Assembly (NCBI RefSeq): GCF_000025625.1
Contig: NC_013922.1
Location: 1 to 64,000 of the forward strand
Direction: 5' to 3'
Length of the DNA stretch: 64,000 nt
DNA from: Natrialba magadii ATCC 43099
GTDB taxonomy: Archaea; Halobacteriota; Halobacteria; Halobacteriales; Natrialbaceae
The position numbers were made by a program, and so were the translations under genes. Positions 1-64,000 of this stretch are shown piece after piece; position 1 is the first letter of the stretch; every line of letters begins with the position of its first letter. The notes below the pieces were generated by a model. It saw nothing but the letters and a program-made list of their open reading frames with translations. It did not search any database and had not been told where the DNA came from.

Positions 1-25
1 GTTACTCACTTCTCTCTAGTTCTAG

Positions 26-62
26 AACACACATGTTGAATACAACGAACAGCATGTGTGTT
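26..62. repeat. Perfect 10-bp inverted repeat
   Basis: AACACACATG at 26-35 is matched by its exact reverse complement at 53-62, with 17 bases between. It lies at the far side of the candidate origin from orc1. It could be an outer origin element or the terminator of a gene to the left of the window. Confidence 0.6.
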
Positions 63-279
63 GGAGTAGTACACCACTCGAAACGGACGTTTTGCCGTAG
101 AGAGAACGTGTCGACAGCCTGGTGAGGGGGGACACACCACCCTCGCGTTTGTAACGCTGTATGGCTAGGGGGGTTCTGTTTTGCAACACACCTATGTCGC
201 GAGTGAAAAATCCGCCAGGTTACCGGTCATATTCTCCGAAATCTGGGGATCAGTCAGACCCTCCCCCACCCTTTCGGCG

Positions 280-300
280 TTACATCCGCGACGGGGGTGT
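280..300 (+). repeat. ORB-like origin repeat, copy 1
   Basis: Twenty-one bases are identical to copy 2 at 464-484. The repeat has a TTACATCCGCGA core followed by CGGGGGTGT. The G-run at the 3' side is the feature shared with haloarchaeal origin recognition boxes. The body is not the common oriC1 box, so it may be specific to this Orc1 paralogue. Confidence 0.6.
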
Positions 301-463
301 GTGTCCCGAACGGCTCGTCGTTCGTCCGGCGCGTCAGACATCGGTGCTAGTTTTGTCGCTCAGTGGGCGTGGATTCTACACCGATCTTCGTTCACACGCT
401 GCTTTCGGAACCGGATTCAAAACGGGCATCTTTGGCCTTCGATTGGACTGCAGTCTTGCGAAT

Positions 464-484
464 TTACATCCGCGACGGGGGTGT
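464..484 (+). repeat. ORB-like origin repeat, copy 2
   Basis: Exact match to copy 1 in the same orientation, 184 bp further along. One more upstream T is shared with copy 3. Confidence 0.6.
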
Positions 485-612
485 CGGTGTCGGCGCCACA
501 GTGACCGCTACTTGTTGCTTTCCACACGGCAGTTAGAAGCGCGAGGGCGGCTATTTCATCGCTCGCGCCTGAATCGGCGTGTTATGGCGGATACAGTCTC
601 GAACACATGCTA

Positions 613-625
613 TTTACATCCGCGA
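613..625 (+). repeat. ORB-like origin repeat, partial copy 3
   Basis: The 13-bp TTTACATCCGCGA core is conserved but the G-run is missing. It lies just upstream of the TATA-like box of orc1 (638-646), so binding here could link origin occupancy to orc1 expression (inference). Confidence 0.45.
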
Positions 626-637
626 TCGATCTCCATA

Positions 638-646
638 CCTTTATTT
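638..646 (+). promoter_or_regulatory. TATA-like box of orc1
   Basis: CCTTTATTT lies 31-39 bases before the chosen orc1 ATG, the spacing expected for a short-leader or leaderless haloarchaeal transcript. It is directly preceded by the partial origin repeat at 613-625. Confidence 0.45.
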
Positions 647-676
647 CAGTCCAGTTGGAAGACACCCGGTACTGCA

Positions 677-2026
677 ATGTCCGCCAACGACGATCGCGAC
701 CCACTCTTTCGGTACGACGATCCGGTCTTTGCCGACGAGCGATTGCTCGAAATCACGCATCTGCCCGGTCCGGACCGCATCGTCGGCCGGGACGAACAGA
801 TGCAACGGGTAGCGGACGCCCTGAATCCGGCCATCTTCGGGAGCGAGCCCAACCACCTGTTCATCTTCGGCAAGACCGGGACCGGCAAGTCGCTCATTTC
901 GCGCTCGGTGACAAAGCGCGTGATCAGCGAAGCACGCCGGGACGACGTGACGGTAAAGTACGCCTTCATCGACTGTGGCGAACAGAACACCGAAGCCTCG
1001 ATCATCAAGACGATCGCCCAACTCGTCAACGACTCGAGTGAAAGCGGGATCACGGTTCCCGACCGCGGCCTCGGAACCGGCGACTACTACAAGCGCCTCT
1101 GGCAGGCCGTCGACCGCTGTACTGACGTGACGATCGTTATTCTGGATGAGATCGACATGCTCGAGGACGACGAAGTCCTCCGCAAACTCTCGCGTGCGGG
1201 CGAGAACCGTCGCATTTCGGACTCGAGTATCGGGATCATCGGCATCTCGAACAAGATCGACTTTCCGGACCATCTCTCCGAGCGCGTCAAGTCGAGTCTT
1301 TCGCGGGACGAACTCGTCTTCTCGCCGTACGATGCAAATCAGCTCGTCGAAATCCTCGAGAAGCGCCGCGACGCGTTCCACGACGGCGTGCTCTCCGGTG
1401 ACGTAATCCCACTCACGGCCGCGCTCGCGGCACAGGAACATGGAGACGCGCGGAAGGCAATCGACATCCTGCGGAACGCGGGTCGGATTGCGAAGAAGCA
1501 GAACGCGACGCGCGTGACGGCGGATCACGTCCGCGACGCGAAGGAGAAGACCGAGGCCGACCGGTTCAACGAACTCATCGAGGGCTCCCCACAGCAGGCC
1601 AAAGCGATTCTGTACTCGCTGACGCTGCTCACCGAGAACAGCACGGAAAAGGAGTTCCCGACGAAGATCATCTACAACCAGTATAAGGAGGTCGCGAACC
1701 GACTCGACTTCGACGTGCTCTCCGAGCGCCGGGTCCAGGAAATCCTCCAGGAGCAGAACTTCCTCAACGTCATTCAGTCCGAACGCGAGGGGCGGGGACG
1801 CGGGCGCGGGGCGCACGCGAAACATCGACTCCTCGAGAACCCGTCGATAGTCAAGAAGGTGCTGCTGCGAGATTCGCGACTCGCGCCGCTGGAAGAGGGT
1901 GGTCGTGATGCAGGCGAGTCCGAGACGGACGGCGAACGCACGGGGAAGAACGATTCAACTGACGAACACGAGAGAGCGGAGGAGTCGGGGTCCGACGAAC
2001 AGTCGAGTGTCGGCCACTGGTCGTAA
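677..2026 (+). CDS. orc1: Orc1/Cdc6 family replication initiator
   Basis: Archaeal initiator AAA+ ATPase of 449 residues that binds origin repeats and loads the MCM helicase. Walker A is GKTGTGKS (about 65-72), Walker B is VILDEID (154-160), sensor 1 is GISNK (about 189-193), and sensor 2 lies in GDARKAIDILRNAG (256-269). A winged-helix DNA-binding region follows at about 290-400. The last 45 residues are an acidic tail. The ATG at 677 is chosen because the family N-terminus starts here and a TATA-like stretch (638-646) sits about 35 bases upstream; the frame is open further 5' but that part has no protein-like character. The ORB-like repeats upstream are its probable target. Confidence 0.93.
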   Translation: MSANDDRDPLFRYDDPVFADERLLEITHLPGPDRIVGRDEQMQRVADALNPAIFGSEPNHLFIFGKTGTGKSLISRSVTKRVISEARRDDVTVKYAFIDCGEQNTEASIIKTIAQLVNDSSESGITVPDRGLGTGDYYKRLWQAVDRCTDVTIVILDEIDMLEDDEVLRKLSRAGENRRISDSSIGIIGISNKIDFPDHLSERVKSSLSRDELVFSPYDANQLVEILEKRRDAFHDGVLSGDVIPLTAALAAQEHGDARKAIDILRNAGRIAKKQNATRVTADHVRDAKEKTEADRFNELIEGSPQQAKAILYSLTLLTENSTEKEFPTKIIYNQYKEVANRLDFDVLSERRVQEILQEQNFLNVIQSEREGRGRGRGAHAKHRLLENPSIVKKVLLRDSRLAPLEEGGRDAGESETDGERTGKNDSTDEHERAEESGSDEQSSVGHWS

Positions 2027-2289
2027 CGAGACCATCGTTACGGTAGAGTTGGCTCACGTGGTACTCGTATTATGCTGTACACGCACGTCAGATCTCATTC
2101 ACCAGATCCAAATTCAGTGGATGTGGTTCACTTATAAACCAGACTCTTCCCGTTTATGGAGTGGTCGTGACAGGATGTTTGAGTACAGCCAGTGGGACTG
2201 ACTGCTGGGGGGGAACGCAACTGCCCGAGTACACCTGTATCCCTCACCGCAACCGCGTTGATTTTCAGTCTTCGCTCCTCACTCCGGGT

Positions 2290-3573
2290 ATGAACAGTGT
2301 CGACGCGGCCGGGCTCGGCATCGGCGACGAGCATCCGCCGCGGATCATGGGTGTGTTGAACGTCAGCGAGGAATCCCCCTACGATCCGAGCGTCTACGAC
2401 GACCCCGGCGAGGCTGCCCAGTACGTCGACGAGGAACTGATCGGTGAAGGCGCGGACATCGTCGACATCGGCCTCGAGTCCGCGAACAAACGCTTCGACG
2501 TACTCTCAGCCGAGGAGGAACTCGAGCGTCTCCACATTGCACTCGAGACCATCGAGAGCGTCTCCGGTGACGCAATCTTTTCGATCGAGACGCGCTACCA
2601 CGAGGTCGCCGAGGAGGCGCTCTCGCAGGGCTTCGACATGGTCAACGATATCGCGGGCTTTGCCGACCCCGACATGCCGACGGTCTGTGTGGAGTACGAC
2701 GCTGCCGTCGCGAAGATGGCGAGTCCGCCAGATCTCGAGCGCCCAGGCGCGGTCGAGGAAACTGACTGGGCGGCTCGAAAGTCGCCTGACTGGGCGACAC
2801 AGGCCGACTACGTCGATCAGGTTTACGAGGCGCTGAAACAGAACGGTCTCACGGACAAGACGATTATCGACCCCGCGTTTGGCGGCTGGAGCGAGGCACA
2901 GACGCTCGCGGACGACCAGGAGACGTTCCGCCGCCTTCGGGAGTTTCGCGCTCTCGGCCAGCCGATGCTGGTCTCGATCAACCGGAAGAACTTCCTCGGC
3001 TCGATTGCAGACCGCGAGACCGAAGAACGACTCCCCGTCAGCCTCGCAGCGACCTCGATGGCGGTCGAACGCGGCGCACACGTCATCCGAACCCACGACG
3101 TGGCCGAGACGCGTGACGCAGCGCTCATTGGGTCGGCGTTTTCCGAGCGTGCGAGCGTCTCCACCGGCTCGGTGACCGTCTCACGCCTCGACACTCACAC
3201 CTCGCGGACGTTCGAACGCCAGCTTCGAGAGCGCGGTGTCGACCCTGAACTCGTGGGCACGGTACAGCCACAGGTACTCGAGTTCACCGGACTCTCGTCG
3301 AGTCAGTTTGACGAGCTTACAGCGGCGGTCGAGACGGTTCGTGGGGAAGTGACAGCCACTGGTTGCCAGGATGACAGTGGCAGTGGTAATAGCCCTGACG
3401 GGGACGGTGTTGGGAACGGTTCCGGAGGGAACATTTCGGTGCAGCGAACAGTCGACGAGGAGACGATTTTGCTCGGCTCGACGGATTCAATAAGTGCTGT
3501 TTCCGCACGGCTTGCGGCCTCAGATGGCGAAATTGAACCGATCGGTGACGAACTCGACAATCTGCTGCAGTAA
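2290..3573 (+). CDS. Dihydropteroate synthase-like protein
   Basis: 427-residue protein of the pterin-binding TIM-barrel family (FolP), which condenses hydroxymethyl-dihydropterin pyrophosphate with a p-aminobenzoate-type amine. Recognisable motifs are MGVLNVSEES near the N-terminus (usual form N-x-TPDSF), DIGLESAN (usual DIGGESTRPG), MVNDIAGF (usual INDVSG), SINRKNFLG (usual SRK-F) and IRTHDVAET near residue 275. An extra C-terminal domain follows, with a Gly/Ser/Asp-rich linker at about 370-390. Several pterin-pocket motifs are altered, so this may be an archaeal DHPS-related protein rather than a classical FolP. The MptE-like gene that follows supports a pterin role. ATG 2290 is the start nearest the conserved barrel. 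Confidence 0.8.
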   Translation: MNSVDAAGLGIGDEHPPRIMGVLNVSEESPYDPSVYDDPGEAAQYVDEELIGEGADIVDIGLESANKRFDVLSAEEELERLHIALETIESVSGDAIFSIETRYHEVAEEALSQGFDMVNDIAGFADPDMPTVCVEYDAAVAKMASPPDLERPGAVEETDWAARKSPDWATQADYVDQVYEALKQNGLTDKTIIDPAFGGWSEAQTLADDQETFRRLREFRALGQPMLVSINRKNFLGSIADRETEERLPVSLAATSMAVERGAHVIRTHDVAETRDAALIGSAFSERASVSTGSVTVSRLDTHTSRTFERQLRERGVDPELVGTVQPQVLEFTGLSSSQFDELTAAVETVRGEVTATGCQDDSGSGNSPDGDGVGNGSGGNISVQRTVDEETILLGSTDSISAVSARLAASDGEIEPIGDELDNLLQ

Positions 3574-3762
3574 GAGAAAGCTTATACCGAAGGCTTCGAA
3601 ATGAAAGAGTGGACGCCGGGCGGCCTCCCGGGTAGGGGTACTTTGGAGGCGACTCCCCGGCCCACAACTCAGAATTATTGGGACACTACGTTGCACAGTG
3701 ACGACGCTGTCGGGTAACCGAACGACACAAACCGCCAGCAACCGAGTCTCCGACAACCGACA

Positions 3763-4461
3763 ATGGAGTTCGAGACCTGGGAACCCGTCTACGATACTAT
3801 CTGCCGAGACTTCGGCTATCCCCGCGAGGGAGACGAACAAGCCCGTGACATCCTCGCCTCGCTCACCACGTCGTTCGACCTCGCACACCTCGCCGCGGTC
3901 GACGACGCCACCGTTGCCATCGCCGGTGCCGGCCCCTCACTCGAGACGGAGGGGGCACTCGAGTCCGCTCGTGAAGCCGATGTGGTTATCGCGGCGTCGA
4001 CGGCTGCCGACGTGCTTGCCGCCCACGATATCCCGGTCGACTGTATGGTGACCGACCTGGACAAGAACCCGGAGACAGTGACACAGCTCACGGCGGCCGG
4101 CGTGCCGGTAGCGGTCCACGCTCACGGCGACAATATCCCCGCCATTCGGCGCGTCGTTCCCGACTGTGACGACGAGTTCGTCCTCCCGACGACGCAGGCT
4201 GCGCCGAGCGGGCCAGTACGGAATTTCGGCGGCTTTACGGACGGTGACCGGGCCGCGTTTCTCGCGGATCACCTCGGTGCGGCCCGCCTCGTCTTCGTCG
4301 GCTGGGATTTCGACGACGAGTCCGTGGATGCGGTGAAGGCGGACAAACTCGAGTGGGCCGAGCGACTACTGTACTGGCTCGAACAGCGCCGCGGCGAGCG
4401 GTTTGCGGTGCTCGACGAGCGGCGTGCCGAGATCGACGTGAGCGCGCTGGGGTTCGAGTGA
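3763..4461 (+). CDS. MptE-like 6-hydroxymethylpterin pyrophosphokinase (DUF115 family)
   Basis: 232 residues that resemble the archaeal 6-hydroxymethyl-7,8-dihydropterin pyrophosphokinase MptE, the non-orthologous replacement of bacterial FolK. It would make the diphosphate substrate used by the DHPS-like protein encoded just upstream. The nucleotide-binding signature GAGPSLE is at about 50-56, with DCMVTDLDKNPE (about 88-99) and a HAHGDN segment (about 118-123), the pattern seen in DUF115 proteins. It lies 189 bases after the DHPS-like gene on the same strand, with a TATA-like stretch AGCTTATACC around 3588-3597. Assignment is by motif memory. Confidence 0.78.
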   Translation: MEFETWEPVYDTICRDFGYPREGDEQARDILASLTTSFDLAHLAAVDDATVAIAGAGPSLETEGALESAREADVVIAASTAADVLAAHDIPVDCMVTDLDKNPETVTQLTAAGVPVAVHAHGDNIPAIRRVVPDCDDEFVLPTTQAAPSGPVRNFGGFTDGDRAAFLADHLGAARLVFVGWDFDDESVDAVKADKLEWAERLLYWLEQRRGERFAVLDERRAEIDVSALGFE

Positions 4462-4643
4462 TTCAGAGGTGGTGGTGGGTGGCCATGGAGCGGTCGAACG
4501 CCTGGGTGAGCGACCGGCTATCTACTGGCAACTGACTGGCAATTGACTGGCAACTGAACCAGTAGCCCGACTAATAGGTGCGGGCCCACCGACGGCGGTG
4601 GACTGCGCCCCAGACACAGAACTCGATGTAACTGAATCGGTGT

Positions 4644-4859
4644 TCACTCGATACGATACGTCACGACATCTGTACAGCCACACGTCGGACACTCGGTGTC
4701 GGGCGTCTCCGTCGTCCGCCCGCACCGGCGACACTCCTCGATGGTCGTCACGCCATCGGATCCAAGTAGAACCGATTTGACTGCCGCTCGCACTGATCGC
4801 CCCGTACTCGAGTTCGCGTTCGAATTCGATTTCGATCCCCGCTGATGCTGTCTCGGCAT
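4644..4859 (-). CDS. Small zinc-ribbon protein
   Basis: 71 residues: a Ser/Asn-rich N-terminus followed by CRRCG and CPTCG (two CxxC knuckles 13 residues apart) at the C-terminus. This is the layout of the many haloarchaeal CPxCG-type mini zinc-finger proteins, most of unknown function. The start ATG at 4859 gives a short basic lead. It stands alone between mptE-like and cetZ. Confidence 0.65.
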   Translation of the reverse strand: MPRQHQRGSKSNSNANSSTGRSVRAAVKSVLLGSDGVTTIEECRRCGRTTETPDTECPTCGCTDVVTYRIE

Positions 4860-5202
4860 ATCACGTCGATCAGTTGTATCATAGTTCGTTATTGTTCGAC
4901 TACGATGACTGACATGGATGGAAACCAGTCATCGACTCGAAGGGAGGCGTAACGGTATCTTCGAATGCACCACATACTGCGGTCGAGACGGAGTCAAACG
5001 GTCGTTTCGTGCTGTACTGTGGATGCGTGGTCGCCGGTGTCGCCGAACGCCTGGCCGCTTCGCTGGCAGTGTCGTTGGAATCAGTGGTGGTGAACACCAG
5101 AGACGATTCGTCGAGAACTCGAGTCCACACTCGAATGCGAAATCCGTCGTGGACTGCTGTATCGAATACTGCTGTGTCGACCGTCAGTCGGTTGGTTCTG
5201 CG
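4860..5202. other. Intergenic stretch, no gene seen
   Basis: About 340 bases between the divergently placed zinc-ribbon start and the cetZ stop. Open frames here are extensions of or shadows from cetZ. It presumably carries the zinc-ribbon promoter and the cetZ 3' end; no clear hairpin or repeat was seen. Confidence 0.4.
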
Positions 5203-6381
5203 TCAGAACAGTGCATCGAGTTCGCCGCCCGTGTCGACCAGCGAGGCGAAGTCGTCCTGTGCTCGTGCGCGGACGTTTTCGGTGGTTTCCTGGGCCTCGA
5301 TGGCGACCTGCTGAAGCTGGTCGATCCGCGGGACGTCGGTAACACCCGAGAGGAGGACGACCGCGCCGACCTCGTCCTCGCCAGGGAGTGGGTAGTCACC
5401 GCCACGGATCTCCATGCTGCCGGTCTCGTCTTCGAGCCACTGGCGGCCGCGCTCGACGCCCTTTCGATTCAGGTGTTCCGGTGGGCCAGTCGCGACGACG
5501 AGACCACGGTCGGCGCTTGCGGCATCTGCTGGGAGGGTAAGTCTGCCGAGCGTCGACTTGCGGACGAGGCTCGTCATGCGATTCGTTGCGGTGCCCTCGT
5601 CGAACTCCGTCTCGGAGCGCAGCGACGAGAGGAGACCACTCGAGTCGTCCTCGATGACTTCGCTGGCGTAGCCGATCGTCGAGATGCCGTTCCCGTTCCC
5701 GTTCCCGTTGCCGAGCGTGTTGATAATCTCCGAAGAGTCGACGACGCTCTCGGCGACGTGGTCGCCGTGGCCGACTTCGCCGGCTGCGAATAGCAGTCCG
5801 AAGCGCTCGACGATTTCCCGGTTGATCCGATCGTAGCCGCTGCCGACGGACTCGCCGGCGCTGCGCCAGGCGTCGTTGTCGAAGACGAGGAGATTGTCGA
5901 CTTCGTGGACGAAGGTTTTGAACGACCGCGCGGCGTTGAGGGTGTAGATACCACCCTCGTCGGTGCCGGGGAGGATACCGAGGCCGTAGACGGGCTCGGT
6001 GTAGATGCGCTTCAGGTGTTGGGCGAGTACGGGTGCACCGCCCGAGCCGGTGCCACCGCCCATTCCGGCGACGATCAGGAACGCGTCGATCTCGTGGACC
6101 TGAATGCGATCGATCGCACCCTGGATCTCGTCGATATCTGCCTCGGTGACTTCCGCGCCGAGTTCGTTGTCCGCTCCAACGCCGTGACCTTTCACGCGCG
6201 CCTGGCCGATCAGAACACGATTCTTCTGTGGAACGCGATCGAGTCCCTGCAGATCCGTCGTCGCGGAGTTGACCGCGATTGCGGCCTCGACGAAACTGTT
6301 GTCGATGGCGCTGTCGTACGCCAGGAACTCGTCGACGATCTTTCCGCCTGCTTGCCCAAAGCCGATGAGTGCGAGCTTCAT
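5203..6381 (-). CDS. cetZ: CetZ family tubulin/FtsZ-like GTPase
   Basis: 392-residue cytoskeletal GTPase of the archaeal CetZ family, which controls cell shape and motility rather than division in Haloferax. It begins MKLALIGFGQAGGKIVDEF, the usual CetZ N-terminus. The tubulin signature GGGTGSGG is at 108-115 and a T5-like NNLL/DN region lies near 160-170. A short Gly-Asn repeat (GNGNGNGN) sits in a loop at about 225. The ATG at 6381 is chosen because the canonical start falls there; 54 further open codons upstream look non-coding. Which CetZ paralogue it is cannot be told by eye. Confidence 0.92.
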   Translation of the reverse strand: MKLALIGFGQAGGKIVDEFLAYDSAIDNSFVEAAIAVNSATTDLQGLDRVPQKNRVLIGQARVKGHGVGADNELGAEVTEADIDEIQGAIDRIQVHEIDAFLIVAGMGGGTGSGGAPVLAQHLKRIYTEPVYGLGILPGTDEGGIYTLNAARSFKTFVHEVDNLLVFDNDAWRSAGESVGSGYDRINREIVERFGLLFAAGEVGHGDHVAESVVDSSEIINTLGNGNGNGNGISTIGYASEVIEDDSSGLLSSLRSETEFDEGTATNRMTSLVRKSTLGRLTLPADAASADRGLVVATGPPEHLNRKGVERGRQWLEDETGSMEIRGGDYPLPGEDEVGAVVLLSGVTDVPRIDQLQQVAIEAQETTENVRARAQDDFASLVDTGGELDALF

Positions 6382-6749
6382 GATTGTCTCTCGTGGCCGC
6401 TCTCCACCCGGTTGGCCGCCGTTTTCGTGCAGCGACTGCGACACCGGGGTGTGAACGGGTGCCACAGAACGACAGTGATCAGTTTCGGCTATTGTTATGG
6501 CCGCCATACGAATGGAGGAAAGAGACTCAGTAATCGAATACACTCATGAGTTCATGATAGTCACTGATTAACGACGGTCTGATTCGGCCCAATTCACGGT
6601 CACTCGAGTCGAGTGTCAGTGTCAGTGTCAGTGTCAGTGTCAGTGTCAGTGTCAGGTGTGCGGGTTGATGACTACCAGTCTGTGGCGTGACATGGATCTA
6701 TCGCTGTGAAAGTAAGTCCTATACATCGTGGTTGCGTATCAACCGAGAT
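6382..6749. other. Divergent promoter region cetZ / binding-protein gene
   Basis: 368 bases between two divergent genes. It contains seven perfect copies of a hexamer (6612-6653) and otherwise no gene. Promoters for both flanking genes must lie here; I did not find an unambiguous TATA box. Confidence 0.45.
6612..6653. repeat. Hexanucleotide tandem repeat (AGTGTC)7
   Basis: Seven uninterrupted copies of AGTGTC, about 100 bases upstream of the solute-binding lipoprotein gene. Copy number of such tracts is prone to slippage, so it could vary between strains and tune the downstream promoter (inference). Confidence 0.9.
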
Positions 6750-8549
6750 ATGAAACGGGTCGCTCCGTCGGTGACACGACGGTCCCTCCTTGCCGGCGCA
6801 AGCGGTGTCGGGTTGAGCGCACTCGCCGGGTGCTCGGAGCGATTCTGGTCGCGAGCGGAGAACACGGGCCCTGATCAGGTCGAACTCACGATTAAGACGG
6901 TCCCTGCCGACGACGACGCGATCGCGGCGACGATCATGAGTCAACTTCGCGAAAATTTCCAGGCCGCTGGCATCGATGCGACCCACGAGCCGATCGCCGA
7001 AGCGGAACTGTACCGTGACGTTCTCATCGACGGCGATTACGACGTCTTCGTCCTCAAACATGCCGGACTCGACGAGTACGACGCCCTCCATGGACTGCTT
7101 CACTCGCAGTTTGTCACCGAACGGGGCTGGCAGAATCCGTTCCAGTTCTCCGATATTCACGCAGACGAGTTGCTCGACGAGCAACGGGCAACTGACAGGG
7201 CAGAGCGCGAAGAGACACTGACTGAACTGTTCAACTATCTGTTAGAGACGGTGCCGTTCACCGTCGTCGCCTACCCCGACCGCCTCGGCGGTACTCGCGA
7301 GACACTCTCGGTCTCACGACCACCGCGGCGCGCAATCGAAATCATCGATATTCTCTCACAGGAGTTCGAGGATGGCCCCTTCGACCGGCCGCTCGAACTC
7401 GGCATCTACGGTGAGGCGCTGACGGACCGATTGAATCCTCTCATCGTCGACCGTAACCGAGTGCAGGGGTTGATGGAATTACTGTACGACCCGCTCGCCC
7501 GCCAGTCACTAACTGACGAGTCAGAGCCGGGCGAGCCAGCGACGTACAGCCCGTGGCTCGCCGAAGAAATCGAGTGGGACGAGGAGAGTTCGCTCACCGC
7601 GACGGTGACGCTTCGTTCTGACCTTCACTGGCACGATGGCGAACCGCTCGATGCCGACGACGTCGATTTCACGTTTCGGTTCCTCGGGGATACGTCCCTC
7701 GGAGCCGTCGATGGAACGATCCCGGCACCCCGGTATCGGGACAGACAGACGCTTATCGACGACAGTGATCGGATCGAGGTGCTCGACGATCGAACAGTTG
7801 TGCTCCCGTTCGGCTCTACCGCTCGCCCGGCTGCGACGCGTATCCTCTCGGTCCCGATCCTGCCCCAGCACATCTGGGAGCCACTATCCGAGGTCATCGC
7901 CGAGCGCCAAACCAGGGCACTCGTCCACGACAACGAGGAACCAGTCGGCTCCGGTCTCTTCGAACTCGTCGAAACATCGGCGGACGAACTCGTCCTCGAG
8001 CCGTTCGAAGATCACGTGCTTCGCTCGTCTACTGTTCCAAATCGCCCCAGTATCCTGGAACACTTCTCGCAGTTCGAGGGCATTCGATACCGAATTGATC
8101 CGAACGTCGGTGCCATGCTCGACGCGCTCGAAGACGGAGAGATCGATGTCACGGCCGGTGCAGTCCCTCCCGACTCGGCCGCACAACTCACCGATGCAGA
8201 CGATGTCTCGATGGTCACCACCTCGACGAGTTCGTTCTACATGGTCGGGTACAACATCCACCACCCCGAACTCGGCAATCCAAACTTCCGACAGATCGTC
8301 TCACAGTTAATCGACCGCGAGTATGTCGTCTCTGAGTTCTTCAACGGCTTTGCATCAGAACCCACACGGAGCACTGGACTCTTTGGCTATCAGCAGTACA
8401 GTCAGGACGACGCTACCCTCGAGGGCACTACATCGACCAACCCCATCTCGGTATTCCCGGGATCTGACGGCGAAATCGATCCCGAACGCGTCAGGCAACT
8501 GTTCACCGAGGCCGGCTACCAGTACGACGATGACGTGTTACTCGAGTAA
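6750..8549 (+). CDS. Circularly permuted family-5 (peptide-type) solute-binding lipoprotein
   Basis: 599-residue exported protein with a Tat signal (RR at 10-11) and lipobox ending LAGC (Cys28). Its parts are those of the SBP_bac_5 (DppA/OppA) family but in swapped order. Residues 43-185 (LTIKTVP, LRENFQAAGIDATHEP, DYDVFVLKHAG, ADELLDEQRATDRAERE) match what normally ends such proteins. Residues 213-599 start with the normal N-terminal part (LELGIYGEALTDRLNPL, ELLYDPLAR, WHDGEPLDADDVDFTFRFL) and stop at LFTEAGYQYDDD, exactly where the usual C-terminal part would begin. No permease or ATPase gene is adjacent. ATG 6750 starts directly at the Tat signal. Ligand unknown. Confidence 0.85.
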   Translation: MKRVAPSVTRRSLLAGASGVGLSALAGCSERFWSRAENTGPDQVELTIKTVPADDDAIAATIMSQLRENFQAAGIDATHEPIAEAELYRDVLIDGDYDVFVLKHAGLDEYDALHGLLHSQFVTERGWQNPFQFSDIHADELLDEQRATDRAEREETLTELFNYLLETVPFTVVAYPDRLGGTRETLSVSRPPRRAIEIIDILSQEFEDGPFDRPLELGIYGEALTDRLNPLIVDRNRVQGLMELLYDPLARQSLTDESEPGEPATYSPWLAEEIEWDEESSLTATVTLRSDLHWHDGEPLDADDVDFTFRFLGDTSLGAVDGTIPAPRYRDRQTLIDDSDRIEVLDDRTVVLPFGSTARPAATRILSVPILPQHIWEPLSEVIAERQTRALVHDNEEPVGSGLFELVETSADELVLEPFEDHVLRSSTVPNRPSILEHFSQFEGIRYRIDPNVGAMLDALEDGEIDVTAGAVPPDSAAQLTDADDVSMVTTSTSSFYMVGYNIHHPELGNPNFRQIVSQLIDREYVVSEFFNGFASEPTRSTGLFGYQQYSQDDATLEGTTSTNPISVFPGSDGEIDPERVRQLFTEAGYQYDDDVLLE

Positions 8550-8744
8550 CTGCCGTCGCGACCGGGCGACTGGATCGCCCGTCCGATTCCGCCTGACTCG
8601 CTGACGTCTCGAGTCCCATCTGCGCCGCTCGTCGCTTTCGGTGAATCATGCACTGGACTGGTGTGGGGTGACTCGCAATTGCCGATGGCACTGACTCAGG
8701 ACCGGTCGCTATTAATGTGCTCCAGCCCTAGTTACTAGTCCCGC

Positions 8745-9626
8745 ATGGCTCTCGTTAGCGTCGTGTTAGATCTCGCCCTCGTGGTTGCGGCGATGCTCGT
8801 CACGGCGACGCTTCTCATCGTCGGCCCGCGTCGAATCGCGGCTGCGCTCCAGGATGCCCGCTGGCGACTCGAGATGTGTTTGCTGCCGCTCGCGGTGCTG
8901 GCGTTTGTGCTGTTCATTCGGTGGTCGACTGTTGATATCGTTATCAGGATCGAACGCCGCGTGTTCGGAAACAATCTTTCGCCGCATCTGTTCGAATTGG
9001 AGCAGTTGCTCTTCCCGGTGAATCCGGTGACCGTCCTGCAAGCGTTCGCATCGCCAGTTGTCACCGAGTTTTTCGTGTTCGTGTACATCTACGGCTATGC
9101 GTTCTTGCTGTTGTTCCCTTTCATCGCGTACTTCGCGCTCGACGAGATGGATGACCTCTCGACGTTGATTCTGGCGTTTACAGTGAACTATGCGATTGGG
9201 CTGGCCTTCTACATCCTGTTTATCGCCTATGGACCACGCAACTACGACCCGTTGTTGTTCGAGCCGTTGCTCTACGATGTCTTCCCACAGGCCAGGTCGT
9301 TGACGAACCAGGTCAACCAGAACACGAACGTCTTCCCGTCGTTGCACACATCGCTGTCGATGACGGTGTTCTTCCTCGCGTGGTTGACACGCGAAAAGTA
9401 CCCACTGTGGGTGCCGATTTCTGGTGTCCTGGCCATTAGTGTCGGCGTTTCAACGATGTATCTCGGCATTCACTGGTTCTCGGATGTCGTCGCGGGAACC
9501 GCGCTTGCACTGATCAGCGTCTACATCGGCCGCAACTACACGGTTCGGGGTATCCACCGGTCGATCCGTAGCTATCTCGATTCACAGCTTGGTAAGCGCG
9601 GACGCACAGACCAGAAATACGAGTGA
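8745..9626 (+). CDS. PAP2-family integral membrane phosphatase/transferase
   Basis: 293 residues with about six hydrophobic segments. Two catalytic blocks are visible: PSLHTS (about residue 200) and GIHWFSDVVAG (about 240-250), the histidine-containing C2 and C3 motifs of PAP2 phosphatases. The first motif (KxxxxxxRP) is not obvious, which is common in the Aur1/inositol-phosphorylceramide-synthase-like branch. A lipid phosphatase or lipid head-group transferase at the membrane is likely; the substrate cannot be inferred. The C-terminus is cytoplasmic and basic. Confidence 0.8.
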   Translation: MALVSVVLDLALVVAAMLVTATLLIVGPRRIAAALQDARWRLEMCLLPLAVLAFVLFIRWSTVDIVIRIERRVFGNNLSPHLFELEQLLFPVNPVTVLQAFASPVVTEFFVFVYIYGYAFLLLFPFIAYFALDEMDDLSTLILAFTVNYAIGLAFYILFIAYGPRNYDPLLFEPLLYDVFPQARSLTNQVNQNTNVFPSLHTSLSMTVFFLAWLTREKYPLWVPISGVLAISVGVSTMYLGIHWFSDVVAGTALALISVYIGRNYTVRGIHRSIRSYLDSQLGKRGRTDQKYE

Positions 9627-9930
9627 GTGTGGCTGAGGCGGGTATGCGTGCACGAGTGAGCGTGAGGCGGGTATGCGTGCACGAGTGAGCGTGAGGTGGG
9701 TATGCGTGCACGAATGAGCGTGAGGCGGGTATGCCTGCCCTGACATCCGCGTTCCACCGTCGTCTTCACCACTCAGTAGCAACGCTTTCCGATCCCGATC
9801 AACCGGCCTTCGATATCAAACCCACCTGCATTCTGTTCCCCACGAAATAGACCGTTATAGCCCCTCTCCGAGCTGTCCCACAGTGAAGGGTGCCAGTATC
9901 CTTATCCCTTGGAGTCTCCTAGTCATCGAT
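9627..9930. other. Intergenic stretch between PAP2 and HalOD1 genes
   Basis: 304 bases holding the 29-bp array (9634-9741) and the HalOD1 promoter. GTTATAGCCC around 9854-9863 is a possible TATA element. No gene seen. Confidence 0.4.
9634..9741. repeat. 29-bp tandem repeat, four copies
   Basis: Copies begin at 9634, 9663, 9692 and 9721; the first three are nearly identical and the last decays after about 19 bases. Each contains GCGTGCAC. The array follows the PAP2 stop codon directly. Because 29 is not a multiple of three, it opens frames in all phases, which are not genes. Confidence 0.85.
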
Positions 9931-10320
9931 ATGTCCTCCCCCGACGATACGTCGCCGCCGAAACCCGGAGTCGAGGATATCGTATCGCCAAGCCAGGCGA
10001 TCATCGAAGCCGTCGCCGATCGAGAGGGAGTCGACCCAACCGAGATCGAACCGCCGGCGTACGACCCGCTGTACACCGTCATCAATCCAGAAGCACTCGA
10101 CTCACTCTTCAGAGACGTCACACATGGCACCAGCGGTCAAACCCATCCTGTTCCTCACGCTACACCCCACGCTGACACCCCGGCCCAGACTGATCCTGAC
10201 TCCGTCGGCCGAGTCGAACTCGAGTACGAGGGATATGCCGTCACCGTGTATAGCGACGGTCGGATCGAACTGGATGACGTGTCGGGTTCGGACGAGTCGG
10301 TTAGTGTTGGGAAAGAGTAG
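9931..10320 (+). CDS. HalOD1 output-domain protein
   Basis: 129 residues carrying the haloarchaeal output domain HalOD1, a small domain linked to haloarchaeal signalling proteins with no proven activity. Hallmarks are SQAIIEAVADREGVDP, then PPAYDPLYTVINPEALDSLF, then the C-terminal strand pair VELEYEGYAVTVYSDGRIEL. A Pro/His/Thr-rich linker of about 25 residues separates the two halves. ATG 9931 is preferred over the open frame upstream because MSSPDD begins the acidic N-terminus usual here. Two more HalOD1 genes occur at 55111 and 56030. Confidence 0.8.
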   Translation: MSSPDDTSPPKPGVEDIVSPSQAIIEAVADREGVDPTEIEPPAYDPLYTVINPEALDSLFRDVTHGTSGQTHPVPHATPHADTPAQTDPDSVGRVELEYEGYAVTVYSDGRIELDDVSGSDESVSVGKE

Positions 10321-10445
10321 TTCTCGTTGTCGTTATCGTTGCCGTTGTCGTTGTCGTTGCCGTTGCCGTTGTCGTTGTTGTGGTCTTGTGTTTGCGTTCG
10401 CGTACGTGTTCGTGCTCGTGTTCGTGTTCGTGCTCGTGCTCGTGT
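10321..10445. repeat. Simple-sequence tract (CGTTGT- and CGTGTT-type repeats)
   Basis: A degenerate run of CGTTGT/CGTTGC units followed by TCGTGT/TCGTGC units fills the gap between the convergent HalOD1 and isomerase-like genes. It is low-complexity DNA, and all frames across it are spurious. Confidence 0.85.
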
Positions 10446-10466
10446 CCACCTCACCTCCAACCCGTA

Positions 10467-11435
10467 CTACTCTGCCCAGTACGCCTCCCCGGGTTCGGTC
10501 TCGAACAGCGCCCGCTGGAGGAGGTCGATGGCCTTCTCGAGTCCCTCGCGGGAACTCGTGAGCGAGTCCTCGTGTTCGATGCTGAGGGTGCCGTCGTAAC
10601 CGACCATCCGCAGGGTTGAGACGATATCCTTCCAGTGGGTCTCGCCGTGGCCGTAGCCGACTGACCGGAACAGCCACGAGCGATTCGGTTCGTCGTCGTA
10701 GGCCGTCGTATCGAGGACGCCCTTCTCGCGGGCCTGCGCGTCGTAAATTTTGGTGTCCTTCGCGTGGACGTGATGGATCGCATCACGCTCGCCCAGATAT
10801 CGAATCGCGTCGCTGATCGTAATTCCTTGCCAGTAGAGGTGTGACGGATCGAAATTTGCTCCGATCCGTTCGCCGGTTTCCTCGCGCAGGCGGGCCATCC
10901 CGTGTGGTTCGTAGACCAGCATGTTTGGGTGCATCTCGATGGCTACGTCGACATCGTGCTCGTCTGCGTGAGCAGCGATGTCTGTCCAGTAGTCGACGGC
11001 CACGTCCCACTGATAAGACAGCGCTTCGTCGTGCTCGGGCGGCCACGGTGCCGTGATCCAGTTCGGCACCTCGTCGTCCGGACCGCCCGCTGGCAGGCCC
11101 GAGAAGCAGGTGACGACGCCGACGTCGAGCTGGTCGGCCAGTTCGATCGCTTCACGGAGTTCGGTGTCGGCGGTCGCCGCGCGCTCGTCGTCCGGATGGA
11201 GCGGATTGTTGTGCGTCGCAAGCGCGCTGATCTCCAGTCCGTACTCCTCGAGGAGGTCGTGTACCGCCGCCTGTGCATCCGCATCGTGGAGGTACTCTGC
11301 ACGAGGTAGATGGTCCTGTCCGGGGTGACCGCCGACGCCCGGCTCGAGTGCGTCGACGCCCTGTTCGGCGAGATACGAGAGCGCGCCCTCGAGTGACTCA
11401 TCAGCGAGCGGTGGAGTGTGAACGCCGAGTTGCAT
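10467..11435 (-). CDS. Xylose isomerase-like TIM-barrel sugar epimerase/isomerase
   Basis: 322 residues of the AP-endonuclease-2/xylose-isomerase-like fold. It begins MQLGVHTPPLADESLEGALSYLAEQG, and metal-binding acidic and histidine residues are visible in EMHPN, NFDPSHLYWQG, HVHAKDTK and SIEHEDS, the usual order for this family (Glu, Asp-His, His, Glu). It is the last gene of the sugar locus, 59 bases after the Gfo/Idh/MocA gene, and the pair probably acts in sequence on an imported sugar or polyol. The exact substrate is not inferable; inosose or 3-keto-sugar chemistry is typical for such pairs. Confidence 0.85.
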   Translation of the reverse strand: MQLGVHTPPLADESLEGALSYLAEQGVDALEPGVGGHPGQDHLPRAEYLHDADAQAAVHDLLEEYGLEISALATHNNPLHPDDERAATADTELREAIELADQLDVGVVTCFSGLPAGGPDDEVPNWITAPWPPEHDEALSYQWDVAVDYWTDIAAHADEHDVDVAIEMHPNMLVYEPHGMARLREETGERIGANFDPSHLYWQGITISDAIRYLGERDAIHHVHAKDTKIYDAQAREKGVLDTTAYDDEPNRSWLFRSVGYGHGETHWKDIVSTLRMVGYDGTLSIEHEDSLTSSREGLEKAIDLLQRALFETEPGEAYWAE

Positions 11436-11494
11436 ACGAGACGACGAACGAGAAGCGGCGAGATAAAACGCGGGTGCGGCGGCCGACTGAACCG

Positions 11495-12562
11495 CTACTC
11501 GTCGAACGAAATGGTCGTCTTTGTATCGCTCGAGCGGTAGATTCCGTCGATGATTTCCTGTACCAACAGCGCCTGCTCGACGCTCCCGTTGCCGCCGTTC
11601 TTGCCGAGAACTCGGTCGAAGAACGCCCGTTGTTCGGCTGTGTGGGTATCGTTCTGGCGGGTGTCGATCGACGTATTCTCGAGATGTGGCGAGCCGCCAG
11701 TGCTCGCAGAGTGAATTGTCAACCCGCCCTCGAGCAGGTCGAATCGGGCCGCAGCGTCCGAGCCGTGGATGACGAACTTGTGATTTGCCGGTCGGTTCGT
11801 CGCCCAGGCGACTTCCAGACTGATCGTCCGGTCATCGGTACAGCGGACGAACGCACTCGCCGAGTCATCGACGTCGAACCCTCGCGGGCCGACATCCTCG
11901 CCCCACATATCCAGATAGGCGTACTCCTCGCGCGACCCGAACTCGCTTCGAGCAATGCCAGACACTTCCATGACTGGTGGGTACTCGAGTAGGTAGAGCG
12001 CGAGGTCGATGGCGTGGACGCCGAGGTCGATGAGTGCGCCGCCGCCGGCAATCTGTCGGCGAGTGAACCACGAGCCGCGGCCCGGAATACCCCGTCGGCG
12101 GACGTAGTTGGCTTCGACGTGGGTCACGTCACCGAGTGCGCCGCGGTCGATCCGGTCTTTGAGAATCTGGACGGTGTTCGCAAACCGGTTGTTGAACCCG
12201 ACCATGCAGTAGCTGTCGGTCTCCCGCGCGGCTGTTGCGATTCGTTCGGCGCTCTCGTAGTTGTGGGCGAGGGGCTTCTCGAGGAGGACGTGGATCCCCT
12301 GGTCGAAGGCGTCGACGGCGTACTCTTCGTGGTACTTGTTTGGCGTCGTGATGATCACAGCGTCGACCGTTTCGTACAGCTCCTGGTGGTCTTCGTAGAC
12401 ATCGACGTTGTACCGTCTGGCGAACCGTTGTCTGGCTTCCGCGGCCACGTCCATTCCACCGACGAGCGGGACATTCAACTCGCGGAGGCGCTCGGCGTGG
12501 TACTGGCCGATGTTACCGAGGCCCACAATTCCGGTGTTGATGTCGGAGCGATCGTCTGTCAT
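11495..12562 (-). CDS. Gfo/Idh/MocA family NAD(P)-dependent oxidoreductase
   Basis: 355 residues. The N-terminal Rossmann motif GIVGLGNIGQYHAERL is at about 11-26, with the family signature LLEKPLAHN at about 92-100 and the catalytic-domain block GGGALIDLGVHAIDLALYLL at about 172-191, where the conserved Asp and His sit. It oxidises or reduces a sugar or cyclitol hydroxyl group. It lies in the ABC sugar locus, downstream of the ATPase (97-base gap) and upstream of the isomerase-like gene, so it is probably co-transcribed. Confidence 0.88.
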   Translation of the reverse strand: MTDDRSDINTGIVGLGNIGQYHAERLRELNVPLVGGMDVAAEARQRFARRYNVDVYEDHQELYETVDAVIITTPNKYHEEYAVDAFDQGIHVLLEKPLAHNYESAERIATAARETDSYCMVGFNNRFANTVQILKDRIDRGALGDVTHVEANYVRRRGIPGRGSWFTRRQIAGGGALIDLGVHAIDLALYLLEYPPVMEVSGIARSEFGSREEYAYLDMWGEDVGPRGFDVDDSASAFVRCTDDRTISLEVAWATNRPANHKFVIHGSDAAARFDLLEGGLTIHSASTGGSPHLENTSIDTRQNDTHTAEQRAFFDRVLGKNGGNGSVEQALLVQEIIDGIYRSSDTKTTISFDE

Positions 12563-12659
12563 AGCGGGAATCTGTTAGCCGGTTTCGAACAAGTACACCA
12601 TTTGTCGCTATACCAAACCTTGGGGGCGAACCACCTTTTGTCCATTGGTGGTGGGGGAC

Positions 12660-13847
12660 TCACGTGTCGGCTTCCGTCGCGGCTGGGCCGGAGCCGCCGT
12701 CTGAGGGCTCCGTCAGGCCGTGTCGGAGTGCGTCGCCTGTCGCCGTCTCGAAGAGGTGGATCTTCGAGCGGTCGAGGACGACGTTGACGTCTTTCCCCTC
12801 GTGGATGTCGGTATCCGGCGTCACGCTCATCAGCAACTGATCCGACGCAGTCGCGGGGTCCTGTTCCATCGACCGGTCTGCGGCCTCCGAAAGGAGCAGA
12901 TAGACGAACACCTCATCGCCCATCGGCTCCAGCACGTCAGCTGTCGCCCCCAGTTCGGCTGTCTGCTCGGCCACGCCATCAGCCGTCGCCACGAGGTGTA
13001 CGTCCTCCGGCCTGACACCGAGCGTGAGCGTCTCGCCAACGTCCATCGACGGAACCAGCTCCGGCTCGAACGCCACGTCGACGTTCTCCGACTCGAACCC
13101 CGTCGCCGTGAGTTCTCCCTCCATAAAGTTCATCGATGGCGACCCGATGAACCCCGCAACGAACAGGTTCGCCGGCTCGTTGTAGCACTCGAGTGGTGGC
13201 GCGAGTTGCTGGAGTTTTCCTTCGTTGAGGACGGCGATTCGGTTCGACATGGTCATCGCCTCGGCCTGGTCGTGGGTGACGTAGATGATGGTCGTCCCCA
13301 GTTCGCGGTGGAGGCGCTGGAGTTCGGTTCGCATGTGGACGCGCAGTTTGGCGTCCAGGTTAGCGAGCGGTTCGTCCATGAGGAAGACGTCGGGGTTGCG
13401 GACGATGGCGCGGGCGATGGCGACGCGCTGGCGCTGGCCGCCGGACATCTCGTCGGGCATCCGGTCGAGCATGCCCTCTAACTGGACGATGTCGGCGGCC
13501 TGTTCGACGCGACGTCTGACCTCCTCGTCGTCGTACTTTCGTAACCGGAGGCCGAAGGAGATGTTCTCGAAGACGTCCATGTGGGGGAACAGCGCGATGT
13601 TCTGGAAGACCATCGCGACGCCGCGGTCCTTCGGGGCCAGGTTCGTCACCTCGCGGTCGCCGATGTAGACGTTCCCCTCGGTTGGCTTTGTGAGTCCCGC
13701 GACAGTTTCCATGGTCGTCGACTTGCCACAGCCAGAGGGGCCGACGAACGTGACGAACTCGCCGTCTTCGATCTCCATCGAGACGTCGTTGACCGCGGTG
13801 ACGTCTTCGTAGCGTTTCGTGATGTGTTCGAGTTGAACGCGTGCCAT
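12660..13847 (-). CDS. Sugar ABC transporter ATP-binding protein (MalK/UgpC type)
   Basis: 395-residue ATPase subunit of a CUT1-type sugar importer. Walker A GPSGCGKS is at 36-43, the Q-loop at Q82, the signature SGGQRQRVAIARA starts at 135, Walker B LMDEP at 156-160, the D-loop ANLDAKLR follows, and the H-loop is H192. A C-terminal TOBE/regulatory region follows (about 240-390), as in MalK/UgpC. It energises the two permeases encoded upstream on the same strand, with a 19-base gap from the second permease. Confidence 0.93.
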   Translation of the reverse strand: MARVQLEHITKRYEDVTAVNDVSMEIEDGEFVTFVGPSGCGKSTTMETVAGLTKPTEGNVYIGDREVTNLAPKDRGVAMVFQNIALFPHMDVFENISFGLRLRKYDDEEVRRRVEQAADIVQLEGMLDRMPDEMSGGQRQRVAIARAIVRNPDVFLMDEPLANLDAKLRVHMRTELQRLHRELGTTIIYVTHDQAEAMTMSNRIAVLNEGKLQQLAPPLECYNEPANLFVAGFIGSPSMNFMEGELTATGFESENVDVAFEPELVPSMDVGETLTLGVRPEDVHLVATADGVAEQTAELGATADVLEPMGDEVFVYLLLSEAADRSMEQDPATASDQLLMSVTPDTDIHEGKDVNVVLDRSKIHLFETATGDALRHGLTEPSDGGSGPAATEADT

Positions 13848-13866
13848 AGTGTGGTTTCCTCCGTTT

Positions 13867-15054
13867 TCACTCCTTGAGCGCGCCTGCGGTCAGGCCGCTG
13901 ACGATCTTTTCCTGTGCGATGATGACGAGAATCGCGACGGGGATCACCCCGATGATGCTCGACGCCGCCATCAGGTGATACATCACCTCGTACTGGCCCT
14001 GGTAGCCGAGGATGCCCTCGAGTATCGGGGCCCAGTTTTCCGGTTGGCCGTCGGTCATCAGGAACGAGAAGAAGAACTCGTTGTAGACGGCGATGAACGT
14101 CAACACGCCGGCGGTCGCGACACCAGGAGCTGACAGGGGAATGATGACCCGGAACAGCGCGCCGAGCCGCGTGGTTCCCTCGACGCGGGCCGCGTCCTCC
14201 AGGCCGTCCGGGATCTGTGAGTAGAACGTCGTGAGGATGAAGATGGCGAGTGGCATGAAGATCGCCGACAGGGGCAACACCATCGCGCCGGGCGTGTTGT
14301 AGAGACTGCCGTCGCCGGTAATCGGCTCGAGTGCGACGAACTGCGTGTTGAACAGGTCGTTCAGCGGGATGAAAAAGGCCGCTGGTGGGAAGAACGAGAT
14401 CACCAGCACGAGCAGCATGAGCGGGATCTTTCCGGGGAACTGGAGCCGGCCGAAGGCGTAGCCCGCGAGGCTGGCGATGACCAGCACGACGATGGTCGAG
14501 GCCGTCGCGATCACGAAGCTGTTGAAGACGTACCAGTGGAATGGCAGCACCTGGAAGACCTCGACGAACGCACCGGGGTTGAAGCCGTTCGGCGTGAGGA
14601 TGATGTCCTGTTGTTGTCCTTCTGGCGTCAGCGCGACCATGAGTAACCAGTAGAACGGGAACAGCGTCGTGAACAGGAAGAATATCGTCGCCGTGTAGAA
14701 CATCGCCCGGTAGGCGCGGTCCGGGTTGGAAATCGAACTCGCAACCCAGCGCTGGAACGGGCCGCGGTCAAGTTCGGCGTCCTCGCCCTCCACGAGGACG
14801 TTGCTCTGCTGTTGGCCGGCCTCGGCTGATTGGCCGCCATCCGTCGCCGTCGCACCGTCATCCGTCGCCGTCGCACCGCCATCTGTCGCCGTCGCAGCCT
14901 GTTCGCGGGCGTACGCCCAGTGTTCGGGAACGCCGACGCCGTTGTCATCAGTGCTTGCTGGAGCGTCGGCTTCGGTTTCGGTTGGCGTCTCGTCGGTTTC
15001 TGTGCCGGTCGACGTCTCGTCGGTTTCTGTGTCGTCCGTCCTCTCGTCGGTCAT
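13867..15054 (-). CDS. Sugar ABC transporter permease (MalG-like)
   Basis: 395 residues. A long acidic, low-complexity N-terminal extension (about 1-105, with repeated ATATDGG/ATATDDG units) is followed by six membrane segments. The EAA-type loop is AARVEGTTRLGALFRVIIPLSAPG. The position after the first permease and the C-terminal sequence fit the MalG-type subunit of CUT1 importers. Start ATG 15054 shares one base with the stop of the upstream permease gene (TGATG), indicating translational coupling. The open frame extends upstream inside the other permease and is not used. Confidence 0.9.
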   Translation of the reverse strand: MTDERTDDTETDETSTGTETDETPTETEADAPASTDDNGVGVPEHWAYAREQAATATDGGATATDDGATATDGGQSAEAGQQQSNVLVEGEDAELDRGPFQRWVASSISNPDRAYRAMFYTATIFFLFTTLFPFYWLLMVALTPEGQQQDIILTPNGFNPGAFVEVFQVLPFHWYVFNSFVIATASTIVVLVIASLAGYAFGRLQFPGKIPLMLLVLVISFFPPAAFFIPLNDLFNTQFVALEPITGDGSLYNTPGAMVLPLSAIFMPLAIFILTTFYSQIPDGLEDAARVEGTTRLGALFRVIIPLSAPGVATAGVLTFIAVYNEFFFSFLMTDGQPENWAPILEGILGYQGQYEVMYHLMAASSIIGVIPVAILVIIAQEKIVSGLTAGALKE

Positions 15055-16118
15055 CAGTAGATCCCTCCCTCGGTGTCGCGGAAGAAGAACACGTACACCG
15101 AGATGATCAGCCCGATCACGAGCGCGGTCGTGAACGCCACTGCTGCCGCAGTCGCGAAGATACGCGTCCCGCCGAACATAGCCTCGACGACGAGACACGT
15201 GAGCGACGGCACGGTCGTACAGCCCGCGGTCGACTCAATTAGCCCGTAGACGCGCATCGCGTCCATGGTGCGGAACAGCATCGCGACGAGCAGGGCCGGC
15301 AGGACGAGCGGCAGCGTGATCATCTTGAACCGCTGCCACGGCGAGGCACCCGCGACCCGCGCCACGTCGTACAGGCTCCGGTCGACGCTTTGGAGACCGG
15401 CCAGGATCAACAGCGCCATGAACGCCGCCGACTTCCAGATGTCCGCGATGAGAATGATAATGAACGAGTCACGACTGTCTGCCAGCGGGTCGGCCCCGAA
15501 GACACCGAGCCACTGCATGAGGTCGCTACCGAAGCCAACCTCGGGCTGGAACAGCAGGAAGAAGAGCATCCCCTGAATCACGATCGGCACCGCCCACGGG
15601 AGGATGATCGCGACCCGGACCCAGCGCCGTCCCCGGAAGTCCTGATCGAGCACGTACGCCTGCCCGAAGCCGATAACCGTCTCGAAGAAGACGCTGAGCA
15701 CCGCGAACGCGAGCGTGACGAACAGCGCCTGCTGCAGGAACGGGACACCGAGTTCGACGAACGGGAACGAGGAGGTGACGCCGACGTCCAGGAACTGCCG
15801 GGCGAGTCGCGCGTTCCCCGTCAAAATGTCGACGTAGTTCTCGATACCGACGAACTCGCCGAGTGGCTCCGCCCCGCGCGTCTCGTCCGCCCGCAGAGAC
15901 ATGATGAACGTCATGATGAGCGGGTAGAACGCGATCAACGCGAGCAGGGCGAAGGCCGGAATCAGGAGGAGGTAGGCGTAGGCAGCCTCACTCAAATTCT
16001 CCATCCAGTTGACGACGGGGTTGCCGGTGCGGTCCTGTTCGGTGTCGAGGTCGGTCTGCGTGCCGATCCCACCCTCGAGGTCCCCTGTCTCGGTGCCGCC
16101 ATCGGGTTCACTCACCAT
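15054..16118 (-). CDS. Sugar ABC transporter permease (MalF-like)
   Basis: 354 residues: an acidic N-terminal tail of about 45 residues, then six membrane segments starting AAYAYLLLIPAFALLALIAFYPL. The EAA loop is YDVARVAGASPWQRFKMITLPLVLP. It is the membrane partner of the MalG-like protein. ATG 16118 lies inside the last 11 bases of the binding-protein gene, a coupling overlap, and is preferred to the longer open frame that runs antisense-free but without protein character into that gene. Confidence 0.9.
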   Translation of the reverse strand: MVSEPDGGTETGDLEGGIGTQTDLDTEQDRTGNPVVNWMENLSEAAYAYLLLIPAFALLALIAFYPLIMTFIMSLRADETRGAEPLGEFVGIENYVDILTGNARLARQFLDVGVTSSFPFVELGVPFLQQALFVTLAFAVLSVFFETVIGFGQAYVLDQDFRGRRWVRVAIILPWAVPIVIQGMLFFLLFQPEVGFGSDLMQWLGVFGADPLADSRDSFIIILIADIWKSAAFMALLILAGLQSVDRSLYDVARVAGASPWQRFKMITLPLVLPALLVAMLFRTMDAMRVYGLIESTAGCTTVPSLTCLVVEAMFGGTRIFATAAAVAFTTALVIGLIISVYVFFFRDTEGGIY

Positions 16119-17658
16119 GTCGGGCTGCCACCTCCGATTCGCTACCCTCGAGGCGTCCGGCCAGGTCCTCCATGGCCTCGCTCGGCGACTTCGCGCCACG
16201 ATAGGCCGCGTTCACCTCCTGGAAGATGAGCGCGGACTGCTCGGGCCAGACGTCCGTCACGGGACGTGGCACGGCGTTCTCCCCCGCCAGCTGGATCTGG
16301 TCGACGTAGCGTGCGATCGGACCGATCTCGTCGGGATCGGCCTCCTCGACCAGATCGATGTTCGGTGGGAGAAAGCCCTGCAACTCGAAGATGGTGAGCA
16401 TGACCTCGTCGTGGGTGAACGCCTCGAGTACCTGCAACACCTCGTCGATCTGGTCGGTGTACGGACTGACGGTGAGATTCCAGCCCCCGAGCGCAGCAGC
16501 CGTGCCACCGACGCCCTCGAACTCGGCTTCGTCTTCGGAGACCGCGTACGGCTGTGTGATGACGCCAAGATCTTCACCGAAGGCGTCGTCTTCTCCCGTC
16601 GCAGCGATCGCGAACGGCCAGTTCCGGTTCGCGACCGCATCACCGCCCTCGAACGGGCTGAGTGACTCCTCCTCGGTCCACTGAACGATGGCCGACGGAC
16701 AGATCTGTGGGTAGCCCTCGAGTGCGTGCTCGTCATCGTCCCCGTGAATGAACGCCCGCATCATGCGAATCGCGTCGAGGACGCTGTCGTCGGTGACGGT
16801 GATCGGACGGTCGCCGGCGGTGAACAGGTCCTCCGTGCCACCGAAGTAGCCGCCGCCCCAGGTCGACATGACCTCGTTGAACGTACAGCAGGCAAGCCCC
16901 TCGAATGCGGCCGCCTGTGTCGTGAGACCGTAGTTGAGTCCGGCCTCGTCCTGTGCGTCGGCGACCGCCTGCGAGAACGTTTCCCAGCTCGGCGGCTCCG
17001 TCGCCCAGTCGCTCGTGTCGTGGCCGGCATCCTCGACGAGGTCCTGGCGGTACAGCATCATCCCGAAGTCAGGAAACAGCGGCAGTCCGTGGATGTCGTC
17101 GGTCTCCGGATGGCGGGCCGTCTCGAGTACCTCGTCGAGATAGACGTCCTCGATCCGGTCGACCACGTCGTCGGGGAGTTCCTCGGTGAGGTTCGTCGTC
17201 TGCTCGCGCAGGATGAAGGGAATCGTCCAGCCCGTGTCCATCATGTGGATGTCGGGTGGCGCGCGGCCGGCTTGCAGGGTCGACTGGGCTTCCTGCATCC
17301 GCTGTGCGGAGTCGCTGACGACTGTCTGGACCTCGACCCTGATGTCCTCGTCGAGTCCGACGTCCCACAGCGCCTGCTGGACGTCGGGTTCGTCACCGTC
17401 GGTGTGTAGAATTTCCTCGAAGTCCGTCGCCCCGGTCATGATCACCGTGTCTGGATCGTGTCCGCGGCCAAGACAGCCAGCGATCGTCGTCGCCCCGACT
17501 GCCGTAGTCGCCGAGGCTGCGGCCACGAACGAACGACGGGAGACACGCGTGCCCCGCGTTCGAGACTGGTTGGAATTACCGGCGGAACCAGCAGTGGGCT
17601 GGTCGGAATTACCGGCGGAACCAGCAGTGGGTCTCGGTCCCATCGAACGTAACGTCAC
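16108..17658 (-). CDS. Sugar-binding Tat lipoprotein of ABC importer (family 1)
   Basis: 516-residue extracellular solute-binding protein. A Tat motif SRRSFVAAA at about 40-48 and lipobox IAGC predict a lipid-anchored protein. The mature part has the family-1 pattern (DSAQRMQEAQSTLQAGRAPPDIHMMDTGW, LPLFPDFGMMLYRQDLVEDAG). Ahead of the signal is an unusual tail with an 11-residue duplication (PTAGSAGNS twice), caused by a 33-bp tandem duplication. Starts at 17658 or the ATG at 17643 are both possible. It is the first gene after the TrmB-like regulator and should deliver the sugar to the two permeases. Confidence 0.9.
   Translation of the reverse strand: MTLRSMGPRPTAGSAGNSDQPTAGSAGNSNQSRTRGTRVSRRSFVAAASATTAVGATTIAGCLGRGHDPDTVIMTGATDFEEILHTDGDEPDVQQALWDVGLDEDIRVEVQTVVSDSAQRMQEAQSTLQAGRAPPDIHMMDTGWTIPFILREQTTNLTEELPDDVVDRIEDVYLDEVLETARHPETDDIHGLPLFPDFGMMLYRQDLVEDAGHDTSDWATEPPSWETFSQAVADAQDEAGLNYGLTTQAAAFEGLACCTFNEVMSTWGGGYFGGTEDLFTAGDRPITVTDDSVLDAIRMMRAFIHGDDDEHALEGYPQICPSAIVQWTEEESLSPFEGGDAVANRNWPFAIAATGEDDAFGEDLGVITQPYAVSEDEAEFEGVGGTAAALGGWNLTVSPYTDQIDEVLQVLEAFTHDEVMLTIFELQGFLPPNIDLVEEADPDEIGPIARYVDQIQLAGENAVPRPVTDVWPEQSALIFQEVNAAYRGAKSPSEAMEDLAGRLEGSESEVAARHGE
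17572..17637. repeat. 33-bp tandem duplication in the binding-protein gene
   Basis: Two near-identical units beginning at 17572 and 17605 encode the doubled PTAGSAGNS segment ahead of the Tat signal. The period is a multiple of three and keeps the frame, so this is recent in-frame duplication within a region tolerant of length change. Confidence 0.8.
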
Positions 17659-17968
17659 ACCGCATACTATCTTAGTGGTTGGCTTGCATACGAGCCCTTA
17701 ACCTGAACAGTCGCGTCTTGCAACCGGTGTAACCATTGATTACGAACGACTCTCTCAAGTGATATAACGGAGTTCTTCGTGGGGTCACGGTGGCGTGGCT
17801 CGCGTCTCGAGTAGAGGGGACAGCGCGCAGTGTACGCCATGTACACCATGTACACCATGTCGTGCCCACGTCGCGTCTATGGCCACGCTGAAAATAGCGT
17901 TTGTAGCACCAGCCGTTCGTCTCATTCAGCCGCCGGCCGACTCACAACGACCGCTCGATACCGTCCGC
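17659..17968. promoter_or_regulatory. Promoter/operator region of the sugar locus
   Basis: 310 bases between the TrmB-like gene and the binding-protein gene, both on the minus strand. It contains three tandem 9-bp units GTACRCCAT at 17832-17858. It must hold the promoter of the transporter operon and probably the regulator's binding site. No perfect match to the known Halobacterium TrmB motif (TACT, spacer, GAGTA) was seen. Confidence 0.5.
17832..17858. repeat. Three 9-bp tandem units in the sugar-locus promoter region
   Basis: GTACGCCAT, GTACACCAT, GTACACCAT lie back to back. Short iterated units next to a regulator gene are candidate operator sites (inference). They are located about 175-225 bases upstream of the binding-protein start. 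Confidence 0.6.
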
Positions 17969-19033
17969 CTAGTCGTCGATCGACGGCGGTTTGTTGCGTC
18001 CGATGTGGATCTCGTGTCCCTCGATGTCCTCGAGTGCGGCGACGCGGCCACCGACGGTGACCTCCTCGCCTTCCTCGGTCTCGACGGTGAGGCTCGCGAC
18101 CTCCTCGCTGACCTCGAAGGAGATGTCGAGGACGCGCCCGCGAACGATTCGGGTGCCGCCAACTTCGACATCGCGGCCCTCGATGGTGGCGTAGAACTCA
18201 CCACCTTCCTCGATGAGGTCCTTCACGCAGCGTCGAATCGAGGCGTATCTGCGGGGGTAGGAACGCTTCGAGCCGTCCTCGCTCAGTGTCTCTTCGGCGG
18301 TCGTCCAGAGGACCGTGCCGAAGAAGCCGGAGACGAGGAAGCCGAGGGAGGAGCGGTTGAAGATGACGCCGTAGCGGTCCTGGTCGTCACGCAGGGCGTC
18401 CTGGGTCGCGTAGACGGAGTAGTTCCCGTCTGCGACGGCGATGACCGGCGTCGTGATCCCGCGTCGAGCGCGGACGGTCGTCGCGACGTTCTGGTACTCG
18501 AACTCCGCCGGTGTGGGTGCTTCGTCGGCTGGCGTAATGAGCAGATCCACGCTAACGCCGGCGTCGACGGCGTTGCGGAGTTCGTCCTCGAACCGGGTCA
18601 GCAGACCAGGTGTCAGCGACAGCGACAGTTCGTACTCCGCGGCGTCGATGACCTCCTCCAGGTATCGAAGGATCGTCGACCGGGACTTGACCAGCGAGAC
18701 GGCCTCGGTGTCACGGGCGGGCGCGGTGTAGCGCGCCTCCAGTTCGTCGATCATCTGCTCGAGCGAACTCTGAACGTCGTCGAAGGCCTCGCCGGGATCG
18801 ATCGCGACGACCTTCATCGGACGCGATTCGCGCAGTTCGACCAGTCCACGGTCGCTGAGGCTGCGGACGGTGTCGTAGACGCGGGGCTGTGGGATGTCGG
18901 TCCGGTCGGCAATTTCGCTCGCCGTGAGCTGGCCGTGCTCTAGAACGGTCAGATAGGCGTCGATCTCGTACTCGCCGAGGTTGAACCGATCCCCGACGCG
19001 CTCGACGGTCGAGCGCAGTTCGTCTGATGCCAT
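17969..19033 (-). CDS. TrmB family sugar-responsive transcription regulator
   Basis: 354 residues. An N-terminal winged helix (about 15-75: [46 protein letters not shown]) is followed by a coiled linker and the TrmB-type sugar-binding/PLD-like domain ([23 protein letters not shown] onward) and a C-terminal beta domain. TrmB proteins control sugar ABC transporters and glycolytic genes and are released by ligand. It is encoded directly upstream of the transporter genes on the same strand and is the likely local regulator. ATG 19033 is chosen because the family N-terminus begins [14 protein letters not shown]; upstream codons are poor. Confidence 0.88.
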
Positions 19034-19275
19034 ACCCACACCTACGGTCCCGATGGATAAATGATTTATTATGCATCGAGTAGCATCTCTTTTCGAAATC
19101 AGGTTAGTTTCACGTTGGGTCGAAAGCGAGCGCCGTTCATGGCTTCTCACGACCTGTTCGAAGACCACACCGAGGGCTGAAAGCGGGGCCACGACCGCCA
19201 CTGCACTCGCGTCGAAACTGAATACCCGAGTGTGCGGACAGAACCCTTAACCACTGCCGCCGTGAGTTTGTTCCC

Positions 19276-20295
19276 ATGCTAGAGGACCTGCTGGAGGGGA
19301 CGCGATCACCCGTCGAGGTGCTCCAGGACAACGTTCCCTTCGGTGTCAGCGAGGTCATCGTGGCAGTCGTCGTGCTGGTGATCGGCTGGTACCTCTCGAA
19401 CGTCGTCGTCCGTCTCACTGGTCGGACCGTTGCTCGCCGAATCGAGCGGCCGAGCGTCACCCGAACGGTTCTCCGTGGGGTGCGAATCTCCGTGCTCGTC
19501 GTGGCGTTCGCCGTCGCGGCTGGCGTACTTGGCGTCGGTGATACAGAAATTCTCCTCTCGGTTACCGTTATCTCCGCCGTCATCGCCGTCGTCCTCGCAC
19601 CGCTGGTCAGTAGTTTCGTTACTGGAATCTTCGTGCTCGCAGATCGGCCCTACGAAATCGGCGACATGATCGAAATCATCGACGAGGGCCACACCGGTTT
19701 CGTCGAGGACATCACGATCAGGTACACGAAAATTTTCACACTCGAGAACACCTTCATCGTGATCCCGAACTCGGAGATCTACAACCGTGATGTCATCAAC
19801 TACTCCGCGGAGGACGAGCGGACGCGAATCTCGGTCGAGTTCGAGGTGACCTACGAGAGTGACCTCGAGGCTGCTCGTCGACACGCAGAGCGGGCGGCGC
19901 GAAGCGTCGACATGGTTATCGGCGGTGGTCCGGATATCCGGATTGGGAGCGCCCGATATGCGGCTGCGCCGGTCTGTACCATTGACTCCTACGCTGACAA
20001 CGGAGTCGTGCTTACGCTGGCGTTCTGGGTCCAACACCCCTACAAACAGCGGATCGCCCGTTCAGAGGTCCAGTCGGCGGTCCGGTCACGCTTCGCGGAT
20101 CTGGATATCGAGTTCGCGTACCCACACCGTCACCACGTCTTCGATAATACGACGGGTGTTGCCCGCGTTACGGTCGGCGATGGAGACGATGGCGACAGCC
20201 CCGCTCCCGGACACGAGCACAGAAACGCACACGATGCCGACCGCGAAGGGGAAGCGATACGGGCAGACTCCGATGTGGAGTCAGGCGACTCCTGA
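19276..20295 (+). CDS. MscS family mechanosensitive channel
   Basis: 339 residues with three membrane segments (about 24-44, 66-88 and 90-118). The pore-lining third helix runs into the conserved beta-domain start IFVLADRPYEIGDMIEI, and the family block TLENTFIVIPNSEIYNRDVINYS follows. It acts as an emergency release valve on osmotic downshock. The last 40 residues are acidic and disordered. It is divergent from the TrmB-like gene with about 240 bases between. Confidence 0.9.
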   Translation: MLEDLLEGTRSPVEVLQDNVPFGVSEVIVAVVVLVIGWYLSNVVVRLTGRTVARRIERPSVTRTVLRGVRISVLVVAFAVAAGVLGVGDTEILLSVTVISAVIAVVLAPLVSSFVTGIFVLADRPYEIGDMIEIIDEGHTGFVEDITIRYTKIFTLENTFIVIPNSEIYNRDVINYSAEDERTRISVEFEVTYESDLEAARRHAERAARSVDMVIGGGPDIRIGSARYAAAPVCTIDSYADNGVVLTLAFWVQHPYKQRIARSEVQSAVRSRFADLDIEFAYPHRHHVFDNTTGVARVTVGDGDDGDSPAPGHEHRNAHDADREGEAIRADSDVESGDS

Positions 20296-20322
20296 CGGTA
20301 GCGGAGCAGAACGGGAGAATCA

Positions 20323-20332
20323 CGATATATAG
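20323..20332 (+). promoter_or_regulatory. TATA-like box in a gap between convergent genes
   Basis: CGATATATAG lies 28 bases past the MscS stop, facing the UspA-like stop at 20448. Both neighbouring genes end here, so a promoter would drive no known gene; it could transcribe a small RNA or be chance AT-richness. Confidence 0.3.
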
Positions 20333-20447
20333 TTTAAAAGGACAATCGAAACCAGGGAACAGGAACTGCTTGTCGGCCGGAACGGCGGTAGCGGTTCCGA
20401 TGATGAAAGAATAAGAAACGGTCCTGTCTGTCGTCAGTCCTTGCCCA

Positions 20448-20858
20448 CTACGCGTGCGCGCTTTCGACAGTGACGACCTCGCAGTCGAGGTGTGTTCGCA
20501 GATAGCGGTCGATATCCGGATTGTCCGTCAACCGACGGAAGATGCGACGCAGGCGACTCGCCTGCTGGCTGCCGATAACGACGATATCAGCATCCTCGGC
20601 CGCAACCTCGTCGAGAATACTCTCTTCGACGAGGAACCCGGTTCGGACGACGTACCGGGCGTTCTCGATTGGCCCGATCGATCGCTCGACCGCGTTTTTT
20701 AGATCGATTCTCGTTACTTTCTTCCCGTTCTGATAGAGGTCCACATGTAGAACCGTGATCGCCGCATCGCGCTCGCGGGCGATCTCGATTGCCTCCTCGA
20801 GTGTCCGCCGCGAGTGTTTCGTCAGTGGATATCGAACGGGAACCACGACAAGCGCCAT
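20448..20858 (-). CDS. Universal stress protein (UspA) family protein
   Basis: 136 residues with the UspA alternating fold: VVVPVRYPLTKHSRRTLEEAIEIAREREA-type start, AAITVLHVDLYQNG, then ADIVVIGSQQASRLRRIFRRLTDNPDIDRYL and a C-terminal CEVVTVE strand. The ATP-binding G-x2-G-x9-G(S/T) pattern is not intact, so it probably belongs to the non-ATP-binding group. It is a single gene; no operon partner seen. Confidence 0.78.
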   Translation of the reverse strand: MALVVVPVRYPLTKHSRRTLEEAIEIARERDAAITVLHVDLYQNGKKVTRIDLKNAVERSIGPIENARYVVRTGFLVEESILDEVAAEDADIVVIGSQQASRLRRIFRRLTDNPDIDRYLRTHLDCEVVTVESAHA

Positions 20859-21006
20859 TACAGCATCGAACGATTCCCGCGCGGGTAAAGGTTTCAGTTA
20901 GTGCTACTCTCGTATGGGTAAGCCCATCATACTCACGCGATGGCGACTGCCGACGGGTGTCGCCGGGACAGACAGTCATTTACCGAGCGCGTGAATACCC
21001 CACAGT

Positions 21007-21246
21007 ATGCGATCGATCGTCACCGAGGACGGCGACACCGTCTTCATCTCGCAAACAGACGGCGATACGGGGTCGAAGGGCCCTTTCCTCGTCGTTTACG
21101 AAACGAGCGACGCTGACAGCCGCTATGGGTGGTTCTGTACGAACTGCGAGGATGTCGACAACGCGATGGACTCCATGGGCCGGATCAAGTGCAACCAGTG
21201 TGGGAACTTCCGGAAACCCACGGAGTGGGACGCAGCACACGAATAG
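21007..21246 (+). CDS. DUF5816-type small zinc-ribbon protein
   Basis: 79 residues, with WFCTNCEDVDNAMDSMGRIKCNQCGNFRKP giving two CxxC pairs 17 residues apart, a probable zinc site. The N-terminal half is a small beta region (VFISQTDGDTGSKGPFLVVYE). It matches my memory of a haloarchaea-specific family (DUF5816) of unknown role. Confidence 0.7.
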   Translation: MRSIVTEDGDTVFISQTDGDTGSKGPFLVVYETSDADSRYGWFCTNCEDVDNAMDSMGRIKCNQCGNFRKPTEWDAAHE

Positions 21247-21462
21247 GGCGGCTGATTCCGCCTCTCGTCGTGTCCCCACACTATCCCCGTCCGTTCTCGC
21301 CGTAATCTCTCGTTTTGCTAATTGACTATTACCGCCTTGTCGCTCCGTGACTGGAGACTGATTGTCAACAAAACACTGTATTGCGATTGCATTTGTCTCG
21401 TCGAACCCGAATTTGGGATTCGTACCAACATTTATGCTACTGGGTGACGTACCTCGATACGA

Positions 21463-21789
21463 ATGGGTCCTGTTAACATGCGACTCGTCGAGCAGGCCAG
21501 GTCGATCTTCGCCGAGCTTGGATACACCGTCGAAGGAACCGGCCCCGAGTTTCGGGCCGAACGCGCGTGGAAAGTCGTCCACGTAAACACAGTCTTCGAG
21601 AACGCCGAACTTCCGTCCTCATCGTCGACCGAACAGTTCCACTGTTTCGTCGCCCACCCCGAGGACGCAGCCGATCTCGAAAACCAGCTTCTTAGCACAA
21701 ACCCCAGCTACGAGTGGGCCATCATCGCCGTCGACGGGGACGACTATCAGGTCGAACGCGCCCCACCGGGACCGCGCGTCTCCGCCTGA
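21463..21789 (+). CDS. Conserved haloarchaeal hypothetical protein (DUF7116-like)
   Basis: 108 residues, soluble and acidic, with LVEQARSIFAELGYTVEGTGPEFRAERAWKVVHVN at the front and SYEWAIIAVDGDDYQVERAPPG at the end. It looks like a small alpha/beta protein conserved in haloarchaea, function unknown. Two in-frame ATGs (21463 and 21478) are possible; a TATA-like TTTATG at 21431 about 30 bases before 21463 favours the first, whereas homologues I remember start nearer MRLVE. Confidence 0.65.
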   Translation: MGPVNMRLVEQARSIFAELGYTVEGTGPEFRAERAWKVVHVNTVFENAELPSSSSTEQFHCFVAHPEDAADLENQLLSTNPSYEWAIIAVDGDDYQVERAPPGPRVSA

Positions 21790-21971
21790 CTCGCGTCCCG
21801 TCGAGTCCCGTCCAGCCCGCACCGCACCCACACTCACCGCCACATTCCGACCCATTTTCACCATTTCTACGGCCGTGAGCGATCGGCCCGCCTGTCCTCC
21901 ACGTATAGTGGTCACAGCACCTTGCTCACTCCACTCACTCAGAGTACCCCGATCACCGCCGATCACTCCAC

Positions 21972-23186
21972 TCACTCAGAGAGCGCCCGTCGCACCGCCG
22001 ACACACCCGCACCCGTGTCCACCGACGCACCGAGGGACTCGAGTACGTCGCCGAGTGCCGTCACGACGTAGATCACGTTCTCGGGCCGGGCGGAGTACCC
22101 CATACAGCCGATCCGGAAGATCTCTCCCTCGAGGTCGCCGAGACCGCTCGCGATCTCGAGATCGTAGCGTTCGATGAGTTCAGAACAGACCTCGCCGTCG
22201 TCGATCCCGTCCGGAACGCGGACCGCGTTGAGGCTTGGCAGCCAGAACTCGTCCGGCGCGTTCATCTCGAGTCCCATCCCCTCGACACCGGCTTTCAGCG
22301 CGCCGGCGAGTCGCTCGTGGCGCGCCCAGCGTTCTTCGATTCCTTCCTCGGCGACGAGTCGCAACGCCTCCCGAATCGCGTAGACGTTCGTGATCGGCGC
22401 GGTGTGGTGGTAGGCACGTTCGTCGCCCCAGTAGCCCTCGAGCAACGAGAGGTCGAGATACCACGAGCGCGGGTCCTCCTCACGCGAGAGGACCTTCTCC
22501 ATCGCCTCGTCCGAGAGCGTGAGCGGACTCGCGCCCGGTGGACAGGAGAGACACTTCTGGGGCCCCGCGTACGCGACGTCGATATCCCACTCGTCGACGC
22601 GGAGTTCGACGCCACCGATCGAGGTGACGGTATCGGCGATGACGAGCGCATCGTGGTCGTGCGCGGCCGCAGTCAGCTCTGGGACGTTCGGCTGGAGCAC
22701 GCCTGTACTCGTCTCCGCGTGAACGAAGCCAAAGACGTCGGGTTCGTGTTCGGCTACCGCGTCGGAAACGGTGGCTGGCTCGAGTGGTTCGCCCCAGGGC
22801 GCGTCGACTTCGACAACCTCACCGCCAGCCCGGCGTGCCATCGAGGCCATTCGGCCGCCGAAGTAGCCGTTCGTCGGCACGAGCATGGTGTCGCCTGGCT
22901 CGACGAGATTCCCGATTGCGGCCTCCATTGCAGCCGAACCGGTTCCAGAGACGGGAATCGTCCACTGATTATCCGTCCGGAAGGTGTAGCGAAGCAGTTC
23001 CTGCACCTCGTCCATAATCTCGACGAACGACGGGTCGAGATGGCCGACTAGCGGCGTGCTCATCGCCTGCAACACGCGCGGGTGCACCTCGCTTGGACCG
23101 GGTCCCATCAGTGTTCGATCCGGCGGCGTTAACTCGCTGATTGTCGACACATCGACCGACTCACTCGAATCGTCAGCGGTTGGCAT
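21972..23186 (-). CDS. Class V aminotransferase (alanine-glyoxylate / serine-pyruvate type)
   Basis: 404-residue PLP enzyme of the AGXT/serine-pyruvate aminotransferase group. Markers are MGPGPSEVHPRVLQAM at the N-terminus, SGTGSAAMEAAIGNLVEPGD, the acidic cofactor ring contact VIADTVTSIGG, and the Schiff-base lysine in YAGPQKCLSCPPG. The C-terminal block FRIGCMGYSARPENV is typical of the family. It transfers amino groups between alanine or serine and glyoxylate or hydroxypyruvate; exact substrates are uncertain. ATG 23186 (MPTADD) is preferred to an upstream non-ATG start. Its promoter region contains the 29-bp array. Confidence 0.88.
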   Translation of the reverse strand: MPTADDSSESVDVSTISELTPPDRTLMGPGPSEVHPRVLQAMSTPLVGHLDPSFVEIMDEVQELLRYTFRTDNQWTIPVSGTGSAAMEAAIGNLVEPGDTMLVPTNGYFGGRMASMARRAGGEVVEVDAPWGEPLEPATVSDAVAEHEPDVFGFVHAETSTGVLQPNVPELTAAAHDHDALVIADTVTSIGGVELRVDEWDIDVAYAGPQKCLSCPPGASPLTLSDEAMEKVLSREEDPRSWYLDLSLLEGYWGDERAYHHTAPITNVYAIREALRLVAEEGIEERWARHERLAGALKAGVEGMGLEMNAPDEFWLPSLNAVRVPDGIDDGEVCSELIERYDLEIASGLGDLEGEIFRIGCMGYSARPENVIYVVTALGDVLESLGASVDTGAGVSAVRRALSE

Positions 23187-23230
23187 AGATAGACGTGGTA
23201 TCGGCTCCCTCAAAAACGTTCACGCCTCCC

Positions 23231-23375
23231 CTGTCTTTCGTGCCGTCGTTCCCACAACGCTGTCTTTCGTGTCGTCGTTCCCACAACGCTGTCTTTCGTG
23301 TCGTCGTTCCCACAACGCTGTCTTTCGTGTCGTCGTTCCCACAACGCTGTCTTTCGTGTCGTCGTTCCCACAACG
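23231..23375. repeat. 29-bp perfect tandem repeat, five copies
   Basis: Units start at 23231, 23260, 23289, 23318 and 23347; only the first differs by one base. Each holds TGTCTTTCGTG and CGTTCCCACAACG. There are no spacers, so it is not a CRISPR array. It fills most of the gap between the divergent aminotransferase and dodecin genes, ending about 50 bases before the dodecin ATG. Confidence 0.95.
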
Positions 23376-23426
23376 ATACACTGACCGCGTATCTTTATGC
23401 TCCCGTGTCAGGTAGTGACTGCCGCA

Positions 23427-23627
23427 ATGGTTTTCAAGAAGATCACCCTTATCGGCACCAGCTCGGAAAGCTTCGACGACGCAGCGGACAACGCAATCGA
23501 CCGCGCAGAAGAGACGCTCCAGAACGTCCAGTGGGCAGAGGTCGACGAACTGGGCGTCGAGGTCGCGACTGCAGACAATCGCGAGTATCAGGCTGAGGTC
23601 ACCGTTGCGTTCAAACTCGAAGACTAA
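23427..23627 (+). CDS. Dodecin, flavin-binding storage protein
   Basis: 66 residues of the dodecin family: one helix packed on a three-stranded sheet that assembles into a hollow dodecamer storing riboflavin/FAD in haloarchaea. Markers are [23 protein letters not shown] and the flavin-stacking Trp in [14 protein letters not shown], ending [17 protein letters not shown] 23427 is the family start. A TATA-like ATCTTTATG at 23391-23399 lies about 30 bases upstream, just beyond the 29-bp array. Confidence 0.93.
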
Positions 23628-23734
23628 GCCTCCAGCCCCCATCAAAACTCGACACAGGCCACAGTACCATCCACAGGACTGAAAAACAAAACAGACGGAC
23701 GACGGACGTATCGCGGTGGGTACTCCTCCTCGAG

Positions 23735-24109
23735 TTACGTCCGGAACGACTCGCCACAGCCACACTCACTCACGACGTTCGGGTTCTCGACGTGGAATCC
23801 CTCCGCCTGCAGTCCACTCTCGTAATCGAGGATACTTCCCTCGATATATTTCAGACTCGCCGGATCGACGAACACGCGAAGGTCGTGGTGTTCGTAAATC
23901 GTGTCGTCCTCGTCTGGCGCGTCGTCGAAGCGCATCCCGTAGGAGAGCCCCGCACATCCGCCCTGCTGAACGAACAGGCGCAGCCCGGCTTCGTTCGCGT
24001 CCATTCCCTCGCTGTCGAGCAACGAAAGCGCCTGTTCTGCGGCACTCTCGGTGATTTCAATCTCCGGGCGCGTCTCCGCCTGTCCGCCATCCATACTGTC
24101 CGTGCTCAT
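23735..24109 (-). CDS. IscA/ErpA/HesB-type iron-sulfur carrier
   Basis: 124 residues. The A-type carrier fold has EITESAAEQALSLL at the start of the domain and three conserved cysteines: GGCAGLSYG (first) and ECGCGESF at the C-terminus (second and third). It holds and hands over Fe-S clusters to target enzymes. The N-terminal about 20 residues are a non-conserved acidic lead. ATG 24109 is used; two codons upstream is only GTG. Confidence 0.92.
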   Translation of the reverse strand: MSTDSMDGGQAETRPEIEITESAAEQALSLLDSEGMDANEAGLRLFVQQGGCAGLSYGMRFDDAPDEDDTIYEHHDLRVFVDPASLKYIEGSILDYESGLQAEGFHVENPNVVSECGCGESFRT

Positions 24110-24213
24110 ATGCACTCATTCCCGGGCGACGATGTTAACCTTGACGCCCCCGGAACACCAGACACTGCACGACACTATACCGGCGGACGCGTTCCAACCC
24201 CGACACTCGTACC

Positions 24214-24432
24214 TCACTGTACACTCGCCCGCCTGGCAGCGCGGTAGTACGACCCGAACTCGAGTCGATCGTTCCGTGAGAGTTCGATGTCGTGTTCCGC
24301 GAGCAACTCGAGCATCCGTTCGACGTCACACTCGTACCACATCGCGAGGAGTCGAACGTTTCGCTGCGCGTAATCGTAGTTCCGCTCGAGAACCCGCCCG
24401 TCGGTCGGATCGACCTCACGCGGTTGCATCAT
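24214..24432 (-). CDS. Conserved small haloarchaeal protein, unknown function
   Basis: 72 residues with MMQPREVDPTDGRVLERNYDYAQRNVRLLAMWYECDVERMLELLAEHDIELSRNDRLEF in segments, mostly helical, no cysteine motif or membrane segment. Good third-position G/C use and a position between iscA-like and hisD on the same strand support a real gene. Start at one of the twin ATGs (24432 or 24429). Confidence 0.6.
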   Translation of the reverse strand: MMQPREVDPTDGRVLERNYDYAQRNVRLLAMWYECDVERMLELLAEHDIELSRNDRLEFGSYYRAARRASVQ

Positions 24433-24506
24433 ACTCAACTGTGAGACGCAGCTACGTAAAACCAGGCTGGGGAGTAGCCGGGTCGTGCAAACGGTGTAGG
24501 CTCTGA

Positions 24507-25814
24507 CTACGAGTCGTCGACCGTCTCCGCTCCGCTCCGATCCAGACGTACCCGCACGCTGTTGGCGTGTGCGTCGAGTCCCTCGGCGTCCGCGAGCGTC
24601 GTGATCGTCTCGCCGAGTTCATTGAGCCCGTCCGACGAGAGGCGCTGCACTGTCGTCGACCGAAGGAACGTCTCGACGGAGAGTCCACCAGTCACGCGTG
24701 CACCGCCGTTCGTCGGTAGAACGTGATTCGTCCCACTGGCGTAATCGCCGGCCGCGACTGGTGTTTCAGGACCCAGGAAGACGCTTCCTGCGCTATCGAT
24801 GCGCTCGAGCAGTGACTCGTCGTCGTCCGCAATGATCGAGAGATGCTCTGGCGCGTACTCCTCCGTGAACAGAATGGCCTCGCTCATCGAGCGTGCCAGA
24901 AGGACGCCACTGGCATCGTTCTCGAGTGCCTGACGAATTACATCTTCGCGCTCGCTCGCGTTGGCTTGCTCGCCGACGGCGTCGGCGATTGCCGTTGCCG
25001 TGTCTGCGTCATCAGTCACGGCGACGACCGAAGCGTTTGGATCGTGTTCCGCCTGCGCAACTAACTCAGCTGCGACGAGAGTGGGATCGGCAGTCTCGTC
25101 GGCGACGACGACGATTTCGCTCGGACCGGCCAAAAAGTCGATTTCGACGTCACCGCGGACCGCTGCCTTGGCTGCGGTGACCCACTTGTTCCCCGGCCCG
25201 ACTACCTTCTGGACACGCGTGATGGATTCGCTTCCGTAAGCGAGAGCCGCAATTGCCTGTGCGCCCCCGACACTATAGACTGCGTCTGCACCCGCGATGT
25301 GGATTGCCGCGAGTGTCGCTGGGTTCAGTTCATCCGCTGGCGGCGTTACAACGGAGACGTGCTCAACGCCTGCGACGACCGCCGGGACGACTCCCATGAT
25401 CGCACTCGACGGATATGCTGCTTCCCCGCCGGGGACATAGACGCCAACGCGATCGATCGGTCGGAATCGTCGACCCAGTTCACGTCCGTTGCTGAACTCG
25501 CGTCGCCAGTCCTCAGGAATCTGCGCTTCGTGGAACTCTTTGACGTTGGCCGCTGCGGTTTCGATTGCTTCGCGGAGGTCCGGATCAAGCTCGTCGTACG
25601 CGCGCTCACACTCGTCCGTTATCTCGAGGTTTCCCACTTCGACACCGTCGAACTCACTTGTGAACTCACGGATAGCGACGTCTCCCTCCTCGCGGACGCG
25701 GTCGACAATCTCTCGTACATCCCCGCGAACGCTCTCAATCCCCGCATCTCGCTCGAAAAAAGCAACCCGGTCGTCCGGACCGAGATCAGCTATTTCGCGC
25801 ACGTCGGTTGTCAT
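24507..25814 (-). CDS. hisD: Histidinol dehydrogenase
   Basis: 435 residues, full length for HisD, which performs the last two NAD-dependent oxidations of histidine synthesis (histidinol to histidine). Visible blocks are GRRFRPIDRVGVYVPGG, KVVGPGNKWVTAAK, AEHDPNASVVAVT, EEYAPEHLSI (Glu and His of the active site) and GTNHVLPTNGGAR. It stands apart from other his genes, which is usual in haloarchaea. Start ATG 25814. Confidence 0.96.
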   Translation of the reverse strand: MTTDVREIADLGPDDRVAFFERDAGIESVRGDVREIVDRVREEGDVAIREFTSEFDGVEVGNLEITDECERAYDELDPDLREAIETAAANVKEFHEAQIPEDWRREFSNGRELGRRFRPIDRVGVYVPGGEAAYPSSAIMGVVPAVVAGVEHVSVVTPPADELNPATLAAIHIAGADAVYSVGGAQAIAALAYGSESITRVQKVVGPGNKWVTAAKAAVRGDVEIDFLAGPSEIVVVADETADPTLVAAELVAQAEHDPNASVVAVTDDADTATAIADAVGEQANASEREDVIRQALENDASGVLLARSMSEAILFTEEYAPEHLSIIADDDESLLERIDSAGSVFLGPETPVAAGDYASGTNHVLPTNGGARVTGGLSVETFLRSTTVQRLSSDGLNELGETITTLADAEGLDAHANSVRVRLDRSGAETVDDS

Positions 25815-25918
25815 GTATCTGCGTTGGGTTGGCAGTCGAAAAACCGTTTCCTTCCCCGCGTACGCGCAACACTTGTGGAGAGCTATTCGTGGATCGATTT
25901 GTTTGGTTATGGTGTAGT

Positions 25919-26170
25919 CTACGTGTCGCCTTCCGGATTCGTCTCTGAATCTTGTTCCGGATTTTCGACTGTCCAGATCCCGACTGCATCCAGTGTCGCA
26001 CGCACGAAAAGGTATACAAGCAGTGTAAACCCGATAATTGCGAGGGGAGCCTGGAGCATCTCCGCGATACCACGTCCGAGGAGAAGTTGGCTGAATCCGC
26101 GAACGAAGAAACTCAGAATCACGAGCGCGAGCGCGATGATAGAGAGTTTGACGAACCCTGATTGATCCAT
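25919..26170 (-). CDS. Small two-helix membrane protein, unknown function
   Basis: 83 residues with two hydrophobic helices (about 8-28 and 40-62) and an acidic C-terminal tail ending NPEQDSETNPEGDT. No recognised family. It sits between hisD and the rRNA promoter region. Confidence 0.6.
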   Translation of the reverse strand: MDQSGFVKLSIIALALVILSFFVRGFSQLLLGRGIAEMLQAPLAIIGFTLLVYLFVRATLDAVGIWTVENPEQDSETNPEGDT

Positions 26171-26368
26171 ACTCTCTGCTACGTGTCCACGAGCGCTAAA
26201 TCGTGTCGGTCACACTCCATCTCGTTTAGTCCTGTTGGATAGTACAGTACTGGTCTATTACGGGAGGAACAGGATGTGTACGTTGTGATAACGGGAAATG
26301 ACCGCCCTCTCGAGCCATCACTCCCCGTCAATGACCAACGTGGTTCAGACGTCGATTGAGACGACGGT

Positions 26369-26378
26369 CTTATATAGT
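26369..26378 (+). promoter_or_regulatory. rrn promoter-like box P1
   Basis: CTTATATAGT preceded by GACGACGG and followed about 22 bases on by ATTAATGCGAACG. Haloarchaeal rRNA operons carry several promoters with this general build. Confidence 0.6.
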
Positions 26379-26526
26379 AACCCTCTCCTCGTCATTAATG
26401 CGAACGACGTGGCGCACGCCGCCACGTTCCCTCTGGCCGTTTCCCGGCACGGAGGTAGGAATTGTATCCACTCCCCGTCTCTCTCCCTTTCGGGAGGTGA
26501 CACTTGGGCATCGATGTCGTCTATGT

Positions 26527-26548
26527 CACTGCCGGTCATCCGGCAGTG
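26527..26548 (+). other. Perfect 9-bp hairpin between rrn promoters
   Basis: CACTGCCGG, loop TCAT, CCGGCAGTG. It lies between P1 and P2, where a transcript from P1 would fold it. Role unknown; not followed by a T-run. Confidence 0.7.
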
Positions 26549-26560
26549 CGAGACGACGCC

Positions 26561-26570
26561 CTTAAGTACA
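26561..26570 (+). promoter_or_regulatory. rrn promoter-like box P2
   Basis: CTTAAGTACA preceded by GACGACGCC; the sequence about 25 bases on (GGATACG) resembles the start region seen after P1. Confidence 0.6.
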
Positions 26571-26656
26571 TACGAGGATTTGGATACGATTGCAAAGAAA
26601 TGCGTGACTGACGAAGCGTTCACTCGCTTCGTCGTCGGACGATTTGGGTTCGAAGG

Positions 26657-26666
26657 GGTTAAGTAC
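26657..26666 (+). promoter_or_regulatory. rrn promoter-like box P3
   Basis: GGTTAAGTAC, sharing TTAAGTAC with P2 and preceded by GGTTCGAAG. It is the nearest to 16S, about 210 bases upstream. Confidence 0.6.
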
Positions 26667-26742
26667 CCCAGACGGCCTACGAATACGTCCGAAGGAAATG
26701 AGGATCCTACCCCTGCGGTCCGCCGTACAGATGGGATCTGAT

Positions 26743-26759
26743 GTTAGCCTTGGTAGTTC
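26743..26759 (+). other. 16S processing helix, 5' strand
   Basis: Seventeen bases exactly complementary to 28432-28448 on the far side of 16S. Further pairing (CCGAACGTGGA region, about 26805-26820 with 28382-28393) extends it. Such helices carry the bulge-helix-bulge cut by archaeal splicing endonuclease. Confidence 0.8.
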
Positions 26760-26872
26760 GGTGACGCCCGATCGGTTCACGATCGTGGTTGGTCACCGAA
26801 CGTGGACCCATGTGTGAGTGCACGAGACATTAGCATTCACCGCCAACCCCCCAGCCTTGCGCTGGGGAGACC

Positions 26873-28343
<1,471 letters not shown>

Positions 28344-28431
28344 ACAGATCGGGACTGGGGCGACGCCCCAGCCCACCTTTCAGTCCACGTTCGGTTACAC
28401 CACCCACCCGCCGAACCGAACGGGCACCTTT

Positions 28432-28448
28432 GAACTACCAAGGCTAAC
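28432..28448 (+). other. 16S processing helix, 3' strand
   Basis: Exact complement of 26743-26759. It lies in the 16S-tRNA spacer, 28 bases before tRNA-Ala. Confidence 0.8.
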
Positions 28449-28475
28449 GCTTCGTTCCCTCCAGTTTGGAGGGGT

Positions 28476-28547
28476 GGGCCCATAGCTCAGTGGGAGAGTG
28501 CCTCCTTTGCAAGGAGGATGCCCTGGGTTCAAATCCCAGTGGGTCCA
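28476..28547 (+). tRNA. tRNA-Ala (TGC)
   Basis: 72 bases between 16S and 23S. Acceptor GGGCCCA pairs with TGGGTCC, the anticodon arm is CCTCC-TTTGCAA-GGAGG with anticodon TGC at 28508-28510, and the T arm is CTGGG-TTCAAAT-CCCAG. The CCA end is not encoded beyond the discriminator A. Ala(TGC) in the rRNA spacer is standard for haloarchaea. Confidence 0.98.
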
Positions 28548-28657
28548 TATCGCGTCACGGTCTCTTTGAGATCGCGGCGCACGAACCGATGCACCACTCC
28601 GCGTAAGCGTGAGTGGGAAGGGTCAATGCAGGCCAGCCGTCTACTGGCGTGCAGATG

Positions 28658-28710
28658 AGACCGTGTGTACGTGTAGTCCAGGCGTCCACTGGACCCGTTC
28701 CCGGGTCACG
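28658..28710 (+). other. 23S processing helix, 5' strand
   Basis: The segment from AGACCGTGTG to GGGTCAC is complementary, with small bulges, to 31683-31736 beyond 23S; the outer 23 bases match with only one bulged base. This is the long precursor helix from which 23S is excised. Confidence 0.85.
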
Positions 28711-28748
28711 ATATGCTACACTTCTGGTGTAGCGCCGATCCGATGAAC

Positions 28749-31664
<2,916 letters not shown>

Positions 31665-31682
31665 TACATATCGCATTGGATC

Positions 31683-31736
31683 CGTGACGCGAGAACGGGT
31701 CCGGACGCAAACTGGACTACACGTACAACACGGTCT
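31683..31736 (+). other. 23S processing helix, 3' strand
   Basis: Complement of 28658-28710, ending in ACACGGTCT. It contains the predicted bulge-helix-bulge partner for 23S maturation. Confidence 0.85.
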
Positions 31737-31767
31737 GAAGAGACCACTGAGACTGGTGTCAGATAGT

Positions 31768-31784
31768 CACGGTTCGATTCCGTG
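31768..31784 (+). other. tRNA T-arm-like hairpin ahead of 5S
   Basis: CACGG-TTCGATT-CCGTG is a perfect T-stem and T-loop mimic without the rest of a tRNA. It lies nine bases before 5S and could be a processing signal recognised by tRNase Z or a similar enzyme (inference). Confidence 0.6.
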
Positions 31785-31792
31785 GATCAGCG

Positions 31793-31914
31793 TTAAGGCG
31801 GCCATCGCGGCGGGGTTCCTCCCGTACCCATCCCGAACACGGAAGATAAGCCTGCCTGCGTATTGGTGAGTACTGGAGTGGGAGACCCTCTGGGAGAGCC
31901 GATTCGCCGCCCCT
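31793..31914 (+). rRNA. rrf: 5S ribosomal RNA
   Basis: About 122 bases, starting TTAAGGCGGCCATCGCGG and closing GATTCGCCGCCCCT, with the conserved CCCGTACCCATCCCGAACACGG block. No tRNA follows in the window. Confidence 0.97.
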
Positions 31915-31932
31915 ACTCATACTCCATACTTA

Positions 31933-31966
31933 CGCCCTGCAGAGTGCCAACTCTGCGGGGCGTTTT
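31933..31966 (+). terminator. Hairpin terminator of the rRNA operon
   Basis: A 13-bp stem (31933-31945 with 31950-31962, including G-T pairing) with loop GCCA, followed directly by TTTT. It lies 19 bases after 5S. Confidence 0.75.
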
Positions 31967-32185
31967 GCATTTCTGCCCGGTAAAGAACCGCGTAGCTCCG
32001 TTTCCCTTCGGTCAGGTTGCAGTCTGGGTAGTGCCTTGAGTAACGTGCACAGACCGACTCCAAATGACATACTTCGTAATTAGAGTGTGGTAGTCTGTAT
32101 TATTAAACGTGAACTGACTGGTTGATAAGTGGACCAAATCCTTTTGGAGCGAACCTTATTCAACTGTGTCTGGTACGATTTGGTC

Positions 32186-32566
32186 ATGTCAGATTCCGGT
32201 GGATCATGGCTCGATACAGCTTATGGACTCCTGTCTACGTCCCAGCGGCGATACGCTTTATACTACTTTCTGAATAACGAAGACGCAAGCCTCGACGAAC
32301 TCGTCGAGGAAATCTCCGAGTGGGAGTCGGATGTCGCTCCTGAGTCGATCCGAATCGCTCTCCATCACAATCACCTCCCGCAACTCGCGGAACACGGCAT
32401 CGTAGAGTACGTTGACAGTGATATCCGTGTCACATCTAAATTCGATGCGCTCCGGAGTACTGTTGCACAGGCACGTGCAATTGAAGACGACTCACGGAGT
32501 ACTCAGAGTCCGCTCATGTTCGGCAGTGGTTCCGAATCGGTTTCCGAACCAGTTTCGGAAGACTAG
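32186..32566 (+). CDS. DUF7344-type winged-helix protein
   Basis: 126 residues. The pattern AYGLLSTSQRRYALYYFLNNEDASLDELVEEI followed by RIALHHNHLPQLAEHGIVEY is the winged-helix fold of a large haloarchaeal family annotated DUF7344, thought to be DNA-binding. The C-terminus is a Ser/Glu-rich tail with a repeated SESVSEPVSE motif. ATG 32186 (MSDSGG) is preferred to an upstream ATG because family members begin near the helix. A second member is encoded at 37637-38110. Confidence 0.72.
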   Translation: MSDSGGSWLDTAYGLLSTSQRRYALYYFLNNEDASLDELVEEISEWESDVAPESIRIALHHNHLPQLAEHGIVEYVDSDIRVTSKFDALRSTVAQARAIEDDSRSTQSPLMFGSGSESVSEPVSED

Positions 32567-32621
32567 TTTCTCACTGACTACGTCGGGTGCAGCAAAGACG
32601 TGGGATCATGCGCTCCAGTGC

Positions 32622-33707
32622 TCAGTTGTAGGTGTGATATTCGACCGCTCGCTCGAGTAACTCGTCGGGGATTCCTGGTACGTCTTCCTTCCGGACTGTT
32701 CCCAGTTCGTCGATAAGCCCTGGGTCACGTGGAAACTCGCGGCGGTCCCAGTGGATCGAGATACCAGCTTTTGCACCCTCACCAAGCGCGATTGGTACTT
32801 GGTTGTGACCCGGTGTGAGATCCCCGACTGCGTAGACGTTTTCGACCGACGTTCGGCCATGTTCGTCGACGACGACCGTTCCGTCGTCGTTGAGGTCGCA
32901 GCCGAGTTCTGTGGCCAACCCGTTGTTGTAGTCCGAGCCATACACCGCAAATCCCCCTGTGTATTCGCGAACGGTTCCATCTTCGAACGTCATCGAGTCC
33001 AGCCAGCCGTCATCGCCGTTCTCCACGCCGGTGACTTCCTCGTGGACGATTTCGATTGGATGGTTCGAAAGCATCGTGTCGGTTTCGCCGCTCCAGGTCG
33101 GGTCCTCGCCGCGAGTGAGCAGATCGACATCGACTGTGAAATTGAGCATGATCGCAGCGACGTAGGCGGCGCTTTCGGACGTCCCCATGACGTAGACGGG
33201 TTCGTCGGTGAACATGTAGGCATCACAGTGTAAACAGTAGTGCAGACCGCGCCCAGTCCAAGGCAGCGGTGGTTCGGGTCTCACATCAGTGAATCCGGTG
33301 GCGACAACGACGTATTCTGCGACGTAGTCGGTATCAGTGCCACAAAGTGTGATTTTCGGTGGTGGTGAATCACTGTCGTCAGTTGTGTCGCGTTGTTCCT
33401 GTTCTGCTGTCTCGGCAGTGGAGTCCGATTCTGAACGTGAACAAGATGAAATAGTGTCCTGATAGACGGTACAACCGTAGGCTTCGAGTTGTTCTTTCCC
33501 AGTCGAGAGGAGTTTCGCGCCGTTCATTGCCTCCGGAATACCGACGACGTTGTGTACGTCCTGCATCATGGCGGCGCGGCCACCCCCTTTGTCGATGAGT
33601 GCAGTCCGGTTTCCGAGTCGTGTACAGTACAGTGCCGTACTCAGTCCCGCGGGGCCGCCACCAACGACGACGACATCGAACGCAGTGGGTGTGCCCTCAT
33701 CTATCAT
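32622..33707 (-). CDS. Thioredoxin reductase-like FAD/NAD(P)-dependent oxidoreductase
   Basis: 361 residues with an N-terminal FAD motif VVVVGGGPAGLSTALYC (12-28), an ATG-type motif VVVATGFTD (133-141), a redox-type CLHCDAY (Cys158, Cys161) and the second FAD motif NVYAVGDLTPGHNQVP. The domain order fits class II thioredoxin reductases. An Asp/Glu/Ser-rich insertion (about 88-115) is unusual. The NAD(P)-binding motif GTSESAAYVA departs from GGGNSA, so the reductant and partner are uncertain. Confidence 0.85.
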   Translation of the reverse strand: MIDEGTPTAFDVVVVGGGPAGLSTALYCTRLGNRTALIDKGGGRAAMMQDVHNVVGIPEAMNGAKLLSTGKEQLEAYGCTVYQDTISSCSRSESDSTAETAEQEQRDTTDDSDSPPPKITLCGTDTDYVAEYVVVATGFTDVRPEPPLPWTGRGLHYCLHCDAYMFTDEPVYVMGTSESAAYVAAIMLNFTVDVDLLTRGEDPTWSGETDTMLSNHPIEIVHEEVTGVENGDDGWLDSMTFEDGTVREYTGGFAVYGSDYNNGLATELGCDLNDDGTVVVDEHGRTSVENVYAVGDLTPGHNQVPIALGEGAKAGISIHWDRREFPRDPGLIDELGTVRKEDVPGIPDELLERAVEYHTYN

Positions 33708-34366
33708 ACCGTCGATTCACCATCGGGATTCAAAAACTTCTCTGGGGCATACGACGGGATGGCCCATCACATTGGACCAGTTTCACTGACGGTTGATCGT
33801 ACTATCAGTAGTGTTATACCTCCGTCTTGCTGTCGACATCAGTTGCGCTGAGCTATAGTACGGTGATAGCACTGTCCAGTACAGGAACGAAAACTGTCAC
33901 CCGGAACACTAACGTCCAGCCTCATCCCGTGGCGGCATGCCGCGTCGGCTGGCTAACCCTCGTGCCGGGTGGATCACATGTTGCGCGCCCGGGTTCGCCG
34001 TGCTGTCATCGCTCCCGAATGGGTGTGCTCGGCCGGGGACTAAAGGCACGCAATCATCCTAGGAGCGTGGTCCGTTTAACAGTTTCACTCCTGTTGGTAG
34101 AAACCGCGTCGGACGTTTCGATGGTATTTCGGTTCGTCCAGAGCGCTGAGTTGCGAGGGTTACTCGTCCCCGGGCGTATTGTACGCGCAGCGTTGCGTTG
34201 TGAGGGTACGGCCGGTGACTTTGGCTATCACGTTCGCGTAGAGGTTGCCGGCGAGGTTGCGCGAGGCGACGCTGTACCCGCCACTGAACGGCTGCTGGTG
34301 ATCCGGGAGAATGATTGTGTCTGATTCTCGATGCCGGTGTCCGAGGAGACACTGCACCCGCGTGGA
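33708..34366. other. Long GC-rich intergenic stretch without a convincing gene
   Basis: 659 bases between two flavoprotein genes. Open frames exist on both strands but none has acidic haloarchaeal composition. 33930-34060 is rich in self-complementary segments (for example the 12-base palindrome GCGGCATGCCGC at 33932-33943, and GCGCGCCCGGG), so a structured RNA is possible; it does not match SRP or RNase P RNA as I know them. Confidence 0.35.
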
Positions 34367-35758
34367 TCAGTACATGTAATCGGCTTCGTTGAACTGGATG
34401 TACTTCCCGTTCCGGTAGTTGAACTTCCGCTTTTTGTATGCCGCGAGGATCTTCGTCGCGCCGATGCCGGCAGAGTAGGTACGATTGATCAGGGTGTTCT
34501 CGCCCCCATCACTTTGCATGTCATTGATGACATCGAACGCCCAGTCCCAGTCGTCCGGTTCGTAGTCTTCGACGATGTCTGCGAACGAGACGTTACGCAG
34601 GATTTCGTCGCCGATAGCGCGCTTCCAGATATCGTTGTAGTTTTCGAGGGAATCAGTCGCAGCGAGTCGACCGGCGATCTTGCCGGTGCGAACGGCGACG
34701 TGATAGCCGCCCTCGTGGAAGGCCGAGGTCGCCCCCATGGCACCGCCGGCGACGGCGATGTTCGCGCCGACGGGTGAGTCGATCGGTCGTGTCGATGAGA
34801 TTGGGTACGTCTCGGTTCCCTTCGACTTGCCGCGACCCTCGACGATCGGGATGTCCTCCTCGATGTCGTACTCGTCACCGTACTCGAGTTCCAGCAGTCG
34901 CGTGATGTACTCGGAACCGGAGGGAAGCCGGTCGTCTTCGGGGTCGAGCAGCGCGTAGGCACCGGGATTATCGACGTCTTCGAGGCGCATGCCGATGGGC
35001 ATGGTCAGGCCAACGCGGGCGACTGTGCCGTCGTTGGGGAAGACCCACGGATAGGCGGTTTCGCCCGGCATGTATCCCCACCAGAACGTGAGGGTATCTT
35101 TGAACTCCTCGAACAGTTCGGGCGGGAATTCTCGGTACTCCTGGTAGGCGATGTGGTTTGCTTCCGGCGGTGAGAGCTGGTCCGAGATGCTGCGCCCCGG
35201 CGGGGTGAATTGATCGAGGGCCCCGAGTGTAATCCGGCGCTGTGGGCCGTCGGCGAGGATGACATACTGCGCTTCGAGTTGATTGCCGTCCGAGAGCGTC
35301 AGGGTGTGGGTTGGTCCCTTCGGACTATCGGCTCGGAGATTGGTCTCGAGATCTGAGACGCCGGTGCCGACGCGCAGGTCTGCGCCGGCGTCGGTTGCGC
35401 GCTCGTAGAGCCAGTCGTCCATCCGCGCGCGGTGGAACGTGTAGCCAAACTTTGAGTAGCTGGCATCCATTCCTGTCGTGGTGAGTTCGACGGCACTATT
35501 CGGTCCGACGAACTCGGTGGACTCGAGTTCCCGGTGGATAATCTCGTCCGGGATTTCCTCGTAGTCGAAGTCCATGATATCGATCCAGTAGTCGAGCATG
35601 CCGGCGGCGTCCGTCGAGTCCGGCCCGAGTTCCTCGCGGTCCTTGCGGGGGACTCCCTGCTCGAAGAGGACCGTCTCGGCTCCGTGTGCAGCGGCCCGTT
35701 CGGCCGCGGTGGCACCCGCGGGTCCGCCACCGACGACCGCGACCTCAACGCGTTCCAT
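34367..35758 (-). CDS. Geranylgeranyl reductase family flavoprotein
   Basis: 463 residues, of the digeranylgeranylglycerophospholipid reductase/geranylgeranyl reductase family that saturates the isoprenoid chains of archaeal lipids or related prenyl groups. The FAD motif VAVVGGGPAGATAAERAA starts at residue 5, with YTFHRARMDDWLYERA at about 115, and the mid-protein FAD contact VGANIAVAGGAMGATSAFHEGGYHVAVRTGKIAG. It is monocistronic and divergent from the 2-hydroxyacid dehydrogenase gene. The paralogue and substrate are uncertain because haloarchaea carry several such genes. Confidence 0.85.
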   Translation of the reverse strand: MERVEVAVVGGGPAGATAAERAAAHGAETVLFEQGVPRKDREELGPDSTDAAGMLDYWIDIMDFDYEEIPDEIIHRELESTEFVGPNSAVELTTTGMDASYSKFGYTFHRARMDDWLYERATDAGADLRVGTGVSDLETNLRADSPKGPTHTLTLSDGNQLEAQYVILADGPQRRITLGALDQFTPPGRSISDQLSPPEANHIAYQEYREFPPELFEEFKDTLTFWWGYMPGETAYPWVFPNDGTVARVGLTMPIGMRLEDVDNPGAYALLDPEDDRLPSGSEYITRLLELEYGDEYDIEEDIPIVEGRGKSKGTETYPISSTRPIDSPVGANIAVAGGAMGATSAFHEGGYHVAVRTGKIAGRLAATDSLENYNDIWKRAIGDEILRNVSFADIVEDYEPDDWDWAFDVINDMQSDGGENTLINRTYSAGIGATKILAAYKKRKFNYRNGKYIQFNEADYMY

Positions 35759-35921
35759 ACTCCGTGTGGAGTCAGTGGCCCGTATTAAAGTACCTGTATT
35801 TCCTCCCTGGAAGGGAGTCCCCCGAAATACGCACTGGCCGAGATCGACCGGCCCGTGTACGATCTCTGCCTATCTCACCGTGAGACCAACGTTTTTGCCC
35901 GCACCACGTGAGGCCACGTAC

Positions 35922-36935
35922 ATGCCATCGAACGATGCAGACGACGAGTATACCGAGTCTGCTACAGAACCGCCAGTGACAGACCCAGACGTGCTCGTCC
36001 TCCGGAAAGGAACTCACGGAACGCCGGTCGAACAGTATGTCGACGCCATCCGTGACCGGCTCCCGGAGCATACAGTTGAGCTCGCGCGCACCCCCGCTGC
36101 GGAACGCGAGGCGATCCAGTCTGCCAGCTTCGTCACCGGCATGACGTTTGGCGAAGAGCTACTCGAGTCCGCCGACAAACTCGAGACGTTCGCCTGCGCG
36201 TACGCGGGAACGGGACACCTGCCGCTCGACGAACTCGACGAGCGTGGTGTGACGGTGACGAACGCGTCGGGTGTCCACGGTCCGAACATCGGCGAGCACG
36301 TGCTGGGGGCGATTCTGCGATTCACTCGCCGGTTCCACGTTGGGAATCGGCGACAGCGTCGGCGGGAGTGGCGCCACTACAGGGCGTACGAACTGCAGGG
36401 CTCGACGGTGACCGTCGTCGGCCTCGGTGCCATTGGACAGGCGGTCTGTGAGCGACTGGAACCGTTCGGTGTCGAGACGATTGGCGTTCGATACTCGCCC
36501 GAGAAGGGCGGACCGACGGACGAGGTCATCGGCTTCGAGGGAGAGGCGTTTCAGGACGCACTCGCCAGAACGGACTACCTCGTGCTGGCGTGTCCGCTCA
36601 CGGAGACGACGCGCGGGCTGATCGACCGCGAGGCGTTGACGACGCTCGGCCCCGAGGCTGTCCTGGTCAATATCGCGCGCGGTCCCGTCGTCGACACGGA
36701 CGCGCTCGTCAGTGCGCTTCGGAGTGGGCGCATCCGTGGTGCGTCGCTCGACGTCACCGATCCCGAACCGCTTCCGGAGGACCACCCGCTCTGGACGTTC
36801 GATAACGTCCAGATTACGCCGCACAACGCGGGACACACGCCGCAGTACTACGACCGACTGGCCGATATCGTTGCGGAAAACGTCGAGCGACTCGAGAACA
36901 GCGAGGACGAACTCGTCAATCAGGTTCGTCCCTGA
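35922..36935 (+). CDS. D-2-hydroxyacid dehydrogenase family protein
   Basis: 337 residues. The NAD motif VVGLGAIGQAVCERL is central, and the catalytic triad is visible as Arg in NIARGPVVD, Glu in DPEPLPEDHPLW and His in ITPHNAGHT. It reduces a 2-oxoacid to the D-hydroxyacid or the reverse. The ATG at 35922 is chosen because the open frame further 5' overlaps the promoter of the divergent reductase gene and has no matching domain. A TATA-like GTTTTTGCC precedes it by about 30 bases. Confidence 0.9.
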   Translation: MPSNDADDEYTESATEPPVTDPDVLVLRKGTHGTPVEQYVDAIRDRLPEHTVELARTPAAEREAIQSASFVTGMTFGEELLESADKLETFACAYAGTGHLPLDELDERGVTVTNASGVHGPNIGEHVLGAILRFTRRFHVGNRRQRRREWRHYRAYELQGSTVTVVGLGAIGQAVCERLEPFGVETIGVRYSPEKGGPTDEVIGFEGEAFQDALARTDYLVLACPLTETTRGLIDREALTTLGPEAVLVNIARGPVVDTDALVSALRSGRIRGASLDVTDPEPLPEDHPLWTFDNVQITPHNAGHTPQYYDRLADIVAENVERLENSEDELVNQVRP

Positions 36936-37158
36936 CCTGAGCCGCTGGCACTCGAGTCGGTATCGGCAGTTCGAAACCCGGGTTTCTGACTGCGGCGTCC
37001 GAGTGCCAGCACGAGAGACGCTCGTCTTCCCGTGAACTCGGTGGCCGCGTACACTTTTTTGGTACTCTATCCCGAAGTTCAGGCATGGTACTCGAATTTG
37101 ATGTCGGAGAGGCGATGTGTGTGCCGAGGAGTGTGCAGTCGGTACCGGAGGGATCTCG

Positions 37159-37593
37159 ATGACGCTCACGTTCGACGGGACGGTACTCGTCCCAGCGGCA
37201 GACCCCAAGGATGGCAAGCGCACGGCCGAAGCACTCACCCCGCATCTCGATACGGACAGTCGAGTTGTTCTGGTGAACGTCATCGAGAAGGGAGGCGGGA
37301 CGATCGACAAGGCACCGATGGAGCAGCGAAAGGAGTACGCCAACGAAATCTTCGAGGAGGCGCGCAAGCCGCTCGTCGACTCTCCCGCGACGATCGAGTC
37401 CGAGACGCTGTTCGGAACAGACATTGTCAAAACAATTTTTGACGCAGCGGGCGAGCACGATGCAGACGCAGTCGTCTTTACTGCACGAAAAGGAAACCGA
37501 ATCGCAGAACTCCTGACGGGCGATGTCGCGCGCCGCCTTGTCAAAGAGGGAACCATTCCGGCCGTTGCCTTGCCACAGGTGACTACAGACTAA
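37159..37593 (+). CDS. Universal stress protein (UspA) family protein
   Basis: 144 residues of UspA type: TVLVPAADPKDGKRTAEALTPHL at the N-terminus, VVLVNVIEKG, HDADAVVFTARKGNRIAELLTGDVARRLVKEG and a final strand PAVALPQV. The ATP-binding glycine pattern is only partly kept. The ATG at 37159 is directly at the domain start; the longer frame from 37117 adds a non-conserved Cys-containing lead. Confidence 0.8.
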   Translation: MTLTFDGTVLVPAADPKDGKRTAEALTPHLDTDSRVVLVNVIEKGGGTIDKAPMEQRKEYANEIFEEARKPLVDSPATIESETLFGTDIVKTIFDAAGEHDADAVVFTARKGNRIAELLTGDVARRLVKEGTIPAVALPQVTTD

Positions 37594-37636
37594 TAATTGA
37601 CACCCGTTGGTGGTTGGCTGGCCTCGATCTGACTGC

Positions 37637-38110
37637 TCAGGTCATTGCTTCGGGAACGGCGTCTTCGTCGCTGTCACCGTCACTATCGCTATCGCCACCA
37701 CTGTCTCCACCACGGCCCTGTCGCTCGTTCTGGAGTTGCGAGACCAGTTCTTCGCCCGTCTCGCAAAGTGCCACGGTGTTCGTTTCTGGATCGAACTCGA
37801 GTGCACCGGCGTCAGCTAACTTTGGAACGTGCGTGTGACGAAGTGAGATGTGGATCCGCTTGCGTGTTCCGAGCAGCGCATCGCCGGTCGCGGCGAGGGG
37901 GCCGCTGTCCTGTCCGTCGTCCTCGAGAACGACGTGATCTGCAACATCCGAGAGCGGGACTGGGTCCGTGTTCTCGAGTCTGTCGAGATACCGGAGCACA
38001 GCGCGGCGGCGCCAGTCCGAGAGCAGATCGAAGACGGCGTCAGTCGCCGCAGCGTCAGCAGCATCAGCAGGTGTCGAGAGCGATTCAGGATCGGAGATCA
38101 CTGGGAGCAT
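37637..38110 (-). CDS. DUF7344-type winged-helix protein
   Basis: 157 residues: VFDLLSDWRRRAVLRYLDRLENTDPVPLSDVADHV, then RIHISLRHTHVPKLADAGALEFDPETNTVAL, the same winged-helix plan as the protein at 32186. The C-terminus is a Gly/Asp/Ser repeat tail (GGDSGGDSDSDGDSDED). It is convergent with the UspA gene, with a 43-base gap, and may be a local DNA-binding regulator. Confidence 0.75.
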   Translation of the reverse strand: MLPVISDPESLSTPADAADAAATDAVFDLLSDWRRRAVLRYLDRLENTDPVPLSDVADHVVLEDDGQDSGPLAATGDALLGTRKRIHISLRHTHVPKLADAGALEFDPETNTVALCETGEELVSQLQNERQGRGGDSGGDSDSDGDSDEDAVPEAMT

Positions 38111-38212
38111 ATTCGATACTGCGGGCGCTGCCCCCTTGTGTCGCGCGCCAAATCAATGAGGTAAACTGGAACTACTACTGGAGTAAAAAGGCGGTGTTAG
38201 CGCTCGGTGCTG

Positions 38213-39247
38213 CTACAGGTAGCCGTTCTCGAGTAGCAGTTCACCGTTCAGTACACTTGCGCCCGCAGCGCCGCGGATCGTGTTGTGTGCGAGGCAGTTG
38301 TACTGGAGGCCGAACGGCGTCTCCTGCAGGCCGCCCGCTGCGATTGCCATGCCACCGCCGACGGTACGGTCCATGCGCGGCTGTGGTCGGTCCGGTTCGT
38401 CGAAGACATGGATGAGCGGCTCCGGCGAGGAGCGCAGGTCGAGCGACGGGAACGCACGCATTGCCTCGGCGGCGTCGGCCGGCGTGAGTTCGTCTTCGGT
38501 CTCCACCCAGACGTTCTCGAGGTGGCCGTCGATCGTCGGGATGCGGTTACACGACGCCGAGACGGACATCTCGTTGTGCGAGAGTTCCGCACCGTCGAAC
38601 TCACCGAGGAGTTTGCGGGACTCCGTCTCGAGTTTGTCCTCTTCGCTGCCGATGTAGGGGATGGCGTTGTCGATGATTTCCATCGATGAGACGCCGTCGT
38701 AGCCCGCGCCGGAGACGGCCTGCAGGGTCGAAACGTGGACCTTTTCGAGGCCGTACTCCGCGATCGCGGCGAGCGTCGGGACGAACGTAATCGTCGAGCA
38801 GTTCGGGTTCTTGACCAGGGCGCCGTCCCAGCCGCGCTCGTCGCGCTGGACCTCGAGCAGGTCGAGGTGGTCGGCGTTAATCTCTGGGATGACAAGCGGC
38901 ACGTCCTCGGCCATCCGGCTGTTCGAAGAGTTCGAAGAGACGACGTAACCGGCCTCACAGAAGGCCGGTTCGACTTCCGAGCCGATACTCGACGGCAGTG
39001 AGGAAAACAGGAGGTCAACGTCGTCGGGGACCTCGTCAGGGTCGGTCGCGGTGACAGTCATCTCCCCGATATCTCCGGGGATTGGGCTGTCGACGCGCCA
39101 CTTTGCAGCCTGTCGGTACGTCTTGCCAGCACTCGAATCGCTCGCGGTCAGGGCGGCGATATCGAAGTCGGGATGCGGCTCGAGAAGCTGAATCAGTCGT
39201 TGTCCAACGGCGCCAGTTGCGCCGAGTACGCCTACTCGTACTGCCAT
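38213..39247 (-). CDS. asd: Aspartate-semialdehyde dehydrogenase
   Basis: 344-residue NADP-dependent enzyme turning aspartyl phosphate into aspartate semialdehyde for lysine, threonine and methionine synthesis. The N-terminal motif GVLGATGAVGQRLIQLL, the catalytic Cys150 in NPNCST, VSGAGYDG, and the phosphate/His region CNRIPTIDGHLENV are present. It belongs to the archaeal/fungal class by the overall pattern. It lies near rps17e, a neighbourhood often seen in haloarchaea. Confidence 0.95.
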   Translation of the reverse strand: MAVRVGVLGATGAVGQRLIQLLEPHPDFDIAALTASDSSAGKTYRQAAKWRVDSPIPGDIGEMTVTATDPDEVPDDVDLLFSSLPSSIGSEVEPAFCEAGYVVSSNSSNSRMAEDVPLVIPEINADHLDLLEVQRDERGWDGALVKNPNCSTITFVPTLAAIAEYGLEKVHVSTLQAVSGAGYDGVSSMEIIDNAIPYIGSEEDKLETESRKLLGEFDGAELSHNEMSVSASCNRIPTIDGHLENVWVETEDELTPADAAEAMRAFPSLDLRSSPEPLIHVFDEPDRPQPRMDRTVGGGMAIAAGGLQETPFGLQYNCLAHNTIRGAAGASVLNGELLLENGYL

Positions 39248-39500
39248 TTTGTGTCACTGAGTGTCGTGGCCGCAAAACCGTTTGGATTTTCATCGCACAG
39301 CCGTTAACGGCAGTATTTGTTGACATCTGTTCAATTCTCTCGTGCTGATGAGTGGCATGGGCTGTGGATGGTCGACCACCCAGCGTGGGGGTCGCCGCGC
39401 GTCCATAGAAGAAATTAAGAAAACGGGGCCGCATTGAACGACCGATGAACCTTCGACAGACCCGATCCGTTGGGCGTGTCGCACAATCGGAGTGGTCACG

Positions 39501-39776
39501 ATGACCGAGGCGACGAACACCTCGCGCGAGCCAGGGATCCAGAAGACGCCGTTTAGCATCGGCGCGACCGTCGTTGCAGCCGTCTGTACGCTACTCGGCG
39601 TGTTGATGATCTGGACCGGCTACCAGGCAGCCAGGGCAGAGGAAGCGGCCGAACTCGCCGTCATCGGCACCGAACTCAACCTCGTGACGGGCGTCGCGGG
39701 AGGGATGTTCGTGTTGTTCGTCGCGCTCGTTGCGTTCGTCGCCGCGTTCTACATGGAACCTGGCTTCGATCAGTAA
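39501..39776 (+). CDS. Small two-helix membrane protein, unknown function
   Basis: 91 residues with two hydrophobic segments (about 20-42 and 61-83), a short acidic outer loop and no cysteine or charged motif. The ATG at 39501 is preferred to a GTG three codons earlier. It lies between the divergent asd and the IS-like remnant. No family recognised, although similar proteins are common next to asd in haloarchaea. Confidence 0.6.
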   Translation: MTEATNTSREPGIQKTPFSIGATVVAAVCTLLGVLMIWTGYQAARAEEAAELAVIGTELNLVTGVAGGMFVLFVALVAFVAAFYMEPGFDQ

Positions 39777-39952
39777 CGCCGCACGGCACGACACGATCGC
39801 ACGGCAGCGATTCTGTTCTTCTCCTGCTTACCACGCTAGCGCTGGGAGTCTCTCCTGTTGAGAGCTTTGAGAGCGCCGAATGTGTCGAGAGCCATCGCCC
39901 GCTTCCTGCTAACTCCCTATGCGGCCAGTTCTGGAAAACAGTGGTAACGCCT

Positions 39953-39999
39953 CCACTTGACATCCTCCACACGGCTGAAGCCGTGGGCTTTCACCTGTA
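39953..39999. mobile_element. IS200/IS605-type element end (remnant)
   Basis: CTTGACATCCTCC is followed by the hairpin CACGGCT-GA-AGCCGTG (39970-39985), GG and a CTTTCACC tail. This is the palindromic end found beside TnpB/IS1341-type genes in haloarchaea, where it also forms the end of the guide (omega) RNA. No TnpB or TnpA gene is present nearby, so it is a solo end or footprint. Confidence 0.65.
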
Positions 40000-40075
40000 C
40001 CTTCTGTAACACTACTACCGGTCAGCCGAGCACAACCGCTCACCGTACTCGAATCGAACGCAAGAATGCGACGGA

Positions 40076-40267
40076 TTATGCAGGAACCTGTGCGCCCTTC
40101 TTCCGCGTCACGTAGCCCGCAATGCGGTTACGAACGCCCTTGGACTCGACGTTCGTGAGCTTGTCGACGCTGTCTTTGTTCTGTTCGAAATCGGTCGTGA
40201 ACGCATCCGGGTACCGCTCCAGGAGGAGGTTCCCGGTCTTCTTGACGTAGGCCGGTTTGATTGCCAT
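40076..40267 (-). CDS. rps17e: 30S ribosomal protein S17e
   Basis: 63 residues, the normal archaeal S17e length, with [27 protein letters not shown] and [19 protein letters not shown]. It is a small-subunit protein found in archaea and eukaryotes only. Start ATG 40267. Confidence 0.96.
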
Positions 40268-40390
40268 ACAGGGAGGTTCCGTCCAGAGGCTCTTAATCCC
40301 TTTCTCTTGCGTTTTCTCCGTACTGTTTCGAGATCCGTCGAAAGACCGGTCGATCCGTCACCTCGTACCCACCCCCGGCTCACCTCCGGC

Positions 40391-41059
40391 TCACCACTCT
40401 GAATACGCTCGAACCAACTCGAGTGCCGTCCGGTCTCGGGAGTCACCGGCGCGGTCGACGACGTCGGCGAAGAACGCGAGTCGCTCTCGGAGTTCGGCGT
40501 CGTCGTAGCCGGGGACGCCGAGCCGAGAGGCTGCAACGGTGGCCTCGATGACGGCACCGAAGCCGCGGTCGATAGTGGGAACGGTTTCGCGCACGACGGC
40601 GGCGTCGACGGGTTCGAGCGTCCAGGCTTCCCAGTCGGTTCCGTTCTCGGTGCCAGCGTCGAACTGAGTGACTTCGACACGGACCCAGGCGGCGGCTGCG
40701 TCGAGGACCGGCTCCTCGTGTTCGTCGATGGTGAGTGCGGCGTCGGTGAAGGCGACGGGATCGTCGACGAACTGGACGTAGCCCTCGCCCTGGCGGTGGA
40801 AGTTGCGTCGGGTGCGGGTGTTGCCCCAGGTTCGGGCGGTGATTGTGGCGGTTTCTGATATGGGCTGCTCCTCGTCTCCCCCCGCGAACAACCCAAGTGC
40901 CGCTGCGTTCCACAGTCCGTTCGGTCCGAGCGTGGTGACCACGGACTCGGTGACGCCGGTAAGGCTGACTGGCCACGCTGTCGTCTCTGGGCCAGCAGCT
41001 GCTTCGTCTTCCCGCTCACTCTCGCTCGCACCGTCGCGACCATCGCGCTCACCGCTCAT
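40391..41059 (-). CDS. DUF447 family protein (probable FMN-binding)
   Basis: 222 residues. After an acidic 30-residue lead, the DUF447 pattern is visible: GVTESVVTTLGPNGLWNAAALGLF, ARTWGNTRTRRNFHRQGEGYVQFVDDPVAFTDAAL and a C-terminal helical part (GAVIEATVAASRLG, ALELVRAYSEW). Structures of this family show a flavin-reductase-like split barrel. Its ATG overlaps the stop of the CitG-like gene by four bases (ATGA), so the two are co-translated. In methanogens and methylotrophs this family is associated with tetrahydromethanopterin genes; the role here is inferred only. Confidence 0.82.
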   Translation of the reverse strand: MSGERDGRDGASESEREDEAAAGPETTAWPVSLTGVTESVVTTLGPNGLWNAAALGLFAGGDEEQPISETATITARTWGNTRTRRNFHRQGEGYVQFVDDPVAFTDAALTIDEHEEPVLDAAAAWVRVEVTQFDAGTENGTDWEAWTLEPVDAAVVRETVPTIDRGFGAVIEATVAASRLGVPGYDDAELRERLAFFADVVDRAGDSRDRTALELVRAYSEW

Positions 41060-41943
41060 ACTGAAACCAGTTCGGACTCGAGTGCGATGAACAGTGCGGC
41101 CGCGGTGATGTCCGCCGTCGTCCCCGGATTGATCCCGCGGTTGACGAGGTCGTCGGCAAATACCTCGACTGCGTCCCGGTCCGTGCTGAGTGCATCCTGC
41201 GCTGCCAACTCGCTCGCCCGGTCGGTGACCTCCCGTGCAACGCCTTCGCCGTGCTTGGTCGCGACCAGCGTGTCAGGACGCTCTGCGAGCAACGAGAGAA
41301 ACACCGCTGCGGCGCGGTCGGGTAGCGGCCCGTCGGCGCTCGCGAGCCGTTCCGCTGCGGTGAACGACCGCTCGAAGCCGGTTACCCACTCGCGAGCGAC
41401 GTCGTCGCCGGGCACGCTCTGCTCCATCACGTCGACCAGCGTCAGCCCGCGCTTCTCGAGTGCTGGGATAGCGTCACTCCCGCGGCGAACGTCGAGCGGG
41501 GCCATGTCTGCGGGCGGGTCGGCAACGTGGACATCGACGTGTTCGAACGCGCGGTAGAACGCCGCGGCGTCTGCGACGGTCGTTTCATCGACGACCGACT
41601 CGACGGCGGATTGGGAGGGGTCGGTGGATTGGGAGAGGTCGGCGGGTTGAGAGAGGTCGGTCACCGCAGCGCGGACGAGCGGTGTGAGCAAGAGGAGTGC
41701 GCCGAACTGGGTGTTGTCGCCTTCCTGTTTGGCCATGCCGGCAACCGCTCGCTCGAAGGCAGGGCCGATGGCTGCGCCGTCGGCGGCCAGCTCGAGACCA
41801 TGCTGTGAGCCGACCGCGCCGGCGAGAAAGTGCTCGAACCGGAGGTCCTCAAGGTCGCGGTGTCGGTCGACGTTGCCGGGTTTCGGCGTGCTGGCGACCT
41901 CGAGCAGCAGCGCCAGATGTGCGTTTTGTGCTGGCGTTCGCAT
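41056..41943 (-). CDS. CitG/MdcB-like triphosphoribosyl-dephospho-CoA synthase family protein
   Basis: 295 residues. Family blocks are HLALLLEVASTPKPGNVDRHRDLED (usual EVxxTPKPGLVDRxxxGAH), GDNTQFGALLLLTPL (usual GxNTHKGxIF) and VATKHGEGVAREVTDRA, ending NPGTTADITAAALFIALE. No citrate lyase or malonate decarboxylase genes are nearby, so making that prosthetic group is unlikely; the DUF447 neighbour suggests use of the same chemistry in a pterin-like C1-carrier pathway. A Ser/Gln/Asp repeat (DLSQPADLSQSTDPSQS) interrupts the middle. Confidence 0.82.
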   Translation of the reverse strand: MRTPAQNAHLALLLEVASTPKPGNVDRHRDLEDLRFEHFLAGAVGSQHGLELAADGAAIGPAFERAVAGMAKQEGDNTQFGALLLLTPLVRAAVTDLSQPADLSQSTDPSQSAVESVVDETTVADAAAFYRAFEHVDVHVADPPADMAPLDVRRGSDAIPALEKRGLTLVDVMEQSVPGDDVAREWVTGFERSFTAAERLASADGPLPDRAAAVFLSLLAERPDTLVATKHGEGVAREVTDRASELAAQDALSTDRDAVEVFADDLVNRGINPGTTADITAAALFIALESELVSV

Positions 41944-42052
41944 ATGTTGTGCGAGTTGGTGTGGTGGTTTAGGCGTGTGGATTGTGTGGTTTGAGGGTGC
42001 GAGCTATGGTTGTACAGCCTGTCGTCTGTTTCGCGACCGTCCGAACGCCGGT

Positions 42053-42140
42053 ACTATAGTAACAACTGCAACTAGTTACACACTGATCGCCGAGTCATCT
42101 GGCGATCAGGTGTGCAGTGACTTGCAGTGGCTACTATAGT
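42053..42140. mobile_element. MITE-like element, 88 bp
   Basis: The left end ACTATAGTAACAACTGCAA and the right end match as imperfect terminal inverted repeats of about 19 bp (16 or so identical). Inside is a second inverted pair (CTGATCGCC ... GGCGATCAG) that would fold the whole into a long hairpin. Very similar small elements are widespread in Natrialba/Haloterrigena-type genomes by my recollection. A target duplication could not be defined. Confidence 0.75.
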
Positions 42141-42215
42141 TTACTCGAGTAGGTGCCTGGGAGTGCCAGGGCTGTCCGATTCGATGACCGGTACTCGACT
42201 GGTGAGGAAAACGCG

Positions 42216-42242
42216 GACTGGTCAGGAACACCCTGACCAGTC
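42216..42242. other. Perfect 11-bp hairpin
   Basis: GACTGGTCAGG, five-base loop, CCTGACCAGTC. No T-run on either side, so a simple terminator is doubtful. It may be a protein-binding palindrome or part of an old insertion. Confidence 0.6.
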
Positions 42243-42652
42243 AGCATCGACGTGACGTTCGTCTGCTCTCCGCTCAGTTGTGATCACGGGGTGGATCCTA
42301 CTGGTGGTCCGTCCACGTCGGTGGTGACAGCCGACCTGGAGTCGTGATCGTGCCCGCCGTTGAGTCTCGCGTTCGCGAGTCGCTGTGGCGCGGGTGTGCC
42401 CAGTATCGCTGTGCGAAGCGTCACTGCACCAGGGGTCAGTACTGGTTGGAAACGTTCGCCGGAAACTGTTCCTGTATCCGGTGCCGGCAACCTTGCCCCG
42501 GTGCATGTGAGCATTCAGCACTATCGGTTCTAAAGATTTGCCCTTGTCTATTTGGGTACCCGCCGTTTGGCTGACTGTGCACCAGCCCAACGCGTCCACC
42601 CCGAGCGCCGGAGATCACTAGCCCTAAACCTTGGAACGCCTAACCCAGACCG

Positions 42653-43582
42653 ATGACCGATACGGAGGCGGCACAGTCGTCGAGCCTCCCCGATGACTGT
42701 GAGTCCGTCCGCGACGCGCTGATCGCGTGGTACGAAGACGACCATCGTGATTTCCCCTGGCGGCGGACCGACGACCCCTACGAAATCCTCGTCAGTGAGG
42801 TGATGAGCCAGCAGACCCAGCTCGGTCGCGTCGTCGAGGCCTGGGAGGAGTTCCTCGAGCGCTGGCCGTCGACGGCCGATCTCGAGGCCGCCGACCGGGC
42901 CGACGTCGTTGGCTTCTGGACGGGTCACAGCCTCGGGTACAACAACCGTGCGAAGTACCTCCACGAGGCCGCGGCGCAGGTCGAAACGGAGTACGGCGGA
43001 ACGTTTCCCGAGACGCCCGACGAACTACAGGAGCTGATGGGCGTCGGCCCCTACACGGCAAACGCCGTCGCCAGTTTCGCGTTCAACAACGGCGACGCCG
43101 TCGTCGATACGAACGTCAAGCGCGTCCTCTATCGCGCGTTCGATGTCCCGGACGACGACGCGGCGTTCGAGGAGGTGGCGACCGACCTCATGCCCGATGG
43201 TCGTTCCCGGGTCTGGAACAACGCGATCATGGAACTCGGTGGTGTCGCCTGCGAGCAGACGCCCTCGTGTGACGAGGCTGGCTGTCCGTGGCGCGAGTGG
43301 TGTTCGGCCTACGCCAGCGGCGACTTTACCGCACCTGACGTCCCGACGCAGCCCAGTTTCGAGGGGAGTCGTCGCCAGTTCCGTGGACGAATCATCTCGA
43401 CACTCAAGGAATACGACGAACTCGAACTCGATACACTCGGTCACCGGATCCGCGTCGACTACACGCCTGACGGTGAGTTCGGTCGCGAGTGGCTCCGCGG
43501 ACTCCTTTCGGACCTCGCAGACGACGAGTTAGTCGAGTTCGACGGCGACGGCGCAGACACTGTTGCACGACTTCGCCGCTAA
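42653..43582 (+). CDS. mutY: A/G-specific adenine DNA glycosylase (MutY-like)
   Basis: 309-residue HhH-GPD base-excision glycosylase, removing adenine opposite 8-oxoguanine. The catalytic Glu lies in VSEVMSQQTQ, the helix-hairpin-helix in LMGVGPYTANAVASF and the catalytic Asp in VVDTNVKRVL. An iron-sulfur cluster motif is at C-terminal CEQTPSC-DEAGC-PWREWC, with spacing 5-4-5 rather than the bacterial 6-2-5. The large NUDIX-like C-terminal domain of E. coli MutY is reduced to about 70 residues. The start ATG at 42653 gives a short acidic lead. Confidence 0.88.
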   Translation: MTDTEAAQSSSLPDDCESVRDALIAWYEDDHRDFPWRRTDDPYEILVSEVMSQQTQLGRVVEAWEEFLERWPSTADLEAADRADVVGFWTGHSLGYNNRAKYLHEAAAQVETEYGGTFPETPDELQELMGVGPYTANAVASFAFNNGDAVVDTNVKRVLYRAFDVPDDDAAFEEVATDLMPDGRSRVWNNAIMELGGVACEQTPSCDEAGCPWREWCSAYASGDFTAPDVPTQPSFEGSRRQFRGRIISTLKEYDELELDTLGHRIRVDYTPDGEFGREWLRGLLSDLADDELVEFDGDGADTVARLRR

Positions 43583-43724
43583 CGCCGACCGAACTCGGCT
43601 TCGCCCGCTTTTTCGACCGACACAGCGCACGAGTGACACGTTTGTGAGGGCTACGTATTATTGGACTCAAATACAGTTTACATTTCCAATAGATTAAAGG
43701 GGGAAGATTAGAAATAGCCTGCGT

Positions 43725-46463
43725 ATGCGAAGACGTGAACTACTTGCCGGAAGCGGTACCGTCGCAGCCATCGCCCTCTCCGGGTACACCGGTGCAGCGA
43801 CGGACAGCGCTCCCGGCAGTCAGGTGTCTCTCCCGTCTGACATCGAGTCCGTTTTTGAACTGGTTCCCGCAGAATCGACCATCGAGACGTCCGTTCGACA
43901 CATCGTCTACTCGCGTGTTGACGGCCAGGAATCAGAGCCTGGCTACCCTGGCGTCCACGGTGCCGTCGACGAGTTCGACGAAATCGACGCCGACGAGGTC
44001 GCTGAAACCGCTCTGGTCATCGGCGACGAAATGCAACTGGCCGCGATCACTGGCTCGTTCGAGCAGCCCGAGATCGGTGACAACGAAACTGAGGGCTGGG
44101 CCGTCGGCGAGGTCAATGGCGACCCGCTCGCAGCCGCCGATGGAAAACTGGTCATCGCACTCGGTGACGACAGCGACGACACCATCGACGCAGCCATCGC
44201 GACAGCAAACGGAGACGAGGCGTCCGTTCTCTCTGATTCCGACGTCATCAAGACGATGGTCGAACACCTCGATTCGATGTCGTACGTTACCATCGTCCCG
44301 GACGCGTCTGAAGTTTCACCTCCCGGACTCGACACCGAGGTGGTCGACGCGGTCGGCATCGGTCTCGAATCTCCACACGGCATTCGCAGCGACGATTCCA
44401 CGCTCGAAAATGGCTACGTGTTTCACCTGTCCTCAAGTGCGGCCGATGTCGACGACGAGTGGGTCCACGAACAACTCCGGCAACTCGAAGAGGGCGAGGT
44501 CCTCGAGGCGTCGATCGACCGTTCGGACGCCTTCATCCACGTCGACGCGGTCGTCGAACAACCACCAGAGCGGGACCGTGACGCCGCACCTGACGCAACC
44601 GTTCGTGTCCGTTCGAACGCCGACGAGGGTGTCGCGACGTTCGAACACACTGACGGTGAATCGATCGATGCCGACATGCTCGAGGTGTGGCAGAACGGCG
44701 ACCTCGCCGACGACCAGCTCGCCGACGAGTACACGAGATTTGCGGAGGGAGATACCTTCGAACTCGAGACGGGACCGATCGCCGACGTCGGACTGCGCTG
44801 GTTCGACGAGGACGAAGACGTCTATTACTACTACGGAACGACCACGGTCGGCAGGGAGTCGTTCGAGACGACCCACGACTACGATGCTGACACGGTCGAG
44901 ATTACCTACACTGGTGAGCGTGAGGCCGATCCCGAACTCCTCGAACTGGTTCACCGGACGGACGATGGTGCGAGCACCGATCGATCGGCGGTCGAGGGCC
45001 TGCGCTCGTTGACGGCGGGCGAGACGATCACGGTCGAAGACGTCACGCTGGGCGATCGGGTCTCGCTCGACCTGGCGGTGCCAGCCAATCCGAACAGGGG
45101 ACAACGGTCGCTTGCCTCCTATCGGATCCGGCCACCCCGGATGTTCCTCTCCAGTCACGGCGAAACTGTCACCGCAAGATACCGGGACGACCAGGACCGC
45201 GACGCCGATGAATTCCGCGTGCTGGCCGACGACGAACCGGCAGCGACCCAGTTCACCGACGTGACCGAGACGCTGTCGGATGGCGATGCCATCGAACTCG
45301 GCGAGGTAGACCACGGCACGCACATCGTCGTCGAGTGGCTCGAACCCGACGAGCCCGCGGTTGTCGCAGAACGGGTCGTCCGACCGAACGCTCGCGTGGA
45401 CCTCACGTACGACGACGGCGATGGAACCGTCACGATCGACCACGTCGAAGGCGTTGCGATCGACGCTGACGAACTCAAGTTACGGGCAGGTGACGATCCG
45501 ATGGCCGTACAGCCAGCCGATGAGTACGACACGTTCGAGCCCGGCGACAGCGTCACGGTCGAGTCCGAGCCGTTCGTGCAAGTCGAACTCGTCTGGGAGG
45601 GCCCAGAGGAGACGGAATACAGTATCGGTCGCACAACTGCTGGCCGCGACCTGCTCGACGCGGAGTACGACCACGATGCACGTGAGGTCGAACTTGTCTA
45701 CACTGGCAGTCAGCCTGCAGATCCGTCGTTCCTCTCGGTCACCCACAGACAGGACGGTCCTACCGATGCAGACGCCAATCGCTTCGAGCAGGCGTACGAG
45801 ACGTTGACCGATGGCGATAGCATCGTTCTCGAGGACGTCGCAATCGAGGACAGAATCACCGTCATGGTAGTTCAGGAGGGTGAAAACCACTCTTCTCGGC
45901 GCTCTCTCTTCCACTTCACACCGGAGCCGAACCGGTCGTTCCACTTCGATGACCGCGAAGATGGACTCGTTGCCGTCTACCGCGAGCAAACGGACCGAGA
46001 CGCCGATTCCTTCGAACTTCTGGTCGATGGCGAACCAGCCGAGACCCAGCCCGCGGATCGCCACGAGACATTGACTGTTGGTGACGAACTCGAGCTCGGT
46101 TCGTTCGATGCCGGAACCGAGCTCACCGTCCAGTGGGTCGTGCCTGACGAACCGCGGTCGGTCCGGAGTCACGTCGTCGTCCCGACTGTCGAGTTCGACA
46201 TCGAGTACGACGCAGACACCGACGAGGTAACCGTCGAACACGGTGGCGGTGATGCCATCGACGCTGACGATTTGGGCGTTATCGTCGAACCGACACGGCT
46301 CGATCCGGTCGGCTGGGACGAGTACGAAACCGTCTCCGAGGGCGATACGACGACGATTGACGCGATCGATGAGTCCAGTTCACACAGTGATCGCGACCCG
46401 ACGGTGGTGGCGGTCATGTACAGAGAGAACACCCATCTCACGTCCGAACGAATCGAGACCTAA
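43725..46463 (+). CDS. Large secreted protein with seven repeats in A-B-C-A-B-C-A order
   Basis: 912 residues. The N-terminus MRRRELLAGSG with a hydrophobic run to about residue 25 looks like a Tat signal without a lipobox. Residues 35-290 form a domain with DxVIGDEMQLAAITGSF-type strands and a segment VVDAVGIGLESPHG. Residues 302-908 are seven repeats of about 80-88 residues: A (about 302-378), B (386-470), C (475-553), A (560-640), B (650-732), C (740-820), A (826-908). Each has the frame xVxxxxxxGxxxDADxLxV ... ETLxDGDxxxLE. A-type repeats resemble the beta domain of archaeal type IV pilins (VTVEHGGGDAIDADDLGV). Function unknown; a cell-surface or secreted role is likely. Confidence 0.75.
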   Translation: MRRRELLAGSGTVAAIALSGYTGAATDSAPGSQVSLPSDIESVFELVPAESTIETSVRHIVYSRVDGQESEPGYPGVHGAVDEFDEIDADEVAETALVIGDEMQLAAITGSFEQPEIGDNETEGWAVGEVNGDPLAAADGKLVIALGDDSDDTIDAAIATANGDEASVLSDSDVIKTMVEHLDSMSYVTIVPDASEVSPPGLDTEVVDAVGIGLESPHGIRSDDSTLENGYVFHLSSSAADVDDEWVHEQLRQLEEGEVLEASIDRSDAFIHVDAVVEQPPERDRDAAPDATVRVRSNADEGVATFEHTDGESIDADMLEVWQNGDLADDQLADEYTRFAEGDTFELETGPIADVGLRWFDEDEDVYYYYGTTTVGRESFETTHDYDADTVEITYTGEREADPELLELVHRTDDGASTDRSAVEGLRSLTAGETITVEDVTLGDRVSLDLAVPANPNRGQRSLASYRIRPPRMFLSSHGETVTARYRDDQDRDADEFRVLADDEPAATQFTDVTETLSDGDAIELGEVDHGTHIVVEWLEPDEPAVVAERVVRPNARVDLTYDDGDGTVTIDHVEGVAIDADELKLRAGDDPMAVQPADEYDTFEPGDSVTVESEPFVQVELVWEGPEETEYSIGRTTAGRDLLDAEYDHDAREVELVYTGSQPADPSFLSVTHRQDGPTDADANRFEQAYETLTDGDSIVLEDVAIEDRITVMVVQEGENHSSRRSLFHFTPEPNRSFHFDDREDGLVAVYREQTDRDADSFELLVDGEPAETQPADRHETLTVGDELELGSFDAGTELTVQWVVPDEPRSVRSHVVVPTVEFDIEYDADTDEVTVEHGGGDAIDADDLGVIVEPTRLDPVGWDEYETVSEGDTTTIDAIDESSSHSDRDPTVVAVMYRENTHLTSERIET

Positions 46464-46578
46464 TACTGATCGCGACGACTAATCGGTCGCGATCGGTACG
46501 CCTTGTTCGAGTGATCTGGCTCTCTTGACTCTCTTGGCTCTCCTGCCTCGAACTCCTCGCGCGTCCGCAGGATTCCGT

Positions 46579-47247
46579 TCAAACGCTCGAATCGAGCAGC
46601 TGCTGTACCCTGTATTGATGCGCGAGGAAGGCACAGCAGACGAACGCAAGCGCTGCAACCTGTACTGCTTCGATCAGGACGACGACAGACGCAATCTCGA
46701 GTTCAACCAGCGGCGGTCCGTTCGTCCAGTCAGCGAACCAGGCGGTCGCGAGTAGCGTCGAGGCCCCGATTGCGAGCAGGGCTGCGGAGAGCACAGGACC
46801 GAACGAAGAAAGAGGGGGAACGTCCGGCTGGAAAAGGCGGCGCTCGAAACAGAACTGCGTGGTGAGGAGGCCAGTCAGGAACACCGTTGCGACGATGAGG
46901 CCGGTCGGTCCGGCAAGGAACTCGGCGATGAGTAGCCAACTGACCCACCCGGCGGCGAGTGTAATCGCGGTGCTTCCGCGTCGAAGATAGACCGCCGAGC
47001 GTGTGTCGCTAACGGTCGAATCGAAAATGCCGGCCCTGAGAAACGAGCCACAGAGGAGGATTCCGAGCCCCAGTAAGGCTGCCGCCGTCGTTCCTGAGCC
47101 AACGACGAGTCCAAACCAGAGACCGACAGCGAGCGCTTCGACGATCGCAATCGTCAGCGCAGCGGTCATTCCGACGAGCCGTCGCCGGGTCGTACGACCG
47201 AGGACGCCAGGATGTCGAATCACGCTCACAGTACCCACACACACCAT
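46579..47247 (-). CDS. Multi-pass membrane protein, unknown function
   Basis: 222 residues with about six hydrophobic helices (first AALTIAIVEALAVGLWFGLVVG, last VVLIEAVQVAALAFVCCAFLAH). No transport or enzyme motif recognised. The ATG at 47247 gives a 25-residue basic cytoplasmic lead; a start at MTAALT, 27 codons on, is also possible. Monocistronic, convergent with the repeat-protein gene. Confidence 0.65.
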   Translation of the reverse strand: MVCVGTVSVIRHPGVLGRTTRRRLVGMTAALTIAIVEALAVGLWFGLVVGSGTTAAALLGLGILLCGSFLRAGIFDSTVSDTRSAVYLRRGSTAITLAAGWVSWLLIAEFLAGPTGLIVATVFLTGLLTTQFCFERRLFQPDVPPLSSFGPVLSAALLAIGASTLLATAWFADWTNGPPLVELEIASVVVLIEAVQVAALAFVCCAFLAHQYRVQQLLDSSV

Positions 47248-47548
47248 TTTTACCCGGGTGGGTTTCGTTATCCGATGATTACTGCTCGTCCGTTGCACTC
47301 GAGTAGGAACTCCCACACGACCGGCAGCGACGAACGATGTCTTTGACTACCATACTCAGGCGGCTGTGAACGCGTAACCCGGTCTCTCAGTGTCCTCAGG
47401 GGTGATTGTTGCGCAACCGGGAGTGGGTGGTAGCAGTGTCATACTGTGGCCTGTCCGATGGGTAGGTGCTGGTTACCTGTTTTTCCCGCACGCGGGACGT
47501 GAAAAACGGTCCACAGAATTATGTACAGTGGTGTAGTCGTGCCGGATT
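47248..47548. other. Intergenic stretch with one possible micro-ORF
   Basis: 301 bases between divergent genes. On the minus strand 47279-47353 encodes only 24 residues with a single CRSCG knuckle; too short to call. GTAGTCGTGCCGGATT precedes the next gene. Nothing else seen. Confidence 0.3.
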
Positions 47549-48202
47549 ATGCCCGAGTCAGAACAACAGGACAGGACACTCTCTGAGTTAGTCGTCAAGG
47601 AAGCCGTCGGAATGGGACTGGATTCGTCCATGCGTGAGTCGATTCTCGAAGCTGTTGATGAGGCGGACGGCTCACAGGACCAGCGCTCGCTCGCAGTCGC
47701 CGCCGGCACGTTCGGGCTGGGGGCCGCACTCGGCTTTCTTGCCGGTCGCGAGTCGACATCACTCGAGGAGACTCCACTCTCGGACGTCGACGAACCGGAC
47801 ATGATCGAGGACGTGATGGAATCGGACGACGAGGCGGAGGGGGCGGTCGAGGAAACGACAGAGACTGTCGAGGAGGTGACCGATTCGGACGACGAGGCAA
47901 CCGATGAGGGGGGTTCGAGTGGCATCATGCGGCTCGTCCTGCTGGTCGCAGCAGTCGCTGGAGTGGCCTATCTCCGGCGACGGTTTGCGAGCGACGAGGA
48001 GGAGTGGGAGCCGATCGAGGAGTTCGAACCGGCGACTGATCTGGCGGAGAAAGCGGAGGATGAACTCGAGGACGTTGCCGAGGTGGCAGACGAAGCGGAG
48101 ACTGGCGATGCGGACGAAGAGACGGACGCAGAAGCAGACGAACCGGAGGACGAGGATGAGGACGAAGCAGACGCTGCGGACGACGATGAAGACGACGAGT
48201 AA
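47549..48202 (+). CDS. Acidic two-helix membrane protein, unknown function
   Basis: 217 residues. Helical N-terminus, first hydrophobic stretch RSLAVAAGTFGLGAALGFLAG (about 46-66), a strongly acidic linker (about 70-120), second helix GIMRLVLLVAAVAGVAYLRRRF (about 125-146), then a 70-residue tail that is almost all Asp, Glu and Ala. The extreme acidity suggests interaction with cations or surface charge. No family recognised. Confidence 0.65.
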   Translation: MPESEQQDRTLSELVVKEAVGMGLDSSMRESILEAVDEADGSQDQRSLAVAAGTFGLGAALGFLAGRESTSLEETPLSDVDEPDMIEDVMESDDEAEGAVEETTETVEEVTDSDDEATDEGGSSGIMRLVLLVAAVAGVAYLRRRFASDEEEWEPIEEFEPATDLAEKAEDELEDVAEVADEAETGDADEETDAEADEPEDEDEDEADAADDDEDDE

Positions 48203-48398
48203 CGATCGTCGCCTGTCGCTCTCTCGGTAGCCTCCGTGTTTCCGTTCTTGTTTTTGCGCTCGCTTTCGCTCTCGATACTTCCCGAATTCCTGTCACTGTC
48301 ACCCCCCGTCCCCGTCTGTCGACTGGCACGCAGCGCGAACGATCACACCGAAGCGTTGACGAAGGAGCTAAGGGGCCGACGCCGACAGTGTGAAGCCA

Positions 48399-49481
48399 AT
48401 GGAGACGACCCACCGCGTCTTCGTCGGTGACTCTCGTGACCTCGCCGCAGTCGGCGATGACACCGTCGAACTCGTCGTCACGTCCCCGCCGTACCCCATG
48501 ATCGAAATGTGGGACGACCTCTTCACCGAGCTCGACCCCGCCATCGGCGACGCACTCGAGTCCGGCGCGGGTCGTCGGGCGTTCGAGGCGATGCACGCCC
48601 AGCTCGATCGCGTCTGGGACGAGGTCGAGCGAGTGCTCGTCGACGGCGGCATCGCCTGTATCAACGTCGGCGACGCGACCCGATCGGTCGACGGGAGCTT
48701 TCGCGTCTTCTCGAATCACGCGCGGGTACTCGAGGCGTTCGAGTCGCGCGGCTTCGATCCGTTGCCGGACGTGCTCTGGCGAAAGCCGACGAACAGCGCC
48801 GCGAAGTTCATGGGCAGCGGGACGCTGCCACCGAACGCCTACGTGACGCTCGAACACGAGTACGTGCTGCTCTTTCGCAACGGCGGCGAGAGTCGCTCCT
48901 TCGAACCCGGCGCAGACCGTCGCTACGAGGCGGCGTACTTCTGGGAGGAACGAAACAACTGGTTTTCGGACGTCTGGACCGACGTGAAGGGTGAGTTACA
49001 GCACCTCGAACAGCCCGACAATACCGAGCGGAGCGGCCAGGACACCGATCTTCGAGACCGTTCCGCTGCCTACCCGTTCGAGATCCCCTACCGGCTCATC
49101 ACGATGTACTCCGCGTATGGCGATACAGTGCTCGACCCCTTCTGGGGAACCGGGACGACGACGCTGGCCGCGATGTGTGCCGGGCGCCACTCGATCGGAC
49201 AGGAACTCGAGACCGGGTTCCGTGACGTCTTCGACGAGCGAGTCGAGCGGGTGCCATCGCTTTCGCGCTCCGTTGGGCAAGCGCGTCTCGAGCGCCACCG
49301 CGAGTTCGTCGAGCAGCGCCGTGCGGAGGGCAAGGAGCCATCGTACGACGCAGTTCACTACGATACGTCCGTAGTGACCAAGATGGAACGGGAACTGCTC
49401 TTCCGTGAGGTCGTCGAGACGGAACCGATCGACGACGGCTACCGCGCCATACACGAACCCCTGTTCGACGAGGGCCGATAG
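48399..49481 (+). CDS. Orphan SPPY-type DNA methyltransferase (candidate CTAG N4-cytosine enzyme)
   Basis: 360-residue beta-class methyltransferase: catalytic motif TSPPYP (about 28-33) first, AdoMet-binding motif LDPFWGTGTT (about 245-254) later. SPPY is typical of N4-cytosine methylases. No restriction endonuclease gene is adjacent. Haloferax volcanii and many haloarchaea carry one conserved orphan enzyme that makes N4-methylcytosine in CTAG; size and motif order fit it, but the target is inferred. ATG 48399 is chosen over a GTG three codons upstream. Confidence 0.85.
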   Translation: METTHRVFVGDSRDLAAVGDDTVELVVTSPPYPMIEMWDDLFTELDPAIGDALESGAGRRAFEAMHAQLDRVWDEVERVLVDGGIACINVGDATRSVDGSFRVFSNHARVLEAFESRGFDPLPDVLWRKPTNSAAKFMGSGTLPPNAYVTLEHEYVLLFRNGGESRSFEPGADRRYEAAYFWEERNNWFSDVWTDVKGELQHLEQPDNTERSGQDTDLRDRSAAYPFEIPYRLITMYSAYGDTVLDPFWGTGTTTLAAMCAGRHSIGQELETGFRDVFDERVERVPSLSRSVGQARLERHREFVEQRRAEGKEPSYDAVHYDTSVVTKMERELLFREVVETEPIDDGYRAIHEPLFDEGR

Positions 49482-49595
49482 CAGCCGGATACAGTTCACG
49501 ATACGCTTCATTCCGTTCAACAGCTGACAGAACGTCCTTTGACACAGCCACCAGTACTTTTGGTGGTTCACGTCAGTGTGTCGGTTGTGACCACT

Positions 49596-51263
49596 GTGAA
49601 CGACTCAATCGATCTCGATCGCTTCGATTCGAAACGGTCGACGGCGTACGCGAAACGAGGGATGGTTGCGACCAGTCAGCCGCTTGCAGCGCAAGCTGGC
49701 GTCTCTATACTACAGGATGGCGGGAACGCTTTCGACGCAGCCGTTGCGACGGCGGCCGCGCTCAACGTCGTCGAGCCGACATCGACGGGTCTGGGCGGCG
49801 ACGTGTTTGCACTCTATCGCACCGCAGACGGCGAAGTTGGTGCAATGCGCTCCTGTGGTGGCGCACCGGCCGATACGTCGATTGAGACGGTTCGGGAGTC
49901 CCTCCGCGAGTCCGATGATCCGGGCCAGTACTACCCCGAATCGCGCGGCTACGCGGTCGACGGTGAGACCGACGAAGACGAACTCGAGATGCCCTTCCTC
50001 GGTCCTCACGCGGTCACGGTACCCGGCACGGCCCGCGGCTGGGAGGCGACCGTAGAGAAACTCGGCCAGAAGACGCTCGGCGACGTCCTCGAACCGGCGA
50101 TTCATTACGCGACGGAAGGCTATCCGGTCTCGCCGATCATCGCCAGCCACTGGAGCGGTGCTGAGGAGCTATTCACGGACGAAAACGCCCGTGAGGCGTA
50201 CCTCTTCGATGACGAGAGCCCAGAGCCGGGGCAGGTCGTTACCCTGCCGAAACTCGGCGAGTCGATGCAACAAATCGCCGACGAGGGGGCAGACGCCTTC
50301 TACGAGGGGGAGATCGCGGACGCCATCGTCGAGGAAATTCAGGACGCTGGCGGGGTTATGAGCCACGACGACCTCGCTTCCTTCGAGCCAGAGTTCATCG
50401 ACCCCGTCGAGACGACGTACAACGGTGCGACGGTGTACGAACTCCCGCCGAACAATCAGGGACTCATCGCACTCGAGGCGCTCAATATCGCCGAGGAGAT
50501 CGGCGCGGGTGAGTACGACTACGACTCGCCAGAGCGCATCCACGCCTTCGCAGAGGCGATGAAACTGGCGTTCGTCGACGGCCACCATTACATCACGGAC
50601 CCCGAGTACGAGACGGTCCCGCCGCTCGCATCCAAGTCGTACGCGCGCGAGCGGGCGAACGCGATCGGCGACGCCCCGATTCAGGACCCTGCAGTCGGCG
50701 TTCCGAACGCGAACGCTGAGGATGCCGACACCGTACTGCTGACCGTTGCGGACGACGAGGGCAACCTTGTCTCCTACATCAACTCCAGATTCGCCGGCTT
50801 CGGCAGCGGTCTCGTCGCGGGCGAAACGGGTATCGCGCTCCAGAACCGCGGCGCGTCGTTCTCGCTCGATCCGGACCACCCGAACAGTCTGGAGGCCGGC
50901 AAACGGCCGTTCCACACGCTCGTTCCCGCCATCGCGAAACTCGACGAGGACGACTGGCTCGCCTTCGGCGTGATGGGCGGCTACATGCAGCCACAGGGCC
51001 ACCTTCAGGTCCTCTCGAATCTGATCGACTACGACATGTCACTGCAGGACGCTCTCGACGCGCCGCGCTGGCGCTACCGCGAGGACGGTACTCTGGGCGT
51101 CGAGGAACGACTTCCAGCGCTGGCGAAACTCGCTCGAAAGGGCCACGACGTCGGCGTCCTGCCGCCGGTGATGTTCGGCGGTGCCCAGATCGTCCGTCAG
51201 AACGGCGACGCGCTTTCAGGGGCGACAGAGCCGCGCAAAGACGGCGCTGCAATCGGCTACTGA
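49596..51263 (+). CDS. ggt: Gamma-glutamyltransferase (Ntn hydrolase)
   Basis: 555 residues from the GTG at 49596. N-terminal SQPLAAQAGVSILQDGGNAFDAAVATAAALNVVEPTSTGLGGD is the typical GGT opening, and the self-cleavage/nucleophile Thr is in DADTVLLTVADDEGN (about residue 379). The family C-terminal blocks NRGASFSLDPDHPN, GKRPFHTLVPAI and GVMGGYMQPQGHLQVL are present. No signal peptide is visible, so it is probably cytoplasmic, transferring or hydrolysing gamma-glutamyl groups (haloarchaea use gamma-glutamylcysteine). No ATG lies in the first part; GTGs at 49587 and 49596 are both possible, following a TATA-like GTACTTTTGG at 49552. Confidence 0.92.
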   Translation: MNDSIDLDRFDSKRSTAYAKRGMVATSQPLAAQAGVSILQDGGNAFDAAVATAAALNVVEPTSTGLGGDVFALYRTADGEVGAMRSCGGAPADTSIETVRESLRESDDPGQYYPESRGYAVDGETDEDELEMPFLGPHAVTVPGTARGWEATVEKLGQKTLGDVLEPAIHYATEGYPVSPIIASHWSGAEELFTDENAREAYLFDDESPEPGQVVTLPKLGESMQQIADEGADAFYEGEIADAIVEEIQDAGGVMSHDDLASFEPEFIDPVETTYNGATVYELPPNNQGLIALEALNIAEEIGAGEYDYDSPERIHAFAEAMKLAFVDGHHYITDPEYETVPPLASKSYARERANAIGDAPIQDPAVGVPNANAEDADTVLLTVADDEGNLVSYINSRFAGFGSGLVAGETGIALQNRGASFSLDPDHPNSLEAGKRPFHTLVPAIAKLDEDDWLAFGVMGGYMQPQGHLQVLSNLIDYDMSLQDALDAPRWRYREDGTLGVEERLPALAKLARKGHDVGVLPPVMFGGAQIVRQNGDALSGATEPRKDGAAIGY

Positions 51264-51352
51264 GCACGGAAAGAATAAATTACCATTTCTAACCGAAGAC
51301 GTCGGAAATAATTCTGCGCGAAGCTTTTGGTACTGCTGGACGCAGTGGCGGT

Positions 51353-54300
51353 ATGAACGACTGGCTCGAGACTGCCATTCAGGCCGAGCCTTCCGTGCAG
51401 TCGTCCAGTGTCCCTTCCACAATTCGCGTCCTCGTTACCGGGTCGACCTCCCTGCGCGAGACTGTCTCGGAGACACTCGCAGCGAGCGACGTTGCCTCCG
51501 TAATCTCGCCCGCGGCCGAGACAGACGTGGCTGTCAGCGCTGACTCGAGTACCGAGCCACCACCACACTGCCTGCTCACCGACGACCTTGACTCACTTTC
51601 GGACATGGGTCTCCTCGAGGCACCCGAGGGAACTGTGGATTCTGCACCATCCGACCCATCCGAGATGTCCGGCCCAAACGAAGTATCCAACACGCCTGAA
51701 AGATCCGAAACATCCGAAACAGCTGAAACATCCGAAACAGCTGAAACATCTGAAACAGCTGAAACATCTGAAACAGCTGAAGCACTCGAGGCATCCGAAC
51801 CCCCCATAACTCCTGAAACACCCGGCCCACTCGAGTACCCCATCCTCTACGTCTCTCCCGACGATTCCGAGCGAACGGCCACTGACTCGGAGCACATCTC
51901 ACTGTCGTTTGACAGTGAGACAGCCGACGCGACGGATTCGACGACGGGATCACAGACCGAGTCCGCAGAGCCGGCATCGTCAACCACGGCGACGGCCGAG
52001 CCTTCTGTCCCCTCACCACCTCCACTCGAGATCGTTCCACGAGCCATACTGCAGTCCCGTCGCCAACTCGAACACCGGTTACAGCGGACGGTCCAGTTCG
52101 CCGCGCTGACCGAGACAGTCACGGCCCAGCGCGAGTGGTATCGCTCGTTACTCGAACGCTCTGCTGACCTGTTGTTCGTCCTCGACGAGACGGGCGAAAT
52201 CACGTACGTCAGTCCGTCGGCGGCAGACGACTCGAGTGCAGACGAGCCGACCGGTGCGACCGCGGACGACTTGCAGACACTGTGTGGGACCCACTTCCTC
52301 GACAAGGTCCACCCCGACGATACCGACGACGTCCGTGACGCGATCGCAGCCGTCAGAGCGGCCGAAATCGGATCGGCGGAGGCGGTCGAGTACCGGTGTC
52401 GAACCAGCGCGGATACAGAAACCTGGGGGGTCTACGAGGCGACGCTAACGAACCGACTCGACGACGACCCGATCGACGGTATCGTCGTCTCAGTCCGAGA
52501 CGTCACCGAGTATCACCGCGTCGAACGGGAACTGGACGAGTCGTTCCGTCGCGTGACGGATGCGTTCTTCGCCCTCGATGCCGACTGGCGGTTTACCTAC
52601 GTCAACGAACAGGCTGCAGCGACGCTCGATGCCGACAAGGAAACACTGCTCGGCGAACCGATCCTGGACGTCTTTCCGGAGATGGTCGGCACTGACTTCC
52701 AGCGAGCTGCACTCGAGGCGATGGAGGAGCAGGAACTGCGGTCGCTCGAACGCTACTACGGTCCCTACGACCGCTGGATCGAGGCCCGAATCTATCCGTC
52801 ATCGACCGGCGTCTCCGTCTACTTCCGCGACGTGACCGATCGTATCGAGCGCGAACGCAAACTCGAGGTCCGCACTGAACGTCTGCAGGCAATCGTCAAC
52901 AACGCGCCGATCATCCTCTTTACGCTCGACCCCGACGGGACAGTGACGCTGGCCGAAGGGCAGGGACTCGAGCGGCTCGATACGGTCCCGGAGGAAGTCG
53001 TCGGACGGTCCGTCCTCGATCTCTTCGACGACGACCCGAAGGTCCGCGCCGATTTCCACGCCGCACTCGAGGGCTACCCGATTCACGTCCAGAACGAAGT
53101 CGACGGGCAGATACTCGACGCCTGGTGTCGGCCGATTACAGTCGACAGGGGCAGCGGGGAGGCCGTCTCCGGCCCAGCCGACGATGACCAATCCGAGATC
53201 GAACGGATCATCGGCACCGCTGTCGACGTCACCGAGCGCGTCCAGTATCAGGAGACACTCAATGGCCTTCACGACGCCACGAGCCACCTGCTCACCGTCG
53301 AATCGAAGCAGGCCGCCTGTGAGTACATTGTCGACGTTGCCGCTGACGTACTCGACCTCAATGCCTGCGTCTACCGGTTTGACGATCAGCAAAACGAACT
53401 CGTCCGGGCCGCCTACTCGACCGCGTTCGAATCCCTTGCTGGCCCGCCACCACGGCTCCAGCCGGGTGAATGTCTCTCCTGGGAGGCGTTCGTTTCGGAG
53501 ACGCCGTCCGTCTTCGACGATGTGTCGGAGGTTGGCGGTGTGTACGATTCTGAGACTGACGTCAGAAGTACACTCTTCGTCCCGCTTGGCCAACACGGCG
53601 TGCTCGTCGCCACTGCAGCCGAGCCGAACACGTACGACGACGAGACGGTCGAACTGGCCCAGCTATTCGCCCGTACCGCGGAGGCGGCACTCGACCGTAT
53701 CGGCCGAACGCGACGGCTACACGAGCGCGAGCGCGAGCTGAAACAACAGAACGACCGTCTAGAGCGCCTCAATGCGGCAAACCGTGTCCGCCAGGAAATC
53801 GAACAACTGCTGTTGATGGCCGATTCGCGATCCGAAATCGAGCAGGGAATTTGCGACCGGCTCGCTGAACTCGACGGCTGCTCGATGGCCTGGATCGGTG
53901 CGCCGGATCCGAGCGGGAACGAACTCCGCATGCGAGCCCAGGCTGGACGCGACTACGGGTATCTCGACGCCATCACCGTGACGACAGTCGACAACTCGGC
54001 CGCCGAGCCGTCGGGCCGAACCGCACGCACGCGGACACCCACCGCTGTCGACAATATCGCAGACGCCGTCCACGATGGCGACTGGCGCGCCGAAGCTCTC
54101 TCGCAGACGTTCCAGTCGGTGTACGCGGTTCCACTCGTCTACGACGATTTCCTCTACGGCGTGCTCTCGCTCTACGCCGACGACCGGAACGCCTTCGACG
54201 ATCGATTCCGCGAGATGCTCACCGAACTCGGTGAGACGATCGCCTACTCGATCGACGCCGTCAAACGCAGACGCGCCGCTACCGACGACACCCGTACCGA

Positions 54301-55003
54301 AGTCGAACTCGAGATCGACCGTGGCTCGCTTTTCGGTGCCCTCGCGACTCACCTCGACGCGGCGGTCGAACTCGAGGGCGCGACGGCTGGAACGGACGAG
54401 ACGGTCGTCTTCGTGTCCGTGGATACCGCAGCTGAGGACGACGCTACTGTATCGGGAACGGCGGCTGATCGCTTCGATACAGACGAGTTGACGTCCATCA
54501 CGGGTATCGTCGATAGCTCCGTCATCGCCCGTTCAGAAGGGAAGACGCTTCTCCAGCTCCGGATTGTCACTCCCTTTATCGGCTCGGTCGTCGATGCACA
54601 GGGTGGCACGCTTCGATCGGTCTCTGCTGCGGCGGCCGAGCCAACGCGGGCCCGACTCGGCGTCTCCGACGCTGTCGAGATTCGCGACATTATCTCGGGA
54701 CTCAACCGAAACGGGATCGACGCCACGATGATCGCCCGACGCGACCAGCCTGCAGAGACGCCGGTGGCACTCGATGCGGCCAGTCGACGTGTGCTGTTGA
54801 ACCAGCTGACCGAGCGCCAGCGCGAGGTCGTCCAGACGGCCTACCACGGTGGGTTCTTCGATTGGCCGCGTGAAACGACCGGTGAAGAGATCGCAGACTC
54901 ACTCGACATTTCCTCACCGGCGTTTCATAAACACGTTCGCGCGTCGGAGGCCAAACTCTTCGGGACACTGTTCGATGACGTGTTTTCGACAGGGGATGGT
55001 TAA
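51353..55003 (+). CDS. Multi-sensor Bat-type transcription regulator (REC-like, PAS, GAF, HTH_10)
   Basis: 1216 residues. Residues 22-50, 72-80 and 161-168 read as a degenerate receiver domain broken by a low-complexity insert (about 95-150) with four TSETAE units. PAS domains follow at about 260-390, 392-500 and 505-632, then GAF domains at about 640-785 and 815-970, a bacterio-opsin-activator-type domain at 985-1130 and an HTH_10 DNA-binding domain at 1148-1205 (LTERQREVVQTAYHGGFFDWPRETTGEEIADSLDIS in parts). Proteins of this plan regulate light-, oxygen- or redox-linked genes such as bop. No kinase domain is present. A HalOD1 gene follows 107 bases downstream. Confidence 0.9.
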   Translation: MNDWLETAIQAEPSVQSSSVPSTIRVLVTGSTSLRETVSETLAASDVASVISPAAETDVAVSADSSTEPPPHCLLTDDLDSLSDMGLLEAPEGTVDSAPSDPSEMSGPNEVSNTPERSETSETAETSETAETSETAETSETAEALEASEPPITPETPGPLEYPILYVSPDDSERTATDSEHISLSFDSETADATDSTTGSQTESAEPASSTTATAEPSVPSPPPLEIVPRAILQSRRQLEHRLQRTVQFAALTETVTAQREWYRSLLERSADLLFVLDETGEITYVSPSAADDSSADEPTGATADDLQTLCGTHFLDKVHPDDTDDVRDAIAAVRAAEIGSAEAVEYRCRTSADTETWGVYEATLTNRLDDDPIDGIVVSVRDVTEYHRVERELDESFRRVTDAFFALDADWRFTYVNEQAAATLDADKETLLGEPILDVFPEMVGTDFQRAALEAMEEQELRSLERYYGPYDRWIEARIYPSSTGVSVYFRDVTDRIERERKLEVRTERLQAIVNNAPIILFTLDPDGTVTLAEGQGLERLDTVPEEVVGRSVLDLFDDDPKVRADFHAALEGYPIHVQNEVDGQILDAWCRPITVDRGSGEAVSGPADDDQSEIERIIGTAVDVTERVQYQETLNGLHDATSHLLTVESKQAACEYIVDVAADVLDLNACVYRFDDQQNELVRAAYSTAFESLAGPPPRLQPGECLSWEAFVSETPSVFDDVSEVGGVYDSETDVRSTLFVPLGQHGVLVATAAEPNTYDDETVELAQLFARTAEAALDRIGRTRRLHERERELKQQNDRLERLNAANRVRQEIEQLLLMADSRSEIEQGICDRLAELDGCSMAWIGAPDPSGNELRMRAQAGRDYGYLDAITVTTVDNSAAEPSGRTARTRTPTAVDNIADAVHDGDWRAEALSQTFQSVYAVPLVYDDFLYGVLSLYADDRNAFDDRFREMLTELGETIAYSIDAVKRRRAATDDTRTEVELEIDRGSLFGALATHLDAAVELEGATAGTDETVVFVSVDTAAEDDATVSGTAADRFDTDELTSITGIVDSSVIARSEGKTLLQLRIVTPFIGSVVDAQGGTLRSVSAAAAEPTRARLGVSDAVEIRDIISGLNRNGIDATMIARRDQPAETPVALDAASRRVLLNQLTERQREVVQTAYHGGFFDWPRETTGEEIADSLDISSPAFHKHVRASEAKLFGTLFDDVFSTGDG
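51704..51782 (+). repeat. 18-bp in-frame coding repeat (TSETAE units)
   Basis: About four copies of an 18-bp unit built from GAAACATCYGAAACAGCT. It keeps the frame and lengthens a linker inside the degenerate receiver domain. Confidence 0.85.
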
Positions 55004-55110
55004 CTGTTTAACCAGCGGAGATCGGTGTAGTTACACAGTTAACGAGCAGGCTCTTTACAACCAACCGTGAAGGAAGAACTGCCTTCCACGGAAAGCGGGG
55101 GTCAGCAGTA

Positions 55111-55407
55111 ATGACTGAGATTGAGATGACTTCACAATCACCAGTAGCGACAGGGGAGTATACCGTACAGTACGACCGACTTGACGACGAGCCACTGAGC
55201 GTCGCGATCGCGACCGCTGTTGCCACTGTTTGCAACGCAGACGCGACCGAGCTCGAACCACTTCACTACGCCATCAACGCCGATGCACTCGAGCGACTGT
55301 TCGAGCCGCGTGCGAACGGGCTCAGAAACGAGGGGTCTGTCACGTTCGAATACAACGACTGTCTGGTCACTGTGACCGCAGATGGGACGATCCGAGTCGA
55401 ATCGTAA
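55111..55407 (+). CDS. HalOD1 output-domain protein
   Basis: 98 residues, almost entirely HalOD1: SVAIATAVATVCNADATELEPLHYAINADALERLFEP, then GSVTFEYNDCLVTVTADGTIRVE. It follows the Bat-type regulator on the same strand with a 107-base gap, which suggests a shared signalling role. Function of the domain is unproven. Confidence 0.8.
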   Translation: MTEIEMTSQSPVATGEYTVQYDRLDDEPLSVAIATAVATVCNADATELEPLHYAINADALERLFEPRANGLRNEGSVTFEYNDCLVTVTADGTIRVES

Positions 55408-55456
55408 TCGCTGCCCGGTGTACCTGTCCCGGCTTTTACTCACCAATCTGCTTTGG

Positions 55457-55540
55457 TAGCTGTAGCTCGGTATCTATGGCTCGATAGCTGTAGCTTAGTA
55501 GCTGTGGCTCGGTAGCTGTAGCTCGGTAGCTGTAGCTCGG
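55457..55540. repeat. 14-bp tandem repeat, six copies
   Basis: Units of TAGCTGTAGCTCGG or close variants begin at 55457, 55471, 55485, 55499, 55513 and 55527. The array lies between two HalOD1 genes that converge. Confidence 0.85.
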
Positions 55541-55616
55541 TAGCAGCCGCTACTCACTTCGTGGTGAACCTGTCTGGCAACACCACGGTGATCACGGCCG
55601 CTGTTTCCGCCAGCGG

Positions 55617-56030
55617 TCAATCGCTCTGGGCGTCGGCATCCTCCGTCGGATTTGATCCCGATTCTGGATATTGCCGTGGCGTAATCTCGACGGCACCAGT
55701 TCCGTCGACGCGAACTCGATGTCCACGATAGACAAACACAATCTGCGAGAGTCCCTCGGTGGGCGTATATGCTGTCCCAGTCCCTGTTTCTGTGTCGGTA
55801 CCTGTTTCAGTGGTCATCCCAGTTCCTGTTCCTGTTCCCGTTCCCGTTCCGGCCTCTGCGTCAGGCCGTGCACCGATGGCCGTGGCCCGCGTTGTCGATC
55901 GGACCAACACATCGAGTGCACTCGGGTCTATCACTTCGTACAGCGGTGGCTCGAGCTCTGTCGGCTCGAGTCCTTCGATCGCTGCAATCTGCTGGATAAC
56001 GTTTTGACTCGGGTCAATCCCCGTCCCCAT
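55617..56030 (-). CDS. HalOD1 output-domain protein with low-complexity insert
   Basis: 137 residues. The first half, DPSQNVIQQIAAIEGLEPTELEPPLYEVIDPSALDVLV, and the second half, SQIVFVYRGHRVRVDGTGAVEI, are a split HalOD1 domain. Between them lies a Gly-Thr-Glu repeat (GTGTGTGTG, then TETGTDTETGTG). ATG 56030 (MGTGID) is preferred to a start nine codons upstream. It converges on the other HalOD1 gene. Confidence 0.78.
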   Translation of the reverse strand: MGTGIDPSQNVIQQIAAIEGLEPTELEPPLYEVIDPSALDVLVRSTTRATAIGARPDAEAGTGTGTGTGTGMTTETGTDTETGTGTAYTPTEGLSQIVFVYRGHRVRVDGTGAVEITPRQYPESGSNPTEDADAQSD

Positions 56031-56283
56031 GCACCACCCTGCCACACGACCACACATAAATCCGATGATGGTTTTCTGACGGATGGCTGCCGTGCGTCTG
56101 ACGCCTGGCAGACAACCCCGAACCGATCAGTTCGCACTCTCGCTCGTTCCCTGCAGTCTCTTCAGAGACCTGGGTTCTGAGCGAGCGGGACAATGTGTCA
56201 GCGCCACCGCTCTTATCGAATGTAACACTCTACTACCAGTCCCGGCGTTACCACTCGTCTTCGACCTGTGGTGTCGTTACAAA

Positions 56284-56304
56284 TGCCCGGGGAGGGGCTC
56301 GAAC
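56284..56304 (-). other. att site: tRNA 3'-end fragment
   Basis: On the minus strand this reads GTTCGAGC (T loop), CCCTC (T-stem strand), CCCGGGC (acceptor strand) and A (discriminator): the last 21 bases of a tRNA whose first bases would be GCCCGGG. Upstream sequence (GAACCATTT) does not continue the tRNA, so only the 3' end is present. Such fragments are the crossover copies left by integrases that insert into tRNA genes. The intact tRNA should lie to the right, beyond 64000. Confidence 0.75.
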
Positions 56305-56320
56305 AAATGGTTCCGATGCC

Positions 56321-56330
56321 CATATATAAT
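56321..56330 (+). promoter_or_regulatory. TATA box of the integrase gene
   Basis: CATATATAAT, 21-30 bases before the integrase ATG at 56351: spacing for a leaderless mRNA. It lies 17 bases from the att fragment, so excision would separate or keep it depending on the crossover point. Confidence 0.75.
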
Positions 56331-56350
56331 AGGAAGGTATCTACCGGGGT

Positions 56351-57604
56351 ATGTCGAACCGTGACTACCGTTCGCAGATAGAGAATCTGCGTGAACGGGC
56401 GCGTACTTCCGACGAGATCTCCAACGAAGACGGTGAGGCACTGATAAAGTTCAGTAACAGGATGGACCTGTTGCGCTCCGAGTACGGTGATGCTCGCCAT
56501 AAGAAGCTCCTCGGAAACTGTGTCCGTCTGGCCGAAGCTGTCGGTGGGCTCGCTGACGCGCTGGATAACCGGGATTCGGCCGAACAGGTCGTTCGATACA
56601 TCAACCGGACATACGAAAACGAGGAATCGAACCGTGACTACCGGATAGCCCTCCGAATGTTCGGTGAACACACCACCGACGGCGAGGGAAAGCCGGACAG
56701 CATCGACTGGATACCCAGTACATATTCGAGCGACTACAACCCGAAGCCGGATCCGAGTAACATGCTTCGATGGGATGAGGAAATCGTTCCGATGATCGAC
56801 GAAACGCGGAACTCGCGTGACGCCGCGCTCATCGCCACGGCGTGGAACCTCGGAGCGCGTCCGTACGAGCTCCAAGACATCTCCATCGGAGACGTGACGG
56901 ACAGCAATTACGGGATGCAGGTCACGGTGGACGGAAAACGCGGCCAGAGGTCGCCCACGCTGATTCTTGCGGTCCCTCACCTCCAACGGTGGCTCGAGGA
57001 CCATCCTGATCCTGACGACCGTGATGCGCCGCTGTGGTGCAAGCTGACAACGCCCGAACCGATCAGTGATCGGATGTTCCGAAAGATCCTCGAAACAGCG
57101 GCTGACCGAGCCGGGGTCACACGGCCTACAACGCTGTCGAACTTCCGAAAAAGTTGCGCCAGTTACCTCGCCAGCCAAAACGTGAACCAGGCGAATTTGG
57201 AAGCTCACATGGGCTGGAAACAGGGGAGTAGCGTAGCTAGCAGGTATATCGCTATCTTCAGCGGGGAAAGTGAACGTGAGATAGCGAAGGCATACGGGGC
57301 GGAAGTCCAAGAGGACGAACCGGACCCGCTTGTTCCGATAGAGTGCCCGCGATGTACTCGAAAGACGCCGCGTCACAAGGATCAGTGCGCGTGGTGCGGA
57401 CAGATCCTCGAACCTGGAGCTGTCGAACGAATCCAGCGCGAACAACGGGAGATTAGCCGAGATACCCTCAAGATCCTCAAAGAGAACCCGAAGCTCTTGG
57501 AGGAAGTGGAAACGCGACAGGAAATCATTGCGTTTCTGGAGGATCGACCCGAACTCATCGCCCGCGCCAAACGGATGGCAGACGCGGCTGACAGCGACGA
57601 CTGA
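56351..57604 (+). CDS. Tyrosine recombinase/integrase with zinc-ribbon tail
   Basis: 417 residues. Catalytic residues read as Arg170 (NLGARPYELQDI), Arg266 (TLSNFRKSCASYLAS, with Ser263 where the H-x-x-R histidine usually stands), His286 (LEAHMGWK) and Tyr299 (ASRYI). A zinc ribbon follows (CPRC at 332-335, CAWC at 346-349), then a helical C-terminus rich in Glu and Arg. This build is common in haloarchaeal plasmids and proviruses. It should integrate and excise the element at the adjacent tRNA-derived att. A longer frame on the opposite strand is a shadow. Confidence 0.92.
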   Translation: MSNRDYRSQIENLRERARTSDEISNEDGEALIKFSNRMDLLRSEYGDARHKKLLGNCVRLAEAVGGLADALDNRDSAEQVVRYINRTYENEESNRDYRIALRMFGEHTTDGEGKPDSIDWIPSTYSSDYNPKPDPSNMLRWDEEIVPMIDETRNSRDAALIATAWNLGARPYELQDISIGDVTDSNYGMQVTVDGKRGQRSPTLILAVPHLQRWLEDHPDPDDRDAPLWCKLTTPEPISDRMFRKILETAADRAGVTRPTTLSNFRKSCASYLASQNVNQANLEAHMGWKQGSSVASRYIAIFSGESEREIAKAYGAEVQEDEPDPLVPIECPRCTRKTPRHKDQCAWCGQILEPGAVERIQREQREISRDTLKILKENPKLLEEVETRQEIIAFLEDRPELIARAKRMADAADSDD

Positions 57605-57608
57605 CGGG

Positions 57609-57821
57609 TTAGTTCCCATCCAGATCCCTCCGTTGCAACCGATCCAATTCAAGCTGGAGCTCTTCTAACGTCACATCATCGCCGTATTCGTCCAGAATCG
57701 CCCATACGACGGCCCGGGTAAATTCGTCATCGCCGTTTTTCAGGACATTGAGTAATCGGTCCCGGTTATTCTGAACATAGCGTTCGGGATCATCAGTAAG
57801 CGAGTAGTTCGGATTACTCAT
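57609..57821 (-). CDS. Small acidic protein next to integrase
   Basis: 70 residues: MSNPNYSLTDDPERYVQNNRDRLLNVLKNGDDEFTRAVVWAILDEYGDD in segments, all helical, ending LQLELDRLQRRDLDGN. It resembles small proteins often found beside haloarchaeal integrases; function unknown. ATG 57821 overlaps the end of the upstream small gene by eight bases. It converges on the integrase with a 4-base gap. Confidence 0.7.
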   Translation of the reverse strand: MSNPNYSLTDDPERYVQNNRDRLLNVLKNGDDEFTRAVVWAILDEYGDDVTLEELQLELDRLQRRDLDGN

Positions 57822-58083
57822 CCATATCACCCCGTTCCCGTGACGCCACTTCGAATATGGAAACAGAGGTAAGGGGCCCTTCTGTGGGGGAGGACTCGTA
57901 TTCGGTGCAAGTGTCAGCCGGTGCGTCAGTCGTAAGACCTAAGCCACCGGAAAGAGAATCCACTACCGAGACAACACCAACAACCCGTCCAAGGAATCGC
58001 TGGGTGGAAATCACGCCACTCAGCGGGGTTGTCATCGGTCGGGCTTTCTCCGACCGTACTTTCACTTCTGTCGAGTGGTACAT
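57814..58083 (-). CDS. Possible small protein of the integrated element
   Basis: 89 residues from ATG 58083, or 73 from the in-frame ATG at 58035 (MTTPLSGV). The middle, RFLGRVVGVVSVVDSLSGGLGLTTDAPADT, has no recognised motif. Its stop overlaps the next gene start by eight bases, which supports translation, but codon use is weaker than neighbours and other frames are also open here. A strong TATA-like element (58191-58200, minus strand TTATATAAAA) lies about 110 bases upstream. Confidence 0.45.
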   Translation of the reverse strand: MYHSTEVKVRSEKARPMTTPLSGVISTQRFLGRVVGVVSVVDSLSGGLGLTTDAPADTCTEYESSPTEGPLTSVSIFEVASRERGDMDE

Positions 58084-58233
58084 CTGCTGCCTTTGCTAAA
58101 AACTTAACGACCGCTAACCCCGTGGAATCGATGGTTAGGAGTACCACAACGCCATAATTCTGTGGTACAGAATCCGTCAACTATGGTTCCGGTTTTATAT
58201 AACTGTGACACAAAATAGCCTTTTCCTGAATTT

Positions 58234-58254
58234 ATCGTAAAAGCGTTTTCCAGT
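58234..58254. repeat. Direct repeat, left copy, flanking the AT-rich block
   Basis: Matches 62083-62103 at 20 of 21 positions, same orientation, core AAAGCGTTTTCCAGT. The pair brackets the AT-rich genes 58273-62052. Confidence 0.85.
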
Positions 58255-58272
58255 GGATTTTGGCCCGTTCTT

Positions 58273-58443
58273 TCACTGGGTGATTGACTCTTTCCGAGTC
58301 TGTGCTGGATCCGTTTGCACATTGGGATCGTACTGAGCGACCATCTTTCTTAGAAGGGTGTTGTAGTCTTCTCCCCCGCGTTTCTGGGAGCGAACAAGTT
58401 CTAAAACTTCACTCTCTACGGGAATAGAGGTATCACTTGGCAT
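58273..58443 (-). CDS. Antitoxin-like small protein (DUF7557/VapB-type)
   Basis: 56 residues read directly from the minus strand: MPSDTSIPVESEVLELV, then RSQKRGGEDYNTLLRKMVAQY, then a charged tail ending KESITQ. The R-x-x-K-R-G-G-E-x-Y-x-x-L-L pattern is that of short haloarchaeal antitoxin-like proteins with a ribbon-helix-helix type N-terminus. No PIN-domain or other toxin gene is next to it. It is divergent from the membrane-protein gene at 58547 and shares a promoter region of about 100 bases. Confidence 0.72.
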   Translation of the reverse strand: MPSDTSIPVESEVLELVRSQKRGGEDYNTLLRKMVAQYDPNVQTDPAQTRKESITQ

Positions 58444-58514
58444 ATGGTCACTGACTAGCTAATGACACAAATAACTACTGTCCACTTTTGAGCAGCTGTT
58501 TTCTCATCGCATTA

Positions 58515-58522
58515 TTTATAAT
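58515..58522 (+). promoter_or_regulatory. TATA box of the 58547 gene
   Basis: TTTATAAT, 25-32 bases before the ATG at 58547. This fits a leaderless or very short leader transcript. Confidence 0.7.
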
Positions 58523-58546
58523 GGATGTGTGGCGAGAAAATAGATA

Positions 58547-59698
58547 ATGAATGATGATATCATCCAATCAGAATCATTACAAAGCAATATAAATAGGATT
58601 ATCTTCCTTTTTGTTTTTGGAGTTGTCATCCTTGTTAATGCATCCTATATATTGTTTGGATCAATCGGCATAGAAGCGGTCGGAATTATACTAACTTCCA
58701 TTCTTAGCGCGTTACTCGTAGTACTATATTTCAGACAGACTGTCATTCAAAACAGACAGTCTAAACTATTAAGAGCGGATCACAAGCCTGCAATTCGACG
58801 TAGCGTGTGGGAGGAATGGTCTGAAGGGTTAGTGCGTATTGATCTTGAGAACTTTGGAAATGGATTTGCAGATAACTTACAGTTAGAATCTGTCGTGGAA
58901 TGCTCTAATGATGTTTATGAGACGAAGGTTTTCCGCCGACCGCTATACCGATTATCGGACGAAGAGAAGACTGACTTTCAACCTGCAAATTTAGAGAGTG
59001 GTGAGAAAGCAAGTTTCATGGGTATTGTCGGGACGGAACTTGAAGGGAAGGGAACCTTTTCTGATCTTACTGTGCCGTTCTCTTCGGCTGTTGCAGCCCT
59101 AAAAGTCACAGGCACTCGTGCGGTACGGTGGGAAGTAAATATTGTTTATCAAAATCCCCTTGAGGAAGAAAGACGGCGAAAAATCTTGGAGGGGACATTC
59201 ACACCAAAAGGTCAGATGAGCCTTACTGATTCTATGCACAGTATCTTTCCAGATGGAGCAGAAGCGATGTTAGAAAATAATGCTTCAAGTTTCCATTTCC
59301 GACCACAACCATATGGGACATCGAATCCAGAAGAGTGTCCGAATGTAAATGTCGATCTCACCTTTATGGGTTTCCCTTTAAAAGATGATGAGGTAAAATA
59401 TCAGATACCGGCTCGTATTGAGATTGGCAACGCAGATGCTGTAGAGTTACGAATGGGATCTGATGTCTTAACGCGTGTTGAACCGAGTGATATAGAATCA
59501 GACGATGACGTAGCTAAAGTTAAAATCAGCGAACTCTCATCTGATCCGATGACATATGGGGATGTGATTCAGGTATTTGCCTTTCAGGATGGAAATGAAT
59601 ATGAAGTAGATTGTATCCCTGCACCTGACCGATTACCACAAGTGTACAATGAAGCTATTCATCCAGAAGATATAGTTAAGCACAGACAGACTAGGTAG
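58547..59698 (+). CDS. AT-rich membrane protein, family not recognised
   Basis: 383 residues. Two membrane helices near the N-terminus (about 17-38 and 43-63) are followed by a basic patch (QNRQSKLLRADHKPAIRR) and a large soluble region, probably beta-rich (LVRIDLENFGNGFADNLQLESVV, NIVYQNPLEEERRRKILEGTF). Third codon positions are largely A or T, unlike nearly all genes before 56 kb. The topology suggests a membrane-anchored cytoplasmic domain. It converges with the 767-residue gene, stops 50 bases apart, inside the direct-repeat pair. Function not inferable. Confidence 0.8.
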   Translation: MNDDIIQSESLQSNINRIIFLFVFGVVILVNASYILFGSIGIEAVGIILTSILSALLVVLYFRQTVIQNRQSKLLRADHKPAIRRSVWEEWSEGLVRIDLENFGNGFADNLQLESVVECSNDVYETKVFRRPLYRLSDEEKTDFQPANLESGEKASFMGIVGTELEGKGTFSDLTVPFSSAVAALKVTGTRAVRWEVNIVYQNPLEEERRRKILEGTFTPKGQMSLTDSMHSIFPDGAEAMLENNASSFHFRPQPYGTSNPEECPNVNVDLTFMGFPLKDDEVKYQIPARIEIGNADAVELRMGSDVLTRVEPSDIESDDDVAKVKISELSSDPMTYGDVIQVFAFQDGNEYEVDCIPAPDRLPQVYNEAIHPEDIVKHRQTR

Positions 59699-59748
59699 AG
59701 ATAATTGGCTAAATATTAATCAGGTTCTCAGCTAAGACCGCTTGATGA

Positions 59749-62052
59749 TCAAATCCATTTCTGCTCTCTTTTTAAGTATTTGTGATATCGGTCACACCTG
59801 TTTTGTAAGTACATTTTGAATTTCTGATTTATCATCTGCTGCTCCTGTGACCAAACTTGATTAGCTGAAAGGGGGTATCCGGTCATGCCATCTAAATCTG
59901 GATATCCCTTATTAGACAGCGCTGATGTCATGATTTGACTGTGTGTGTGGTTAGGTTCGTAAAAATCATGGGCTAAGAGCTGATTGAGTAACGTTCTGCT
60001 CTTGTTCAGTTGAGGGCGATTATGGATTAGAGCCCCGAATAATTTCAAATGCCTGTATAGCCACTTTGCCTCCTCTTGGCTATACTCCTCCCTTATTTCC
60101 GAATAAAGTTTCGCGAAATATATTAAATTATAAAATAACCGGTCATCGTCTTCCAGATGGGTATAGTATAGAATGACGAGATAGTTGGACAACTGGTCAA
60201 TGATAGTCGCCCTAGGGCGAGAACCATTATTTATGCCAATTTCTTCTCTTAAAGAGTCACAAAAATACTCTGTTAATTGCTTTTCAACGTTGATGATTCC
60301 CACATCATCGTTGACCATTCCATCTAAATCATAAGAGCATATGAATAGCAACTCTGGATAGCCAGAGTAAAAGTCATAATAGTTAGTATCTGAAAATTGG
60401 TTTGTCACCTCCCGTACTAGTGATCCGAGAACCATCATTATTGTTAATAACTCTCGTTCAGTACGTGGGTTTGAAAATTCGGGCTTATCTTTTTGAGCTA
60501 TCTTTGCCTCTGCTGGTGGCTCTGATGTAATGCTACTAATTAGAGCCGCGTGATTTGGATCTAACCCATATATCCCATAGTACCTTATATTTGCCATAAG
60601 TGAGTTCAATCTAAAGTAGGATGCCAAAACAAGATCGTTAGCGACAACATCTGAATCCTTGCTCAGAGAATGGATGTTGACCATTGCATTCAGTACATTC
60701 TCAATAACCTGGTCAGAATATAAACGATTCTCAGTACTGATATTATTTATAATTGTGATCAGTTGCCATTCAAATTGTGCGAGGGAAATTTGAATGGCTG
60801 CAGAATTGCCTGATTTTTCGACGGACGTGCTAACGATTTCTTCTAAAGGTGTTGTCAACGCACCATATGTTCCGAAACCGTGTGGATCATCATCATTTAA
60901 GTACAATAAGATGGTCCGATTGATTTCTCGAATTGAGGTCCCATAGGCATCAGTCCGATCCAAGCCATCTTCCGTGATCTCGAAAACCTCTTTCAAGGAA
61001 TTTAACCAGAGCAAAGTCTGACGACTGTCTTTGGTATTTTTATACGTTTCCCTGGACAGATGGCCTAATGAATCAACTAATGTTTCAAGATTCTTTTGAT
61101 GAGAATATTCGTCACCTAAGTCGTGAATAAAAAAGTAATATTGATCATTTAGATGTCTTACAAACTCTTTTTCCACGGGTGTTTCAACGATATCTAAATA
61201 GTTTGTTCCGTAATCTTCTAAACAGTCTATACAAGTGTCTGCTACATCATATTCATTATTTTCAACTGCTTCCAAACCAATGTTTCTGTAGAAAGATGTT
61301 TCATTGATCAATTCTTGATGCTCATCCTCTTTTTCTATTTCTGGTGGCTTAAATAGTCTCTCTCTATCTATTTTTTCTATATTCCTGTCTTTCCTTTTCG
61401 ATAGAATATTTGACACATCTAAGTAGTGAGCGACTATCAGTGTAAGTGATAATAGCAACATTAGGGATGCTATTGCTGAACTATAACTTATCAACGTAGC
61501 TAAGCCTGAAAGTCCAAAATATATTGATGTAATATTGAATGTAGTGAAAACTAAGAATAGTATGACAATAAATCTTAAATAGTTGTCGTTTAAAACTTCC
61601 TCTGAAAGATTTGATGAGAAACTTTGAGTTGCATTCTGAATTACAAAAACCAATATTATGAATGAAAATCCGACCAAATTGATCATCAAAAGAAGAGATT
61701 CTGGGTAAAAGGTTGGTTCGGCTGGTTCGGCAATGTTTGTTATAGCATTTGGATATAGATTATAAGATACCAGCACGGAGATGGGCAGAAGGATAGCAAT
61801 ATAGAAGAAGAAGACTCCTACACCATACCGATCCATCATATTTCTTTTTGTTTCTATTTTAATCATATAATCAGCAAATGGATCTATGGTTCTGTTGTCT
61901 ATGCGTGCCTTCCTATGGGTATAGCGATAGTCATAGTATATTGTCTTTTCTATGCCATGATGTGGATCATCATATATTCCAGTCCGTGATGATCGAAACA
62001 TTTTCCAGAACCTCACCAACTGGAAAAGTGGAGCGGCAGATTCTGGATTCAT
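59749..62052 (-). CDS. Large AT-rich membrane protein, family not recognised
   Basis: 767 residues. A basic N-terminal segment (about 1-75) is followed by four membrane helices (about 78-99, 119-138, 160-180, 184-209) and a long helical cytoplasmic region (220-767) that looks like a repeat-type scaffold (EYDVADTCIDCLEDYG, SLGHLSRETYKNTKDSRQTLLWL, many Leu/Tyr/Glu heptads). The membrane part has a faint likeness to DUF2254 proteins (FVIQNATQSFSSNLSEEVL). No enzyme motif found. The AT-rich codon use marks recent acquisition. With the convergent 383-residue gene it forms the cargo between the two direct repeats; defence or superinfection exclusion is a possibility only. Confidence 0.8.
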   Translation of the reverse strand: MNPESAAPLFQLVRFWKMFRSSRTGIYDDPHHGIEKTIYYDYRYTHRKARIDNRTIDPFADYMIKIETKRNMMDRYGVGVFFFYIAILLPISVLVSYNLYPNAITNIAEPAEPTFYPESLLLMINLVGFSFIILVFVIQNATQSFSSNLSEEVLNDNYLRFIVILFLVFTTFNITSIYFGLSGLATLISYSSAIASLMLLLSLTLIVAHYLDVSNILSKRKDRNIEKIDRERLFKPPEIEKEDEHQELINETSFYRNIGLEAVENNEYDVADTCIDCLEDYGTNYLDIVETPVEKEFVRHLNDQYYFFIHDLGDEYSHQKNLETLVDSLGHLSRETYKNTKDSRQTLLWLNSLKEVFEITEDGLDRTDAYGTSIREINRTILLYLNDDDPHGFGTYGALTTPLEEIVSTSVEKSGNSAAIQISLAQFEWQLITIINNISTENRLYSDQVIENVLNAMVNIHSLSKDSDVVANDLVLASYFRLNSLMANIRYYGIYGLDPNHAALISSITSEPPAEAKIAQKDKPEFSNPRTERELLTIMMVLGSLVREVTNQFSDTNYYDFYSGYPELLFICSYDLDGMVNDDVGIINVEKQLTEYFCDSLREEIGINNGSRPRATIIDQLSNYLVILYYTHLEDDDRLFYNLIYFAKLYSEIREEYSQEEAKWLYRHLKLFGALIHNRPQLNKSRTLLNQLLAHDFYEPNHTHSQIMTSALSNKGYPDLDGMTGYPLSANQVWSQEQQMINQKFKMYLQNRCDRYHKYLKREQKWI

Positions 62053-62469
62053 TTATAAGGAGACGGTGAACTGTGGGGATTCATCGTCAAAGCGTTTTCC
62101 AGTAAACCGCTCACTGTGAAGCAATTCGATCGTCGCCACTATGTGAGGTGGGGATAGTTGCGGGTGAGTTTCTAGATAGAAGGGGCGAAATGACGGTAAT
62201 GGTTGTAATTAGGCCATACGGCGGCCAGAAAGTGGTCACGTCCCCCAGAAATAGAGGGTATATCACCTCTCTGGAACTGAAATTAGACAGCACTCTGTGG
62301 TACAAACGCGCGTCAATGTGGAATGGATTGATCGCGACTCTCCCGCGCCGCAAGGATCAAGCCCTAACTCAACTGGAACGAAATGGTCTGATTCCCTTTC
62401 TACGAGAGCGACGGATCCCCAATGTTTGAGGTTCAGCCGGTCGTTCAATGATCCGGTGTAGAGAAATGA
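62053..62469. other. Intergenic stretch with right direct repeat, no convincing gene
   Basis: 417 bases between two minus-strand genes. It contains the right repeat copy (62083-62103). A plus-strand frame 62148-62429 is open but its composition (many Arg, Trp, Pro, no acidic bias) does not look haloarchaeal; I treat it as non-coding or decayed. Confidence 0.4.
62083..62103. repeat. Direct repeat, right copy, flanking the AT-rich block
   Basis: Partner of 58234-58254, one mismatch in 21. It sits 31 bases upstream of the 767-residue gene on that gene's coding strand, so an operator or promoter role is an alternative to a recombination footprint. Confidence 0.85.
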
Positions 62470-63342
62470 TTAGTCGTTATACGCTGGTGAGTGTTCATCC
62501 AAAATTGGACAGGGATCTCCCGGTTCACCATTGTCTTCCTCAGAAATAAGAAAGCCTTCTGCGTCTTCATGAACGTTCTCGCGGGGTTGATATGCACACC
62601 ATGTTAGATCTTCAAAATAATAGAGTGCATAAATATATTCGTCGTAGTTATCTCCCGCATTTTCAATTATATCTTCTTTCACTTCATACTCTTCGGACTG
62701 TTGAATAGTACTATCTTCAAGATACACGCCTTGTGATTCCCACATGTAATCGGTTTTGACTGGAAGATTTGTGTTCAGTCCATAATATCGTGTATCCTCG
62801 GAGAGAACATCGGTGTCCACTACAAAAGCAACAGTTGCGTCCGTACCCGGGTCCAACTCTCCAATATTCACCGTTTGTGAACAATATTCTCTGCTATCAC
62901 CATTTTCCTTGATTTCCTCTTCTCTGGGTAGGATTGGATCGCGGACAGATACACCTTCTGAGGTCCCCAGTTCAGAATTTTTAACCAAACAACCGGGTAG
63001 ATGGACTTCTGCCTCGATATTCTCGGCGGTTGCATCGCCCTTATTGGTGAATTGGACTTGGTATGTCACATAGCTACTTTCCCAACTTAGATTGTCCAAC
63101 AACTCAATCTCATCACCCTCACGATAATCCGGATCCCCGACTTCATGCTCAATTTCTATCACTGGTGAATTGTATACACCAACAGCATCCCCAATAGGAA
63201 CAAAAATTGGTGTGAGGAGAGGGGTTATGACAAATGTCAAGAGTATACCAGTCAAAAGTCCAGCTACGAACCCATGTTCCTCGATAAATTCCGTAATCTT
63301 GCTATAGGCCGTCTGAAGCGCAGAGATTAGTCTTAGACTCAT
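62470..63342 (-). CDS. Membrane-anchored extracellular beta-domain protein, family not recognised
   Basis: 290 residues. One strong hydrophobic helix at about 22-52 (GFVAGLLTGILLTFVITPLLTPIFVPIGDAV) is followed by a domain with SYVTYQVQFTNKGDATAENIEAEVHLPG and NIGELDPGTDATVAFVVDTD, the pattern of immunoglobulin-like DUF11/CARDB-type stretches. Four cysteines, including CxxxxSxLGTS and CSQTV, may form disulfides. The acidic C-terminus ends EHSPAYND. AT-rich like its neighbours. Surface location is predicted; function unknown. Confidence 0.75.
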   Translation of the reverse strand: MSLRLISALQTAYSKITEFIEEHGFVAGLLTGILLTFVITPLLTPIFVPIGDAVGVYNSPVIEIEHEVGDPDYREGDEIELLDNLSWESSYVTYQVQFTNKGDATAENIEAEVHLPGCLVKNSELGTSEGVSVRDPILPREEEIKENGDSREYCSQTVNIGELDPGTDATVAFVVDTDVLSEDTRYYGLNTNLPVKTDYMWESQGVYLEDSTIQQSEEYEVKEDIIENAGDNYDEYIYALYYFEDLTWCAYQPRENVHEDAEGFLISEEDNGEPGDPCPILDEHSPAYND

Positions 63343-63682
63343 TATTGGTATCCTATTTCACTGTAGAACGATAATCTATCTTTGTATAACCTTTTGACGG
63401 ATCTAAAATGAGAAGCGCCAAAGTTTCGCGTGGTCCCTACGGGGGTGCGTTTTTGCGCGCCTGCGGCGCGCAGCGGTGTGGTGTATTTTGATGGTGTGGC
63501 CTTAGCCACACTCCTAACGGGGATCCCGACCGGGGCGGTCGGGATTCCCCGCGTGGGTGCGGGACGGGGGCCAACCGGCCCGCCCCTCGCGGGGCGCGGC
63601 GAGGGGGTAGAACCAGGTATTACACGCAGAAATAAGTGAAAATAAGAGTGTTTGATAGTGATGCCTCTCACCGGGCGGGCCG
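63343..63682. other. Intergenic stretch with GC-rich hairpin block
   Basis: 340 bases, starting AT-rich and changing abruptly at about 63424 to very GC-rich DNA. It contains five consecutive hairpins (63454-63595) and no convincing gene. Confidence 0.6.
63454..63595. other. Five consecutive GC-rich hairpins
   Basis: Stems: 63454-63460/63466-63472 (7 bp), 63494-63500/63505-63511 (7 bp, loop CTTA), 63519-63531/63537-63550 (13 bp, one bulge), 63568-63572/63577-63581 (5 bp), 63582-63586/63591-63595 (5 bp). Only short gaps separate them. This could be a plasmid replication or packaging origin, or a structured RNA. Confidence 0.7.
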
Positions 63683-64000
63683 CTACAGGTAGTGCCAGAC
63701 CGTAGCTACGCCGCGCTCACCAAGGTCTACCTGTCCGCCCCGGAACCGAGCCGGATCCTTTCCGGCGTCACACCACAACCGGTACGCTTCCTCAATCCGG
63801 GCACTGACGTTCCGGATGCCACGCATTCGGAGCTTCAGACGGGCGTCCTGCCGGTCGTCTACGTCGATTCCGTGTTTTGCGCACCACGCTACCAACGCGC
63901 TGGTTGTCTCGTCTATACCGCGCTTGCTGGCCTCAATCGCTTTCGCCCCGGCTTCCACAGCGCGACGAGTGGCGTCCTTCGCCTCTTGTACGGACTCGTG
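63683..64000 (-). CDS. Partial gene of the integrated element, runs off the window
   Basis: The frame is open from the window edge to the TAG at 63683, at least 105 residues: HESVQEAKDATRRAVEAGAKAIEASKRGIDETTSALVAW in parts, then DVDDRQDARLKLRMRGIRNVSARIEEAYRLW, ending DLGERGVATVWHYL. Mostly helical, coiled-coil-like front, a single Cys in AWCAKHG and another in LWCDAGKD. A GTG at 63958 is an internal codon, not the start. Family not recognised; probably a plasmid or virus gene. Confidence 0.65.
   Translation of the reverse strand, partial: HESVQEAKDATRRAVEAGAKAIEASKRGIDETTSALVAWCAKHGIDVDDRQDARLKLRMRGIRNVSARIEEAYRLWCDAGKDPARFRGGQVDLGERGVATVWHYL

Follow-up and report, generated by a model that had tools for sequence, protein, structure and literature searches.

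A putative haloarchaeal surface protein combining a TP0453-like N-terminal domain with seven modules of archaeal pilin type

We analyzed a 912-amino-acid protein encoded in a window of 64,000 nucleotides (positions 1 to 64,000 of contig NC_013922.1) from the genome of Natrialba magadii ATCC 43099 (4 contigs, 4,443,643 bases). The computational analysis revealed seven modules in the order A-B-C-A-B-C-A, their homology to archaeal pilins, the duplication of an ABC block, unequal recombination at cognate modules (in one case) and the absence of the lipobox cysteine from most seven-module members of the family. With a probability of roughly 0.6, we regard the product as a Tat-exported surface protein of Halobacteria, consisting of a TP0453-like N-terminal domain (N-domain) and a stalk of seven pilin-type Ig-like domains. 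We found no description of this protein family in the literature searched, and where annotation was visible, its members were labeled "hypothetical protein." An NCBIfam search of the protein gave no family at E values of up to 10, and a Pfam match to DUF6417 (E, 0.12) was discarded as chance.

Gene layout, constraint and neighborhood

The protein comprises a signal region (residues 1 to 25), one domain (residues 36 to 288) and seven modules of 84 to 93 residues (residues 289 to 912). The features are as follows.

42653..43582 (+): upstream gene of a MutY-like glycosylase; a conserved neighbor in part of the family, outside the system
43725..46463 (+): whole gene; ATG start, 912 amino acids plus stop; full-length orthologues exist
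43725..43799 (+): Tat-type signal region (RRREL...ALSGYTG), residues 1-25; from the sequence and orthologous signal regions; no class III (pilin) signal
43785..43787 (+): TAC codon (Tyr21) at the position of the lipobox cysteine of relatives; from the sequence and aligned relatives
43830..44588 (+): N-domain, residues 36-288; TP0453-like fold, no Pfam family
44589..44852 (+): module A1, residues 289-376; cognate alignment; closest solved structure, the pilin 8fj5_A
44853..45131 (+): module B1, residues 377-469; cognate alignment
45132..45383 (+): module C1, residues 470-553; cognate alignment
45384..45644 (+): module A2, residues 554-640; cognate alignment
45645..45920 (+): module B2, residues 641-732; cognate alignment
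45921..46181 (+): module C2, residues 733-819; cognate alignment
46182..46460 (+): module A3, residues 820-912; terminal cap, nearest to true pilins; best Pilin_N stretch, 819-857

Comparison with four Natrialba orthologues gave dN/dS values of 0.23 to 0.27, indicating purifying selection. Two other genomes of the same genus (G004 and G005) retained only C-terminal remnants, of 164 and 79 residues, between the same neighbor genes. In locus L070 (832-3833, minus strand), a seven-module gene was split near the B1/C1 border into two frames that overlap, a split that may reflect a sequencing error, decay or phase variation. The gene is under selection where it is retained, yet the remnants and the split frame show that it is dispensable.

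Synteny with the MutY-like gene was found in the genus and in some other genomes and is not family-wide. The remaining neighbors encode CitG, DUF447, a methylase, a gamma-glutamyltranspeptidase, a regulator and two products without a Pfam family; no pilus gene that could be a partner was found among the neighbors in the window. The window also contains, at 51353-55003 (+), a PAS/GAF regulator of 1216 residues with BAT and HTH_10 domains.

The A-B-C-A-B-C-A super-repeat

An earlier note, made from the sequence alone, had described seven C-terminal repeats in this order. The order was confirmed, with a module length of 84 to 93 residues instead of the 80 to 88 proposed. We compared the protein with itself (BLOSUM62, 40-residue windows, offsets of 30 to 699), using as a control 20 shuffles of residues 271 to 912. 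The expected repeat signal was present, with peaks at offsets of 266 (score, 114), 264 (103), 265 (77) and 531 (69), against 49 for the best shuffle. Offsets corresponding to the spacing of neighbors were weaker (87, with a score of 63, and 177 to 180, with scores of 41 to 65).

Pairwise alignment, in which cognate modules scored far above shuffled sequences, agreed with the proposed pairing of repeats 2 and 5 (B1-B2; 32% identity; z, 13 to 16.5) and of repeats 3 and 6 (C1-C2; 47% identity; z, 19 to 20), while directly adjoining modules had z values of 0.8 to 6.3. Repeats 1, 4 and 7 had been expected to resemble one another most, which holds for A1-A2 (36% identity; z, 11.5 to 13.3) and not for A3, whose best match was A2 (z, 8.0 to 8.4), followed by B2 (5.8 to 7.0), with A1 reaching only 4.5 to 5.5.

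In a tree of 334 modules taken from proteins with four or seven of them (supports are FastTree values), the repeats grouped by type, and neighbors (1-2-3) did not group. Together with the equivalents from close four-module forms, B1 and B2 made up a pure group (82/82; support, 0.998), as did C1 and C2 (82/82; 0.986) and, with the first A of those forms, A1 and A2 (82/82; 0.767). A3 fell with their last A (44/44), with a support of just 0.058; the three A positions were not one clade in this tree. In a separate tree of 187 A copies, A3 sat beside pilins and single-A proteins. First and last A modules of distant four-module paralogues were placed inconsistently, with weak supports. Judged from these alignments and trees, the seventh module appears as a distinct cap.

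Relatives and growth by blocks

We counted 103 distinct ORFs with module matches in 100 loci, of which 38 were ABCABCA and 17 ABCA. Another 39 (N+A proteins, pilins and a number of fragments) had a single A, and the rest were five ABCCCA or ABCCCB proteins, one AAA protein, one CA remnant and the two halves of the split L070. Two proteins were ABCCCB, in one of which (L076/L177) the last module was called pilin-like by another profile. Twelve N-domain-only Tat proteins add to these 103 ORFs. Module counts of 0, 1, 4 and 7 dominate, and 3 and 6 also occur. By architecture, the relatives form a ladder within Halobacteria (N, N+A, N+ABCA and N+ABCABCA), which is not strict, given the exceptions of the five ABCCC(A/B) proteins and the AAA protein. 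The source genome itself also holds a four-module paralogue (L002). In a phylum sample (E of up to 1e-12), 16 of 392 genomes had matches, all in the order to which the window belongs, and in an order sample (E of up to 1e-8), 84 of 392 did, single-module pilin matches included.

Two further arrangements were observed. The C module alone was multiplied (A-B-C-C-C-A) at L017:391-2952 (+) and in L075-L078, and diverged genes for N+A lipoproteins stood in tandem, two to four per array, at L165:7302-13127 (-), L167:5207-9638 (+) and L168:8216-10879 (-).

One pair of genomes records the loss of a block. Over 620 residues, the ABCA protein of G341 (L069) shares 79% identity with the ABCABCA protein of its genus mate G315 (L050). 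Up to column 72, the single C module of L069 resembled C1 of L050 (32 C1-only versus 2 C2-only matches), and after this column it resembled C2 (17 C2-only versus 5 C1-only), a switch reached in 0 of 10,000 permutations. The pattern was repeated against L057 (27 versus 1, then 18 versus 1). This chimera is evidence, from one case, of unequal recombination, by which L069 lost one exact ABC unit through an exchange within C; such a loss explains why module counts step by three. The reading frame of L069 diverges from its relatives near the end, and therefore this copy may be decaying. The block duplication of an ABC unit suggested in the earlier note is thus borne out by the self-comparison, the trees, the existence of ABCA relatives and a relative lacking exactly one ABC block.

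Modules of archaeal pilin type

In a Pfam search, three stretches of the protein matched Pilin_N (PF07790) above the cutoff (E, 3.4e-11). A profile of ten seven-module orthologues had, among PDB sequences (E of up to 1), a sole match, 8fj5_A from the Haloferax volcanii pilin/pilus (E, 4.1e-6), at residues 826 to 900, i.e., in A3. The same structure came first when A1 was aligned with VIA-align (Z, 10.6; root mean square deviation [RMSD], 2.7; 91 residues; 20% identity). In profile-profile comparisons with 13 pilin domains, all modules exceeded their controls, with scores of 109 (A3), 79 (A2), 63 (A1), 69 (B1 and B2), 41 (C2) and 34 (C1, the weakest pilin match, with a probability of 82%); the best of 20 column shuffles per module scored 15 to 20 (at most 20.2), reversed profiles scored at most 12.3 and the N-domain profile 12.7.

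Taken together, sequence profiles and predicted folds identify all seven modules as Ig-like domains of the type found in archaeal type IV pilins. The resemblance to pilins, which had been suggested for the A repeats, is backed by four lines of evidence and also covers B and C. A profile-profile comparison of A3 with C1 gave no match, so that on pairwise evidence alone a simple shared origin of all the modules is disfavored, although both match pilins. The available text of PMC7347861 describes an Ig-like domain common to archaeal pilins and archaellins. The AlphaFold model of the full protein had a mean pLDDT of 79.3 and a pTM of 0.47, and with such a pTM a rigid rod is not predicted.

Signal region and anchor

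The signal region contains RRREL followed by a hydrophobic stretch, which we take to match the twin-arginine (Tat) rule; Pfam TAT_signal was not reported for the protein at E values of up to 10. This Tat-like signal supports the earlier description of the protein as secreted. Counted by eye, the lipobox cysteine was present in 12/12 N-only proteins, in all 19 N+A proteins with a visible signal and in 5 of 6 close four-module forms. Of the 11 distant four-module forms in the tree, 9 had a visible signal, and 1 of these 9 carried the cysteine. It was found in two of the 38 seven-module forms (L009 and L064), the other 36 being without it. Natrialba proteins have Tyr at this position. The Tat-type signal is common to this protein and the haloarchaeal Tat lipoproteins treated in the available portion of PMC2945643, and the shorter relatives retain the lipobox, whereas here Tyr21 replaces the cysteine. 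The same portion reports Haloferax Tat lipoproteins with a Cys-to-Ser change that were unprocessed and were released in some cases and cell bound in others.

Linkage to pilin genes

One reading, which we consider unlikely, is that the protein is a pilus-associated factor whose pilin-like modules attach to the filament or to its subunits, so that it would serve type IV pili as an assembly factor, cap or surface receptor. The closeness of A3 to real pilins is in its favor, and so are two gene arrangements. At L145:8073-10764 (-), three type IV pilin genes are followed on the same strand by an N-domain-only Tat lipoprotein, whose start, judged by its RR signal, lies ca. 0.2 kb past the last pilin stop, an order that may indicate a functional link of N-domain lipoproteins with pili. 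In L061, and likewise in record L116, a pilin gene is convergent to the seven-module gene. However, such linkage was rare. Using a regular expression for class III signals written for this analysis, on fetched flanks of mostly ca. 0.7 to 1.5 kb, we detected a pilin-like signal next to a single one (L061) of the 38 seven-module genes and next to none of the 22 four- or six-module genes. Among 36 enlarged loci, the only one in which a pilin gene adjoined the family gene was L145.

A bolder scenario, to which we give still less credit, is that in Halobacteria the outer domain of type IV pilins came off its helix and was joined, in a protein exported by Tat, to the C-terminal side of a TP0453-like domain that faces lipids. 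Expanded three modules at a time (1, 4, 7), it would have given a pilus-mimicking stalk that binds, on the cell surface, either pili or their subunits, its length tuned by unequal recombination.

The N-terminal domain

A model of the N-domain built from 53 aligned members had a pLDDT of 86.5 and a pTM of 0.85. The Treponema pallidum lipoprotein TP0453 ranked first both by Foldseek (E, 1.9e-7) and by VIA-align (Z, 11.1; RMSD, 4.6; 206 residues), and the next fold was RseB (Z, 6.5). Across the TP0453 structures 3k8j, 3k8g, 3k8h and 3k8i, the fold was alike over ca. 200 residues (Z, 10.7 to 11.1), with ca. 10% identity, and TP0453 has no pilin-like stalk. A Pfam search of the 53 members gave no family; scattered weak matches (best E, 0.019; one or two of the 53 members each) were discarded as chance. 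Among PDB sequences (E of up to 1), the N-domain profile matched no TP0453 chain and no related sequence, and its best match, a beta-ketothiolase (E, 0.021), was likewise discarded. TP0453 reportedly inserts into membranes by amphipathic helices. Haloarchaea are not known to have the membrane type relevant to TP0453, and hence only the fold is common to both.

It is conceivable, at about the same low probability as a docking role on pili, that the N-domain is the working part, which would sense the envelope or handle lipids or lipoproteins, and that the repeats are a mere spacer. The TP0453 fold and the weaker matches to RseB, an envelope-stress sensor, would fit this, as would the 12 N-only Tat lipoproteins and the finding that, in the class sample, 83 of 292 genomes encode an N-domain, either by itself or joined to modules. 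Nevertheless, the repeats were constrained at least as much as the N-domain (dN/dS, 0.21 to 0.24 versus 0.29 to 0.35), and a common fold proves no function.

Alternatives for the modules

It is very improbable that the likeness of the modules to pilins reflects just a common beta-sandwich and haloarchaeal acidic composition. Foldseek of the whole model did list fibronectin-type and cytokine receptor arrays first, which we rejected as relatives (query TM-scores were mostly <0.15) and attribute to a common arrangement, not kinship, but the sequence profiles match pilins specifically, and the signal is abolished by column shuffles and reversals and absent with the N-domain profile. That the protein is itself a pilin or pilus subunit, as the Pilin_N match might suggest, is already contradicted by its Tat-like signal, its 912 residues in seven modules and the missing helix part, since its best Pilin_N stretch (residues 819 to 857) starts at position 37 of the profile (37 to 76 of 78), where a true pilin (L088) covers positions 1 to 76.

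Comparison with known systems and significance

The modules have the Ig-like beta-sandwich of archaeal type IV pilins (PF07790; 8fj5), to which they are homologous by sequence profile and fold. In contrast to these small one-domain subunits, the protein has seven domains per chain, a different N-terminal domain, neither a class III signal nor the hydrophobic N-terminal helix and no consistent association with pilin genes. Fibrillar adhesins with repeated stalk domains, as presented in the available text of PMC9210967, likewise carry repeated Ig-like domains on an exported protein. Compared with what that text describes, the protein has no recognized adhesive domain or cell wall anchor, and its modules are of archaeal pilin type, in a three-module super-repeat. 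In the Pfam searches, Pilin_N was the only family above the cutoff, and the N-domain had none. The adhesin or pilus-associated role proposed in the earlier note would be a candidate function.

According to the reading that we prefer, a Tat-exported surface protein with a pilin-type stalk, the protein would be exported by Tat to the cell surface, where the TP0453-like N-domain, ancestrally lipid tethered, would bear the seven-module stalk. This stalk may reach out from the membrane across or past the S-layer, ending in the pilin-like A3, and could serve as an adhesin or spacer where the cell touches other cells, surfaces or pili. If the lipobox cysteine is missing, the protein would be held by its uncleaved signal or released.

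If this is true, the outer domain of a pilus subunit has been reused outside the filament as the unit from which a large surface protein is assembled. Through intermediates with 0, 1, 4, 6 and 7 modules and a recombination event caught in one genome, this stepwise growth can be followed in present-day genomes, and the family would be a testable candidate for mediating surface contacts in haloarchaea.
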